Origin: an uncultured Saprospiraceae bacterium | GTDB taxonomy: Bacteria; Bacteroidota; Bacteroidia; Chitinophagales; Saprospiraceae | Direction of reading: 5' to 3' | Assembly: GCA_937969415.1 (NCBI GenBank) | Contig: CALBWK010000063.1 | Location: forward strand, 1 to 64,000 | DNA: 64,000 bases | In this document: positions 1-64,000 of the stretch, piece by piece | Position numbering within the stretch: the first letter of the stretch is position 1 | Layout: every line of letters starts with the position of its first letter | The notes under the pieces: generated by a model | What the model saw: the letters and a program-made list of their open reading frames with translations, nothing else | What the model was told of the DNA's origin: nothing | Database searches by the model: none | Program-made: the position numbers and the translations under genes

Positions 1-951
1 GGAGAGCTTACCATAAGTATCTGTAAAATTGTATGGAAGCCCTAATGTGTCATTATCGACAGCGTAACTATATATCGATCTGGAAACATCTTGGATAATA
101 GATTTCTTTCCAGTTAGCATAAAAGTGAGATTACTACCGTCATCGCTTTTTACCAATGGCCCTTCTACCAATACTTTTCCTAGAAACGGACTCAATGAAA
201 CTTGGCCTCCTAGATGCTTAGTACTTCCCTCTCTTGTATTGATATCTACAACTGCTGATATCCTGCCCCCGTGCTCAGCGCCGAAGGCACCCGTAAGCAC
301 ATCTACATTTCTTATGGCCTCTGTCTCAAAAGTCGAGAAGAATCCAATACTGTGAAATGGATTGTAAATTGTCAATCCATCTAATAGAATCTTATTCTGG
401 ATCGGTGATCCACCCCTGATAAAAATCTGCCCACCTTGATCACCAGTAGATATGATTCCGGGAACTACTTGCAGGTATTGTAAGATATCGGCCTCTCCTC
501 CTGTGGATGGGAGTGCTTTGATTTGCTTCTTTGATACCTTCAGTTTGGATATCCTCACCTCAGTCTTTGCTTGTTGTCGCTCTGCAGAGATATCCACTAC
601 GCCTAGAGTAATTCCCCCTTTGGACATTTCGACTTTATAGTAGTTGATCTTCGTCTTTTTTACCTCTATAGGAACAGTCATATCCTCATATCCTATAAAG
701 GTGACTAATAACGTCCCGTCACCGATAGGTAAATCAGTCAGTGTAAAAAAGCCATTTTCGTCTGTATTGGTCCCTATTGTAGTCCCCTCTAGGGATATTG
801 TCGCAAACGGAACTTCCTCTCCAGTCTCGACATCGTACACGTGACCTCTAATAACTCCTACATCAGCATTCTGTGCTATTGCAGCTGTCATAAAACAACC
901 TAATACTAAAGCCCAACTTGCTACAGATCTGAAGATTCCTTGTATAAACAT
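1..951 (-). CDS. TonB-dependent receptor, N-terminal part (carboxypeptidase-regulatory-like domain plus plug); runs off the window start
   Basis: My minus-strand translation from ATG at 951: MFIQGIFRSVASWALVLGCFMTAAIAQNADVGVIRGHVYDVETGEEVPFATISLEGTTIGTNTDENGFF...VVPGIISTGDQGGQIFIRGGSPIQNKILLDGLTIYNPFH. Signal peptide, CarboxypepD_reg-like domain and plug motif. Open at the edge, so absent from the ORF track. Confidence 0.9.
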   Translation of the reverse strand, partial: MFIQGIFRSVASWALVLGCFMTAAIAQNADVGVIRGHVYDVETGEEVPFATISLEGTTIGTNTDENGFFTLTDLPIGDGTLLVTFIGYEDMTVPIEVKKTKINYYKVEMSKGGITLGVVDISAERQQAKTEVRISKLKVSKKQIKALPSTGGEADILQYLQVVPGIISTGDQGGQIFIRGGSPIQNKILLDGLTIYNPFHSIGFFSTFETEAIRNVDVLTGAFGAEHGGRISAVVDINTREGSTKHLGGQVSLSPFLGKVLVEGPLVKSDDGSNLTFMLTGKKSIIQDVSRSIYSYAVDNDTLGLPYNFTDTYGKLS

Positions 952-1079
952 ATATATGATAATGGCTATTTCGAAAAGCCACAAAAGTACACATTAATGA
1001 ACACCTTAGGCCTTTTGAAGTACAACCAAGTACGACAATATCATATGATTTGCCTAAGTTGTATTCGATATCCATCTAT

Positions 1080-1526
1080 ATGAAAAAGAAGATCCTTTTG
1101 GGCTTAGTAATATTCCTTGTTGCAATTCAATTTGTGCCTATTTCTAAGACCAATCCACCTGTTGTACAAGAACAAACACTCAGCTCTGCTGTAGAGCCTT
1201 CTGTTACACCTCAAGTCTTAACCTTACTCAAAGGTGCTTGCTATGATTGCCATTCAAATGAGACCGTCTACCCTAATTATACCAGAGCACAGCCATTGGG
1301 TTGGTGGATAAAAGGTCATATCACAGCTGGAAGAGAAAAACTCAACTTCTCAGAATGGGCTTCTTACTCTGGCAAAGAAAAAATCAAGCAAGCTCAGGAG
1401 TGTATAGAAGTAATGGAACAAGGGAGAATGCCTATGAAATCTTATGTGTGGATGCACCCAACAGGCAAACTTTCAGATCAGGATGAAAAGATCTTGATGG
1501 ACTTCTTTGCGCAACTAGGCGGTTAA
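1080..1526 (+). CDS. haem-binding domain-containing protein (CxxCH motif, signal/TM anchor)
   Basis: ORF 1050..1526; likely ATG at 1080 (MKKKILLGLVIFLVAIQFVP). Contains CYDCHSNET and GWWIKGHITAGREKLNFSEW, typical of the small Bacteroidota haem-binding domain family. Confidence 0.85.
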   Translation: MKKKILLGLVIFLVAIQFVPISKTNPPVVQEQTLSSAVEPSVTPQVLTLLKGACYDCHSNETVYPNYTRAQPLGWWIKGHITAGREKLNFSEWASYSGKEKIKQAQECIEVMEQGRMPMKSYVWMHPTGKLSDQDEKILMDFFAQLGG

Positions 1527-1528
1527 CC

Positions 1529-2296
1529 TCAATTCTCTAGACTGAAGGAATCCCTATCTCTTAAAAAAGGGAATTTAGTTCTGAATGCTTGTAATTCCGT
1601 CATACTTAAGGTGCTATGCAATATTGTCTCTCCCTCTGCAGTCGCCAAGGATAGCCCATCTGGAGCAAGAATAGCACTACGACCACTGTAGGTATTAGAC
1701 CACAGATCTTCTCCGACACAATTACACCCAATAACATAAGCTTGATTCTCTATAGCTCTTGCCTTGAGTAAGGTTTGCCAAGCGTCAATTCGCTTATCTG
1801 GCCAATTAGCCACATAGATCAATATGTCATAATCCGAATCGTTTCTCGACCATACAGGGAACCGTAGATCATAGCAGACTTGTAACCTCAGCCTAAAGCC
1901 TTTTATCTCAATTTCTTTTCTTATGCTCCCACCACTAAACGATCTATCCTCTCCCGCAAATGCAAATAAGTGCCTCTTGTCATAAGTCTCTATAACTCCG
2001 TCAGGTCCGACACAGTATAACCTATTGTAGCACTTATCCTCTTGCTTAGTCATCAGTGAGCCTATAATAATAGCGTCTTGTTGCGTTGCCCATTCTTGCA
2101 TAAGCCCAATAGCTTGGGGGGTATACTCAGTATAGCGATGCGCCATCATTGTAAAGCCTGTAGACCACATCTCAGGCAAGATGATGATATCTGCATCATT
2201 TATCTGACTTACAAGTTTGGAGATATGCTCAAGATTTTCATTGACCTTATGCCAGCTTATTTGAGCTTGTACTAACGCTATGCTTAACTCAGACAT
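1529..2296 (-). CDS. nitrilase-superfamily amidohydrolase (omega-amidase/YafV-like)
   Basis: Catalytic E (ILPEMWSTGF), K (YDKRHLFAFAGE) and C (LQVCYDLRFPVWSRN) all present. Confidence 0.9.
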   Translation of the reverse strand: MSELSIALVQAQISWHKVNENLEHISKLVSQINDADIIILPEMWSTGFTMMAHRYTEYTPQAIGLMQEWATQQDAIIIGSLMTKQEDKCYNRLYCVGPDGVIETYDKRHLFAFAGEDRSFSGGSIRKEIEIKGFRLRLQVCYDLRFPVWSRNDSDYDILIYVANWPDKRIDAWQTLLKARAIENQAYVIGCNCVGEDLWSNTYSGRSAILAPDGLSLATAEGETILHSTLSMTELQAFRTKFPFLRDRDSFSLEN

Positions 2297-2299
2297 AGG

Positions 2300-3754
2300 T
2301 TAATTGTCCGAGAAATAGCGTCTAGCATTCCTATTTATGGCATCATTGACAGTTGTGCCTGTGAGGTGATCCTGATCTGCCGGTGCAAATCGATCTGCCT
2401 TATACAGCTCAACTTCCCATCTCGGATTCTGTAATTCACCTCTACAGTTAGAGTGGAGCAATCTGTAATCATTAGGTGCTAAGCCTACATTGTAGAATAG
2501 AAATTTGACACCAGTTTGGTTGGTTTCAGGCAAATGATTATAAATCCAAATCTCATAGGGAGGAGCAGACGGTTCGTCAAGGACTTCTATCAAATCATCA
2601 GGTCTTCCATATTTCAAAAACATATAGCCTCTATCTGTTTCAAATCCGTGCCCTAGGGTAGCTGTAAATTTCCTATCCACAGCTCTCGCAACTTCCATAT
2701 ACTTATCGAATACTTCTTTTGCATTGCCTTGAGATCGTGTTATCCAAAAATTATATAAGAAATACTTCTTTGCCTTGATGTTATCACTCCAGACTAGATC
2801 ATTGAGAATAGCATTTTGTGTATTGGGGACGAGTGGAAATATTGCTTTGAGATTATAATTAAGCTCTCCGTCATCCATCGTCTGCACAAAGGATGTTTCG
2901 AATTTCGAATCTCCATTATATTGGACGGCATAATCCGTGTAGGGGTGATAAACATTAAAAGGTCTTTCTCGCCTAGTTAAGGTGGCCTTTTCTTTATTTA
3001 CAATTTCAATGACAAAGGTATAGTTACCAGATTCCAGACTTTCAATTTCAAAATTTTCGAAAGCTATACAATTCTTGCCTTTAGTAATTTTCTTAAATCC
3101 CGGCTGGGTCTTTTGGACAAGTGTACTAGACTCCATTACATAGTACATATAGTATATCTCTTCCTCGATAGCTTCTGTACCGTATAGCTCAGCAAAAAAA
3201 TACAATTGGTTATTGTCGGGACCAAAAGATTCAAAAATCAATGGTTCGAATGAGAAACTTGCTTTGGAGAAGGCAAGTTTGTTGGTCTCCATCGAGACTT
3301 CATTCAACAACAAAACATCGGAGAGCACTAAGGGCTCTTCAAAGTCTGTTAGACGGATTTTTTCTTTATATAAAAAGGTATCTTGAGTTTGATTGAGATC
3401 CACATATTGTAGTTCCATATTATAGACACCAGGATCTAGCTTGAAACGCCTTAAGTCCCAATAATCTATGACCCTTTTGGATTCAGGGCTATTGACTTGA
3501 TACTTTTCTGCTAGCTTGATCTGATTTCTTTCATCCTTAACAACGACTAGAAACTCTACACTAGAGTTAAGCAAACTGTCTTCTTCACTAATACTAAGGA
3601 ATTGAGTTGTGCCTCCTATGATCCTACTATATATCTCAATGTAAGGGCCTTCTTGGAAATAGCCCAAGCAAGAGACACTCACATCAATAGCTTTTGCCCA
3701 AGTAGAAATACTGAGGAAGATAGTTAGAATTAGAATAGATCGAGTTTTTATCAT
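2300..3754 (-). CDS. GWxTD domain-containing secreted protein
   Basis: C-terminal LGHGFETDRGYMFLKYGRPDDLIE matches the GWxTD domain; N-terminal signal peptide. Confidence 0.85.
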   Translation of the reverse strand: MIKTRSILILTIFLSISTWAKAIDVSVSCLGYFQEGPYIEIYSRIIGGTTQFLSISEEDSLLNSSVEFLVVVKDERNQIKLAEKYQVNSPESKRVIDYWDLRRFKLDPGVYNMELQYVDLNQTQDTFLYKEKIRLTDFEEPLVLSDVLLLNEVSMETNKLAFSKASFSFEPLIFESFGPDNNQLYFFAELYGTEAIEEEIYYMYYVMESSTLVQKTQPGFKKITKGKNCIAFENFEIESLESGNYTFVIEIVNKEKATLTRRERPFNVYHPYTDYAVQYNGDSKFETSFVQTMDDGELNYNLKAIFPLVPNTQNAILNDLVWSDNIKAKKYFLYNFWITRSQGNAKEVFDKYMEVARAVDRKFTATLGHGFETDRGYMFLKYGRPDDLIEVLDEPSAPPYEIWIYNHLPETNQTGVKFLFYNVGLAPNDYRLLHSNCRGELQNPRWEVELYKADRFAPADQDHLTGTTVNDAINRNARRYFSDN

Positions 3755-4143
3755 TCTACAGGCGTCATAATTAGCTTAAACTCAAAGTTTCTAAATTTCG
3801 TTGACATTTTCAGAGTATCCGGTGTCACTTCAGAGACAAGATACTTGGTAGTCTTGGGAGTGGCAACTCGGATGGAGTTATCTTTTAGTTTAAAAGGATA
3901 GGCCTTGGGGTCTCCGAATATATTAGTTGTAAAAGTACCATCTTCTGTTATTGTGACCTTACCGTTATCTAACAAACGAGTGATCTGATCATCTCTGTAA
4001 GCCTTGGCAATTTCCCATTTGCCATAGACTTCTGCTTCTGTGATCGGTTTTTCAACCTGGGATGAAGAATTGGTATCCCCTTTACAACTATGCAAAAACA
4101 AAGCAAAGGCGCAAAGTATTATCGTGTACAACGGTGTTCTCAT
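3751..4143 (-). CDS. small lipoprotein (lipocalin-like fold possible)
   Basis: MRTPLYTIILCAFALFLHSCKGD lipobox; GKWEIAKAYRDDQITRLLDNGKVTITEDGTFTTNIFGD resembles lipocalin-like lipoproteins. 4-nt overlaps with both neighbours. Confidence 0.65.
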   Translation of the reverse strand: MRTPLYTIILCAFALFLHSCKGDTNSSSQVEKPITEAEVYGKWEIAKAYRDDQITRLLDNGKVTITEDGTFTTNIFGDPKAYPFKLKDNSIRVATPKTTKYLVSEVTPDTLKMSTKFRNFEFKLIMTPVE

Positions 4144-5168
4144 ATGCGTGTATGCATTACTCTAAACCAAACTGGTGGCAACAAAGATAGTAACATGCAT
4201 GCAGGATACCCAAATGGTAATTGTTTAGCTTCAATATGACTATCCAGTACTTGATACTTTTTATGCGCCAGGTAATGATGGTCAGAGTGTCGAGTCAGCT
4301 CATACAACAAGATTCGACCTATTTGGTGGTCAGAATTCCAAGAGTGCATAGGCTTTACACGTTCGTATCTGCCCGATTCTAGCAACTTCCTTTGCAATCC
4401 GTAATGCTCTATATAGTTGATTGTCTCTAGCAATAATACAGATAGAAGTGCTGTACAAACAAAAAGAAATAACACTTGTGTGCCGCCCCAGATAAACAAA
4501 CTGCACAGAAGTAGGCCCTGAATAATGGCTGCTACGAGTTGCTTATTAGCTAGAGATAGAAAGCTTTTCCCTTCTTTTTTTAGGAGTCTTAATTGTAGTC
4601 GCCAAGCATTGACATATGTTCCAGCAATGGACTTGATCCAAAAGAAATACACGTTCTGGCCTTTTCTGGCTGTTGCTGGATCCTTAGGCGTCGCTACATT
4701 TTTATGGTGACCTAGATTATGCTCCATTGTAAAGTGCATATACAGGCTAGGTAATAGTAGGAGCTGGCTCATCAGACGCTTGTGAACTTCCTTTTTGTGG
4801 CCCAATTCGTGGGCGACATTTATTCCGAGTCCACCCATCATAGTTCCAGTAGATAAGACCAAGCCTATCATTTCATACAAGTGTAATTCAGCTGTATGCA
4901 ATTGGTGTATAAAGTATCCTATAATGCCGTAGAGCAATGGCACGTTGAGGTAGAGCAGAATATCGAAAAATGAGTTGTTAAGTTTCGAAAATTGGACTTC
5001 TTGAGTCTCATTTTCTTCATTAGGGCCGAATAGTGTGTCTAAAAGTGGTACTAATCCGAAGGCAAAAATGAATGTAGCGTACGACCACAATCCTTTATTT
5101 GCGATAGCTAAATAAGTTAATAGAGGTACCAGATAAGCAAAGAGGTACTTAACGTCTTTCATAGGCAC
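4140..5168 (-). CDS. alkB: alkane 1-monooxygenase (AlkB-type membrane di-iron hydroxylase)
   Basis: All AlkB histidine motifs present: HELGHKK, MEHNLGHHKNVATPKDPATAR, NYIEHYGLQRK, LTRHSDHHYLAHKKYQVL; several TM segments. Confidence 0.9.
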   Translation of the reverse strand: MPMKDVKYLFAYLVPLLTYLAIANKGLWSYATFIFAFGLVPLLDTLFGPNEENETQEVQFSKLNNSFFDILLYLNVPLLYGIIGYFIHQLHTAELHLYEMIGLVLSTGTMMGGLGINVAHELGHKKEVHKRLMSQLLLLPSLYMHFTMEHNLGHHKNVATPKDPATARKGQNVYFFWIKSIAGTYVNAWRLQLRLLKKEGKSFLSLANKQLVAAIIQGLLLCSLFIWGGTQVLFLFVCTALLSVLLLETINYIEHYGLQRKLLESGRYERVKPMHSWNSDHQIGRILLYELTRHSDHHYLAHKKYQVLDSHIEAKQLPFGYPACMLLSLLPPVWFRVMHTRI

Positions 5169-5222
5169 AGCAATTAAGTGTACCTAAAGTTAAAAAAACA
5201 TAACTGGAATGGACTGAGAGAA

Positions 5223-5579
5223 TTACTTCTTAAGAAGCTTTCTTTCTTTGATCTTGGCCTTCTTTCCCACTAATTCTCTGAGGTAGTAGAGCTTAGCTCT
5301 CCTTACTTTACCTCTCTTAAGGACCTTTACATCAACTATTGATGGAGATGAGATCGGGAATATTCTTTCTACACCTACCCCACTAGACATTTTTCTTACG
5401 GTAAATGTCTTAGTCGCACCTGAACCATTGATCTGGATTACATTGCCTTTAAATGACTGGATTCTTTCTTTAGAACCCTCGACAATTTTGATACTCACAT
5501 CGACATTATCACCTGGTCTGAAATCAGGCAAATCTTTCTTAGCTGTCAATTGTTCCTCTACGTAGTTAATTAAATCCAT
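5223..5579 (-). CDS. rplS: 50S ribosomal protein L19
   Basis: [35 protein letters not shown]...[43 protein letters not shown]. Confidence 0.97.
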
Positions 5580-5668
5580 AATCCTAGATATTTATAGGCT
5601 TCTAATAAGCGTGCAAAGATACTGAATTTCCTAAGAAAGTAGCAAATCTAAAATAGGAATGAATTCGC

Positions 5669-8008
5669 TTATCTCAATAAAGTCAAATGACCGTCTCTAT
5701 TGACTCTAGCCCCTCTAGGCTCACGATAGCTGACTTTATACACATAGACACCTTGAGGCGATAGCGGACCTGAATTAAACTCCATTCCATTCCACCCCTC
5801 ACGTGGGTCTGATGATTCATAGACCAACTGTCCCCATCTGTTATAGATGTTGATCTCAAAATCATTGAGCCCGCCAAAAAAGCCGTTGCCCAGAAATAGA
5901 TCATTGGAAGAATCGTTATTTGGCGTAAAGGCATTAGGGAAATGAAACTCCACAGTAGGGATAACATCAATAACCTTAGATATTGTATCAGGACAATTGG
6001 TAGTAGGATGAAAACTGGTCAAAAGCACTCTATACTGCCCAGTATCGGGAAACGTAAATGTTGGATTCTGCACAAATGAAGAACCAGCACCACCAAAATC
6101 CCATTGCCACCCTCGAGCATTTATAGATCTGTCTGTGAAATTTATTGTTTTATCAAAAATATTGGCTTCCATAGGATCACATATAAAGTCTGCTTCGGGT
6201 GACTCCAACACCCTAATCAAATCCGGAAAACCACGTGCCGCTTCGCAACCCAAAGGCGAAACAATATCCACTGAAACGGAAAAGATACCCGGCTCTAGAT
6301 AAGTATGCGTCGGACTGATATTCGTTGCAGTACTCCCATCTCCCAAGTCCCAAAATATGTCATAGGTAGAATCTATAGGAAATGATAAATTCTCTAAAAA
6401 GATATCTACAGGATTACAGCCTATAAAAGAGGAAGGTTCTACGATAACTGTATTAGGGGCTGGAAAATAAGGGACTTCAACTGTAACAGAATCCTGACAG
6501 CCATCACTATCCGTGACGACTAGCTGCACCTGTTTATTTCCAGGCGTAGGAAATTCAAAGCTAGGAGAAGTCATTGTAGAACTACCATCTTGATCAAAGG
6601 ACCAATCCCATCCAGTCAGCCTGGAGGCTCCCGTAAATGAAAAATCAGTGAAATCTGTAGGACCTGCAACACAGGTATCATAAGCAAACTCAAAATTACT
6701 TGTAGCTCCAGGAAATACATTGATAATCATAGGTGCGGTGTCAGAACAGAATAGGCCTTCATTGACAATCATCCGACCAGTATATGTACCAAAAAATGGA
6801 AAATCAACATCTGCATTTCTTGTCAGACCTTCTTGCCTAAAAATATTGTTCCCCACACTATCCACTATAGACCAATCATAGTCTTCTATGAATCTGACAT
6901 CTGTACTTAAGTTTTCTATGACTAGAGAGCTATCACCGCATAAATTGAAAATGTATAAGTTGGTATTTCCTGCATTCGCTCCAGTGGCTGAGCCGGGATC
7001 AGGTACAACTTCATCCGCATCCAATCGTGCAAAAACTGCTGCCTCACATTCTAGAATATTAAACTGAAAATCTCTTCTAATCTCTCCTATCTTGACGCCA
7101 TCTCTAAACTCTTCTACACAGACACCGACTACAAACTGACCGATAGCATCTGGAACACCAGATAACTCACCAGTGAGCAGATTTATTTCTACTTGTGGAT
7201 CTCCTCCTAAGGGATTGATGGCACTGAACGGTGGTATAAATCTAACTTGATCAAATGGCGGAGCGCATTGGATAGGCTCAGGTCTTACACAGATACAACA
7301 CCCTAGACTCCCAGCACCCGGACCAGTAGCGTCAAAAGTTCCTCCAGCTGTGGACGGTGCACAGAATGAATATCTCAAATCATCTCCATCAATATCAGTG
7401 CACCTTTGGGATACACCAAGGTCTTCTAGAGGAAATCCTGCACAAACAAAAATGGGAGGAAACTCATCGAAAGTCGGGCTACTGTTTCCTGTTCTTTGTG
7501 CTTCTGGGGAAATCGTCACATCAAAAGATGCTCCTGTATCTCCAGGATTGAAGATATTAGAGATAGATTCATTTCTACAGCAACGTTGGTAGGCAATCAT
7601 ATAATCTCTATCCCCTACTTCTAGCTCCACTTCAAATTCATAAAAGCCCTCTTCCACACGGATTTCATCATTAGGGACTTCTACACAATCCAGATTATTG
7701 GCATCTACGGGTTGTATACCTCTAGGTCCAACATTTCTAATATTATCATAAAGGATCCAAGTCCCCTGAGCATTCTGACGAAAGACACCAAACATAGTAG
7801 CATCTGCGCCATCAAAAGGGGCACCTCCTCCATTCGCATCTCTATAAAGAGTGACTATAACATTAAATCTAACTAGACTGCTATCCTGATTATGTTCTAT
7901 ATAACGATAAGTAACATCACCACCTACAATATGGGCAGCTTGGCTATCGCTGAGAGCTAAGCCAGAAAAAATTGTAGAAAAAATGAGAATCCTTATATAT
8001 CTTGACAT
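5669..8008 (-). CDS. PKD-domain secreted protein with gliding-motility-associated (T9SS type B) C-terminal domain
   Basis: Signal peptide, PKD repeats (DWSFDQDGSSTMTSPSFEFPTPGNKQVQLVVTDSDGCQDSV) and C-terminal HFPNAFTPNNDSSNDLF...INIYNRWGQLVYES...GVYVYKVSY. Confidence 0.93.
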   Translation of the reverse strand: MSRYIRILIFSTIFSGLALSDSQAAHIVGGDVTYRYIEHNQDSSLVRFNVIVTLYRDANGGGAPFDGADATMFGVFRQNAQGTWILYDNIRNVGPRGIQPVDANNLDCVEVPNDEIRVEEGFYEFEVELEVGDRDYMIAYQRCCRNESISNIFNPGDTGASFDVTISPEAQRTGNSSPTFDEFPPIFVCAGFPLEDLGVSQRCTDIDGDDLRYSFCAPSTAGGTFDATGPGAGSLGCCICVRPEPIQCAPPFDQVRFIPPFSAINPLGGDPQVEINLLTGELSGVPDAIGQFVVGVCVEEFRDGVKIGEIRRDFQFNILECEAAVFARLDADEVVPDPGSATGANAGNTNLYIFNLCGDSSLVIENLSTDVRFIEDYDWSIVDSVGNNIFRQEGLTRNADVDFPFFGTYTGRMIVNEGLFCSDTAPMIINVFPGATSNFEFAYDTCVAGPTDFTDFSFTGASRLTGWDWSFDQDGSSTMTSPSFEFPTPGNKQVQLVVTDSDGCQDSVTVEVPYFPAPNTVIVEPSSFIGCNPVDIFLENLSFPIDSTYDIFWDLGDGSTATNISPTHTYLEPGIFSVSVDIVSPLGCEAARGFPDLIRVLESPEADFICDPMEANIFDKTINFTDRSINARGWQWDFGGAGSSFVQNPTFTFPDTGQYRVLLTSFHPTTNCPDTISKVIDVIPTVEFHFPNAFTPNNDSSNDLFLGNGFFGGLNDFEINIYNRWGQLVYESSDPREGWNGMEFNSGPLSPQGVYVYKVSYREPRGARVNRDGHLTLLR

Positions 8009-8195
8009 ATCGTATGACTTATGATGAGTTGTTATGCAATGATTATTACAATATCATAACGTGAAAAATAAAGTTAAGTATATATCGTTTATACCTCAAG
8101 CCAACATAAATTGTTGCTTTACCACTCAAACTAAACGTAATACTAATAACATTGGTTGATAAATTACTTATCCTCCGTTGTCCAAATTATGAGCT

Positions 8196-8768
8196 ATGAA
8201 TAGTGAATTGGACAACCTGACTAAAATCGTCAAGCTCCTAGATGAAGGAGCAGTAATACTCTGTCCTACTGATACAATTTGGGGTCTGAGCTGTGACGCT
8301 ATGAATTTAGCTAGTGTACGGCGCATATTTGACATAAAGTCTCGTGATCTTGACAAGCCCTTGATTCTTCTTTTCAGCAGAGTTTCCGAATTAAAAAAGT
8401 ACGTAACAGATCTACATCCTCGGGTAGAGGATCTACTTATTTATTATCAGAAACCAGTAACATTCATCCATCGCGCAGGTCCAAAACTGCCTCGACATCT
8501 TGTCAACAAAGATGGAACAGTGGCTATTCGCCTTACACAGGATGAGACGCTTAGGGAATTAATAGATGACCTTGGAAGACCTATAGTCTCTACAAGCGCT
8601 AACATTCAAGGAGAACCCAGTCCTAGTATCTATCCTGAGATTACAGAAAAAGTCAAATCACAGGTCGATTATATATTTAAAGCCAGAAGAGTCAATGGCA
8701 CACATCTCAGTGCTTCTCCAATTATCAAGTATGATAAATATGGACAGTTAATCTTTATTCGAGAGTAG
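8196..8768 (+). CDS. L-threonylcarbamoyladenylate synthase (Sua5/YciO/YrdC family)
   Basis: GAVILCPTDTIWGLSCDAMN, KSRDLDKPLILLFS, GRPIVSTSANIQGEPSP. Confidence 0.93.
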   Translation: MNSELDNLTKIVKLLDEGAVILCPTDTIWGLSCDAMNLASVRRIFDIKSRDLDKPLILLFSRVSELKKYVTDLHPRVEDLLIYYQKPVTFIHRAGPKLPRHLVNKDGTVAIRLTQDETLRELIDDLGRPIVSTSANIQGEPSPSIYPEITEKVKSQVDYIFKARRVNGTHLSASPIIKYDKYGQLIFIRE

Positions 8769-10307
8769 TGCTATTGTTGGTTTGGGGTTGCGGATATACT
8801 CCAAAGCCAGACTTATGGCTTCATCATTATCAGAAAGTAATGTCTGCCTGGCTTCATCATCACTGATCACCTTGTAGTAAGATCTACTAGCAACATAGTC
8901 AAAATTCAAATTGCAAGACACCTGCCCCATCAACTCTGCATCGATGTAGTTAGTCACAAAGTTTTCATAACCACTTTGTGATAAGCGTAATTGGTCTAGC
9001 TGTCTAGAATTAGCTCTATGCATTGTCCAGATGACATAGTGATCAAGATAATATTCATATTCATAACAGTCTTGAGTTTCCTTTTGACTTACCTCTATAT
9101 CTGGCAGGACACCTTGCCCTGAAGGCATTTCTCTTGCCAACAATTTACTTTTCATCACTAAACTATCTGCTTCAAATTCATTGGTCTCACTCTCGTAGGA
9201 CTTCTGTATCAGTCTACCACTTGGAGTATAGTACTTTGCAACAGTAAGCCGAAGGGCACCTCCATTCTTAAGAGGAAATATCTCTTGGACTAGTCCTTTG
9301 CCATAGCTGTGTTCTCCGATTATCATACCGCGATCCCAGTCTTGTATCGCACCAGCTAGAATTTCACTTCCAGAGGCTGAATAATTATTGATAAGCACTG
9401 CAACTTTCCTAATATTATAAAAGTTTTTGCCCGTAGAGCGATATTCTTGTTTTTCTCTATTAAGCCCCTTGGTGTAGGTCAACAACTTGTCCTTTTTGGG
9501 AAACAACTGTGACAAGACCTTGATGGCTTCTGGTAGATATCCTCCTGGATTATCTCTGAGATCAAGAATCAAATCAAGTTCTTCTTTATCCTTGGTCATC
9601 TTTTCCATAGACTCTACAAACTGCTCGTAGGTATTTCCGCTAAATCTTGCCAGTTTTATATATCCGATATTACCTTCTATTAGATAAGACTCACTTGCAG
9701 ATGCTACTACTATTTCCTTAATAGCAACATCCTTATTAATCTGCTCTCCAGAGACTGAGACCAAGTTAATATTTATAGTTTCTCTAGTATCATCTTTAAG
9801 CATTGCCCTAAGAGAATCAAATGAAAGCTCATGGCCACTTACAGGGATGTTATCTACCTTATTAATGATCATACCTGATTTCAAGCCTTGTATCTCTGCA
9901 TCAGAATCCGGTATTATACCAGATAGATAGAAGGTATCATTGATACCAATAGTTTCAATACCGATACCTCGATAGACGCCTTTCATTCGGTCTTGGTGGT
10001 CAGTTAGTTCGGCTGCGGTTATATAACTTGAATGGGGATCTAAGTCTTCTAATAACTGATCTATGACATTAATAGACATCTCCTCCGAGTCTATAGAATC
10101 TACATAAGTGTTTTCTATAAACCGAATGACTTCTTCTATCCTACCATCTTGTTGGTGCCCACTGAGATTAGATACAACTTCAGATTTAAATAGGGATTCG
10201 GCATTGTCACCGAATTGTATGTTATATCCCACCAATAATCCGACTGCGGCAGAGAGGCCGATAAGTATCGGTTCCCAGACTCTAAGTGGCTTTTGTGGTG
10301 ATGGCAT
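8748..10307 (-). CDS. S41 family C-terminal processing peptidase with PDZ domain
   Basis: DLILDLRDNPGGYLPEA, INNYSASGSEILAGAIQDWDRGMIIGEHSYGKGLVQ (Ser/Lys dyad), PDZ-like SDAEIQGLKSGMIINKVDN. Confidence 0.95.
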   Translation of the reverse strand: MPSPQKPLRVWEPILIGLSAAVGLLVGYNIQFGDNAESLFKSEVVSNLSGHQQDGRIEEVIRFIENTYVDSIDSEEMSINVIDQLLEDLDPHSSYITAAELTDHQDRMKGVYRGIGIETIGINDTFYLSGIIPDSDAEIQGLKSGMIINKVDNIPVSGHELSFDSLRAMLKDDTRETININLVSVSGEQINKDVAIKEIVVASASESYLIEGNIGYIKLARFSGNTYEQFVESMEKMTKDKEELDLILDLRDNPGGYLPEAIKVLSQLFPKKDKLLTYTKGLNREKQEYRSTGKNFYNIRKVAVLINNYSASGSEILAGAIQDWDRGMIIGEHSYGKGLVQEIFPLKNGGALRLTVAKYYTPSGRLIQKSYESETNEFEADSLVMKSKLLAREMPSGQGVLPDIEVSQKETQDCYEYEYYLDHYVIWTMHRANSRQLDQLRLSQSGYENFVTNYIDAELMGQVSCNLNFDYVASRSYYKVISDDEARQTLLSDNDEAISLALEYIRNPKPTIALLSNKD

Positions 10308-10360
10308 ATATGATTCGAATTACTAGTCTTTAGAGCAAAATGTTATGCTAGATAAAGAAA

Positions 10361-10391
10361 ATGGAGAGACTACATTACATAATCTCTCCAT
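10361..10391 (-). terminator. hairpin downstream of the sigma factor gene
   Basis: 9-bp perfect inverted repeat atggagaga ... tctctccat; a T-rich run follows on the minus strand. Confidence 0.6.
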
Positions 10392-10415
10392 AATTTACTT
10401 TTTGCTTTGTTACTA

Positions 10416-11285
10416 TTAGACGCCTAAGTAGTGCTTAAGAAGCTTACTTCGTGATGCAGACCTAAGCTTATTGATAGCCTTATCTTTAATTTGTCTTACT
10501 CTTTCTCTAGTAAGACCAAATCTATCTCCGATATCTTCTAAAGACATAGGATGCTCGATACCTATTCCAAAGTACAACTTGATAACATCGCATTGTCTTT
10601 CAGTAAGTGTATTGAGTGATCTTTCTATTTCTCTTCTGAGTGACTCTGCGTATTCTAGCTTAGAGTCAGTGCCAGGGGTTCCAGAATTTTCTAATACATC
10701 AAGAAGTGAATTATCTTCTCCATCTACAAATGGAGCATCCATAGAGACGTGTCTTGCCGCTACTCCTAATGTAGTTTCTACCTCATCAGCAGAGATTTCA
10801 AGAAGCTCAGCGAGCTCATCAGAAGATGGCTCTCTTTCATATTCTTGCTCAAGCTCAGAGAAAGCTCTGTTTATCTTATTAAGTGATCCTACCTTATTGA
10901 GTGGTAGTCTTACGATTCTTGATTGTTCAGCAAGCGCTTGAAGAATAGATTGTCTAATCCACCAAACCGCATAGGAGATAAACTTGAAACCTCTAGTTTC
11001 ATCAAATCTCTGAGCAGCTTTAATTAGACCAAGATTTCCTTCGTTAATAAGGTCACTTAGTGATAATCCTTGATTTTGGTATTGTTTGGCGACAGAAACT
11101 ACAAACCTGAGGTTTGCCTTGGTTAGCCTTTCTAAGGCATCTTGGTCACCATCCTTAATTTTTTTTGCTAAGTCTACTTCTTCCTCTGGGGTGAGGAGGT
11201 CGACTTTTCCGATTTCTTGAAGGTATTTCTCTAATGATTGGGATTCACGATTAGTGATTGACTTGGTAATCTTCAGTTGCCTCAT
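10416..11285 (-). CDS. rpoD: RNA polymerase sigma factor RpoD/SigA (primary sigma, short form lacking region 1.1)
   Basis: [110 protein letters not shown]. Confidence 0.95.
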
Positions 11286-11526
11286 CTACAGGAAGGTTTA
11301 TTATATTTCTCAAATAGGTTGATTCAAAAGTATAACTATCCGACGCAATTCGCAACTACGAAAACACATATAGATAGATGTACTGGATAACAGTCACTAT
11401 ATATACAATAAAAGTGCCTAACCATTGCAAAATAAATAATACTTCATTTGCTATTAAGGTTAGTTACCTCTATATTCCGCTCCGACCAACTAATCTCCAA
11501 TTAGTTATAAATTAAATAAATAGATA

Positions 11527-11907
11527 ATGAGTAGGGTGAAAATAGAGATGGAATTCATATTCAAAGCATCACCATCTATACTGCATCAGTTTTTGACACA
11601 ACCTGAGAACCTCGTAAGATGGTTTGCCAATGGTTGTGATATAGCAGATGATGTGTACACGTTTACATGGGATGACTCTGAGGAGGTAGCCTATCTGATA
11701 GATGATATAGAAGAAGAAAGACTTCGGTTTAAGTGGGGGGACCTTGACGATGGGGATGAATACTTTGAATTCAGAATGTACAAATCAGACATAACGCGTC
11801 AGACCATATTAGAAATTACTGATTTCTGCGACGATGATGAAGTCAAAGAACAGAAAGACCTATGGTCAACTCAGATAGAAGAACTGAGACTAGCCTGTGG
11901 TGGATAA
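11527..11907 (+). CDS. START-like domain-containing protein
   Basis: KIEMEFIFKASPSILHQFLTQPENLVRWFANGCDI, a SRPBCC/START-like family common in Bacteroidota. Confidence 0.85.
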   Translation: MSRVKIEMEFIFKASPSILHQFLTQPENLVRWFANGCDIADDVYTFTWDDSEEVAYLIDDIEEERLRFKWGDLDDGDEYFEFRMYKSDITRQTILEITDFCDDDEVKEQKDLWSTQIEELRLACGG

Positions 11908-11949
11908 CAGAGCTTATCATCTAGTACCTGACCCCAAGATTTAGTTATT

Positions 11950-12369
11950 GTGATGTCCTTAAGATACCCTGATTTAGCCGCTTTAGTATTAAGAGTAGGC
12001 TTTGGTGCCTATATGTTATTTGGGCACGGCTTGGCCAAGCTGGATAAGTTTCTGGCTGGAGGAGAGATTAGGTTCCCATCAGTCCTAGGACTGCCACCCT
12101 CATTGGCGATTGCCTTAGCAGTTTTTGCTGAAGTTATAGCTTGTGCGATGATCATCATCGGGTACAAAACAAGGCTAGCTGCCATTCCTATGATTATAAC
12201 AATGGCTATCGCCGCACTCATAATACATGGTGGAGATCCATTGTTTATGCAAAAGGCCGAAGGAGGATCCAAGGAGCCTGCCCTACTATATCTCATCGGC
12301 TTTCTAGCTATCTACTTACTTGGTTCTGGCAAGTACTCAGTAGACGAGACCTTAGACAGTGTCCTATAG
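11950..12369 (+). CDS. DoxX family membrane protein
   Basis: LVLRVGFGAYMLFGHGLAKLDKF...AEVIACAMIIIGYKTRLAAIPMIITM; four TM segments. Confidence 0.88.
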   Translation: MMSLRYPDLAALVLRVGFGAYMLFGHGLAKLDKFLAGGEIRFPSVLGLPPSLAIALAVFAEVIACAMIIIGYKTRLAAIPMIITMAIAALIIHGGDPLFMQKAEGGSKEPALLYLIGFLAIYLLGSGKYSVDETLDSVL

Positions 12370-12401
12370 GATATTGTTTTCCTAGTGTGAATTAGTTATT
12401 T

Positions 12402-13355
12402 CTAATAAACTGGCTTACGATCAAAGTGATGCTCGGCTGAAACAAACCTAGTCGTTCCAGACTTACTCCTCATAATTATAGAATTTGTGATAGCCCCCCA
12501 AGGCCTGAACTGCACTCCCTTAAGTAATGATCCATCAGTTACTCCTGTTGCAACAAACATCACGTCTCCTTGAGCCATCTCTTCCATAGCATAGACTTTA
12601 TTAATATCTGTTACACCCATTTTCTTGGCTCTTTCTATATCTCCATCATTTCTAGGTACTAAAACTCCTTGGAAATCACCTTTTATACATCTCATCGCTG
12701 CTGCGGCAATAACACCTTCTGGTGCTCCACCGATGCCCATCATAATATCTATGCCCGTATTTGGTAATGCGGTAGCTATCGCTGCTGATACATCGCCATC
12801 TCCTATCAGAAATATTCTTGCTCCAGCTGCCCTTACCTCCTTGATTAACTCCTTATGACGAGGTCTATCTAAGATAATCACGGTAAGATCCGAGATGGTA
12901 CAACTCTTACGTTGAGCTAATCGCTTAAGGTTGTTCGTAGGTGTATCATTTATATCTATAGCACCGATGCCATCTGGCCCGACTGCAATTTTATTCATAT
13001 AAATGTCTGGAGCATTGAGCAAGCAGCCTTTACTACCTATCGCCATTACAGAAATAGCATTATATCCTCCTTGTGCACAGATTGTAGTGCCTTCAAGTGG
13101 ATCTAGGGCTATTTCAATTTCTGGTCCTACCCCACTACCCACTTTCTCACCTATATATAACATAGGTGCTTCATCGCGTTCGCCTTCTCCAATTACTACA
13201 ACACCTTGACAATCAACAGTATCCAACATCTTTCGCATACCATCTACAGCCGCTTGGTCCGCAGCTTTCTCGTCTCCTCTTCCCATCCATCTAGCAGAAT
13301 TAATAGCTGCTATTTCTGTTACTCTGATAAATTCTAAGGCAAGATTCCTATTCAT
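12402..13355 (-). CDS. glpX: class II fructose-1,6-bisphosphatase
   Basis: SARWMGRGDEKAADQAAVDGMR, VVIGEGERDEAPMLYIGE, DPLEGTTICAQGGYNAISVMA. Confidence 0.95.
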   Translation of the reverse strand: MNRNLALEFIRVTEIAAINSARWMGRGDEKAADQAAVDGMRKMLDTVDCQGVVVIGEGERDEAPMLYIGEKVGSGVGPEIEIALDPLEGTTICAQGGYNAISVMAIGSKGCLLNAPDIYMNKIAVGPDGIGAIDINDTPTNNLKRLAQRKSCTISDLTVIILDRPRHKELIKEVRAAGARIFLIGDGDVSAAIATALPNTGIDIMMGIGGAPEGVIAAAAMRCIKGDFQGVLVPRNDGDIERAKKMGVTDINKVYAMEEMAQGDVMFVATGVTDGSLLKGVQFRPWGAITNSIIMRSKSGTTRFVSAEHHFDRKPVY

Positions 13356-13419
13356 TGGTAGCTGTTTTATGTTTTACAGATTGTTTTCAAAATGCCTCTA
13401 AAATACCTCTTACAAAAGA

Positions 13420-13449
13420 AAAAGCCTTTGCTGTCGAGCAAAGGCTTTT
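13420..13449 (-). terminator. intrinsic terminator of the small ORF 13458..13694
   Basis: 13-bp inverted repeat aaaagcctttgct-gtcg-agcaaaggctttt followed by a T-rich stretch on the minus strand. Confidence 0.75.
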
Positions 13450-13457
13450 GAATTTCT

Positions 13458-13694
13458 TTATGAAGCTACTTCAGCTTCTACCTTATCGAAATTGTCTTCA
13501 GAGAACTTCTTTCCTTCCCATTTCCCAAGCCATTCACAATTTTCTGGCTGGTTTTTCAAATACTGCTTGTAAGCATCTACTGCCTTCTTCTTGTCTGTTC
13601 TCTTAATCGTGATATTATTATTATATCCCTTTTTGATATTGAAATAATAAATACCCTTTCCATACTCAAACTTCTTAGTACGAGGTCTTGCCAT
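13458..13694 (-). CDS. small basic conserved-type protein of unknown function
   Basis: MARPRTKKFEYGKGIYYFNIKKGYNNNITIKRTDKKKAVDAYKQYLKNQPENCEWLGKWEGKKF...; 78 aa followed directly by a strong terminator. Confidence 0.7.
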   Translation of the reverse strand: MARPRTKKFEYGKGIYYFNIKKGYNNNITIKRTDKKKAVDAYKQYLKNQPENCEWLGKWEGKKFSEDNFDKVEAEVAS

Positions 13695-13885
13695 ATTAAA
13701 TTTTGATCTTCTTCTGCTAACCCACAGATATGATTAAAAAAAGTACCAGAGGCACAATCGAAAGAAATTCTTAAGCCGCTAGCGTATCCCAATTAACGAA
13801 AGAAGATGGAAAAAAGTTGTTTTTATATCAAAAAGTTGAAAAAAAAGTCAGTAGAGACTTTGGACTAATAATTCAGTTAGCAGAA

Positions 13886-14062
13886 TTATTCTGTCGTCTC
13901 TATCTTGTTTTGTACTGTATAAGTAGTCTTCTCGAATGACTTAGCAGGCTGCTCTATTTCTGTCTCGCCATAGTAACAACCAGATTTACTGGATTGACAA
14001 GAAGTAAGAAAAAGTCCACCTATAATGAAGGTGCCTGCGATTAAAAATTTTGCGTTTTTCAT
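13886..14062 (-). CDS. small lipoprotein, 58 aa (not in ORF track)
   Basis: My translation: MKNAKFLIAGTFIIGGLFLTSCQSSKSGCYYGETEIEQPAKSFEKTTYTVQNKIETTE*; clear signal peptide with LTSC lipobox. Confidence 0.6.
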   Translation of the reverse strand: MKNAKFLIAGTFIIGGLFLTSCQSSKSGCYYGETEIEQPAKSFEKTTYTVQNKIETTE

Positions 14063-14399
14063 TTTAAAAAATTTAATGGTTAGAAGTTCCGATTCGAAAC
14101 AATGATTTGATTATTAATATCTACCTAACGCAAAAGGTTACGATTTATCGCTTAATAAAATCTTAAAACAAAATAATCAACTCATGCACTCACTAGGTAA
14201 GAGTAATAAAGTAGAACTTATAGATAGACTTCTCGAGTGACCACCTTCATCTTAGTACTGTTATAACTTGACATACTCATCTTAAGTTATTTTCGCAGGC
14301 ACTCAACTTATCGAATTACTAGGTTATAGAAAAGATCTAACTAAAGCAGATAACCAACTACATCAAGCTTATAAGAAGCTTCTGAACTTAGAAAAGAGC

Positions 14400-14433
14400 A
14401 AAAAAAATGGAGAACAGTAATCACTGTACTCCA
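14400..14433 (-). terminator. terminator downstream of tRNA-Lys
   Basis: tggag-a-acagt aatc actgt-a-ctcca hairpin (one A-A mismatch) followed on the minus strand by an 8-T run. Confidence 0.7.
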
Positions 14434-14447
14434 CTTTAAAATTTTCG

Positions 14448-14520
14448 TAGCCGGTCTGGGGTTCGAACCCAGGACCCACGCCTTAAAAGGGCGTTGCTCT
14501 ACCAGCTGAGCTAACCGACC
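14448..14520 (-). tRNA. tRNA-Lys (anticodon TTT)
   Basis: Minus strand GGTCGGTTAGCTCAGCTGGTAGAGCAACGCCCTTTTAAGGCGTGGGTCCTGGGTTCGAACCCCAGACCGGCTA folds as a cloverleaf; anticodon loop CTTTTAA; no encoded CCA. Confidence 0.95.
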
Positions 14521-14582
14521 GCCTTCAAAAAGTTGTGCAAAGATATACTGTATTTGCAATTACACAACCCTAATCGAAAAAA

Positions 14583-15500
14583 TTAGACATCAATATTTAG
14601 AATCATCCCATCATACCCGCCTATCACATTAGGAAATACGGAGCTGGCTTCATCTACCAAAGCGTCTACCGACCTATATCTACTTGAATAATGACCTATC
14701 ACTAGTTTACCAACCTCTAGACTCTTGGCTAACTCCGCAGCTTCTAGTGCTGTTGTATGGCCTCTTGCCTGGGCTTGTTCTCGCATAGCATCCAGATAAG
14801 TTGCTTCGTGGTACAACAAGTCAATTTTATGCAAATGATCCTTAGACCAACCTGCAATCTGAGTATCGGCACAGTAAGCATAGCTGCGTGAACGACGTCT
14901 TGGGAGAGTTAGATTTTCATTGGGTATTCTTTTATCGCCCCTGACTAAATCTTGACCTGCTTTTACTGATTTAATCTCGGCTATACTCATTTGATATTCT
15001 CCAATAATATCTTTTCTGATATTAATGGGTCTAGGAGTTTCCTTGATTAGGAAACCCATACAGGCTATCCGATGATTAACAGGAAATGCGTCTACAGTAA
15101 ATTTTGAAGTCCGGAAGAGCTGCTCCACACCAGTAAGCGTAACCTCAACAATCTGAATATCGTAATCAATGTGACTCTGACTCAAGCGGATACAAGTATT
15201 GATGTATTCTTCTAAGCCAGGAGGTCCGTAAACCTTTATGGGGGCAGTACGCGATAAGTGAGACAAAGACCCTAAAAACCCAGGCAATCCATATACATGA
15301 TCACCATGGAGATGACTTATAAGTACGTGTCTAATCTGATTACGCTTAATCTTATATTGGGACATACGCATCTGCGTACCCTCCCCACAATCTATAAGCA
15401 GCAATTCTCCTGACACATTCAGAACCTGACTGGTCGGGAATCGCCCATGAGCGGGCATAGCAGAGTTGCACCCTAAGATGGTCAACTCAAACTTCTCCAT
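14583..15500 (-). CDS. rnz: ribonuclease Z
   Basis: ILGCNSAMPAHGRFPTSQVL, SHLHGDHVYGLPGFL, LYHEATYLD, GHTTALEAAELAKS, VIGHYSSRY. Confidence 0.95.
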   Translation of the reverse strand: MEKFELTILGCNSAMPAHGRFPTSQVLNVSGELLLIDCGEGTQMRMSQYKIKRNQIRHVLISHLHGDHVYGLPGFLGSLSHLSRTAPIKVYGPPGLEEYINTCIRLSQSHIDYDIQIVEVTLTGVEQLFRTSKFTVDAFPVNHRIACMGFLIKETPRPINIRKDIIGEYQMSIAEIKSVKAGQDLVRGDKRIPNENLTLPRRRSRSYAYCADTQIAGWSKDHLHKIDLLYHEATYLDAMREQAQARGHTTALEAAELAKSLEVGKLVIGHYSSRYRSVDALVDEASSVFPNVIGGYDGMILNIDV

Positions 15501-15507
15501 ACTTAAT

Positions 15508-15885
15508 TTATTCTTGTTCTGAGGAAAGTTCCTTTTCTATCTCTTCCATAAATATGTAATCGATAGATTCCTCTACAGTAGGCAGAATTTTAAAGATTGT
15601 TTCCAGTCTCGAAATTTCTATAAGCTTCTGGACACTTGGATGTGCTATTCCTGTCAAAACAAAAGTCCCTTGATCATTCCACAACCTATTAGCAGTTAGA
15701 ATAGCACTAAGTCCTGAAGAGTCGACATATTTCACATCCGTCAGATCGAGGATGAGGTTTTTGACTCCTTCGTTACATAAAAACACAAACTCAGACTTAA
15801 GATCTGGTGCTATCAAAGAATTAAGATTGTCTTCGTTGAGTTGCAACAAAGAGTACTTGTCTTGTTTATCTATTACAAACTTCAT
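15508..15885 (-). CDS. STAS domain protein (anti-sigma factor antagonist-like)
   Basis: LILDLTDVKYVDSSGLSAILTANRLW...FVLTGIAHPSVQKLIEISRLETIFKI; phosphorylatable DSSG present. Confidence 0.9.
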   Translation of the reverse strand: MKFVIDKQDKYSLLQLNEDNLNSLIAPDLKSEFVFLCNEGVKNLILDLTDVKYVDSSGLSAILTANRLWNDQGTFVLTGIAHPSVQKLIEISRLETIFKILPTVEESIDYIFMEEIEKELSSEQE

Positions 15886-16334
15886 TTCGCTTGATTTCGG
15901 TCATTCGGCAGACAAAGTGTTATAACGTTGAATGCTAAAAAATCGTTTACTCAAGGCACAAAGGTCGTAAAAACAATGGCTAATCTTTCAAAAGTCTGAA
16001 ATTTTAGAAAATGATAAGGCATAAAGGCAAGTAAGTGGACAGAAATCTATCTACTAGAAGTACCGCCACTATTGACCATTGCGTAGCATTTTGTCTATTT
16101 TGCACCTGTAGTTTAGCGCCATAATGGCATATAACTTTAAATGGTACGTTTTTAGACCAGTATTTAAAAATTTCTAATACTAATATTATTAAATAGTATA
16201 ATATTTAAGGTCTTGGATTAATACCCAGAAACAAAGGATATTCTAAGCAGAAGCAGGTTAATATTTTGTAAAAAACCTGTACAGAAAAGGAATTTCTTGA
16301 AAACGAGGGTTTATAGTTAAAAACAGAACTGCTT

Positions 16335-18884
16335 ATGAACAGCAAATTTTCGCCTAAAGTAAAAAAGATCATCTCTATGAGCCGGGACGAAGCCATTAGG
16401 CTTGGTAATGACTTCATAGGAACAGAGCATTTGCTTCTTGGTATGATCAAGGATAATGAAAGTCTTGCCATTCGTGTGCTAGATTCTCTAGAAGTAGACC
16501 TGTACGAGCTGAAGTATAAATTGGAATCTGCTATCCAGAACAAAAGAGGAGCCAACTCACAACTTAATGTAGGCAGTATCCCACTTAATAAGCACGCTGA
16601 GAAGGCCCTGAAGGTATCCTTCCTCGAGGCGAAGTCAATGAAACAACAAGAAATTAGTCCAGAACATATAATGCTGTCAATCTTAAAAATGAGTGACGGC
16701 AATACCCCACAAATTATGGAAGACTTTGAAATAGATTATGCAATCTATAAAAATGAGCTAGAATATGTCAATCAAGAGGATAACTCAGGATATACAGACA
16801 TCAGCTCTGCGGCCGATGATGCAGATCTACCCTTAGATGACGAGCGAGATGATTCATTTAGTGGAAGCTCAAGGAGAAAGACAGGTTCTAAATCAAGAAC
16901 ACCAGTCTTGGACAATTTTGGTCGTGACGTCACTAAGCTTGCTGAGGAAGATAAGCTAGACCCGATTATAGGTCGAGAAAATGAAATAGAAAGGGTATCT
17001 CAAATCTTATCAAGAAGGAAGAAGAACAATCCTATTCTTATAGGAGAGCCAGGTGTCGGAAAAACAGCTATAGCAGAAGGTCTAGCGCTCAGAATCCACC
17101 AGAAAAAAGTAAGCAGAACCCTATTCGGTAAGCGTATAGTGATGTTGGATCTAGCGGCTCTTGTTGCAGGTACAAAATACAGAGGACAGTTCGAAGAGCG
17201 GATGAAAGCCATTATGAATGAGCTAGAAAAGACGCGTGATGTTATTGTCTTTATAGATGAGATTCACACTATCGTCGGTGCTGGTGGAGCTACAGGATCA
17301 TTGGACGCTTCCAATATCTTCAAGCCAGCTCTTGCTAGAGGTGAGCTACAAGTCATAGGAGCTTCTACCCTAGATGAGTACAGGCAGTATATAGAGAAAG
17401 ACGGCGCACTAGATAGAAGATTCCAAAAGGTATTGGTAGAGCCCCCTTCTCCAGAAGAGGCTGTGCATATATTGCAGAATATAAAACCGAAATACGAAGA
17501 TTTCCATAATGTCACCTATTCAGATGACGCTATTAATGCTTGTGTCAGCTTGAGTTCTAGGTATATAACAGATAGATTTTTACCAGACAAGGCTATCGAT
17601 GTACTTGATGAAGTAGGTGCAAGGACCCATCTGAAAAACATCCACGTACCCAAGCATATCGAAGAGCTAGAGGCCAGTATAGAAGGTGTTAAGGATCAAA
17701 AAAATCAAGCTGTCAAGAATCAACAGTATGAAAAAGCTGCTGATCTAAGAGATCAAGAGTCCAAGCTGATCAAGAAACTAGAGACTTCTAAGAAAGAGTG
17801 GGAAGAAGACTCTAAAGAAGCGAAGTATCCAGTTAATGAGGAGATGGTTGCTGAGGTTGTTGCTATGATCACGGGTATACCTGTGACCAAAGTTGCTCAG
17901 AAAGAGAATAAGAAGTTGGTCAAAATGGCAGACGATCTCAAAAACCACATAATTGGTCAAGATAATGCTGTTGATAAGATAACTAAAGCGATCCAAAGAA
18001 ATAGATTAGGTCTCAAAGACCCTTCTAAACCGATAGGTACTTTTATATTTCTAGGACCAACGGGTGTTGGTAAAACAGAATTAGCCAAAGCCCTTGCCAA
18101 AAATGTATTTGACTCCGAGGATGCTCTTATCAGAATAGATATGACGGAGTATATGGAGAAGTTTACGTTAAGTAGATTAATCGGAGCGCCTCCTGGCTAT
18201 GTGGGCTATGAAGAAGGCGGTCAACTGACAGAAAAGGTAAGACGGAAGCCCTACTCTGTAATTCTCTTGGATGAAATAGAAAAAGCACACCCAGATATCT
18301 ACAATGTCTTACTCCAAGTATTTGATGATGGACAATTGACAGATGGACTAGGTAGAAAAGTAGACTTTAAGAATACGATGATCATAATGACTTCAAATAT
18401 TGGAGCTAGAGATCTCAAGGACTTCGGTACTGGAGTTGGATTCAATACTAAAGCAAGAATGGATTCTCATGATGACAATTCCAAAGGCGTTATTGAGAAA
18501 GCCCTTAAAAAGACCTTCTCGCCAGAGTTTTTGAACAGAATAGATGACGTCATCATCTTTAACAGCTTAGAGCAAGAGCACATCTTTAAGATTATCGATA
18601 TCAGCCTTAAAGACCTGTATAAGAGATTGGAGGATATGGGTTACAAACTGTCCTTGACTCCAACTGCAAAGAAATTCGTTGCTGAGAAAGGATTTGATCC
18701 TCAGTTTGGAGCACGACCGCTTAACAGGGCCATTCAAAAGCATATAGAAGACCCTCTAGCAGAATACATTCTAGCAGAAAGTCCAGCTGAAGGCACTGAA
18801 CTAAAGGCCGTCTTATCCAAGGATAAGTCTACCATAGTTATTAAGACAACTAACACTATAAAGTCTGAGGATATTAAAGAATAA
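16335..18884 (+). CDS. clpC: ATP-dependent Clp protease ATP-binding subunit ClpC
   Basis: Clp_N repeats, two AAA+ domains ([32 protein letters not shown]), UVR-like middle region, ClpB D2-small C-terminus. Confidence 0.95.
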
Positions 18885-18895
18885 CACGGAACTCA

Positions 18896-18924
18896 TTGAA
18901 GTTGCTGCTTATATGTTAACTTTG
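18896..18924 (+). promoter_or_regulatory. putative Bacteroidota-type promoter for infC-rpmI-rplT (TTG-N18-TAACTTTG)
   Basis: TTG at 18896-18898 and TAACTTTG at 18917-18924, fitting the TTG...TAnnTTTG consensus upstream of infC. Confidence 0.5.
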
Positions 18925-18988
18925 GAGCAAAGCCATCGTTAAGGTGTAGAGTCAATAGACTCGAATATTATAAATTAAAAGAATTCAT

Positions 18989-19576
18989 TTGGCTAAAAGA
19001 AGATCGTTTACTAAAAAACCAGAGAAAAAATTCCATTTCAGAGTTAATGAAAAAATCGTCGTACCCAATATCAGATTGGTAGGTGAAAATTTCGAGGAAA
19101 TCAGCAATGTCGCTGGCAAAAAGGTAGAAGCAGGTGTACATCCTACCCGTGAGGCCCTCAAATGGGCCAATGAACTCGAGCTAGACCTTGTAGAAATAAG
19201 CCCTAAAGCGGTACCACCGGTTGCTAAGATCCAGGATTATAACAAGTTCCTTTATCTCAAGAAGAAGAAGGAAAAAGAAATAAAGAACAAAGCTGCTAAG
19301 ACAGTCATCAAAGAAATCAGATTTGGTCCTAATACGGATGAACACGATTTCCAGTTCAAACTAAAACATGCTCAAAAATTCCTTACGGATGGCGCCAAAG
19401 TCAAGGCCTACGTTCATTTTAGAGGAAGAACTATCGTTTTTAAAGATAGAGGTCAATTGCTCTTACTCAAGTTCCTTAATGAACTAGCAGAGCTAGGTGC
19501 CGCAGAAGAACTTCCTAAAATGGAAGGTAGAAGGATGATTGTTATGATAGCCCCACACAAAAAGCCGAAGAAATAA
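18989..19576 (+). CDS. infC: translation initiation factor IF-3 (non-ATG start: TTG 18989, or ATT 18983)
   Basis: FRVNEKIVVPNIRLVGENFEEISNV...EISPKAVPPVAKIQDYNKFLY...KEIRFGPNTDEHDFQFKLKHAQKFL. In-frame stop TAA at 18971-18973 and no ATG between it and the conserved N-terminus. Confidence 0.95.
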   Translation: MAKRRSFTKKPEKKFHFRVNEKIVVPNIRLVGENFEEISNVAGKKVEAGVHPTREALKWANELELDLVEISPKAVPPVAKIQDYNKFLYLKKKKEKEIKNKAAKTVIKEIRFGPNTDEHDFQFKLKHAQKFLTDGAKVKAYVHFRGRTIVFKDRGQLLLLKFLNELAELGAAEELPKMEGRRMIVMIAPHKKPKK

Positions 19577-19663
19577 GGCGCATTTCACTAAAATCAAGAG
19601 CATTTCAAGCACTTGTATGTATTATTTGTCTTAATTTTGCAGCCCTAATAAAAATTGGGAGTT

Positions 19664-19858
19664 ATGCCTAAAATGAAAACACACTCTAGTGCTAAGAAGA
19701 GATTCAAACTTACTGGTTCTGGTAAGGTGAAAAGATTCCAAGCAGGAAAGAGACACTTACAGAGAAAGAAGACGAACAAAGCAAAATTGAACCTTACTGG
19801 TTCTACGCTTGTCTCTCCTGCTGATACACCTCGTATCAAAAAATTACTTTGCAAGTAA
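19664..19858 (+). CDS. rpmI: 50S ribosomal protein L35
   Basis: [31 protein letters not shown]; start at 19664 rather than the track's 19655. Confidence 0.96.
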
Positions 19859-19923
19859 ATTAATTAATTGGGTTGAGGTCAAGACTCTATAGTTAGAGGC
19901 CCTTAGCTCGAAAAATTCGAAAT

Positions 19924-20268
19924 ATGCCACGTTCAGTTAACGCAGTCGCTTCAAGAAAGCGAAGAAAAAAGATTCTTAAAGCAGCCAAAGGATATTTTGG
20001 TGCAAGAAGCAATGTCTACACAGTCGCTAAAAATGCGGTAGAAAAAGCATGGAGTTATGCTTACAGAGACAGAAGAAACAAGAAAAGAGCCTTCAGAAGA
20101 CTTTGGATAGCTAGAATCAACGCTGCTGCCAGACAAGAAGGTATCACGTACTCTAAGTTTATGTACGGTATCAAGCAAGCAAACATCGAGCTCAACAGAA
20201 AGGTGCTTGCGGATCTTGCACTTAATGAGCCAGAAGCTTTCAAAAGCATCGTTGCTAAAGTGAAGTAG
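19924..20268 (+). CDS. rplT: 50S ribosomal protein L20
   Basis: [62 protein letters not shown]. Confidence 0.97.
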
Positions 20269-20290
20269 ACAACAACAGAAAAAAGCAAAA

Positions 20291-20323
20291 AGACCTTGAT
20301 ACACAGTACCAGGGTCTTTTTTT
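20291..20323 (+). terminator. intrinsic terminator after rplT
   Basis: agaccttg / cagggtct 8-bp stem followed by a 7-T run. Confidence 0.8.
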
Positions 20324-20502
20324 ATGTTCTCTATTGACATTAGAGTTTCTAAACCTAATGAAATATGTAATAATCATTCAAATGTTAAGACGACTTTTTA
20401 GCATTGATTTACTAACATTTATCCACAACCCAGCTAATTCAACTTCTAGTAGATTGAGTATAGCTCAGTAGGACCTATTTCTATTTGGTAACCTTTGGCA
20501 AA

Positions 20503-21297
20503 TTAGCTTTTCACTAAATGTCTGTTTATCGTAGTCTGTCCGCTGATAAGGCTTAGAATATAGAAGCCAGGTTGTAAGCTTGAAACATCAATGACTTGTG
20601 AGTTTGATGCTTCAAATATTTGCACACCATTCATATCTAAGATTCTGAGTGAGTCGAAATTCGTGTCGCTCTCAATATTTAAAATCGTATAACAGGGATT
20701 GGGATAAATCTTAATTTGATCAGCTGCAATGGTATTGCTTGTGGAAGTGCTGGTTTCAAAGCAAGAATTGACTACGCCCGGTGTACCCAGAAGTTCGTTT
20801 CCCCCAGAAAACAAAGAATTCTCAGCTAGTGCCCAATTCATTCCATTGTTGATATCTAATGATGGATCGCACAGTTCAATCGCCACCCCTCTAGGCGCTA
20901 CTGGCCAATTTAGATCTTCATCATAATCGATCCTTACCACAGTTTCCCCACTAGAGTCACTTATTAAAAAGAATGGATCACCAATAATTTGATCGTTAGG
21001 TGCCCACTCACCCATATCCGTTACGACACCAAGACTGATCATAGCATTGAAATCAGAACTAATTAAATATCTTTCATTGGGTTCCAATTTGATATCAGGC
21101 AGCGACGGCAAGCTTATATCACAACTAATTGACCATTGAGAAAGGTCGATAGTTTCATCACTGAAATTTAGTAATTCAATGTATTGGAGGTCATTATCCC
21201 ATAGTGGTTGGTTGTATAGAATCTCACTGATTGTAAGCTGTCCTTGGAGATTATTAGAAATAATTAATAGAAATAATAACCCAATCGCATTTTTCAT
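20503..21297 (-). CDS. lamin-tail domain protein with T9SS type A sorting domain
   Basis: LTISEILYNQPLWDNDLQYIELLNFSDETIDLSQWSIS (lamin-tail-like); C-term IKIYPNPCYTILNIESDTNFDSLRILDMNGVQIF...LQPGFYILSLISG (type A). Confidence 0.87.
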   Translation of the reverse strand: MKNAIGLLFLLIISNNLQGQLTISEILYNQPLWDNDLQYIELLNFSDETIDLSQWSISCDISLPSLPDIKLEPNERYLISSDFNAMISLGVVTDMGEWAPNDQIIGDPFFLISDSSGETVVRIDYDEDLNWPVAPRGVAIELCDPSLDINNGMNWALAENSLFSGGNELLGTPGVVNSCFETSTSTSNTIAADQIKIYPNPCYTILNIESDTNFDSLRILDMNGVQIFEASNSQVIDVSSLQPGFYILSLISGQTTINRHLVKS

Positions 21298-21311
21298 ATT
21301 AATAAAGCTGT

Positions 21312-22565
21312 TTAGTTTCTAATCGCTACTACAGGGTCCATCCTCGCTGCAAGATAAGCAGGTATGATACCTGAGATAATACCAACTATGATAGATATAA
21401 CTATGCCCGAGATGGCATTATTCATTGTCATTATCATTTCAAATTCTATCACCTCACTTATAAAGACGATCATTCCATAAGAGAAAACGAGTCCTATAAG
21501 ACCGCCAATGAGACAGAGCACGACTGCCTCTACCAAAAACTCTAGGAGGATAATACCCTTCTGCGCACCGATGGCTTTCTTGATACCGATGATATTGGTT
21601 CTTTCTTTGACAGAGACAAACATTATGTTGGCGACACTGAACATCCCTACTATCAAGGCAAAAATACCAATGACGATACCTACTAAATTCAATGTACCGA
21701 AGACACTTTCTAATACAGTATTGAGCGATGACAACTCCATCAATGAGAAGTTATCTGACTCCTTGGGCTTCAACCCTCTATGAGAGCGGAGTATGCCTGT
21801 CAACTCTGCCTTGAGCTCCTCATTATCTACTCCAGGTTTCCCTTTCACTACTAGAGACTCGCCGACTCCTTTTCCATCCTTGATATTCAGAAAGCGGCGG
21901 GCATTGGTCAGGGATACCCAGATGACATTGTCGAAGTTCATAAAATTGAAGCTGTTATCTCCTTCTTCCTTGAGGACGCCTATAACCCTATAATTCTGTC
22001 CAGCTAGCTTGATTTCTTTACCTATCGGGTCCAAATTTTGAAACAGCTCTTTGGCACAAGTATGGCCTAGTATAACCTTGTTACTGCCTGAATTGTGTTC
22101 AGATAACGTAAAGTGCCTTCCTTTGACAAATTCAAGATTTTGGATAGCCTGAAAATCATAAGAAGATCCTTTGATAAAAGCATCTGCAAGTGCATTGGAT
22201 TTGTACTTAATCGTCTTTCCTCCAGAAAAAACTGCATACGACACCTTCTCGGCCAACTTTGCTTTTCGTTTGATAACTTCATAATCATCTAGGTCAGGGT
22301 CTGGACGCTTTAGATATTTGAAGTAATTTTCTTCCCAGTCTTCATTCCAAGGAAACTTCTCTATATAAACTGTCCCTGATCCCAGTTCAGAAAGCCCATC
22401 CATAACGTTCTTCTGTAAGGAATCTACCGCAGACTTAATGGATATGATACAAAAGATCCCAATGGTAATGCCAATAAGAGACAGAAAGCTCCTTAGTTTA
22501 TTAGCAAGAAGAGAGCTCATAGCCTGATTGATACTCTCCCATATGACCTTGATTAGGGTAATCAT
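21312..22565 (-). CDS. ABC transporter permease (MacB/FtsX-like)
   Basis: N-terminal MacB_PCD and C-terminal FtsX domain: FVSVKERTNIIGIKKAIGAQKGIILLEFLVEAVVLCLIGGLIG...PAYLAARMDPVVAIRN. Confidence 0.93.
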   Translation of the reverse strand: MITLIKVIWESINQAMSSLLANKLRSFLSLIGITIGIFCIISIKSAVDSLQKNVMDGLSELGSGTVYIEKFPWNEDWEENYFKYLKRPDPDLDDYEVIKRKAKLAEKVSYAVFSGGKTIKYKSNALADAFIKGSSYDFQAIQNLEFVKGRHFTLSEHNSGSNKVILGHTCAKELFQNLDPIGKEIKLAGQNYRVIGVLKEEGDNSFNFMNFDNVIWVSLTNARRFLNIKDGKGVGESLVVKGKPGVDNEELKAELTGILRSHRGLKPKESDNFSLMELSSLNTVLESVFGTLNLVGIVIGIFALIVGMFSVANIMFVSVKERTNIIGIKKAIGAQKGIILLEFLVEAVVLCLIGGLIGLVFSYGMIVFISEVIEFEMIMTMNNAISGIVISIIVGIISGIIPAYLAARMDPVVAIRN

Positions 22566-22665
22566 TAACTAAATGTAGGTTTTTGGAGCCTAAAGACACT
22601 AAATAATAGACAAATAGACCCTAAATACCTCCTAAACTGGAGAAAGTAGCGGTAACAAAGAAGAC

Positions 22666-22697
22666 TTGACAGTTCTAAAGCATTTTTTCTACTTTTG
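22666..22697 (+). promoter_or_regulatory. putative Bacteroidota promoter of queA (TTG-N21-TACTTTTG)
   Basis: TTG 22666-22668, TACTTTTG 22690-22697, 23 bp upstream of the ATG at 22720. Confidence 0.55.
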
Positions 22698-22719
22698 TCC
22701 GCTATTTAAAACTAAGCAT

Positions 22720-23790
22720 ATGAAGACTAAACTGTCACAGTTTACTTACGATTTACCAGAAAAATTTATCGCCAAATATCCAGCAGATGTAAGGGATGAA
22801 TCTAGACTGATGGTCGTGCATAAAGATTCAGGAAAAATAGAGCATAAAGTATTCAAAGATGTCATCGACTATTTTGACGATGATGACGTCATGATATTTA
22901 ATGACACTAAAGTTTTCCCTGCTAGACTCTTCGGTAAAAAAGAGAAAACTGGTGCACAGATAGAAGTTTTCTTACTTAGAGAACTTAACAAAGAATCAAG
23001 ACTCTGGGATGTCCTAGTTGACCCTGCAAGAAAAATAAGAGTTGGTAACAAGTTATTCTTTACTAATCCTAATGACCCAGAGCAGGAGCTTCTAGTAGCT
23101 GAAGTTGTGGACAACACAACTTCTAGAGGAAGGACTATTAGATTCTTCTTTGAAGGAACTGACGAAGAGTACCACGCCATACTGAGGACTCTAGGTAATA
23201 CACCTATACCTAAGTATATCGATAGAGAGCCAGAAGCTATAGATACAGAAAGGTATCAGACAGTGTACGCAGATAAGGTAGGCGCTGTAGCAGCGCCGAC
23301 TGCTGGGCTACACTTTAGTAGGACATTACTCAAGAGACTAGAAATCAAGGGTGTACATCTTCCTAAAGTAACCTTACACGTAGGACTTGGCACTTTTAGA
23401 GAAATAGAAGTTGAAGATCTATCTAAGCATAAGATGGAAGCAGAATATTTTGCCATTCCACCAGAAACTGCTCGGCTAGTTAATCAAGCTAAGAAAAATA
23501 AGAAAAGAGTCTGTAGCGTAGGAACAACAAGTATGCGGACTATAGAGTCGGCAGTTTCTGCTACAAGTACTTTGAAAGAAGCAGAAGGATGGACCAATTT
23601 ATTTGTCTATCATCCTTATGAGTTTAATATCGCCAATTCAATGATCACCAACTTCCACTTACCAAAGTCTTCTTTGATGATTATGGTATCAGCCTTTGCT
23701 GGAATGGAGTTGATTATGGATGCATATCAAGTAGCGATCAAAGAGAAATACAGATTCTTTAGCTACGGTGATGCGATGTTAATAATATAA
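22720..23790 (+). CDS. queA: S-adenosylmethionine:tRNA ribosyltransferase-isomerase
   Basis: [79 protein letters not shown]. Start at 22720; the track start coincides with the predicted -33 box. Confidence 0.94.
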
Positions 23791-24005
23791 GGGGTATAAG
23801 GAATTTTTTTATCGAAGGAATAGTTGAAGGTTTTGACATAGGTCTCCAAGCCAGAAATTATTGAGCTAAGCAATTGATAATCAGATTTTTATATATTTAA
23901 TTGCCCACTCATTCAAAATTATTTCCTTCTTTCGCAATTTTTAATAGATTTGCGGAAATTTTGAGCCCTCTTGACACTTTTTTCAATTTTTAAAATCTAC
24001 TTAGT

Positions 24006-24227
24006 ATGTATTGGACGCTAGAATTGGCACATCACCTAGAAGAGGCTCCTTGGCCAGCGACGAGAGACGAGCTGATTGATTATGCCATAAGAACTTGCGC
24101 ACCTCCAGAAGTTGTAGAAAATCTTCAAGAAATAGAAGATGAAGGCGATGCATATGAAAATATGCTTGAGATCTGGCCTGATTTTCCTCGGAAAGACGAT
24201 TTTCTGTTTAATGAAGACGAGTACTGA
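24006..24227 (+). CDS. DUF2795 family protein
   Basis: MYWTLELAHHLEEAPWPATRDELIDYAIRTCAPPEVVENLQEIEDEGDAYENMLEIWPDFP. Confidence 0.82.
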   Translation: MYWTLELAHHLEEAPWPATRDELIDYAIRTCAPPEVVENLQEIEDEGDAYENMLEIWPDFPRKDDFLFNEDEY

Positions 24228-24250
24228 TTCTCTAGAAATCAAAAATATAC

Positions 24251-24286
24251 AACCCCATTCATTTTATGTTTGGGGTTTCTTTTTTG
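24251..24286 (+). terminator. terminator after the DUF2795 gene, overlapping the 3' end of the convergent EamA gene
   Basis: aacccca ... tggggtt 7-bp stem followed by tcttttttg. Confidence 0.6.
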
Positions 24287-25172
24287 TCCCCTTACTTGTA
24301 TTGACAAAGAACACCCCTGTCAACATAAGGACTGCGGCTATGATAGAAAGCCCAGTGACCAACTCCTCAAGAAAATAATAGCCTAATAACATAGCTACAA
24401 TAGGATTGACATAAGTATTGGTGACCACTTTTTCTGTCGAGACATTTTGGAGTAGGTAGTTAAAAGCTGTAAAGGCTATTACAGATCCGAACACGATTAA
24501 AAATATGACTGCAACAATGGTAGTGTTGGTGTAATCAGAATACGCTAAGACCTCCTCTCCGATTAGAAGGCTGACGATAATACTAAATAAACCTCCTACA
24601 AGCATTTGCAAGCCAGAGTTGAGTAACTGTGACTTAGGAAGAGGTGATCGACTGACGAAGATAGATCCAGACCCCCAAGCCAACATTGATAAAAGAATAA
24701 TGACAACACCTTTCCATTGATTTGCGCTGGATACCAAATTGTCTTGAGATACCAGTAGATACATACCGACTATCCCGAGAATTACACCAAGAAAAGCTCT
24801 AGTGGGTGGTCTTTCTTTATCAACTAACCACAACATCAATAAAATAACAAGAGGCTCGCCTGCGATAATCAGCGCCGTTAACCCAGTATCTAGATAATAA
24901 AGTGCCCAAATAGCACCAGTAGCACCTAGACCCATAAAAAGACAACCAGCTATGGTCGCATTCCTCAACTCTATAAAGGAAGGCATCTTGGGCTTAGCCA
25001 TTAATGCGCTAACCAACAATGTAATCCCACCTGCTGCCAGGTAACGCCAACCACAAAGGGTAAAAGCAGGAATCTGTTCTAAAGCAATTGCCGAAAACAG
25101 GTAGGTTGCTCCCCATACAAAATAGGTTATGCCAAAACAAATGAGGATTAATGTGGACTTGTTATTTATCAA
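24264..25172 (-). CDS. EamA family transporter (DMT superfamily)
   Basis: Two EamA repeats, about 10 TM: GITYFVWGATYLFSAIALEQIPAFTLCGWRYLAAGG...TNTYVNPIVAMLLGYYFLEE. Confidence 0.92.
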   Translation of the reverse strand: MINNKSTLILICFGITYFVWGATYLFSAIALEQIPAFTLCGWRYLAAGGITLLVSALMAKPKMPSFIELRNATIAGCLFMGLGATGAIWALYYLDTGLTALIIAGEPLVILLMLWLVDKERPPTRAFLGVILGIVGMYLLVSQDNLVSSANQWKGVVIILLSMLAWGSGSIFVSRSPLPKSQLLNSGLQMLVGGLFSIIVSLLIGEEVLAYSDYTNTTIVAVIFLIVFGSVIAFTAFNYLLQNVSTEKVVTNTYVNPIVAMLLGYYFLEELVTGLSIIAAVLMLTGVFFVNTSKGTKKKPQT

Positions 25173-25410
25173 GATAGAGTTGGTTAAAAATTAGGAGTCA
25201 CTAAATAAAATTGTCAGCTAGCTTGCCAAAATTGCTACTTAGTGGAATAAATATTGAATAACTAGACTTTAGAATGTGACTTCGGCGCATTTAATACGTT
25301 TAAATAACACTCCCCCGGTTTAGTTTGACCACTAGATCATAATTAATACCTTCTAAATATTCTATATCAGTTTTTGTCATATATTGTGTAAGCTGTTATA
25401 GTTATATAAA

Positions 25411-25872
25411 ATGGTACATAAGGAAGTTAAGAAAGTTCTGTATATAGAGGATAACCTAGCGGATATCAAACTCTTTGAAGAGGCAATAAGTTTTAACGAT
25501 CTAGCAATCAATCTAGAATACGTTACAGATGGGCAGGAAATGCTACATTATTTCGAGACAGCTAAGGCGGAGCATTACAGAGATCTTCCAGATCTCATTA
25601 TCTCTGATCTTAATTTGCCTAAAATAAGTGGGCAGCAAGTCATCTCAGAAATCAAGAAAGACTCTGTATTTAAAAAGATACCTGTCATAGTCTTTACAAC
25701 CTCTAAGCTCCGTAGCGATATTGAGAAGTGTTATGAGTATGGCGCCAATGCCTATCTATCTAAGCCCGTGGATATCGACAAAATCTTTGAGCTAGTTGAA
25801 TTGATAGACAAGTTTTGGTTGAGAAACTGCCTTCTTATCAAAAACCCGACCCCAACAGAAGTCATATCATAA
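25411..25872 (+). CDS. stand-alone response regulator receiver protein
   Basis: KVLYIEDNLADIKLFEEA, LPDLIISDLNLPKISG, VIVFTTSKLRSDIEKCYEYGANAYLSKPVDIDK; no output domain. Confidence 0.93.
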   Translation: MVHKEVKKVLYIEDNLADIKLFEEAISFNDLAINLEYVTDGQEMLHYFETAKAEHYRDLPDLIISDLNLPKISGQQVISEIKKDSVFKKIPVIVFTTSKLRSDIEKCYEYGANAYLSKPVDIDKIFELVELIDKFWLRNCLLIKNPTPTEVIS

Positions 25873-25877
25873 GTGTA

Positions 25878-26690
25878 CTAAGTTAATTCAGTAACACGTC
25901 TTATCGACCTAAGTGTACTGAGGTACCGCTTAGATTGCGTATCAAAGATACCTTGTTGGTCTAGGACATCAATCCTGACTCGTCCATGTACGTGGACAAT
26001 CTGAGATTCTCCTATTATTATACCGACTTTATTGATCAGGCCACCTTGATCAAAAAAAGCCAAATCACCTATCTGTGCCTGCGAATGGAACCCGATATCT
26101 GCACCTATTTTAGATTGCTCCAAGGCTGTCCTCGGTAAGTTGAGCCCGATCATCTTGTAAATGACCTGAACAAGTCCTTCCCCATCGACACCTAAAATAG
26201 ACCGTCCTCCATATAAATAGGGGCTATGCAAATAGCGCTTTGCAATATTTATAAGGAGTTTTTGAGAATTTCGGGATTGATCTAGATGTACTATCTGACC
26301 GTGATACTGATACAGCCCAAAGGCCAGTCTAACGTTTATGCCGTCACAGTCATATAGATTAGAACCTATGCAGATAGGAAAAGTCGCATTTTCTGAGTTC
26401 AATCCCGCCAAATGATCAAGAGCGAAAGATCTCGATTCTACTTTATGTTTGGCCAATTCCTTTTCACGGATGACTCTAAATTGTCTAGGATCAACCCAAC
26501 CTATTGTACCATCCCAACTACATTTTATCTTGTACCAATTCTTTTTCTTAGAGACGATTTCGATTTGTTCACCGAATAAGACTTGAGACACCATACAAGA
26601 CTTGTGATCAGCTACTTGCCGCACAGCAGCAATACTGACCTTACATACACCAATATTGCTCAATTTAGGTCTGCCTCCTTTTCTAGTCAT
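25878..26690 (-). CDS. SH3-domain NlpC/P60 (C40) family protein, probably catalytically inactive
   Basis: SH3b region (YKIKCSWDGTIGWVDPRQF) then NlpC/P60 fold: SPYLYGGRSILGVDGEGLVQVIYKMIGLNLPRTALEQSKIG...IGDLAFFDQGGLINKVGIIIGESQIVHVHGRVRID. DCSG replaced by DGEG and HVGI by KVGI. Confidence 0.85.
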   Translation of the reverse strand: MTRKGGRPKLSNIGVCKVSIAAVRQVADHKSCMVSQVLFGEQIEIVSKKKNWYKIKCSWDGTIGWVDPRQFRVIREKELAKHKVESRSFALDHLAGLNSENATFPICIGSNLYDCDGINVRLAFGLYQYHGQIVHLDQSRNSQKLLINIAKRYLHSPYLYGGRSILGVDGEGLVQVIYKMIGLNLPRTALEQSKIGADIGFHSQAQIGDLAFFDQGGLINKVGIIIGESQIVHVHGRVRIDVLDQQGIFDTQSKRYLSTLRSIRRVTELT

Positions 26691-26775
26691 CAGCTGTCAA
26701 AGTTAGCAATCTAGGCTACTCTGTATATATGTATAGAACCATTAATGTAAGAGACAGATATTGTAAATTTGTGGT

Positions 26776-27828
26776 ATGAATATCAAACAGTTAGGATTAT
26801 TACTTTGTGTATGCCATTGTCTTATCCTTTCAGCTCAAGACGAGCATTTCTCTCAATTCTATGCGATCCCTATGCATATGAATCCTGCACTAACAGGAGC
26901 ATATGAAGGTACGTACAGAATGAACCTAGTTTATAGATCTCAATGGGGCAACACTTTCAATACACCATATCGAACCATAGCTGCAGGAGGTGACACCAGG
27001 ATTCCCGTTAAGATACAAAAGAGATCTACTGGAGACCATATTGGTATAGGACTCTTCTTTATTAATGATGAAGTTTCTGAGTTCCAAGCTTCCGCAAACA
27101 AACTTTCTGCTTATGGTGCATACCATAAAAAACTAGGAAAAACCAACACCTCCTTTATTGGAGCTGGGATAAAACTCGGTATAATTCAAAGAAATATAAA
27201 CTATGGGAATCTGACTTTTCAAGATCAGTTTAACCAAGTGGATGGCTTCGACTTACCTAGTAGCGAACTCTTTCCTCCTAATAATTTCGGAAGAGTAGAC
27301 ATATCTACAGGTATCAATTACTCGATTCAGTTACCTAAGTCGACATACTATCTTGGGGTTGGCTATCACCATATTACCAATCCGACCTTCTCGTTTTTCA
27401 ATCAGCTAGATCCTCCCCCATCAGATGCAGACGTCTCTCAAGTCTTGGAGTCAAAGCTAAGTGTTCATTTAAGCATAGATAAGAAAATCAATTATGATTG
27501 GATACTCCAACCTAGACTTGTCTATCAGACCCAAGGCATACATAATCAAATAGACTTAGGTACTAACCTAGAATATATTTTTGAGACAAGGAATTCTGCA
27601 ATAGTCTTTGGCTTATGGGCAACCGGAATATCAGACTTGGATGGTTTTCATTTGGAGAATCTTACACCACTTGTTGGTCTACGTCAAAAGCAATTTATAC
27701 TAGGTCTCTCTTATGATATCCATCTGCGAGATACTTTTGATTCTATTTTCGGCTATAACACATTTGAGCTGTCATTACGTTTTAGTGGTGTTCATGAAAA
27801 CAGCAATGGCTTTTGTCCAACATTCTAA
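26776..27828 (+). CDS. PorP/SprF family type IX secretion system membrane protein
   Basis: QDEHFSQFYAIPMHMNPALTGAYEGTYRMNLVYRSQW...IPIKIQ...GGDTR; conserved opening motif and barrel-like C-terminus. Confidence 0.95.
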   Translation: MNIKQLGLLLCVCHCLILSAQDEHFSQFYAIPMHMNPALTGAYEGTYRMNLVYRSQWGNTFNTPYRTIAAGGDTRIPVKIQKRSTGDHIGIGLFFINDEVSEFQASANKLSAYGAYHKKLGKTNTSFIGAGIKLGIIQRNINYGNLTFQDQFNQVDGFDLPSSELFPPNNFGRVDISTGINYSIQLPKSTYYLGVGYHHITNPTFSFFNQLDPPPSDADVSQVLESKLSVHLSIDKKINYDWILQPRLVYQTQGIHNQIDLGTNLEYIFETRNSAIVFGLWATGISDLDGFHLENLTPLVGLRQKQFILGLSYDIHLRDTFDSIFGYNTFELSLRFSGVHENSNGFCPTF

Positions 27829-27839
27829 AACAATCTGCA

Positions 27840-29132
27840 GTGAAAAATATTTGGTTCTTTCCCATTCTTCTTTTGTCGTTTCTACTTTCGGCTTGCCTAG
27901 AAGCGCCTAACAATTATACCCATCTACCTCCAGGCAAATGGAGAGGGATATTGAAACTTACAGATCCAGAACAATCTGAAAATATTGCGCAACTAGGTGA
28001 GGACCAAAAGATTAAAGACTACTTTGAGTTACCCTTCAATTTGTTTGTCGAATATCAAGGAGAAGAGATGAAAGTCTATCTTCTGAATGGTCCTGAAAAA
28101 ATAGAGATAGAACAAGTCCATCTTGGCAGAGATGCCAGCACAGCTAAGGACACTTTGATGATGCGTATGACAGCATTTGACACCTATATGGACGGATTTT
28201 ATGAAGAGAATACAATAGAGGGTTATTGGGTTGTCAACTACAAGACCGGCTATCGAATTCCTTACATCATAAATTTTGGAGAAGAACATCGATTTACGAA
28301 AAATCCTGTAGAGAATACTGCAGACTTTTCAGGAGATTGGAAAATGGTTTTTGATTACGAAAACGATCCTTACACAGGCATCGGCGAATTTTCACAAAAC
28401 AAGAATCAACTCAATGGCACAATAAGAACCGAAACTGGTGATTATAGGTATCTCCAAGGCAATGCCTATGAGGATAAACTACGACTGAGTGTATTTGATG
28501 GCGCCCACGCATTTTTATTTTCTGGGACACTAGATCAAGATACTATCTATGGAGAATTTAGAAGCGGCAAGCATTACAAAACTAAGTGGTATGCCACGAA
28601 AGATGTCAGCTTTCAACTAGCCAACCCTAATGAAATGACGGCGGCTACGACACAAGCGCCTATAGACTTCAATTACAAAAATTCTGATGGATCAAATTTT
28701 TCACTAAGTAGCCTACCTAGTGACAAATTGACTATTGTCAACATTATGGGCACTTGGTGTCCCAACTGCAAAGATGAAATCAATTACTTAAAGGAGTTAG
28801 AGGCTTCAGGCAAATATGACTTATCTATAGTCAGTCTCGCTTTTGAGAGATATAAGAATGAAAGTAAGGCTTTAGAAAAACTTAGCAATTACAAGTCTGC
28901 TATGGATATGAATTGGCCAATAGTTTTGGGTGGCTATGCCGATAAGAAAGCTAACTCGGAGCAGCTAGAATTCATAGACAAACTATACTCCTACCCTACT
29001 ATGTTAGTTCTAGATGGCAACAAAATCATACGACACATACACACAGGGTTTTCTGGGCCAGCTACTTCAAAGTATGCAGCATTTAAGTCAGAAATGAACG
29101 ACTTGCTTACCACATTAAATAAGGAATTATAA
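27840..29132 (+). CDS. TlpA-like protein disulfide reductase (lipoprotein, DUF4369-like N-terminal region)
   Basis: Lipobox LLLSFLLSACLEAP; C-terminal thioredoxin domain IVNIMGTWCPNCKDEINYLKEL. GTG at 27840 preferred; the track's TTG at 27813 is also possible. Confidence 0.88.
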   Translation: MKNIWFFPILLLSFLLSACLEAPNNYTHLPPGKWRGILKLTDPEQSENIAQLGEDQKIKDYFELPFNLFVEYQGEEMKVYLLNGPEKIEIEQVHLGRDASTAKDTLMMRMTAFDTYMDGFYEENTIEGYWVVNYKTGYRIPYIINFGEEHRFTKNPVENTADFSGDWKMVFDYENDPYTGIGEFSQNKNQLNGTIRTETGDYRYLQGNAYEDKLRLSVFDGAHAFLFSGTLDQDTIYGEFRSGKHYKTKWYATKDVSFQLANPNEMTAATTQAPIDFNYKNSDGSNFSLSSLPSDKLTIVNIMGTWCPNCKDEINYLKELEASGKYDLSIVSLAFERYKNESKALEKLSNYKSAMDMNWPIVLGGYADKKANSEQLEFIDKLYSYPTMLVLDGNKIIRHIHTGFSGPATSKYAAFKSEMNDLLTTLNKEL

Positions 29133-29902
29133 TGAAAGCAAAGACCGTACTCATTACAGGGGCTACCTCAGGAATCGGCAAAGCAACAGCCAAGAAGTTT
29201 GCCAAAGCTGGTCACAATCTGATCATCACAGGAAGAAGGAAAGAAAAACTGACACAGTACGCAGAGAAGTTAGCTTCAAAATATGTGGTCAAAGTCTTAC
29301 CATTGGCCTTTGACCTAAGAAGCTTATCTGAGGTAAAAAAAGCCATAAAATCCATAGGTAAGCCATGGAGTAGAGTTGATTTACTCATTAATAATGCGGG
29401 CTTGGCTAAGGGCTTTGATCCTATTCATGAAGGACGTATAGAGGATTGGGAATTAATGATAGATACCAATCTAAAAGGCTTGCTCTATATGACACGTATG
29501 ATCGCACCCAAAATGGTAAAAGCCAAGTCGGGCCACATAATCAATGTAGCCTCTACAGCTGGGAAGGAAGTCTATCCTAACGGCAATGTCTATTGTGCTT
29601 CTAAGCACGCCGTCGATGCACTGACAAAGGCTATGCGTATAGATCTACATAAATATGGCATTCGTGTCGGGCAAGTTGCGCCTGGACATGTAGAGTCAAC
29701 TGAATTTGCTCTTGTGAGATTTGATGGGGATGAAGATAGATCAAAGATCTATGATGACTTTGTACCTACAAATTCTAAAGACATAGCCAATGTTATATAT
29801 TTCATGGCGAGTCAGCCTTCTCATGTCAATATTCAGGACATCCTAGTAATGGGCACCCAACAAGCAAATAGTCTATTTATAGATCGCTCAGGTAGAAAGT
29901 AG
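29132..29902 (+). CDS. SDR family NAD(P)-dependent oxidoreductase
   Basis: TGATSGIGKATAKKFAKAG, INNAGLAKG, NVYCASKHAVDALTKAMR (YxxxK). 1-nt overlap with the previous gene. Confidence 0.95.
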   Translation: MKAKTVLITGATSGIGKATAKKFAKAGHNLIITGRRKEKLTQYAEKLASKYVVKVLPLAFDLRSLSEVKKAIKSIGKPWSRVDLLINNAGLAKGFDPIHEGRIEDWELMIDTNLKGLLYMTRMIAPKMVKAKSGHIINVASTAGKEVYPNGNVYCASKHAVDALTKAMRIDLHKYGIRVGQVAPGHVESTEFALVRFDGDEDRSKIYDDFVPTNSKDIANVIYFMASQPSHVNIQDILVMGTQQANSLFIDRSGRK

Positions 29903-29904
29903 TA

Positions 29905-30435
29905 TTATAACTTATCAAAAAAGGCTCGCAAGTCTGTAGCATCTTTAGGTTGCATACGACCTCCCAAAATCAATCGCAGCTCTCGTCTTCTGAGTGCACT
30001 CGCGAATAATCGTTTTTCTTCTTCTGTCTCAGGTTTTAATGGAGGAACTTGTTGTGGCTTTCGTGTCTCATCACTTAAGGCGACAAACGTCATATAGGCG
30101 TGATTAGACTTCTTCCTATTCTTACCTTTGATATTGGATACATGTACTTCTAGATAAACCTCTACGGAAGTATTAAAAGCTCTCGTGACAGTTGAGGTTA
30201 AAGTAATCACATCTCCAACTTTAATGGGTGCAGAAAATGAAATATGATCCACAGAAGCCGTCACCACATGTGCCTCACAATGCTTGCCAGCACAGACACC
30301 ACCAGCTATATCCATCCATCGCATCAGATTACCTCCCATCAAATTACCCAAAGGGTTGGCATCATTAGGCATAATCATTTCAGTCATAATGGTCCTGCTA
30401 TGCTCTACACTTTTTTCTTGATTCATATTACTCAT
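29905..30435 (-). CDS. acyl-CoA thioesterase (hotdog fold)
   Basis: MIMPNDANPLGNLMGGNLMRWMDIAGGVCAGKHCEAHVVTASVDHISFSAPIKVGDVITL. Confidence 0.93.
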   Translation of the reverse strand: MSNMNQEKSVEHSRTIMTEMIMPNDANPLGNLMGGNLMRWMDIAGGVCAGKHCEAHVVTASVDHISFSAPIKVGDVITLTSTVTRAFNTSVEVYLEVHVSNIKGKNRKKSNHAYMTFVALSDETRKPQQVPPLKPETEEEKRLFASALRRRELRLILGGRMQPKDATDLRAFFDKL

Positions 30436-31162
30436 TAACTATTTTCAGTTTAAAAACTTGCTTAAGCTTATCCAATAAAATAGGCCTTACTTCACCTATG
30501 GTAATCTGTTGACCCATTTCCTTTGACAATGAGGTCACAGATTTATCATTATCTGCAATACCACAGGGAATGATGTTATCAAAATGAGAAAGATCAGAAC
30601 ATATATTGAGACCAAACCCATGCAGACTAACCCATCGACTGAGGTGTACACCTATTGCGCAGATTTTTCTCATTCCCGCCGCATCTCTAATCCAGACCCC
30701 AGTATAACCAGTGACACGTACTGGGTCTAGTCCAAAATCTCTGAGAGTTAGGATAATTGCCAGCTCTACATTACTCACATATTTGTGGATATCTCTGTAC
30801 AACAACTCTAAATCAAAAATGAGATAGCCTGTAATCTGACCAGGTCCATGATAGGTGATATCACCTCCTCTATTGATATCAAATAATTCGAATCCAGCTT
30901 CTTGCAAGTGGGATTCAGACTTGATTATATTTTGCCTTTTGGCACTAGTGCCCAGCGTGTAGACAGGTAAATGTTCGCACAGGACAACATGATTTAAGAT
31001 GGATGACTTACTTTTGTTATAATTTCGTGTGGTGCTTTTCTGACGCTTCAACTGATTATGAAGTGTCATCTGCAGGTCCCATACATCTTGATAGGTGACA
31101 TTAGATATCTGATGTATCTGTGTATTAATAAAACTTTTAGTGCTTTCTTGTTTCAATTGCAT
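30428..31162 (-). CDS. lipB: lipoyl(octanoyl) transferase
   Basis: CEHLPVYTLGTSAKRQNI, FDINRGGDITYHGPGQITGYLIFDL, RKICAIGVHLSRWVSLHGFGLNICSDLSHFDNIIPCGI. Confidence 0.94.
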   Translation of the reverse strand: MQLKQESTKSFINTQIHQISNVTYQDVWDLQMTLHNQLKRQKSTTRNYNKSKSSILNHVVLCEHLPVYTLGTSAKRQNIIKSESHLQEAGFELFDINRGGDITYHGPGQITGYLIFDLELLYRDIHKYVSNVELAIILTLRDFGLDPVRVTGYTGVWIRDAAGMRKICAIGVHLSRWVSLHGFGLNICSDLSHFDNIIPCGIADNDKSVTSLSKEMGQQITIGEVRPILLDKLKQVFKLKIVNE

Positions 31163-32188
31163 ATGATGAAAACAGTAATCCTTTTTCTTTCGATTTTCGG
31201 TTTCTCTGGCGTTCTCATTTCACAAAATACTGTTCCAGATTTCACTGTTACTGATTCAGATGGAGTCGAACACTCTCTCTATGAGGATTACTTAGACAAA
31301 GGTATCACAGTTGGCATTAAATTGTTTTTTGTCAATTGTCCCCCCTGCAACGTTGATGCTCCGAAAGTGCAGACTCTCTATGAAGAATTAGGTGGAGGCC
31401 AAGCAGACGTCCAATTATTCGAACTAACAACTAGTAGTGATAACAATGCAGCAGTCAACGGCTATAAAGCTATGCACGGCCTTACTTTTCCAAGTATTAG
31501 TACAGATGGAGGTGCCTCTCAAGTTATCCAACCGTATATAAATGGAGAGTTTGGAGCTTTTTTCGGAACTCCAGGATATTTCGTTATCGCACCAGATGGA
31601 ACTGCAACCGCAACAGGTGGCGGATCTAGTTCACGTATTCCCAATTTTGATGCAGGTATTAGAGCAACTGGGGCTACAGGAGTAGTAACACAAGAGCCTG
31701 ATCCAGCGATAATTAATTTAACGATAGAAGATGCTTTTGGGTCTTCCATTCAAGATGTTGAGATTCAGCTGATTTCAGCTTCAAACCCCAATCTGGCTTA
31801 CGATGTAGATTTAGATAATCAACAGATTGTTATACAAGATTTAAATCAACAGTTTCCAGGGATAAATGATCCAATTCTTAGAATATCCAAGTCTGATGAC
31901 ATCAGAGGCAAACTTACTCCTTTGGATATTTTACTCATCCGAAAACATATATTAGGTCTCATTCCTCTTACGGATGAGGCATTGTTGATGGCTGCAGATA
32001 CAAATGGAGATGGAAATGTAAATCCTCTAGATATGCTGGTCCTACAAAAGGTGATTTTAGGTGTTTTTAGCGAGTTCCCAATACCAAGTCACCGTTTTAT
32101 TCCTAATGAATTTCCAATCCAAGTGACGCCTGGTTTGCAAGATATTGAGATAAAGGCTTCAAAAACTGGTGATCTAAACGGTTTTTAG
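31163..32188 (+). CDS. secreted thioredoxin-fold/redoxin protein with C-terminal dockerin-like domain
   Basis: MMKTVILFLSIFGFSGVLISQNTVPDFTVTDSDGVEHSL...FFVNCPPCNVDAPKVQTLYEEL; C-term LTPLDILLIRKHILGLIPLTDEALLMAADTNGDGNVNPLDMLVLQKVILGVF (two dockerin-like helices/Ca loop). Start trimmed from 31058 to 31163. Confidence 0.85.
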   Translation: MMKTVILFLSIFGFSGVLISQNTVPDFTVTDSDGVEHSLYEDYLDKGITVGIKLFFVNCPPCNVDAPKVQTLYEELGGGQADVQLFELTTSSDNNAAVNGYKAMHGLTFPSISTDGGASQVIQPYINGEFGAFFGTPGYFVIAPDGTATATGGGSSSRIPNFDAGIRATGATGVVTQEPDPAIINLTIEDAFGSSIQDVEIQLISASNPNLAYDVDLDNQQIVIQDLNQQFPGINDPILRISKSDDIRGKLTPLDILLIRKHILGLIPLTDEALLMAADTNGDGNVNPLDMLVLQKVILGVFSEFPIPSHRFIPNEFPIQVTPGLQDIEIKASKTGDLNGF

Positions 32189-32480
32189 TCTCTTTAACCT
32201 TTCAATTCCAAGTATTTCGGCTTTAATATTGATGTTATTGGTATGAAAGCCTAACTTCGCATTAAGATTTTTTGTAATGTATAAGTTACAGATAATCATC
32301 CATTCACGAACAGTAGTTAGAATTAAGGCTATAGTTTAATGCTTCGCCCAAGTCTTTGAAAGATTTAACATTTAATTCAGAGACCTGTAGAAGCGTTTTT
32401 CCATTAACAGACGTATCTCCTATGGAAACCGACGCTGAGCCCCTATCATTTTAATAACAAACAAGTTTTTCAAAATTTCT

Positions 32481-35400
32481 ATGATGAAAATTTTCACATC
32501 TAGTGTATTGGTAGTGTTTATGAGTTTATTCATAACTATTGGCAATCTTTACAGTTTTGGACATAATGATAATTTCTGCTTTGATGCAGATGTAGCGGAA
32601 GCTCAGATGGACTTTGAGGCCATGTGTCTTACTGCTCCTTTCATTATGTGTCCATCTACTTATTTGGGTTGTCCGAATGATACTACCAACCCGGCGACAA
32701 CAGGCCAGGCAACTGCGACACCTGGAGATCCTAACTGTCCTCAACCTTCTCTAACTTTCACTGATGTCATTGTCACCAATACACCGTGCCTGAGAGTGAT
32801 TCATAGAACATGGGAAGCGGGATATACCGGTGCCGCTAACATAAAACTACATTCATCTTGCCAACAGACACTATTCTTGGAGGATACAACAGCCCCTGTT
32901 ATATCAAATTGTCCAAGCGATATGAATATTAATCTTCAAAATAACTGTGCAGGCATTGCTACATGGCCTATACCTACTGCGGCTGACGACTGTGGTATAC
33001 AATCTTTTACAACTACACACTTTAGTGGAACAGGTTTCCCAACTGGAACGACAACTGTAACCTACACAGCGACTGATAATTGTGGATTCCAATCTGTATG
33101 TTCATTTAATGTTACAGTATCAGGTTCTTGTTGTACGGGGCCTACGATTACTTGCCCAGGAAACTATGTAGCATGTGGAGGTTCTACAGTACCTAGTGTA
33201 ACAGGCGTAGCTACCGGCACTAATGCTGACCCAGCATCTTGCGGAGTTGTCAATGTACTATTTACTGACGTAGTTAACTCAACTAGTACTTGTGGTACAT
33301 CTATAACAAGAACATGGGTCGCAAGTGACGGGACTGCTTCTGCTAGTTGTGTTCAAACAATAAACACTGCAGATAACAACATTCCTGTCATATCTAATTT
33401 CCCTTCAGATATGACTTTTACTGGAAATGGAACTAACTGTTCTGTACCTGTAACTTGGTCAGAGCCTACAGCTACAGATAATTGTGGTATAGCTTCTTTT
33501 TCTTCAAACTTGCAAAGTGGAAATGTATTCAGTCAAGGTTCTACACTAGTAACATATACAGCAGTAGACAATTGTGGTAATCAAACGACTGCAGCATTTC
33601 AAGTGACAGTTAATTGCACACAACCTTGTAACACAAATCCTACTATAAACTGTCCAAGCACATATACAGCTTGTCCAGGATCTGGAGTGCCATCGCTACT
33701 AATATCAGGTACAGCTACTGCTACAACTACAGGAGGATGTACGGGTACACCAATTATTACACATACTGATGTAATCAATGGAACAGGAGGCGGAACTTGT
33801 GCAGGTTCGCAACAAATCCTAAGAACTTTCACCGCAACAGACCCTAGTAATTCTTCTTTGAGTTCTAGTTGCTCTCAAGCGATAAACTTACTTGATACAC
33901 AAGCACCTACTATAAGTGGGATGCCTAGCAATATGACAATAAATGGAAATGGTGCAGGTTGTGCAGTACCAGTAACTTGGACAGTACCTACGGCTACTGA
34001 CAATTGTGGATTGGCTTCATTGACATCCAATTTTTCTCCAGGCAACGTCTTTTCATCTGGCTCTACATTGGTAACATATACAGCAGTTGATAACTGTGGA
34101 AATGTTAATACACTTTCATTTACAATAACCGTAAACTGTATTAACCTTACTTGTAATACACCGCCATCTATCTCTTGTCCTAGTACTTATAGTGCTTGCC
34201 CGACAGGTAGTGTTCCAGGGCCGAATGTAACCGGATCTGCAACATCAATAGCAACAGGTGCTAATTGTGGTACTGCAACGATTACTTATAACGATATAAT
34301 TTCAGGATCAGGATCTTGTGCAGCATCAATGGTTGTACAGAGAACGTGGACAGCAACAGAGCCTAGCTCAGGATTAACTGCCTCATGTGTACAGATGTTG
34401 AACCTAGTTGACAATACAAATCCTTTTTTCCAAAATTTCTGTCCTAGTCCAATTACACTCTCAGGAACAGGAGCTAACTGTTCAGCAGTTGCTGTATGGA
34501 CTGCACCGACTGCTGCTGACAACTGTTCTGCAGTATCGATAAGCAGTACACACAATAGTGGTTCTAGTTTCGGACAAGGATCGACTCTAGTCACTTATAC
34601 AGCTACAGACAACTGCGGTAATAGCAGCACTTGTGCATTTAATGTAACAATCAATTGTGCTACTTGTAACACCAATCCTGTTATCTCTTGTCCGTCAAGT
34701 GTAACAGCCTGTATCGGTTCTAGCTCAAGTCCTAGTTTGACAGGAACAGCAACTGCGAGTGCTGGTGCTCATTGCCCTACACCTTCTGTAACTTTCTCAG
34801 ATTCGACAATTGGATCTGGTAGTTGTGGAGGATCAGTTATAACTAGAACATGGACAGCCTCATATGCAGGTGTGAATGGATTCTCGGCATCATGTGTACA
34901 AAGTATCAACTTAATAGATCAGACAAATCCTGTAATTACAGGATGCCCTTCTAATCTTACAGTTTCTAGTAATACAACACCTGTAACTTGGGTAGCACCA
35001 ACTGCAACTGATAATTGCAGTGTACCTACTTTAAGTACGACGCATAATTCAGGTTCGACATTCCCTCAAGGAACTACAACTGTTACATATACGGCTAACG
35101 ATGGCTGTGGTAACATCGCAACATGTTCTTTCAATGTGACGGTCGTGTTACCTCAAGGTGGTTTCGCATCATGTCCTAATGACATAGTTATAGATTGTAA
35201 TACAACAGGTGGATCAGTTGCGACTTGGTCAACACCTACATACAATGGGGCTTGTAGTTCTTGTGACGGAGGTCAATACATAGCAGGATTCATTTATATG
35301 GGTTCATTCAATGGCAGCCAGTACTACTGTTCTCTCAGCCCTGCGACTTTCCCAAGTGCAAAGTCAATTGCATCAAGTCACGGAGGATATCTTGCAGATA

Positions 35401-37205
35401 TCAATTCAGCTGCTGAAAACGCATACTTAGCAAATCAGTTACAAATTAACTCTGCATGGATAGGACTGAATGATTATGAAAATGAAGGCGATTTCACTTG
35501 GTGTAGTGGAGCTCCATTTGGCAGCTATACTAACTGGTATCCAGGACAACCAAATAACTATAACGGTAATCAAGATTACGTAGAGATGTTGGCAGATGGA
35601 ACATGGAATGATCAGTATAATAATTTCTCTCTTGAGTTTATAATGGAAATACCTTGTTCATTCATAACGCAGACACAAGGACCAGCACCTGGATCGCAAT
35701 TACAAAGTGGTACGTACCCAGTGACATATACTTTACAAGATGCTTGTGGCACATTTGCTACTTGCAACTTTACAGTAACTGTTAATTCTGGACTATCAAT
35801 TACTTGTCCGGATAACATCCATATCGATGCTACAGATCCTGCAGGTGCAGTTTGTACTTGGAATGAGCCTACAGCACATTCTTGTTGTTCTAACTGTTCT
35901 AACACAGGTGGTTCTATCCCAGGATTTATCTATATGGGCAGCCAAAACGGATCACATTATTATTGCTCACTTGCTCCTGCAAGTTGGGCTACAGCTAACC
36001 AGAATTGCATAGCCTTAGGCGGCAACCTTGCTGTTATAAATAATGCAAGTGAAAATGCATTCTTAGCCAATGGTCTTCAAGCTAATGCGGCTTGGATAGG
36101 TGCAACAGATATGAACAGTGAAGGAAACTTCCAGTGGGTAGATGGATCACCTTTTAGCTATACTAATTGGTATGTCGGTCAACCAAACAATTACAACGGT
36201 AATCAAGATCACCTTGAACTACTTAAGAGTGGAGAGTGGAATGATCAATATGGTTCTGTATCTCTAGAATACATTTTGGAAGTTTCCAATTGTATAACGA
36301 CGACGCAGACTTCAGGTCCTATCTCAGGCACTGTTTGCCCTCCAGGATCACATACAGTTAGTTACACTGTACAAGATGGTTGCGGAAACGTAGAAACTTG
36401 TTCATTTAACATTACAGTCACAGCACCAGCACCACCATCTGGTGTACACTGTCCATCAAGTGGAGCATTCTCTCATAACAGCTACATCCAGTCAGTAGGA
36501 TTTAATACAATCCACAATACTTCGGGTAACAATAATGGCTATGGAGACTTTACTAATCAGTGTACAACTGTAGAAGCAGGTTATGTCTATCCTCTACAAT
36601 TAACGCCTGGATATGGTAGTGCATCTCCGGTAAAAGTATATTGGACTTGCTGGATAGATTACAACATGGACGGAGACTTTGATGACAACTATGAGTTTGT
36701 CGCTTATGGATGTGGAGCGAAGACACTCTCTGGTTCTATCACTATACCATATGCAGTGTGGAATGGTACTACAAGAATGAGATGCATTATGAAAGTAGGT
36801 GGCTATGCTACTGACCCTTGTGCACAATACCAATACGGAGAAACAGAAGACTATTGTGTAACAATCACAGGTGCAGACATTATTAGTCAAAAAGGTGAAG
36901 ATATCGAACTGAGAAACTCTCCTTGGGCAGATGCTTTAGAGTTGAAGCCAACAGTATCTGATGACAACTATGCCAATATCTACCCTAATCCAGTTAATGA
37001 GATTATGACTCTAGAACTGGGCAATGTTGATATGCTAAAGTCAGTCGGCATCTATAGCATAGATGGTAGAAAAGTAATGACGCTTAATAATGTGAGTGAA
37101 ATTAATGAAGTGAATGTATCTGATTTGCAAGGCGGCATATATATGCTGAATGCAACATATGAAGACGGTACAGAAATCACAGAAAGAATTATTGTTCAAC
37201 ATTAA
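32481..37205 (+). CDS. large secreted multidomain protein: alternating Cys-rich/HYR modules, two C-type lectin domains, GEVED domain, T9SS type A sorting domain (putative adhesin)
   Basis: Five HYR units (TATDNCG....GSTLVTYTAVDNCGN...FTVTV), CTLDs at about 35250-35665 and 35883-36300 (WIGLNDYENEGDFTWCSG..WYPGQPNNYNGNQDYVEMLADGTWND), GEVED (CWIDYNMDGDFDDNYEF..GETEDYCVTI), C-term NIYPNPVNEIMTLELGNVDMLKSVGIYSIDGRKVM. Confidence 0.93.
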   Translation: MMKIFTSSVLVVFMSLFITIGNLYSFGHNDNFCFDADVAEAQMDFEAMCLTAPFIMCPSTYLGCPNDTTNPATTGQATATPGDPNCPQPSLTFTDVIVTNTPCLRVIHRTWEAGYTGAANIKLHSSCQQTLFLEDTTAPVISNCPSDMNINLQNNCAGIATWPIPTAADDCGIQSFTTTHFSGTGFPTGTTTVTYTATDNCGFQSVCSFNVTVSGSCCTGPTITCPGNYVACGGSTVPSVTGVATGTNADPASCGVVNVLFTDVVNSTSTCGTSITRTWVASDGTASASCVQTINTADNNIPVISNFPSDMTFTGNGTNCSVPVTWSEPTATDNCGIASFSSNLQSGNVFSQGSTLVTYTAVDNCGNQTTAAFQVTVNCTQPCNTNPTINCPSTYTACPGSGVPSLLISGTATATTTGGCTGTPIITHTDVINGTGGGTCAGSQQILRTFTATDPSNSSLSSSCSQAINLLDTQAPTISGMPSNMTINGNGAGCAVPVTWTVPTATDNCGLASLTSNFSPGNVFSSGSTLVTYTAVDNCGNVNTLSFTITVNCINLTCNTPPSISCPSTYSACPTGSVPGPNVTGSATSIATGANCGTATITYNDIISGSGSCAASMVVQRTWTATEPSSGLTASCVQMLNLVDNTNPFFQNFCPSPITLSGTGANCSAVAVWTAPTAADNCSAVSISSTHNSGSSFGQGSTLVTYTATDNCGNSSTCAFNVTINCATCNTNPVISCPSSVTACIGSSSSPSLTGTATASAGAHCPTPSVTFSDSTIGSGSCGGSVITRTWTASYAGVNGFSASCVQSINLIDQTNPVITGCPSNLTVSSNTTPVTWVAPTATDNCSVPTLSTTHNSGSTFPQGTTTVTYTANDGCGNIATCSFNVTVVLPQGGFASCPNDIVIDCNTTGGSVATWSTPTYNGACSSCDGGQYIAGFIYMGSFNGSQYYCSLSPATFPSAKSIASSHGGYLADINSAAENAYLANQLQINSAWIGLNDYENEGDFTWCSGAPFGSYTNWYPGQPNNYNGNQDYVEMLADGTWNDQYNNFSLEFIMEIPCSFITQTQGPAPGSQLQSGTYPVTYTLQDACGTFATCNFTVTVNSGLSITCPDNIHIDATDPAGAVCTWNEPTAHSCCSNCSNTGGSIPGFIYMGSQNGSHYYCSLAPASWATANQNCIALGGNLAVINNASENAFLANGLQANAAWIGATDMNSEGNFQWVDGSPFSYTNWYVGQPNNYNGNQDHLELLKSGEWNDQYGSVSLEYILEVSNCITTTQTSGPISGTVCPPGSHTVSYTVQDGCGNVETCSFNITVTAPAPPSGVHCPSSGAFSHNSYIQSVGFNTIHNTSGNNNGYGDFTNQCTTVEAGYVYPLQLTPGYGSASPVKVYWTCWIDYNMDGDFDDNYEFVAYGCGAKTLSGSITIPYAVWNGTTRMRCIMKVGGYATDPCAQYQYGETEDYCVTITGADIISQKGEDIELRNSPWADALELKPTVSDDNYANIYPNPVNEIMTLELGNVDMLKSVGIYSIDGRKVMTLNNVSEINEVNVSDLQGGIYMLNATYEDGTEITERIIVQH
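32630..35157 (+). repeat. five tandem bimodular coding repeats (Cys-rich module plus HYR module)
   Basis: Five copies of CPSxYxAC...TGxATA...C..xRTWTA....SCxQxInLxD followed by an HYR module, each about 160-170 aa. Confidence 0.8.
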
Positions 37206-37226
37206 TTAGATAGTGAAATAAATAGA

Positions 37227-37259
37227 AGCCGGTCAGTTAGTTCTGATCGGCTTTTTTTT
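37227..37259 (+). terminator. strong intrinsic terminator after the HYR/CTLD gene
   Basis: agccggtcag-ttagtt-ctgatcggct 10-bp stem followed by an 8-T run. Confidence 0.88.
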
Positions 37260-37377
37260 GTTTAATGGCTATTTATGCAGTTGTAATGCACGCATCTGAC
37301 CATTATGTATGTTAGGAAATCTTAGGATTTAGCAAGCTAGATTCGCCTATATTTGCCCACTATTCAGACTAAAAATA

Positions 37378-38058
37378 ATGAAGATAACGTACTATGGTCA
37401 CGCTACTCTTACAGTAGAAACGCCTAATGGAACTATACTCTTTGACCCTTTTATTACAGGAAATCCATTAATAAAAGATAAAGACCTATCAAAATTCAAA
37501 CCCGACTGCATACTAGTAAGCCATGGACATATGGATCATGTTGCAGATGTGGAAGCAATAGCCAAACAATCAGAGGCATTGGTCATATCAAATTATGAAG
37601 TATCTACATGGTTTGGCAGCAAAGGTCTAAAGACACATCCTCTCAATCACGGCGGTAAAAACAAATTTGACGTAGGCACCGTAAAATATGTAAACGCCAT
37701 ACATACAAGTAGTCTACCTGATGGCTCAAATGGTGGTAATCCAGGAGGATTTGTTGTCTGGGATGAAGGCTTCTGTTTCTACTTTGCTGGAGACACAGCC
37801 CTTACTATGGATATGAAACTTATTCCGATGACGTGCCCCAAGTTAAATTTTGCCATTCTTCCTATAGGAGACAACTTTACTATGGGCTATGAGGATGCAG
37901 CAATTGCAGCTGACTTTATCCAATGTGATAAAATTATTGGCTGCCATTATGATACTTTTGGTTATATAGAAATAGATCACGACAAAGCAAAGGCTGCCTT
38001 TGCAGAGAAAGGAAAGGAACTGATATTAATGGAATTAGGACAAACAATAGAATTGTAG
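37378..38058 (+). CDS. UPF0173-type metal-dependent hydrolase (metallo-beta-lactamase fold)
   Basis: [69 protein letters not shown] element at 37348. Confidence 0.94.
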
Positions 38059-38059
38059 T

Positions 38060-38863
38060 ATGGCCAAAATAATATCAATAGCTAATCAAAAAGGTGGCGT
38101 AGGAAAAACAACTACAGCCATTAATCTAGCAACTGCAGTGGCTATCTTAGAAAAGAAAGTCTTACTCATAGACGCAGATCCTCAAGCTAATGCCTCTGCA
38201 GGTGTAGGTCATCACTCTTCTGAGTTAGAATACAATCTCTATGACTGTTTGATAAATGAAGTTGACGTCAACAAAGCTATAATCGAAACAGAAATAGAAA
38301 ATCTTGACTTATTGGGCTCGAGTATAGATCTCGTAGGTGCAGAACTCGAACTGGCCAACATTGCCGAGAGAGAATATCAACTAAAAAAGGTGCTCAGTAA
38401 AATCAAAAAGGACTACGATTATATTTTTATAGATTGTCAGCCTTCACTAGGTATTATAACTGTCAATTCCTTATGTGCTTCTGATTCTGTTCTTATTCCT
38501 GTACAATGTGAAATATTTTCTCTTCAAGGGCTTGGGCAACTAAAAAACACGATCTCATTAGTTGCAGATTCACTCAATCCTAAGTTAGAGATAGAAGGCA
38601 TTGTCCTTTCAATGTTTGACAAAAGATTAAGACTGGCGAAGATGGTTGTCGAGGAAGTACACGAGATTTTATCAGATAAGATCTTTGATACCGTCATCCA
38701 TCGTAATTCAAAAATAGGAGAAGCACCAAGTGTAGGCAAACCAGTGTTATTATACGACATCTCAAGCAAAGGCTCTAAAAACTTTCTCAATCTAGCCCAT
38801 GAATTTATCGAGAAAAATGAGCCTATACCAATGACAACAACTCAAGAAAATTCAAGTGAGTAA
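38060..38863 (+). CDS. parA: chromosome partitioning ATPase ParA
   Basis: [53 protein letters not shown]. Confidence 0.95.
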
Positions 38864-39755
38864 AAAAAAGAAAGAACAATTAGGGAAAGGTCTAAGAGCA
38901 CTATTAACGAAAATAGATAGTTCCGAGACACCTGCTGCAGAAAAGAAAGCCTACGTCAAAGAGCTCTCCAAGTCTGTTGCCGAAATTGACATCACACAGA
39001 TAGAACCTAATCCTTATCAACCTAGGACGGATTTTATAGAAGAAGAATTGATGGACCTCGTTCAGTCCATCAAGACACTTGGCCTTATACAACCGATCAC
39101 ACTCAGAAAGGTAGGAGAAGCTAAGTATCAAATCATCTCTGGAGAAAGACGATGGAGAGCTTCTAAGTTAGCAGGATTAACTACAATACCAGCTTATCTC
39201 AGAACAGCAGATGATCAAGGTATGCTAGAGATGGCACTTGTAGAAAACATACAGCGTAGCGATCTCAATGCACTAGAAGTTGCTCTATCTTACCAACGAC
39301 TTATCGACGAGTGTAATCTACAACACGAAGAGCTCGCTAAGCGAGTCGGAAAAGAAAGGAGTACTGTAACCAATTATACTAGACTGCTCAAACTCCCTCC
39401 CGACTTGCAATCAGGACTTAGGAATAAAAAGATATCTATGGGTCACGCGAGAGCGCTTGTCTCCCTTGATAATCCTATAGATCAACTTTATTACTACAAT
39501 AAGATCCTTAACGAAAATCTCTCTGTAAGAAATGCAGAGTCTCTAATCAGAAACCATAAGCAAGGAGAAAAAGGAAACGCTTCCTCTGCTAAGCCCAGGA
39601 TGCATCCTGAAGTGAGAAAGATTCAAGACAGATTATCAAGAAGCCTTGGCATCAAAATAGATATTAGTAGAAATGCCAAGGGAAAAGGAAAGATGGTCTT
39701 TCACTTTTCTTCTGATGACGAGTTCAATGATTTGATAGAAGCTATAGAGGATTAA
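38856..39755 (+). CDS. parB: chromosome partitioning protein ParB (GTG start, 8-nt overlap with parA)
   Basis: [78 protein letters not shown]. Confidence 0.95.
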
Positions 39756-39788
39756 AACAATTTTTTCTTGGTCTTCGTTAAGTTAGAT

Positions 39789-40367
39789 ATGCGCTTAGTC
39801 TTTATTATTATCATTCTGTCTTTAGCTCAGACTGCTGTAGGTCAGGTAGTGCCTGAAACAGATAAGACTAGTACAATAGAAGGAACGCCAACTGCAACAG
39901 TTGATGGGTTAGCTCAAGACAAAGGAAGCCCTTTTGGTTTCTTTAAGATGTTCTCAGGAAACCCTGGAAAAGCCGCCCTCTATTCGGCCCTTGTGCCCAG
40001 CGCTGGACAACTCTACAATAAAAATTATTGGAAAGTCCCATTTGTGCTGGCTGCAGAAGGTACTGCCCTTTACCTAATTATAGATAACTCAAGTAATTTT
40101 AGGGCTTGGAGACAAGCACACATAGATTTTGATGCAGAAAGAATAACCTCATTTAGAAATGCAACCACAACAAGCCAAGCAAGACTGGCCAGAGACCAAT
40201 GGCAACAGTGGAGAGACTTCGCCATTATAGGTACCGTAGCTATACACCTTATCCAAATTGCAGATGCATTCATTCACAGACATCTTGTGGAGTTTGATGT
40301 CTCAGACGACCTCAGTCTAAATGCTTACACGACTGGCCAATCTATAGGTATGGTCTTAACCTTCTAA
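39789..40367 (+). CDS. DUF5683 domain-containing membrane protein
   Basis: KAALYSALVPSAGQLYNKNYWKVPFVLAAEGTALYLI...QWRDFAIIGTVAIHLIQIADAFIHRHLVEFDVSDDL. ATG at 39789 preferred over the track's TTG at 39768. Confidence 0.85.
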   Translation: MRLVFIIIILSLAQTAVGQVVPETDKTSTIEGTPTATVDGLAQDKGSPFGFFKMFSGNPGKAALYSALVPSAGQLYNKNYWKVPFVLAAEGTALYLIIDNSSNFRAWRQAHIDFDAERITSFRNATTTSQARLARDQWQQWRDFAIIGTVAIHLIQIADAFIHRHLVEFDVSDDLSLNAYTTGQSIGMVLTF

Positions 40368-40385
40368 TAAAAGGCAGTCAGTTCA

Positions 40386-41987
40386 TTACTGAATCTGACC
40401 ATTGACTACTGTCACAATTTTTGCATCTGGATAAGCCAATTTTACAGCAGTGTTATAATATTTATTGACAGCTGACAGCTCTTCGAAGTTACCGATTAAG
40501 TAATGGTAATGATCGTCTTTCTTTATTTCTTCCAATTTGGAGTGCCTCTTGAAGAGAACATCGTCCTTTTCTAATTGAGATGCCGCTGTATATATAATAA
40601 CTTTATAGACTCCTGCTTCTTCTAATGATTCAGCCGCCATACCAGAGTCAACAGTCGCATCTGGCTCTTCCATCTCACTTTGTGAAGTAATATTTGTTTG
40701 CGGGCCTTCAGATTGAATTGGGTTTTCTAACTCCTCAGTATTAATAGATGGTTCTGGCAGTTCTTCATTTTGTTCTACGGGCATTTTTGCCTTAGCCTTA
40801 GCTAATGAGTCCATATTCATACTCCCTTCCTCGTCAGACACCATCACTTGTCCTCCAAATTGAATTTCATCTAGCAATGCCTCTGACTGTTCTAACTGCT
40901 TGATATGTGCAAGGGTTTTGATTGTAGCAGGAACATCAGCAATGCCGAGTACTTTGAGTTCAGTACGTCTATTGATGCTGTGCTCTCTCTCTGTACATTC
41001 TACATTTCCTTTACATTTATTGAGCAACTTATCCTCACCATAACCTCTAGAGACGAGCCTTGTTCTGTCTACTCCGTGATCAACTAAGAAGGTAACAACA
41101 TTCTCCGCTCTCTCTTGAGACAAGAAAAAATTTCTTTCGTGAGATCCACGGCTATCTGTATGAGACCCTATCTCAACTGTCAAGTCTGGATTATCTGACA
41201 TCAAGGTTGCTAGGGCTTTGAGACCATCTTCGTCTCTTCTGTCTAACTCCGCACTTCCATACTCATATAAGATATTAGAAATAGGAATGGTTTTCCCTTC
41301 ATAGATTCTTTCCATCTCTACATTGGCCAACAATACACCCATCTGATTACCTTCACTCAAGTTATCTGATACCCCAGGTTCTACAGATCCTATTCCTTCA
41401 AAACACAAAATACAACCTTCAACATCTACAAAAGCTTCCATCCTCTTGCTTAAAAAACCCTCCTTTCTAAGCAAAACAGTATAGTGGTTTCCTTTTATAA
41501 GCGCCACCTCAAAGTTTGGCTCAGGGTAATCAACCAAAGCTAATACCTCTTCTTTTTTAGTGTTATTGTAGACTTCTATTCTTGCCCCTTGAATGGCATT
41601 AACAGGAATTGTATCTGAATCTCGACTTTCGGCGAGAGTGATTTCAAACATATAACCAGGGGCTCGTTTCATTTCTAATTTGACGAAGAGCTTATCTCCA
41701 GCACCTTTTCCTTCATTAGAAACATTTGACAATTTTTCTTCAAACATGTCCTTATAGGTACGCAAGACATATTTGTCTTTGACAGGTACCTCTGCGACAA
41801 AGTGTCCTGTCACATCTGAAAAAACTGTCTCTAATAAGTTGTCTTGATTATCAAAGATTTCAACTTGGACCACATTTAGAAAACCTCTATTTCCTGACTG
41901 AAAAACATAACCATCTATAGTAAGATTCTGGCCATTCAAGCATAAAGCCACAAAGCCAAAAGCGACTAGACATATCAATTTCTTCAT
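40386..41987 (-). CDS. OmpA family outer membrane protein with peptidoglycan-associated domain
   Basis: ISNILYEYGSAELDRRDEDGLKALATLMSDNPDLTVEIGSHTDSRGSHERNFFLSQERAENVVTFLVDHGVDRTRLVSRGYGE. Confidence 0.93.
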   Translation of the reverse strand: MKKLICLVAFGFVALCLNGQNLTIDGYVFQSGNRGFLNVVQVEIFDNQDNLLETVFSDVTGHFVAEVPVKDKYVLRTYKDMFEEKLSNVSNEGKGAGDKLFVKLEMKRAPGYMFEITLAESRDSDTIPVNAIQGARIEVYNNTKKEEVLALVDYPEPNFEVALIKGNHYTVLLRKEGFLSKRMEAFVDVEGCILCFEGIGSVEPGVSDNLSEGNQMGVLLANVEMERIYEGKTIPISNILYEYGSAELDRRDEDGLKALATLMSDNPDLTVEIGSHTDSRGSHERNFFLSQERAENVVTFLVDHGVDRTRLVSRGYGEDKLLNKCKGNVECTEREHSINRRTELKVLGIADVPATIKTLAHIKQLEQSEALLDEIQFGGQVMVSDEEGSMNMDSLAKAKAKMPVEQNEELPEPSINTEELENPIQSEGPQTNITSQSEMEEPDATVDSGMAAESLEEAGVYKVIIYTAASQLEKDDVLFKRHSKLEEIKKDDHYHYLIGNFEELSAVNKYYNTAVKLAYPDAKIVTVVNGQIQ

Positions 41988-42081
41988 TTTCCGCTACTGT
42001 TAGGTTTTTTGTTGTAAAGTCTCGTATTATACCCACTTTTTGACTACTGATGTGTTAAAAAGTCTCTAAAATCTACTAGAA

Positions 42082-43011
42082 ATGAAGATAATTTTCATGG
42101 GAACGCCAGAATTTGCTGTCCCGTCTCTTGATATACTCTATCAATCAGGATACAATATCGTCGGTGTTATCACCTCTGTGGACAAATATGGAGGCAGAGG
42201 AAGAAAGACTTTACTTGAGTCTTCAGTAAAAAAGTATGCCCAGTCTAAAGGGCTGAAAATACTGCAACCCAATAATCTTAAATCTCCGACATTTCAAAAT
42301 GAATTAATGTCGTTAGGGGCTGATCTTCAGATAGTTGTGGCTTTCAGGATGCTACCTGAAAGTGTATGGAATATGCCAAAACACGGCACCTATAATCTCC
42401 ATGGCTCGCTCCTACCCAAATACAGAGGCGCAGCTCCAATAAACTGGGCTATTATCAATGGAGACATTAAAACTGGTGTGACCAGCTTCAAACTGAAGCA
42501 TAAGATAGACACGGGCAGTGTTCTCTTTCAAAGAGAAATACCTATCTATAAGGATGACACAGCGGGAGACTTGCACGACAGAATGAAGTGGATCGGTGCA
42601 GATGTGATACTAGAGACTGTCAGAAGTATCGAATCTGGTAAGGAAGCTTTGTTAGAACAAAACGAAAGTGAGGTATCCCATGCTCCTAAACTCAATAAGG
42701 ATAACACTAAAATTGATTTGAGCCTACCAGGAAAGAAAATCATTAATCACATAAGAGGCTTATCACCCTATCCAACAGCCTGGCTAGACCTAGATGGAAA
42801 GTCCACCCAAATATTGAAGGCCACTTTTATTGAAGAAACTAAAACTGCGAAAGAAGGCACCATCAAAACCGATGGAAAGAAGTATCTTAAAATAGCTTGT
42901 CAAGACGGCTACTTAGATATCAAAGAAATCAAGATGAGTGGCAAGAAGAAAATGCCAATTCAGATTTTTCTAAATGGATACGCTTTTGAAAATCCTATCG
43001 AAAAAATGTAG
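42082..43011 (+). CDS. fmt: methionyl-tRNA formyltransferase
   Basis: MKIIFMGTPEFAVPSLDIL, NLHGSLLPKYRGAAPINWAIINGDIKTGVTSFKL, INHIRGLSPYPTAWLDLDG. Confidence 0.96.
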   Translation: MKIIFMGTPEFAVPSLDILYQSGYNIVGVITSVDKYGGRGRKTLLESSVKKYAQSKGLKILQPNNLKSPTFQNELMSLGADLQIVVAFRMLPESVWNMPKHGTYNLHGSLLPKYRGAAPINWAIINGDIKTGVTSFKLKHKIDTGSVLFQREIPIYKDDTAGDLHDRMKWIGADVILETVRSIESGKEALLEQNESEVSHAPKLNKDNTKIDLSLPGKKIINHIRGLSPYPTAWLDLDGKSTQILKATFIEETKTAKEGTIKTDGKKYLKIACQDGYLDIKEIKMSGKKKMPIQIFLNGYAFENPIEKM

Positions 43012-43204
43012 GGATAACAATCTCCTTCACCAGCTCCGCCAACTGGGTAAAAAACTTAAACTTAGTTGTGATGTCTGAAGGTTGTAAATCTGCCACTAAA
43101 GGAGCTTGGTTGTACATCTCTACGTTATCTACAGAAACTGTAGATACAATCGTAGCGCAAATAAGAGCACAAACAAGTAGATTTTGAATCTTTTTCTTGG
43201 TCAT
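42995..43204 (-). CDS. small putative exported protein of unknown function
   Basis: MTKKKIQNLLVCALICATIVSTVSVDNVEMYNQAPLVADLQPSD...; signal-peptide-like N-terminus; 17-nt tail-to-tail overlap with fmt. Confidence 0.5.
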   Translation of the reverse strand: MTKKKIQNLLVCALICATIVSTVSVDNVEMYNQAPLVADLQPSDITTKFKFFTQLAELVKEIVIPTFFR

Positions 43205-43296
43205 GATAGGAGTAAGTTATTCGTTCTAAAGGTAACAACGTTAATATTCCTTTAATAGTTACACAAACTGATACTTTCGACAAAAAAAATCGTCCA

Positions 43297-44724
43297 TCAC
43301 ATTTTGACTACCCTATGGCAATAGGTCTTAAGTAGCCCCGCATCGTGAGATATCATTATGATACTCAGGGATTTATGAGCTACTAAGCTCCTTAATAAGG
43401 ACGCAATATCGGCTTGGACAGCAAAATCTAGAGCAGAAAATATTTCATCGCAAATAAGCAAATCAACATTCATAAGGAGCGATTTAGCAATAAGCACCCT
43501 CTGCCGTTGACCACCGGAGAGCTGCTTAGGGAGACGAGAGAGCAAGGATTTATCCAATTGCACGGCATACATCACTTCTTCGACTCTTGAGACATCATAG
43601 GCTATCTTACGGACAAAGAATACATCTTCAAAATGAGCTCTCACAGACCTCTGTGGCGGCATTCTACTTAGTGGGTCTTGCGGTATCAACTGTACCTTCG
43701 TAAAATATTGGTGGCGATCTGATTTACTTAATTCCGATATATCTTGGCCTTTATATCTAATATGTCCCGAGTCAGGAGATTCCATACCGGCAAGAAGTCG
43801 AGCCAAAGTAGATTTACCCACACCTGATGGCCCTTGGATTCCTAATATCTCCCCTAGATGAAGTTGTAAGTTATAGCCATCGATGATCTTAATCAGCTTA
43901 TTGGATGAGAACAAGCCTTGCTTGGCATAAGATTTTCTGAGGTTGGATACCTCTAAGATAACTGGACCTGCATCAGTCAGATCAGCAGATAAAGAATCGT
44001 TATGTGCTTGAAAATCTGGTTTCTCAATCAATTGACCTTGGTCAAGAAATAGGACTCTATCAGCTAGTTTTTCTATAAGTTGTAGATCATGACTCACTAA
44101 GAGTAGCCCGATCTCGTACTTGGAAACAAGACTGATAAGTAGCTGTGATAACTCTTCCTTTAGCTCGCCATCAACAGCGGAAAAAGGTTCGTCTGCGAGT
44201 ATCAATTGAGGTTTATTAACTAGTGCAAGTGCAATTAATACACGCTGAACCTGACCACCTGAAAGGTTAAATGGGTAGGCATTTATATATTTCATAGGAG
44301 GCGTCAAACCGACTGAAGCGAGCAAATTTTCAATCTTAGAAGTATTAGGATTTTCCATTTTTTCCGAAAGAATAGAAGAAACAGTTTGACGAGGATTGAG
44401 CAAATCCGAAGACTGCTGAAACACAATGCCTATGTGTTTTTTCCATAGATTTCTACAGTCTTGCATTTCTGTAAGCAGATGCGGCTTATCATCAATGAGC
44501 AGTCTGATAATACCAGTTTCCTCAACAGGTTGTTTCTGATGCAATAATCTAGCTATAGCAGAGATTGTCATAGACTTTCCACTGCCAGAAGGGCCTACTA
44601 ATCCAACAACCTCTCCTGCATCCAGCAAGAGCGAGAGTTCTACTAAAAGCGGCAAGGGTCTTTCTTGTCTAATTAAGCTCAGACTATAAGACTCCAATTC
44701 TAGAAGACGTTTTGCCATATGCAC
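43297..44724 (-). CDS. fused dual ABC transporter ATP-binding protein (Dpp/Opp/Nik-type)
   Basis: Two NBDs: GPSGSGKSMTI with NLSGGQVQRVLIALAL; GPSGVGKSTLARLLAG with QLSGGQRQRVLIAKSL. Confidence 0.93.
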   Translation of the reverse strand: MHMAKRLLELESYSLSLIRQERPLPLLVELSLLLDAGEVVGLVGPSGSGKSMTISAIARLLHQKQPVEETGIIRLLIDDKPHLLTEMQDCRNLWKKHIGIVFQQSSDLLNPRQTVSSILSEKMENPNTSKIENLLASVGLTPPMKYINAYPFNLSGGQVQRVLIALALVNKPQLILADEPFSAVDGELKEELSQLLISLVSKYEIGLLLVSHDLQLIEKLADRVLFLDQGQLIEKPDFQAHNDSLSADLTDAGPVILEVSNLRKSYAKQGLFSSNKLIKIIDGYNLQLHLGEILGIQGPSGVGKSTLARLLAGMESPDSGHIRYKGQDISELSKSDRHQYFTKVQLIPQDPLSRMPPQRSVRAHFEDVFFVRKIAYDVSRVEEVMYAVQLDKSLLSRLPKQLSGGQRQRVLIAKSLLMNVDLLICDEIFSALDFAVQADIASLLRSLVAHKSLSIIMISHDAGLLKTYCHRVVKM

Positions 44725-44877
44725 TAAGCTAATATATTAAGTCACTGTCTTTAATGGAAAAGAACGAAATTTGCACTGTTCTTAGCAATAAGACTTAATG
44801 ATTCCTTAATTTTTCCAAGATAAAAAGTCAACCACACCTCATTACCCGTTTATAGGGTAACGTTAATCAACTTACAT

Positions 44878-47800
44878 ATGAAGATAATATTCAAAATACT
44901 CCTTTGGCTATTGATAGGCTTAATTGTAGCACTAGCTCTAGTACCATTTATATTCAAAGGACAGCTATTATCTGCGATAAAAGACACCCTAAATGAAGAG
45001 CTCTACGCAGAAGTGGATTTTGAAGATGTGGACCTTTCACTATTCAAGGCCTTTCCAGCAGTATCATTTGGGATAGATAAGATGTCGGTAAAAGGGGTCG
45101 AGCAATTTGCAGGTAAGACACTTTTTACTGCAGATAATATTAGCGTGACTACAGACTTCAAATCATTAATCAAAAGCAAAGAAGGGATAAATGTCAAAAG
45201 CATTACTGTAGACAAGCCTCAGATCAATATAATTGTCAATAAAGATGGTAGTAATAACTATGATATCGTAAAAGATAAAACCGATAGCGAATCTAGCGGC
45301 GATACATTTGGACAAATTGAGAAATATGAAATTAAGAATGGAGATATCAGCTATGTAGATAACACATCTGGCTTAAAGGCAGTTATCACAGATCTCAACC
45401 ACCAAGGGAGTGGCAACTTCAAGAATGTAATCTTTGATCTAGAAACAAAAACCCAGATAGGTGCACTATCCTTCACGGCTCAAGGCATACCTTACCTGAA
45501 CAAGGCACGAGTTGACTCTAAGTTAGACCTAGGTGTAGATTTAGATAAAGGCCAATATGTGCTCAAAGAAAACAATATCAACCTTAATGACTTGGAAATG
45601 GCGCTAACGGGTAAGGTCCAAGAACAGTCAGGTGGATACAATATGGACGTGGCGGTCTCTGCACCTAATAACTCGGTCAGTTCAATCCTCTCTCTAGTGC
45701 CCAGTGCATACAAAGGAGAATTTCAAGACATAAGTTCTACCGGTAATTCATTTCTTGAGGGGACGATAAAGGGTCTCTACACGAACAACCCGATAAACTA
45801 TCCTAAAATAAATCTAAAAGCAAATATTGATAATGGTACAATAAAATATCCCAACCTACCACTCCCGATAAAAGACATCAATCTAGATGTAGTTATCGCC
45901 TCTGCACAATCCAACTGGAGTGATCTAACTATTGACCTAAGTCAACTTACCTTTCTTATCAATGAAGATAGAGTGTCCGGTCAAATGAAAATCAGCAATG
46001 CCTTTGATAATCCTAATGTCGCAGGTCTTATGAATGGATCTCTTAATCTACCCAACCTTGCAAAAGCCTTCCCTATCAAAGATATGTCCCTTAATGAAGG
46101 CGACCTTAAGATCAACATGACTGTGAATGCAAACTCAAATGATATTCTCAATAAAAACTATAGAGCAATGGAGTTGTCTGGAGATATCAAAGCTGACAAC
46201 ATAGATCTTCAATATGCTCAGTGGCCACTCCAAATAAAAGAAAGTACGGCCAAGCTTAACCCTCAGCAAATATCGAGTTCTGTTGTAGATATGAAAGTTG
46301 GTAATTCAGACTTTAATGGCACGGTCAATATTGAAGACCCACTAGCTTTTATACAAGACTCTACTATCTCAGTACAGACACAGATAGACTTAACCTCAAA
46401 TAATCTTGACGTTGACGAACTTATGTCATTAAGCGAAAAGACGAGCACTTCTGAATCAACTACTGAATCAGCAGTCCCCAACCTATACAATGCCTATAAT
46501 GTAGCAGGGTCCTACAAAGCAAAAAAAGTGAAGTACGAGAGTTATGACTTGAGTCAACTAAGTACAGTATTCACTTATGGTGATGATGCCATAGACCTTT
46601 CAAAAACAAACATAATTCTTGATAAATCCAAAATGAAGATTAGGGGTCAAGCCACTAATATTATGGACTACGTCACACTGAATGAAAAAATAAAAGGGAA
46701 ATTCTTTTTTGAAGCTGACAAACTCAATCTAGATGACTACCTCAGCGAAGAAGAAGGAACTACAGCTGAGTCAGGAGTATTTGTTGTTGACAAGAATATG
46801 GAATTGACTATCTACCCAGAAGTTGGTCAGCTAACTTATGGCCAATACATACTTAATGATCTCGAAGGAAAAATAGAATTAGTAGATGGTATTGCACAAC
46901 TCAAAGAAGGTACGACGAAGACTCTTGGAGGAAGGATAAACATAGACGGCGTATACGATACCTCAGATCCAAGTCAACCTGCATTTGATTTACGTTATAA
47001 ATTAGATCAGTTATCGTATCAAAAATTATTTGAAATATCAGAATCCTTCAAGAAACTAGCACCAATAGCTCAATATATAGATGGAGCTTTCAATTCCACG
47101 ATGGTAATGGCTGGCCCCCTCACTAAAGATATGTTGCCCGACCTTACCAAAGTAACTGCATCAGGCTTTCTAGAAACTCTACAAGGCAACATACAAGGCT
47201 TTGAACCAGTAGAGAGGATTGGCAATGCTATCGGTGTGGAAAAACTAAAATCCTGGACTCTAAAAGGGACCAAGAATTGGTTTGATGTTCATGATGGCTT
47301 TGTAATTCTAAAACCGCATGATCACCAGATAGACGATATGATCTTTACTGTTGCAGGTAATCATGGGATAGATCAGACATTGGACTATACGATTAATGCA
47401 AAGATCCCAAGAGACAAACTAAGAAAAGATAAACTAGGAAAGAACCTAGAATTTGGAATGGACTATCTTGAAAAGGAAGCCACCTCACGTGGTATAAATA
47501 TTGATCTCGGTGAAATGATTTATCTGGATATCTTCTTGACTGGCACACTCAAGTCTCCGAAAATTAAAGTTATACCTGTTGGCTCAGGTGGCAAGACGCT
47601 TAATGAAGTTGTCAAAGATGAAATCACAAAACAAATTGATGTATTAAAAGATACCGTAAGAACAGAACTTGAGAACAAGACAGAGATTCTAAAAGACACC
47701 GTCACTAAAGTAATCGTCAGCAAAACTGATACAATTAAAAAGCAAGCAGAAGAGAGGGTGAAGGTAGAAGTGGACAAACAAAAAGACAAGCTTAAAGACG

Positions 47801-47976
47801 CCTTCAAAGACAAACTAGACACAACTGTCACCAAGGTGCTTACAGATTCTTTAGAAGGAAAAGTTCTCGACAGAGCTAAGGATGTACTGGGTGAAGACTC
47901 TAAAGAGACGGTAGATGACCTAAAGGACAAAATTAAAGATTGGAATCCATTTAAAAAGAAGAAGGGCGGCAATTGA
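44878..47976 (+). CDS. AsmA-like family protein with charged coiled-coil-like C-terminal tail
   Basis: MKIIFKILLWLLIGLIVALALVPFIFKGQLLSAIKDTLNEELYAEVDFEDVDLSLFKAFPAVSFGIDKMSVKG (AsmA N-terminus); about 150-aa Lys/Glu/Asp/Thr-rich tail. Confidence 0.92.
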   Translation: MKIIFKILLWLLIGLIVALALVPFIFKGQLLSAIKDTLNEELYAEVDFEDVDLSLFKAFPAVSFGIDKMSVKGVEQFAGKTLFTADNISVTTDFKSLIKSKEGINVKSITVDKPQINIIVNKDGSNNYDIVKDKTDSESSGDTFGQIEKYEIKNGDISYVDNTSGLKAVITDLNHQGSGNFKNVIFDLETKTQIGALSFTAQGIPYLNKARVDSKLDLGVDLDKGQYVLKENNINLNDLEMALTGKVQEQSGGYNMDVAVSAPNNSVSSILSLVPSAYKGEFQDISSTGNSFLEGTIKGLYTNNPINYPKINLKANIDNGTIKYPNLPLPIKDINLDVVIASAQSNWSDLTIDLSQLTFLINEDRVSGQMKISNAFDNPNVAGLMNGSLNLPNLAKAFPIKDMSLNEGDLKINMTVNANSNDILNKNYRAMELSGDIKADNIDLQYAQWPLQIKESTAKLNPQQISSSVVDMKVGNSDFNGTVNIEDPLAFIQDSTISVQTQIDLTSNNLDVDELMSLSEKTSTSESTTESAVPNLYNAYNVAGSYKAKKVKYESYDLSQLSTVFTYGDDAIDLSKTNIILDKSKMKIRGQATNIMDYVTLNEKIKGKFFFEADKLNLDDYLSEEEGTTAESGVFVVDKNMELTIYPEVGQLTYGQYILNDLEGKIELVDGIAQLKEGTTKTLGGRINIDGVYDTSDPSQPAFDLRYKLDQLSYQKLFEISESFKKLAPIAQYIDGAFNSTMVMAGPLTKDMLPDLTKVTASGFLETLQGNIQGFEPVERIGNAIGVEKLKSWTLKGTKNWFDVHDGFVILKPHDHQIDDMIFTVAGNHGIDQTLDYTINAKIPRDKLRKDKLGKNLEFGMDYLEKEATSRGINIDLGEMIYLDIFLTGTLKSPKIKVIPVGSGGKTLNEVVKDEITKQIDVLKDTVRTELENKTEILKDTVTKVIVSKTDTIKKQAEERVKVEVDKQKDKLKDAFKDKLDTTVTKVLTDSLEGKVLDRAKDVLGEDSKETVDDLKDKIKDWNPFKKKKGGN

Positions 47977-49283
47977 GAATAGGTAAAGCCATAAAATGGG
48001 TTGGTATTCTATTAGTCTTAGGCCTAATTATAGCTGCCTACCTTGTGTATCCAAAACTTGAAATAGTAACTGGGTATTCCTCAAAGAAAGCCTGCTCTTG
48101 TCTCTTTGTTGGAAAGCATTCTGTAGAGCAGATAGAATCTTATGATCTAGAAGCCTTTCCATTATCTCTTGCAAGTCTTAATATAGACCCAAATAAACAT
48201 GAAGTAACTGCCTCTGTTCTAGGTCTCCAAAAGAAAACTGCCAAACTGCGTAAAGGCCTTGGCTGCGCCTTGATACAAGGAGAGGATGACTTTCACATAG
48301 AAAGAGTATCAGCCACAGACGGTAAGCCTCTAAGCACTAACAATACCTATCCCCCCTTACAAAAACATTCCAAATCAATAGACAGAGCCTTTGACCGTTA
48401 TGGAGAATGGGAGCAAAAAACTTTTGCAATGGTCATCATAAAGGACGGCCAAGTTGTAGAAGAAAGATATCAAGCTGGATATACTGCCGACACAAAACTC
48501 CTCGGCTGGTCGATGACTAAAAGTGTAGCTAATCTTGTGGTAGGTGCAATGATTAAAGAAGGGCGGCTTACGCTTGACAAAGACCTTCTCTACCCTGCTT
48601 GGGAAAATGACCAGAGATCTAAGGTAAATCTTGCCCACCTCCTCAAAATGAATTCAGGACTCGAATGGACTGAGCAATATGGCAGTGTCAGTGACATCAC
48701 TCAAGGGCTATTTCTAGAAGAAGATTTCATCTCTTATGTCAGATCTAAACCAGCAGAAGCTCATCCAGGAAAGGAGTGGGAATATGCATCAGGTACAACG
48801 AATCTCATAAGCGGAATTATAAGGAGGCAGTTTGAATCCTATCAAGATTACCTAGATTATCCTCACAACAAAATATTCAAAACCTTAGAGTTAGATAATC
48901 CTGTGATAGAAACAGATGAAGCAGGACACTACATCTACTCATCATTCATGTGGGCTACTGCAAGAGACTGGGGAAAACTAGGCCAACTCTATCTTAACAA
49001 AGGCAACTGGAAAGGCAAACAACTTATAGACACCAGTTATATAGAATGGTCAGTAGAACCTCACTCAGCCAGCACTGGATATGGTGCACATATTTGGCTC
49101 AACACTGAACAATCCGAATACCCCTCTGCTCCTTCTTCTATGTACTGGTTTAGCGGTTATGAAGGGCAGTACGTTTTTATTATTCCTGATTACGAGCTTA
49201 TAGTTGTAAGGCTAGGGCTGAGCAAAGGACCACCTTTCGATATGAATGCTGTTCTGGCCGACATTATCAAAAACTATAAATAA
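47973..49283 (+). CDS. serine hydrolase, beta-lactamase-related (TTG start, 4-nt overlap with the AsmA gene)
   Basis: LLGWSMTKSVANLVVGAMIKEGRLTLDKDL (SxxK), HLLKMNSGLEWTEQYG, WFSGYEGQYVFIIPDYELIVVRLG. Confidence 0.92.
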   Translation: MRIGKAIKWVGILLVLGLIIAAYLVYPKLEIVTGYSSKKACSCLFVGKHSVEQIESYDLEAFPLSLASLNIDPNKHEVTASVLGLQKKTAKLRKGLGCALIQGEDDFHIERVSATDGKPLSTNNTYPPLQKHSKSIDRAFDRYGEWEQKTFAMVIIKDGQVVEERYQAGYTADTKLLGWSMTKSVANLVVGAMIKEGRLTLDKDLLYPAWENDQRSKVNLAHLLKMNSGLEWTEQYGSVSDITQGLFLEEDFISYVRSKPAEAHPGKEWEYASGTTNLISGIIRRQFESYQDYLDYPHNKIFKTLELDNPVIETDEAGHYIYSSFMWATARDWGKLGQLYLNKGNWKGKQLIDTSYIEWSVEPHSASTGYGAHIWLNTEQSEYPSAPSSMYWFSGYEGQYVFIIPDYELIVVRLGLSKGPPFDMNAVLADIIKNYK

Positions 49284-49290
49284 AATACAC

Positions 49291-50469
49291 CTAGAGATTG
49301 TAGCAACCTTCTCCAGGCTCTCCAATCAAGTATTTTAAACCAATTGTACCCCAAATTGGATTTCGAGAGATAATATCATTTTTGAACCCAGCGGAACGTC
49401 TTGAGATACTATACGTAATTTCTATCTTTTTAAGAAGTTGCAACTTTACACCAATATGACCTTCCCACTGGAACTTCCTCATTTCAGAAAAGCTTATAAA
49501 ATGTCCAGCACTTCTCGAGTATAGCCCATTGAGATGAGCATCATACAACACCGCCCTTACTGAAGCCCCTCCTGTTATAGACAAGCCAATACTCTCGTTA
49601 TTGACGACTGCTAGACTAGGATTATTAGTGTCCGTGTATCCCATATTATCGACGTGCTTCTCCACATTCATCACCTTACCTATGTCTAAGCCTACACCAA
49701 TATTGGTGTAATATCCAAGATTTAATTCTGGCCTCACTTGAAAAAGAATTTTTCTAAGCGGCTGAAAGATCACAGCCTCACCAGATAAAGAATACATAAA
49801 TAAAGGAAGTGCTCGAGGAATGACTTGTCCTGTAGGATAATCTTTACTTTCATCTCTATCCCATACCACTGCTTCTGGTCTTCCATTCTTAAACCAGTTG
49901 TCTATTCCTTGTGCTAGACCAAAACTGGCAAACCCAAAAGTAAAAGAACTATTAACAGCAAGATTGTACTCGTAAGCGGAGTGCGCTAGACGTTTCTTTC
50001 CTTCTATCCTTCGTGTACTTCTGAAGCCAGTAAATGAAGAGAAGGGCCTATCCAAACTAAAATCGTAACCGGCATTTACTGCTTGGATATAAGTGCTGTC
50101 TACATCGTTGATATAAGAAGGAGAAAACCCGTTGGCTATAAAGACAAAATTATGAGAAGTTCTATCTTTAATAAAGCCACTGCGCTCTATCAACTTATCA
50201 ATTAAGAACCCATCAATTTTTCTGCGTACCCAAGGCAATCCTAAATAATTATGATCTGCCCAAGCGCCATATATACCTATCCTAAAAGCCGTAGTATAAT
50301 TACGATCAGCTACTTCACTCGTATCTCTTAGTCCATCAGCAAAACTATCGGAATCTAAGGTCAATTCAATTCCTGTTAAGTTCTCCTCTTGAGAAAACAA
50401 TGAATCCGCACTAATCCCGAAAATCAATAATGCTATAATAAAGTTAGTCATCAAGATATTTTGGTACAT
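49291..50469 (-). CDS. outer membrane protein, possibly LpxR-like (DUF2219)
   Basis: GIELTLDSDSFADGLRDTSEVADRNYTTAFRIGIYGAW resembles the LpxR opening (NDxF...DRxYTxGxR); beta-rich, C-terminal outer-membrane-protein-like pattern. Confidence 0.55.
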   Translation of the reverse strand: MYQNILMTNFIIALLIFGISADSLFSQEENLTGIELTLDSDSFADGLRDTSEVADRNYTTAFRIGIYGAWADHNYLGLPWVRRKIDGFLIDKLIERSGFIKDRTSHNFVFIANGFSPSYINDVDSTYIQAVNAGYDFSLDRPFSSFTGFRSTRRIEGKKRLAHSAYEYNLAVNSSFTFGFASFGLAQGIDNWFKNGRPEAVVWDRDESKDYPTGQVIPRALPLFMYSLSGEAVIFQPLRKILFQVRPELNLGYYTNIGVGLDIGKVMNVEKHVDNMGYTDTNNPSLAVVNNESIGLSITGGASVRAVLYDAHLNGLYSRSAGHFISFSEMRKFQWEGHIGVKLQLLKKIEITYSISRRSAGFKNDIISRNPIWGTIGLKYLIGEPGEGCYNL

Positions 50470-50473
50470 ATAA

Positions 50474-51560
50474 TTATTTCTTTGTGCCGTCCCACATTAG
50501 AAAAGCCTTGAGAAAACTCTCAAGATCTCCACCGAGCACCGCATCCGTATTTCTATTCTCGTGATTGGTCCTATGGTCTTTGACTCTCCTATCATCAAGA
50601 ACATAAGAACGTATCTGAGAGCCCCATTCATTTTTCATTTTACCTGCTTCGGTAACACTTTTGGCAGCTTTTCTTTCTTCTAGTGCCTTCTGATAGAGCC
50701 TGGACTTCAACATATCAATGGCTTTCTCACGATTCATATGTTGTGATCGCTCAGCTTGACACTCCACTACAATACCAGAAGGTGCATGACGTACTCTTAC
50801 CGCTGACTCTGTTTTGTTGACGTGCTGACCTCCTGCTCCACTCGCTCTAAATGTATCCCAGTCTAGATCAGCAGGATTAACTTCTATCTCAATCCTATCA
50901 TCGACAACTGGATGAACAAATACAGAAGCAAATGAAGTCATTCTCTTCCCTTGCGCATTGAAAGGGCTTACTCTTACTAGTCTGTGCACGCCATTCTCAC
51001 CCTTAAGCATTCCATACGCATAACTACCACTGATTTCCATTTCTACAGACTTGACACCTGCCACATCTCCGTGCACACGATTGAGTTCATTGACTTTGTG
51101 GCCCGCTTTCTCTCCATACATCAAGTACATACGATAGAGCATCTCAGCCCAATCACAAGCCTCGGTACCACCCGCACCTGCATTGATTTCTAAGAGACAA
51201 GAAAGCTCATCTCCTTCTTGATCTAGAGTGGATCTAAATTCTGTATCTTCTAGAACGGCAATAGACTTAGCGTATTGCTTGTCGACTTCTTCTTCAGTGC
51301 TCTCTCCTTCTTTGAGAAATTCGTGAAGAATATCGAGTTCTTCTACTTCATCTTTGGCTTTATTGTAACTGCTCACCCACATCTTATGAATTTTTAATTC
51401 AGACATAAGTGCCTTGGCAGTTTTTTGATCTGACCAAAAATTGGGGTCAGCGGATTGCTGCTCTTTATCTTCTATTTCATTAAGTCGGTTATCGACGTCA
51501 AAGATAGCTCCTTAACGACTCCAAACGACTCTTCAGATTCTTTAATTGATCTGTTGTCAT
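50474..51560 (-). CDS. prfB: peptide chain release factor 2, with +1 programmed frameshift at 51498-51503
   Basis: Downstream ORF has GAGGQHVNKTESAVRVRH. Upstream, ATG at 51560 gives MTTDQLKNLKSRLESLRSYL then TGA at 51500-51498 in context AAGGAGC TAT CTT TGA C; +1 shift gives DVDNRLNEIEDKEQQSADPNFWSDQKTAKALMSELKIHKMW joining the track ORF. Confidence 0.96.
51498..51513 (-). promoter_or_regulatory. prfB: prfB programmed +1 frameshift signal (SD-like AAGGAG, slippery CTT-TGA-C)
   Basis: Minus strand AAGGAGCTATCTTTGA with C following at 51497; matches the classical RF2 autoregulatory site. Confidence 0.93.
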
Positions 51561-51584
51561 TTTAGTCCTCGGTTTTGAGGTGGC

Positions 51585-52469
51585 TTATTTATTATTTATG
51601 GTTTCCAATTCGATGTGAAAAATCAAATCAGACTTCGCAGGGATGACAGGATTCCCTGATTCTCCATAGGCTAGGTTATAAGGTATTTCGAGAAACACTT
51701 TGGACCCTTGATTGATATGTGGAAGACCTTGATCCCATCCTTGGATGACCATACCCTCTCCTATAGTAAATGTAAATGGTCGTCCCGCTTTATAGCTGTT
51801 ATCGAAATTTGTTCCATCCTTAAGTAGTCCATAATATTGAACACCTACAGCATCGCCTCTCACGGGTAGTGCTCCAGTACCTTCTTCTATAACTGTGATT
51901 TTAAGACCATTGTCAAGTGTCTTAGTTTTAGCGCTCATCTTACCTGCCATATAATCAGCAAATAAAGGTTCTATCTCTTGCTTAGCGGCTTCCTCTTTAA
52001 ATTTGAATGCTGCCCTCTTCTTGACTTGTTCTTCTTGGATTCTTGCTTTGTAAGCTGCCTCGTCTTCGATTTGATGGACTTTGATAACATACTCTATGTG
52101 CGGATTCTTCTTGTAATCAGGAGGCAGTGTCGGGATAGAGTCCACTGGAACTATTACTGTCGCACTATCTCCTGGACTCATCAAATTTATCATTGCTAGC
52201 ATAGGGTTTCGCTTTGCATTTGCATCTAGGACCTCAGGTACTTTTACAGAAGGTACATTTTCGGGATTTCTAGAGTCATCTAGAATCTCTCCTTCAGGAG
52301 TCACTAGTTGAAAATCTAAGGAAACAATCTGGCCTGCCGTAGGCTTAGCTCCAGTGTTCTGAGTATGTAATGTATACTTGTACCCATTAGGTAAAGTTTC
52401 CGAAGAGCCTGGGGTATCCTTACAACTGAATAATAGAAATGCGATAAGCGCAGTAAGTAGATATCTCAT
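51585..52469 (-). CDS. FKBP-type peptidyl-prolyl cis-trans isomerase (lipoprotein)
   Basis: Lipobox LLFSCKD; VQYYGLLKDGTNFDNSYKAGRPFTFTIGEGMVIQGWDQGLPHINQGSKVFLEIPYNLAYGE. Confidence 0.94.
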   Translation of the reverse strand: MRYLLTALIAFLLFSCKDTPGSSETLPNGYKYTLHTQNTGAKPTAGQIVSLDFQLVTPEGEILDDSRNPENVPSVKVPEVLDANAKRNPMLAMINLMSPGDSATVIVPVDSIPTLPPDYKKNPHIEYVIKVHQIEDEAAYKARIQEEQVKKRAAFKFKEEAAKQEIEPLFADYMAGKMSAKTKTLDNGLKITVIEEGTGALPVRGDAVGVQYYGLLKDGTNFDNSYKAGRPFTFTIGEGMVIQGWDQGLPHINQGSKVFLEIPYNLAYGESGNPVIPAKSDLIFHIELETINNK

Positions 52470-52520
52470 AATATTGAATTAAGACCGCGAAGGTACAAAG
52501 ATGTTAAGACAAGGGTCTAG

Positions 52521-53543
52521 TTAGAGTACCGGAACCTTTTTTTCAACGTATTTAGGTAGAACTGCCTTAAATCTGTCTATGATGTCTTGGAGTTTGGCAT
52601 ATGCTGCACCCCCAGAAGCATTCTTATGTCCCCCACCATTAAAGTGATTGCGACAGATTTCCTGTACTGAAATATCACCTTTAGATCTCAGTGATAGCTT
52701 CACTATGGTGGGTTGTTCTCTGATAAAGGCTGCAATTTTGATTCCTCTTAGCATTAAAAGGTAATTCACTACACCTTCTGTATCACCGCGCTTGATATCA
52801 AAGTCAATATAGTCTTGCTTGGTTAGCGCTATGATGCCTGCACCATATTCTGGAACTAACTCCATTCGGTTAGCCAAGCAGTGGCCTAATAAGCGCATCT
52901 GCTTTTCAGTAATAGTATTGAAGATTTTATCCTGTAGTCCATAATCATCGACACCTCTTTCTTTAAGTGCTGCTGCTACTTTATAGGTCTCTGGTCTCGT
53001 ATTATACTTAAATGAACCTGTGTCCGTTATCAGCCCTGTAAATAATGCGTCGCCAATATTTGCATCTAATTTTTCCATCTCACCAAGCTGGTGGATAAAT
53101 GTGTGTATAAGTTCACAAGTGGAGCTGGCTTCTGTATCCGAGAGCACATAATCAGCAAATGGCTCTGGATCTAAATGATGGTCTATAAGAATCTTCTTAG
53201 CTTTGGATTGGAGGACGGCTGGGCCCATTTTATCTACTCTATCCAGTGCATTAAAGTCCAAACAACAGATTATATCAGCCTTATCAATCTCATCAAATGA
53301 ACGAGATTGCTCATTATCAAAGACTATACAGTCATCAATACCTCTCAGATAGTGAAAGGTCGCTGGATATTCACTGGGCAGAATGATCTTAACAACATGT
53401 CCAAACTTCTCAAGAAAATGTCTGAGACCTAGAGACGAACCTATGGCATCACCATCAGGGTTTCTATGCGTAAGGATAACTATACCTTTAGGATAGGCTA
53501 GCAACTCCTTAAGTTCTATAATATCGGCAGTCGTCAAATTCAC
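52521..53543 (-). CDS. DHH/DHHA1 phosphoesterase (NrnA-like oligoribonuclease/pAp phosphatase)
   Basis: THRNPDGDAIGSSLGL, CCLDFNALDRVDKMG, ILIDHHLDPEPFADY, FNGGGHKNASGG. Confidence 0.93.
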   Translation of the reverse strand: MNLTTADIIELKELLAYPKGIVILTHRNPDGDAIGSSLGLRHFLEKFGHVVKIILPSEYPATFHYLRGIDDCIVFDNEQSRSFDEIDKADIICCLDFNALDRVDKMGPAVLQSKAKKILIDHHLDPEPFADYVLSDTEASSTCELIHTFIHQLGEMEKLDANIGDALFTGLITDTGSFKYNTRPETYKVAAALKERGVDDYGLQDKIFNTITEKQMRLLGHCLANRMELVPEYGAGIIALTKQDYIDFDIKRGDTEGVVNYLLMLRGIKIAAFIREQPTIVKLSLRSKGDISVQEICRNHFNGGGHKNASGGAAYAKLQDIIDRFKAVLPKYVEKKVPVL

Positions 53544-53650
53544 ATGGCAAAAATGAACATTTAAGTGCCAGAATCAAAATATATTAACAGAGCAAGGCAA
53601 GCTAATCGCCATTTTTATACTTTTGCGCCCTAAACAAAAAAGATAATACA

Positions 53651-54070
53651 ATGGCTGGGAACATAACCTTTACGATGATTAAGCCAGATGCTGTCAAAAA
53701 TGGACACATCGGCGCTATTCTTAACCACATTACCTCTGCTGGTTATAATATCGTGGCTATGAAATACACTAAGCTTAGTAAGGAAAAAGCTGGAGAATTC
53801 TATGCAGTACACAAAGAAAGACCCTTCTATGGAGAGCTAGTAGACTTTATGTCTTCTGGACCTATCGTAGCAGCTGTACTTTCTAAGGATAATGCAGTCG
53901 AGGACTTCAGAACCTTAATAGGCTCTACTAACCCTGCAGAAGCAGCAGAAGGAACAGTAAGAAAACTCTACGCAACGAGTATAGGAGAAAATGCAGTGCA
54001 CGGATCTGACAGTGATGAAAATGCCCAAATAGAGGCCAACTTTCACTTCGCTGCTACAGAAATGTTCTAA
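53651..54070 (+). CDS. ndk: nucleoside-diphosphate kinase
   Basis: [62 protein letters not shown] element at 53618-53625. Confidence 0.96.
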
Positions 54071-54102
54071 GTAAAAGAGAAAGCAATACTTAAAATTAGA
54101 TG

Positions 54103-54133
54103 AGGCTCTTTCGTTAAGAAAGGGCCTTTTTTT
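54103..54133 (+). terminator. intrinsic terminator after ndk
   Basis: aggctctttc-gttaa-gaaagggcct 10-bp stem followed by a 7-T run. Confidence 0.87.
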
Positions 54134-54147
54134 ATTTGAGCTAACGT

Positions 54148-56529
54148 CTAAAAAGAGATATACGTTATACCTCTCCCGCCATACTCTTCTTCGGGATGCC
54201 ACATCTTGTTAATATCCTTGTACTCCTTAGCTTTTTGCCACAAGGTCCTCTGGAGCACTCCTGAGCCTTTACCGTGGAGAACCTTAAGATGATTTATAGA
54301 ATTGGACATCAAAGCTGCATCCAGAAATTCTTCTATAGCATCTAGAGCTTCGGCCTTTGTATATCCACGTATATCCAGCTCTGTATCTGGCTTGCCTCCG
54401 CCAGTAAGGGCATCCAGGTTTATAGATTTTGGTTTGATCTCAATAGGTTGGTTAGCCAATACAAGAGCACTTCTCGGCACCTCAAATTCCATTATCCCTA
54501 TCTCCAGTCGTACCTTCTTATCGTCCATCGCGACAACCTTTCCAGGTTCTCCTCCTTTCTTCAATTTGACAAACTGGCCAATCTTTAGGTCTGTGACTTT
54601 CTCCGCTTCTACCTTAAATACTTCGTCGCTAATCTCTGCCATTACTTTGCTTGACTCAGCTCTTTCTTTTTTCAATCTCTTGGCAGCGGCTTGGGCCTCC
54701 TCCAGCTTGCGCTCTTTCTTGAGATCTTTGATAAGATCTTGCAATTCTTTTTCATATTTAGAAAGTTGAACTTGACCTTTCTCACGAGCTTCTAGCTTAA
54801 TTTTCTTTCTCTTGATCTCAAGACTATCCTTCATAGAGTCGTAGTTCTTAATCAACTTCTCCAATCTATGTCTCTCATCAAAGGCTTCAAGTAATTGCTC
54901 TTCTAACACCTGTTTTTCATGTTGCAGATCTATAAGCAATCGATCCACGGTCTTACTGTCTTTTCCTGCCTTGTTCTTAGCGTACTCTAGTGTCTTCTTG
55001 GGGAGGCCAATTTTGTCTGCAATCTCAAAGGCAAACGAACTTCCCGGCTGACCTACTTTAAGCCGGTAAGTAGGGCTCAGTTCATCCTTATCAAACAGCA
55101 TAGCGCCATTGACTATACTTTTAGATTTATAAGCATAGTTTTTTATGTTAGAGTAATGGGTGGTTATGAGGCCAAAACACTTCTTTCGTACCAGTTGATC
55201 GAGAACAGCCTCTGCTATCGCCCCACCCATTTTGGGATCGGAACCACTCCCAAACTCATCCATCAGTATCATTGTCTTTCCTCCAGCACTTTCCATAAAC
55301 TCCTTCATATGTATAAGTCTAGAGCTATATGTACTCAAGTCACCTTCTAGAGACTGCTGATCTCCGATATCGATCATCATCTTATTGAACAATGTAAACT
55401 TGGAATCAGAATGTACGGGTACCAACATCCCAGATTGCAGCATTAACTGATTGAGTCCCATTGACTTAAGTGTAACAGACTTACCTCCGGCATTAGGGCC
55501 ACTGATAACAAGGATTCTTTTCTTCTCATCTAATCTTAACTCAAATGGGATCGTCTTCTTCTTAGCCTCTTGATTGAGAATAAATAAGAGTGGATGGTAT
55601 ACTTCCTTAACATGAAAAGATTGATCCTCGGAAATATTGGGCCTCTCTCCTTTGTAACTCAAAGAAAACTTGGCCTTAGCCCTTATCAGATCATAGCGTG
55701 TTAAGATTCTTTGCCAAAGGAGAAAATCATCTAAATAAGGTCTCAAGTAATTGCCGAGCTCCTTTAGAATCTTATATATCTCGTGACGCTTTCTGGCTTC
55801 CAATTCAAAGAGATCATTATTCAGATCGATTACACCATCTGGCTCTATAAAGACGGTCCTACCAGTAGAAGATTCGTCATGTATTATCCCTCTTATCTTT
55901 CGCTTATTCTCTGCACTTACACTCAGAACTCTACGACTATTCTTAAAGCTCTCTACATTATCCGTGAGTAACCCAGCTTGCTTGTACTTGGTAGCTAGAG
56001 ACTTAAATACTGACTCTAACTCTCTTTCTTTAGAACTGATTGAGCTAAATATCTTTTTGAGATCAGGAGATGCCGTCGGCTTTACCTTACCCTCCTCGTC
56101 AAATATGGTATCAAAACGCTTAAGTAGATCAGCTTCTATTTCAATTTGTTCAGAGATAGTTGTGAGGAGCGGAAATTGGGCTCTATTCTCTTTATTGGCA
56201 AAGAAACGTTGTAGCTCCGCAATCAACTGAGCGAGATTGTATATACGCATATAAGCCTCCTCCTCCAGAACGATATCGACTGTCCGCAGAAGTCTCAGGT
56301 CATTAAGGACGGATTCATATCTGTGTAATGGTACTTCGGTAAAGAGTTCTATGGACTTCCTGTATTCAACTACCTCATCTAACAGGTTTTCAATTTTGCC
56401 CTTATTATGAAAGATTCGCATAGATAATACTAGCTCAGCTGCTGGCCTTCCCATACAATAGGTAGATAAGCGCTCAAGTATCTTATCAAACTCTAGTTTC
56501 TCGTAGATATCAGAGGGATATAAAAACAT
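54148..56529 (-). CDS. mutS2: endonuclease MutS2
   Basis: VISGPNAGGKSVTLKSMGLNQLMLQSGM, DEFGSGSDPKMGGAIAEAVLD, C-terminal Smr domain LDIRGYTKAEALDAIEEFLDAALMSN...VLHGKGSGVL. Confidence 0.95.
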   Translation of the reverse strand: MFLYPSDIYEKLEFDKILERLSTYCMGRPAAELVLSMRIFHNKGKIENLLDEVVEYRKSIELFTEVPLHRYESVLNDLRLLRTVDIVLEEEAYMRIYNLAQLIAELQRFFANKENRAQFPLLTTISEQIEIEADLLKRFDTIFDEEGKVKPTASPDLKKIFSSISSKERELESVFKSLATKYKQAGLLTDNVESFKNSRRVLSVSAENKRKIRGIIHDESSTGRTVFIEPDGVIDLNNDLFELEARKRHEIYKILKELGNYLRPYLDDFLLWQRILTRYDLIRAKAKFSLSYKGERPNISEDQSFHVKEVYHPLLFILNQEAKKKTIPFELRLDEKKRILVISGPNAGGKSVTLKSMGLNQLMLQSGMLVPVHSDSKFTLFNKMMIDIGDQQSLEGDLSTYSSRLIHMKEFMESAGGKTMILMDEFGSGSDPKMGGAIAEAVLDQLVRKKCFGLITTHYSNIKNYAYKSKSIVNGAMLFDKDELSPTYRLKVGQPGSSFAFEIADKIGLPKKTLEYAKNKAGKDSKTVDRLLIDLQHEKQVLEEQLLEAFDERHRLEKLIKNYDSMKDSLEIKRKKIKLEAREKGQVQLSKYEKELQDLIKDLKKERKLEEAQAAAKRLKKERAESSKVMAEISDEVFKVEAEKVTDLKIGQFVKLKKGGEPGKVVAMDDKKVRLEIGIMEFEVPRSALVLANQPIEIKPKSINLDALTGGGKPDTELDIRGYTKAEALDAIEEFLDAALMSNSINHLKVLHGKGSGVLQRTLWQKAKEYKDINKMWHPEEEYGGRGITYISF

Positions 56530-56661
56530 AGCACAAATATAAGTTGGCGTCCAATAGGAGGTATGAAGAATAGCAATGCAAAGAAAAAGAGCGATACTAA
56601 AGGAAAATGAACAATAACTGAATGGGAAAGGTTTTGTCTAACTTTGAAGTAAGGAAAGCTT

Positions 56662-57753
56662 ATGGCAGGTAATAGTTTTGGTCAGATATTCAGGATAACA
56701 ACCTTTGGGGAGTCACATGGACCAGGGATAGGTGTCGTCATAGATGGGTGTCCAGCAGGTCTGACGATAGATAAGGACTTCATACAGAACGAACTAGATA
56801 GAAGAAGACCGGGACAATCAGCAATAGTTACTCAGCGTGCAGAATTGGATACCTATAAGATCTTATCTGGTGCCTTTGAGGGCAAGACAACAGGCACCCC
56901 TCTAACCTTCTACATCGAAAATACCAATCAGAAATCAAAAGACTATAGCCATATCAAGGATAATTACAGGCCTTCTCACGCAGATATGACTTATGATAAG
57001 AAGTATGGTAATAGAGATTATCGAGGTGGTGGTCGCTCATCCGCTAGGGAAACAGCAGCTCGGGTGGTCGCTGGAGCGGTGGCTAAGCTACTGCTTCGAG
57101 AGGTTAACATTTCTATCAGAGCAGGTGTCACGCAAGTTGGTCACATTGTGCTGGATCAAGCCGCCCAAACGATAGACTGGTCGCAAGTAGAACATAATAT
57201 TGTAAGATGCCCCAATGCCACACTTGCTAAGCAAATGGAGGCACATATAGCAGAGACAAAAAAGAAAGGTGATACCGTAGGCGGGCAAATTAGTTGTCTC
57301 ATTGAAGGATGTCCTGTAGGTCTAGGTGAGCCTGTATTTGACAAGTTGCACGCCGATCTAGGCAAAGCTATGCTGAGTATAAATGCAGTAAAAGGTTTTG
57401 CTTATGGCAGTGGTTTTGGAGCCGTATCACAGTATGGATCAGAACATAATGACTTATGGACAGAAGAAGGAAATGAACTAATCACTAAAACAAACAACTC
57501 TGGAGGTATCCAGGGAGGCCTCAGCAATGGGATGCCTATCTATTTTGATGTGGCCTTCAAACCTGTAGCGACGATTATGAGAGATCAAGAATCTGTAGAC
57601 AACAAGGGGCAAGTGTCTGTTGTGTCAGGCAAAGGAAGACATGATCCTTGTGTAGTGCCTAGAGCGGTGCCTATAGTAGAGGCGATGGCAGCACTTGTCC
57701 TCTGCGATCACTATCTAAGAAGTAGGATAGGCAGGATCGATCAAATGCTGTAG
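56662..57753 (+). CDS. aroC: chorismate synthase
   Basis: [91 protein letters not shown]. Confidence 0.97.
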
Positions 57754-57757
57754 AGCA

Positions 57758-60700
57758 CTAGTTATTTTTTTTGAGCTTAGCTATATCTTCTGACAAGGCC
57801 TCTTTGAAATCTGTGAGACTACCAAATTCTTTTCGATAGTTAAGACCTACACCATACTTAGAACCATCATCACCTAGAGAGTTTTTATCCCACTTACCGT
57901 AGGCCTTTAATTTCAATCGTCTATCTTCTGTCAGATAGAAACCTATGTTGAAATCGTGCACAACATAATTAGGTACAGTAGAAGCATTCACTTCATTGTT
58001 GATATAGCTGGTTCCGTAATCTAGCTCCCACCTATCATTCTGAAAACGCGGTTTGAGGTGAACCTCTATTTCGTCCGGAATGATCGAAGTATTGGTTGTC
58101 GGTTGTCCTGGTTGACCAGGTATTTCTTGACCGAACTGTGAGGTCTTGCCAAAAGTCAAATCAAAATCAATTCCTGAAACAAAACCATTCTCAGACAAAG
58201 CTTCTTGCAAGAAGCCAGATAGAATATGAGACAACTGATTAGAAATCATTTCACTCAAGGTATTATATCCTGTACTCGCCAAGCCACTCGCAGAGCCCAC
58301 GGCATTCCCAAAAGATGATGATGGCAAAAAACTACCAAACATAATCAAACCAGCCACTTGCTCATTTAGATCAGCCTCATTGGTCTTGAGTATCCGCATC
58401 TTACTATCTGCTAAATTTTTAAGATTACCTTGAAGCTCAGGAAATGCAATATCAAAATCTACAGTAGGCTTATAGAGAGTGCCTGTCAGATTCATCATCA
58501 AATCTACATCCGTACGTTGTCTTGCTTCACTTTGATCTTGTGGTCTATTTAAGTATTCTGCTAAGAATACATTGGTCGGAGCTTTGAGCTTTTCGTAATT
58601 GGCTTTCAGGTTGATATTAGCATTAATAGGGTCACCAGTCCAAGTTATTTGCCCTCCTTTCTCAACTGTAAATGGCTTGGATATAACGCCTCCAAAATAG
58701 GTAAAGAGATACTCTCCTCTGTCTAAAACATACTCCCCAAAAATATTAAAGTCTCCCTCTCTAGAAATTACAACTCGCATATTGCCATCACCGTGGCCAG
58801 TCATAATATCATTGATGTTTTCATTGAATATGACATTAATCTCTGCTTCAGGCGTTATACTCAGATTCATACGAACATCTACACCTTCTAAGGTCGGAAT
58901 CTCGAAAGAACTTGTATCACTCTTGAAATCAAAAACTGTATTTCTATCGACAACTTTTATTAAACTCTGATCATAATCTTCAGAAACAGATCCAACAGGA
59001 ATATTAACTACAGTTCCTAATCCAGAGGATGCTTCTACTACTATATCTGTACTAGAAAATGGCCCAGAAAAATCAACAACAATCTCCCCTATCCCTTGGC
59101 CATAATACGAGGGGTTATCTTCCTTTTCGGTGTCCAAGGCAAGAAATCTTGGTGAACTCATCTGCAAGTCCGAGGTAAAATCCGTAAACAAACTGTGATT
59201 CAATTTTCCTACTATGCTTGCCTCATTACGGTATTTATCATAGAGTTTGCCACCAGTCAGATCAATGACCTTATCTGTAACAATAAATTTTTCTTCTCCA
59301 AAATACAGTTCCGCCCCGAGATAATCGATAGTTGTAGTACCTCCAGTAACTAGACCTACCCCATCAAGTTTTATATCATCAATAGTACCAGACAATACTG
59401 CATCTACATCTGCCCCGCCACCTGTATTAGAAATACCATCATCAATAATAAATTCGAATGTATTCATTGCCAGGTTCCTTGCTGTTATTACTCCTGATAT
59501 ATCCTTTGTTTGTTTCTTATACTGAAAATCCTTAACGTGCAGCAAAAGACCATCATAAGCTCTATTAAGTTTCAAATCAACTTTTACATCCTGTCCATCA
59601 TCTTCGGCACTTAAGGTGAGGGCGCCGTAATCAACATCATTAAGATAAAACTCTGGGAGGTTAACCTTGACTATAGTTGGTGAAGCATCAAATATATTTT
59701 CTTTGAGAAGAACCACATTCCCTTCACCTGTAAAGTCAATTTTATCGTAATCTATCAGCGTATTTATCAATTCAAAATCAAACTTATCTAGGTCGACAAG
59801 GATTCCTTTCTCATTAACATCACTGATAATTATAGATCTATAATTATCGCGAATGACAAAGCCATTGATATCAATAGTTTTATTTCCTATAACAACTTCA
59901 TTAGCAGGACTGACGATCCATCTACTACTTAGCATATCGATATAGCCATCTGCAATCCTGGCCACTATCTCATCGTCACGGGGATATGCCTGCACTACAA
60001 TATCTATTTTCTCCAAAGAATCTAATACTTCATCAGAAGCTACCCTTAGTTCAAGTTGATCACCATTAGCTCGAAGACGCATAGCCAGTGGGCTAAAAGC
60101 TGTCTTGCCTATTTTAAGATCATTTACCTGCAAATTAAAGAATGACTTCTTATAGACTTCGTCTAGCCCTAGCAGCATATTCCCAACCTGGATGTTATCA
60201 TACTCTCCCTTATCCAATGACAATTCGAGCTTGTACGTCTCAGTTTCTGTGTTCACCTTACCATCAGCAGTGAGGCCTTGAATACTAGCTGAGGATAGAT
60301 TGGCTAATTCTAAGAAATTCTGAGAATCCTTGATCTCAAACTTAAATTCGAAATCTTGTTGAGGTATGGACATATTAGAACGACGAATAGACAGTTTTTT
60401 TGACCATTCTGGATGAGACTTAACCATATGTCTCTTAAAAGCTTCTGGCAAGTGCTGGAAATCAAATTGACCACCAATAGATCCAGATATAACATCAGAA
60501 GTTACTTGGACATTTCGTCTATTATTTATTTCAGGTGAGGAAGTTGCGAAGAGATTATTTATTTCATAAGGCTTTCCCTTAAAATTAAAAGCTAGATGAT
60601 TTACCGTACTTTCTCCAATAAGGTCAGAACTTTTGGTGCCTTTGAGAACAAGTTCAATGTCACCTTCTATATCACTAAAATCCTTACTAAGATTTAACGC

Positions 60701-62677
60701 CAATAAATCTATGTTGTCAATTTGAGCCTTAAAGTCAGAATCTATATTTTTTGTCTCAGGGTCGATAAAAATAACTCCATCAAAATCTAACTTCGCATTA
60801 GGATCTGAAGACGTCAACTTACCGTTGAATCTATTCTGCTCAAAGACTCCATTGAGATCAATACCAGAATATGTATAGCCTTTAAAATCAAAAGATTGTA
60901 ACTCGGCACTCAAATCTGTCAACAAACTTTGACTAGTCAATCCACGACCGTCACGTATTTCTGCTTGAAACGTGGCCATACCAAGGTCTTGATTTCCTGT
61001 CCAACTCCTCAAATCAAAATTCTCTAAGGCCATCTCACCAGAGTATTCGGCATTATCCATACCCTTTTTGATATCTAATCTTGTATCCAAAATAATTTTC
61101 CCTAAAGGCGAATCAAGAGTACCATAGACTACAAAGTCCTTAAAGAAACCATCTATATCTCCAGAAAAAACTATAGGATCTAGTTTATAAAATTGCTCTG
61201 GTGGATTAAAGTCAGGAATGATCAACTTCAGATTAGCTAGACTAGTTTGAAACTTCTCTACATTCAGATTCACAAGAGCTGACTCAGATCTTGTGAGTGC
61301 ATAAGTACTCAAGGTCCCTTTCATTGTAATCAAATCTGATAACGACAGCGTCAATCCGTCCGTATCCAAATTATCTATCGTACCTAGAACTGAACCCGAC
61401 AATCTCAACCACTTATTTTTATTTTTATTAATAAATGGAGATCCAGCAAGTTCTGGAAAGAAATATAGCAAGTCTTGAAAAGCCAGCTTTGTATCTTGTA
61501 AATCTGCCTCAATCTCTATCAACTGAGCAAATTTCTTAAATGAATTCAAATCTTCGTAACTAAAAGTAAGTTGATCACCCAATCTACTTCTATCGGTATG
61601 TAAAGCAAAGTTGTCGAGGTGGACTAGCTCATTGTTGACTAAAAGCTTATCTACATTGAGGCTATTAAGTTCAAATCCATTAGCCTCTTTTAAATTCAAA
61701 GACTTAATTGAAGACTCTATTGTCATAGGGGTCTTATAGACAGTTTCAGTTGCTTTAATATTAAAATCTGAAACCTCTAGATGATTGACATCAAATCCAG
61801 CTACTTTCTTGTTAGGAGCTTTCCTCCAATTATCAAGCTTAAATTGGCCATTGCTGATCTCTACATTATACAGTTTCAAATAGAATGGATCACTTTCCGC
61901 TTTAGTAATCTTTTCTTCTCTTTGGGAATCCGTATTGTCAACTTTTTCTGAGTTTACGTTTACCACTTTGTTTTCAAGAATAGCAATAGGGTTTGAGAGC
62001 ATTAATTCCCTGAATACAAACCGCCTACTATTCAAATCCAGAGTATCTATCACTAGAGTTCCTTCTTTTAGCGAAAGATCCAAGAAGTCGCCCTTAGCTT
62101 TATCCTGTTTAGAAATAAGAACATTATCGAAATAGATTTTTTCCAGACTCAGTTGAAAAGATTTGCCTTGACTGGTAGATTCTGCAGGCGCACCTTGAAA
62201 CTTAGACAAAACCTTTTCAAAACCAGAAAGAGATTCATTTTCTCCCGTCTTAAGTATTAAGCGTGCATCCACTAGGAATACCTCATTGAGCGAAATAGAG
62301 TTGTTGATCAGGCTTGTCACATTCTCTCTCAACGTACTGGAGAATCTCCCTATATAAGCTAGGGTATCACTATGGTCATCTGGGTTAGACAGATAAACAT
62401 CTTCTAGAAACAATCCTTTGAATATTGAAAAATCTACTTCACCGACCTCAGCTTTAGCTTGTGTCTTTTCAGAAATGGAATTTGCAGCTTTATCCACCAG
62501 CCAGTTTTGTACCGGCTTGATATGCAAGAGTAGTGGAATTAAGATAATGATACAGAGCAAAATAAAGAGTGTCCACATCAAGAGTCTGAGTCCTGATCTG
62601 CTTTTCTTTTTAGTTGCGGTCACCTTCTTTTCTTCTTGCATCTGCTGTCTGTCGTCTACCCTGTTATGGGCACACAT
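57758..62677 (-). CDS. translocation/assembly module TamB-like protein (DUF490)
   Basis: Single N-terminal TM, AsmA-like N-terminus, long beta-helical middle, C-terminal DUF490 (GEYLFTYFGGVISKPFTVEKGGQITWTGDPINANINLKANYE...VDLMMNLTGTLYKPTVDFDI). Confidence 0.92.
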   Translation of the reverse strand: MCAHNRVDDRQQMQEEKKVTATKKKSRSGLRLLMWTLFILLCIIILIPLLLHIKPVQNWLVDKAANSISEKTQAKAEVGEVDFSIFKGLFLEDVYLSNPDDHSDTLAYIGRFSSTLRENVTSLINNSISLNEVFLVDARLILKTGENESLSGFEKVLSKFQGAPAESTSQGKSFQLSLEKIYFDNVLISKQDKAKGDFLDLSLKEGTLVIDTLDLNSRRFVFRELMLSNPIAILENKVVNVNSEKVDNTDSQREEKITKAESDPFYLKLYNVEISNGQFKLDNWRKAPNKKVAGFDVNHLEVSDFNIKATETVYKTPMTIESSIKSLNLKEANGFELNSLNVDKLLVNNELVHLDNFALHTDRSRLGDQLTFSYEDLNSFKKFAQLIEIEADLQDTKLAFQDLLYFFPELAGSPFINKNKNKWLRLSGSVLGTIDNLDTDGLTLSLSDLITMKGTLSTYALTRSESALVNLNVEKFQTSLANLKLIIPDFNPPEQFYKLDPIVFSGDIDGFFKDFVVYGTLDSPLGKIILDTRLDIKKGMDNAEYSGEMALENFDLRSWTGNQDLGMATFQAEIRDGRGLTSQSLLTDLSAELQSFDFKGYTYSGIDLNGVFEQNRFNGKLTSSDPNAKLDFDGVIFIDPETKNIDSDFKAQIDNIDLLALNLSKDFSDIEGDIELVLKGTKSSDLIGESTVNHLAFNFKGKPYEINNLFATSSPEINNRRNVQVTSDVISGSIGGQFDFQHLPEAFKRHMVKSHPEWSKKLSIRRSNMSIPQQDFEFKFEIKDSQNFLELANLSSASIQGLTADGKVNTETETYKLELSLDKGEYDNIQVGNMLLGLDEVYKKSFFNLQVNDLKIGKTAFSPLAMRLRANGDQLELRVASDEVLDSLEKIDIVVQAYPRDDEIVARIADGYIDMLSSRWIVSPANEVVIGNKTIDINGFVIRDNYRSIIISDVNEKGILVDLDKFDFELINTLIDYDKIDFTGEGNVVLLKENIFDASPTIVKVNLPEFYLNDVDYGALTLSAEDDGQDVKVDLKLNRAYDGLLLHVKDFQYKKQTKDISGVITARNLAMNTFEFIIDDGISNTGGGADVDAVLSGTIDDIKLDGVGLVTGGTTTIDYLGAELYFGEEKFIVTDKVIDLTGGKLYDKYRNEASIVGKLNHSLFTDFTSDLQMSSPRFLALDTEKEDNPSYYGQGIGEIVVDFSGPFSSTDIVVEASSGLGTVVNIPVGSVSEDYDQSLIKVVDRNTVFDFKSDTSSFEIPTLEGVDVRMNLSITPEAEINVIFNENINDIMTGHGDGNMRVVISREGDFNIFGEYVLDRGEYLFTYFGGVISKPFTVEKGGQITWTGDPINANINLKANYEKLKAPTNVFLAEYLNRPQDQSEARQRTDVDLMMNLTGTLYKPTVDFDIAFPELQGNLKNLADSKMRILKTNEADLNEQVAGLIMFGSFLPSSSFGNAVGSASGLASTGYNTLSEMISNQLSHILSGFLQEALSENGFVSGIDFDLTFGKTSQFGQEIPGQPGQPTTNTSIIPDEIEVHLKPRFQNDRWELDYGTSYINNEVNASTVPNYVVHDFNIGFYLTEDRRLKLKAYGKWDKNSLGDDGSKYGVGLNYRKEFGSLTDFKEALSEDIAKLKKNN

Positions 62678-62737
62678 AAATTACTACTCCTATAACACCA
62701 AAATTGGTCAAATAGAGCACTCGAGGTTGATCCTTAA

Positions 62738-63583
62738 TTAATGTTTAACTGGGGATTGCAATTGCGCCCACAAGGTACGTGTTTCCACAGCTTCTTTCAC
62801 GTCATGAACTCTTAAAATATCAGCACCATTCATCAATGCGGCCATATGTAAAGCGGTAGTCCCATTTAGTGCTCCCTTAGGGTCTGTAGAAAGGGTCTTG
62901 TAGACCATAGATTTGCGACTAATACCGACCATTATAGGTCTTTCTAAGACATCAAAAGCGCCTAATTTCCTCAACATTTCAAAATTTTGGGTGGTCGTCT
63001 TCGCAAATCCAAAACCTGGGTCAATAATAACTTGATCAATACCCTTAGATTTAAGCTTATAGATCTTCATTATCAGGTCATCTATTACTTCAAAAACTAC
63101 ATCGCTATAATCTGTTTGAGTCAGCATATCAGCTGGTGTACCTCTCATATGCATCAAGACATAAGGGCAGCCCTTGTCAGATACAGCTTCTAAAATGGAG
63201 GCATCTTGACTAAACCCCGTTATATCATTGACTATAAATGGGCCTATATCAGACAAGGCATTGACAACCGAGCCGTGAAAGCAATCTATACTCAAGACAG
63301 CATCGGGAAGTGACTTAACAATCTCCGTGATTACTGGCTGCAAGGACTCTAATTGTTGCTCTGCTGATACCAAATGAGCACCTGGTCTAGATGAAAAAGC
63401 ACCGACATCGATTATATCGGCTCCTTCATCCAGCATCAGTTGGACTTGCTTCATTGCAGAATCAAGCAGCAAGTATTGCCCTCCGTCATAGAAGGAGTCA
63501 TTAGTTATGTTCAGAATACCCATTATCAGAGGCTGACTATAGTCAAGCAGAGTATTACCTACTTTGAGTGTACACACGTTCAT
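62738..63583 (-). CDS. folP: dihydropteroate synthase
   Basis: PLIMGILNITNDSFYDGGQYL, GADIIDVGAFSSRPGA, VLSIDCFHGSV, VIIDPGFGFAKTTTQNFEML, ILRVHDVKEAVE. Confidence 0.95.
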   Translation of the reverse strand: MNVCTLKVGNTLLDYSQPLIMGILNITNDSFYDGGQYLLLDSAMKQVQLMLDEGADIIDVGAFSSRPGAHLVSAEQQLESLQPVITEIVKSLPDAVLSIDCFHGSVVNALSDIGPFIVNDITGFSQDASILEAVSDKGCPYVLMHMRGTPADMLTQTDYSDVVFEVIDDLIMKIYKLKSKGIDQVIIDPGFGFAKTTTQNFEMLRKLGAFDVLERPIMVGISRKSMVYKTLSTDPKGALNGTTALHMAALMNGADILRVHDVKEAVETRTLWAQLQSPVKH

Positions 63584-63699
63584 TGTCCAATTTTAACATA
63601 TAATTAGCCAAAGTTGTGATTTCTAGTCTAGTAATTGGTGTAAGTGAATATTTGATTTAATTTTGAAAACCTTTAGTATACAAGCCGAAAACCCTCCTA

Positions 63700-64000
63700 G
63701 TGTCTTCAACAGAAAAATTTCTTATTAACGCTGGTATAGTCATTTGCTCACTCATAGGAGTGTACTATATGATAAATTCAAATGCCAACAATGCTACCCC
63801 TGCACACGAAGATGTAAGTGAAAGTGGGTATGAGTTATTAGAGAAATTTGGTTTTAACGTAAGTGATAACTCTTTTGAGAGACATAGTCTAGGATTTAAT
63901 CAAAACCTAGGAGACCTTCTATTATGGCAAGGGATATCTTGGGATTCGATAATCAAATTAGACAAGATATCCTCTGACATCTACAGTATAAGGAATTTCA
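63700..64000 (+). CDS. partial N-terminus of an M23-type peptidase-like protein; runs off the window end
   Basis: My translation from GTG at 63700: VSSTEKFLINAGIVICSLIGVYYMINSNANNATPAHEDVSESGYELLEKFGFNVSDNSFERHSLGFNQNLGDLLLWQGISWDSIIKLDKISSDIYSIRNF; the NLGDxLLxxGIS pattern resembles the N-terminus of Bacteroidota M23 peptidases. Confidence 0.6.
   Translation, partial: MSSTEKFLINAGIVICSLIGVYYMINSNANNATPAHEDVSESGYELLEKFGFNVSDNSFERHSLGFNQNLGDLLLWQGISWDSIIKLDKISSDIYSIRNF

Follow-up and report, generated by a model that had tools for sequence, protein, structure and literature searches.

The locus analysed here, an open reading frame in a window of 64,000 nucleotides (the whole stretch of DNA that was analysed) from an uncultured Saprospiraceae bacterium, raises the question of whether a complete C-type lectin domain (CTLD) can be carried inside a domain of another family, the HYR domain, and how such a protein would be built and used. 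The initial annotation had proposed that the sixth and seventh HYR units of the encoded 1574-aa protein are interrupted by lectin-like sequence, and the peptides which it quoted were located at aa 895-928, 1063-1101, 1107-1139 and 1275-1313. The nested arrangement is real: profile searches, splicing, nearly empty sister domains and a structure model all agree on it. We assign a probability of roughly 0.85 to the reading that the product is a T9SS-exported adhesin-like protein, in which two HYRs serve as split display frames for CTLDs.

Pfam models recognised in this protein seven HYR stretches, two Lectin_C stretches, a GEVED domain and a T9SS tail (Table 1). The tail identifies it as a T9SS cargo (Por_Secre_tail, E 4e-11; TIGR04183, 42.9 bits against a cut-off of 23), and a gene for the SprA translocon is encoded in the same genome. 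No RTX family match was found in the protein with Pfam and TIGR profiles, which sets it apart from type I-secreted RTX adhesins. We propose that it is exported by the T9SS as an adhesin-like protein, either attached to the surface or secreted. Between the intact HYRs (33123-34928), a Cys-rich HYR-like unit alternates with them, the pattern repeating about every 170 aa. Elsewhere in the window, the upstream reading frame (31058-32188) encodes a thioredoxin-like (Redoxin/AhpC-TSA) domain together with a dockerin-type domain, and a TamB-like protein of 1639 aa (PF04357, E 3e-37) is encoded on the reverse strand at 57758-62677.

Table 1. Features of the 1574-aa protein and their positions in the window
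Feature	Residues (aa)	Position	Strand	Basis
ORF, 1574-aa T9SS-type HYR/CTLD protein		32481..37205	+	
Intact HYR 1	139-214	32895..33122	+	local HYR profile
Intact HYR 2	302-379	33384..33617	+	local HYR profile
Intact HYR 3	476-553	33906..34139	+	local HYR profile
Intact HYR 4	648-726	34422..34658	+	local HYR profile
Intact HYR 5	817-888	34929..35144	+	local HYR profile
Split HYR 6, N-terminal half, ends at Cys928	893-928	35157..35264	+	profiles, splicing
CTLD cargo 1 (Lectin_C match 35343-35642)	929-1058	35265..35654	+	Pfam
Cys1059, proposed disulfide partner of Cys928 (35262-35264)	1059	35655..35657	+	flanking-Cys co-occurrence
Split HYR 6, C-terminal half	1060-1103	35658..35789	+	profiles, splicing
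Split HYR 7, N-terminal half, ends at Cys1139	1104-1139	35790..35897	+	profiles, splicing
CTLD cargo 2 (Lectin_C match 35979-36275)	1140-1270	35898..36290	+	Pfam
Cys1271, proposed disulfide partner of Cys1139 (35895-35897)	1271	36291..36293	+	flanking-Cys co-occurrence
Split HYR 7, C-terminal half	1272-1315	36294..36425	+	profiles, splicing
GEVED domain	1387-1461	36639..36863	+	Pfam
T9SS type A sorting domain	1500-1572	36978..37196	+	Pfam, TIGR04183

Evidence for the split comes from a local HYR profile of 78 positions, stronger than the Pfam model and derived from 175 uninterrupted HYRs, taken from this protein and from related loci; the five intact HYRs match it with 94-108 bits. HYR matches divide around the CTLD, and with this profile both halves were found: aa 895-927 (model 3-36) and 1059-1102 (model 34-77) in unit 6, aa 1108-1148 (model 5-46) and 1269-1314 (model 32-77) in unit 7, the N-terminal halves having E-values of about 3e-6. 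When the halves were joined, their scores added up, from 21.9 and 41.0 bits to 61.6 in unit 6 and from 18.8 and 40.2 bits to 58.5 in unit 7, while controls with a shuffled N-terminal half reached 44 bits at most. Such additivity was found in 12 of 13 cases, which cover one, two or three inserted CTLDs as well as unrelated domains. The Pfam HYR model behaved similarly, as in the unspliced units it covers the C-terminal halves only (model 44-81 and 45-81), and after removal of the insert its match grows to 10-81 and 8-81 of 81 positions with a gain of 6-7 bits, so that the spliced units 6 and 7 are full-length HYR domains (PF02494; E 5e-9 and 6e-9). In each unit a discontinuous Ig-like domain therefore surrounds a whole inserted domain.

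The failure of Pfam to match the N-terminal halves alone, with only the C-terminal halves being recognised, is what one would expect if the flanks were separate small or degenerate domains, with a decayed HYR before the CTLD and another partial Ig domain behind it. We regard this explanation as very improbable, as it leaves unexplained why the spliced score equals the sum of the halves, why invariant residues are retained in both of them, and why the halves are complementary at one shared position, near model position 35, in about 60 listed nested units (loci that were picked by a nested profile, so that this count is not an unbiased one). The split HYR was located less exactly by the initial annotation, which placed the insertion at the loop carrying DNCG...GS.F. 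The DNC part of this assignment holds, since the break falls right after the Cys, between model positions 35 and 36; the other part does not, since the break precedes the strand which leads to the SG.F turn.

In AlphaFold2 models, the check proposed at the outset, the segments on either side of the insert have their strands in the same order as the intact neighbouring HYR. The model of aa 798-1318 (29 aligned sequences) had a pLDDT of 83.5, and that of a single nested unit (49 sequences) a pLDDT of 87.8 and a pTM of 0.69. In the former, intact HYR 5 consists of strands 21-23, 29-31, 44-46, 53-56, 67-76 and 82-91, and split HYR 6 of strands 98-100 and 105-108, a short third strand, the CTLD at 140-261, and strands 264-269, 280-289 and 295-305, which places the insert between the third and fourth strands. 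A predicted contact of the two HYR halves is supported by this strand order, by the confidence of the models and by the profile evidence.

Both inserts are C-type lectin domains (PF00059) by profile and by fold, as had been supposed. Lectin_C matched them with E-values of 9e-16 and 4e-19, and Foldseek matched many carbohydrate-recognition domains (CRDs); fold searches of the PDB returned MBP, Endo180, the mannose receptor and tandem-CTLD receptors, and the CTLD superimposed on 1hup with an rmsd of 1.4 Å at 29% identity. In profile searches of PDB sequences, matches were confined to the lectin part of the nested unit. The HYR-nested CTLDs thus share with the animal CRDs (MBP, Endo180, mannose receptor, langerin) the fold and the WND/xPN loop, and differ from them in the replacement of two Ca-site Glu residues by Gln and in the Ig-like host around the domain.

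This replacement weakens the claim of Ca-dependent glycan binding made in the initial annotation. Of the five canonical ligand positions of Ca site 2, two are occupied by Gln instead of Glu, which makes Ca-dependent binding uncertain, and neither CTLD of the protein has the canonical sugar site (E-x-N / E / N-D). The residues concerned are Q1023, N1025, Q1031, N1043 and D1044 in cargo 1 and Q1234, N1236, Q1242, N1254 and D1255 in cargo 2, which in MBP numbering we take to be Q185 P N187 ... Q193 ... W N205 D206. Exactly Q, N, Q, N, D is found in 59 of 61 CTLDs of tandem units, and E, N, E, N, D is retained in many CTLDs that share an HYR with other cargo and in others across the order, those of L068 and L069 being examples of this canonical form; in a kinship-corrected test of these positions there were too few independent changes on the tree. 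It is conceivable, on account of the two Gln residues and of the persistence of the Glu-containing form in related CTLDs, that the Q-N-Q-N-D domains bind no Ca and are not sugar receptors at all, acting rather in protein-protein contacts or as structural modules, although we hold this only as a tentative alternative. The near-invariance of all five residues speaks against it, as it indicates a site under selection and not a decaying one, and so do REG-family CTLDs with EPN/QPD/QPN motifs, which are described as binding carbohydrate independently of calcium (PMC12293564).

The Cys residues that flank the insert point to a further element of the design. Of 100 units with a single CTLD, 85 had the two of them, 14 had neither and one was discordant, which suggests a neck stapled by the disulfides C928-C1059 and C1139-C1271. 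Only about 5-6 changes of each Cys were counted on the tree, and a kinship-corrected test of the association was not significant, with too few independent changes; the co-occurrence is hence consistent with a staple rather than independent proof of it.

The arrangement is not confined to one gene. Two others in the same genome encode proteins of 3141 aa (C33), with one nested CTLD-in-HYR unit, and of 1028 aa (C60), with two, and within the order at least four families have the arrangement. Most genomes of the genus gave full-length matches to the nested profile, as did other families (f1, f2, f13, f21) in the same order. When public genomes were scanned, 30 loci were retrieved, whose titles were all Saprospiraceae, Saprospirales or Bacteroidota, and in a wider set 111 CTLDs were classed as nested. 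Among 396 genomes across the phylum, with few candidates scored in each, full-length nested matches were found in the source genome only, the others having CTLDs without HYR flanks. In the C33 gene, one HYR (L018) carries a long Gly/Thr/Ser-rich insertion in an early loop (GGGGGTGSGTGSGTPSGGG).

The same HYR loop also holds other contents. One HYR contains three CTLDs (L052, aa 1580-2096), those of L141 and L143 contain two, and in L142 (aa 440-991) and L145 (aa 458-1125) an unnamed domain, about 180 aa long, is accommodated together with two CTLDs, in the latter case with a further stretch, so that the gaps reach about 480 and 600 aa. In L161 of another genome (G029; aa 390-610) the slot is filled by an unrelated 138-aa domain without a Pfam match, the HYR halves scoring 33 and 46 bits apart and 82 bits spliced; related units that retain the HYR C-terminal half are present in other Saprospiraceae genera (L167, L168, L169, L171, L173, L174). 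A proprotein-convertase P-domain in L162 of G029 (aa 764-891), at first sight the cargo of an HYR-like domain, was rejected as such, as splicing produced no rise in HYR score (12.3 to 11.6 bits). One locus (L066) has a non-nested CTLD beside a nested one.

In L040, L044 and L047 the nested unit is followed by a sister HYR, which in the first two is nearly empty, with a short loop that keeps the insert-flanking cysteines (SCCSAC-TDPNS-CVTITQTEG in L040). Such a Cys cluster occurs in only 3 of 422 uninterrupted HYRs, and its rarity fits a loss of the CTLD from these sisters, the alternative being a state preceding the insertion. CTLDs are also found within a second, distantly HYR-like Ig host in two further genes of the source genome (C164 and C16; L020 and L021), and L019 contains this host in uninterrupted form. 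Its homology to HYR was weak, with an hhalign probability of 24% over the last two strands, and we therefore treat it as distinct. Its CTLDs form one group of nine (support 93), and the strand following DDC precedes the insert here instead of coming behind it; this different loop suggests a separate insertion.

Another claim of the initial annotation was that the nested unit had been duplicated in tandem. In trees of 33 genes, each with two nested units, this is upheld for the HYR frames, where first- and second-copy types separate (3 label changes; one clade of first copies accepted, p 0.57), but not for the CTLDs, which have another history (14 label changes; first-copy monophyly rejected, log-likelihood 127 lower, p-AU 0.0005), so simple copying of one whole unit does not apply. 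Because frames sort by position and CTLDs do not, the best reading, which we hold with moderate confidence, is that cargo moved or was homogenised between frames long ago. A possible, though somewhat doubtful, alternative ascribes the conflict to convergent selection on CTLD sequence or to tree error. The frame alignment is short (90 columns), and single-clade tests with it rejected nothing; moreover, same-codon use is no higher in paired CTLDs (0.50) than in frames (0.49), giving no general sign of recent gene conversion, which we rejected on this ground. On the other hand, first-copy monophyly is rejected by one data set and accepted by the other, and each rejects the other's best tree, a result that is partly expected in whole-tree comparisons.

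Under the reading of HYRs as split display frames, folding of the HYR would begin with three strands, the chain would exit at the loop that follows the DNC motif, a complete CTLD, its termini close together, would fold outside, and the chain would then re-enter and complete the same HYR, with the disulfide probably stapling the neck. The frame would thereby keep the Ig-like chain continuous and project the lectin to the side, its binding face pointing outward, presumably for adhesion to glycan. Lectin display on an HYR stalk, as envisaged in the initial annotation, is plausible; the nested pair lies towards the C-terminus, adjoining the GEVED and T9SS sorting domains, and, should attachment take place at the sorting domain, would be close to the anchor end.

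Lectin-like and Ig-like domains are also combined at the C-terminal tips of the bacterial adhesins intimin and invasin. There the tip domain is appended end to end, whereas the CTLD described here is inserted. Intimin_C has been called a distant relative of C-type lectins (PMC8286594). The closest precedent is found in split Ig-like domains of RTX adhesins, such as FrhA of Vibrio cholerae, AhLap of Aeromonas hydrophila and MpIBP, where such splits have been said to mark ligand-binding domains (PMC10865825, PMC12077191). Common to both are a discontinuous Ig-like host with a complete inserted domain (ligand-binding in RTX adhesins, predicted to be so here), tandem Ig-like domains making up much of the remainder and, as we infer for our protein, side-by-side termini of the inserted domain and its projection from the adhesin axis. 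The differences concern the host (BIg-like versus HYR), the position of the split (after one short N-terminal strand in FrhA, near the middle, at model position 35 of 78, in HYR), export (type I with RTX repeats versus T9SS) and the cargo, which in RTX adhesins includes CBM, PA14, peptide-binding, RTX-roll and vWFA domains and in HYR comprises CTLDs and unnamed domains. In text searches, neither PMC10865825 nor PMC12077191 was found to mention C-type lectins, nor the latter HYR. HycP of Clostridium cellulolyticum, an HYR (PF02494) protein with 23 hyaline repeats, resembles ours as a large surface-type protein with tandem HYR arrays, and the abstract on it mentions no HYR insert, in contrast to the nested CTLDs (PMC3723904). 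No description of CTLD-in-HYR nesting or of HYR in Saprospiraceae was found among open-licence PMC papers, a scope which makes this absence weak evidence.

Our findings extend the split Ig design to the HYR family, to another phylum and to another secretion system, in a version with a fixed insertion point, empty forms and cargo of two or more unrelated kinds. As relatives fill one loop with one to three CTLDs or with unrelated domains, HYR seems to be a plug-in display frame. Whether across Saprospirales it is a general port, with one fixed loop, interchangeable cargo (one to three CTLDs, the unnamed 138-aa domain, multi-domain stretches of up to about 600 aa) and cargo moving between frames that keep their lineage, is a proposition to which we give even odds; if true, binding specificity could be swapped without breaking the Ig stalk. 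Given the shared design, half-HYR matches in annotation can be used to search the surface proteins of Bacteroidota for binding domains that have gone unrecognised, and the HYR frame offers a natural scaffold for domain display. The idea that adhesin specificity evolves through cargo swaps within fixed Ig frames is thereby made testable.
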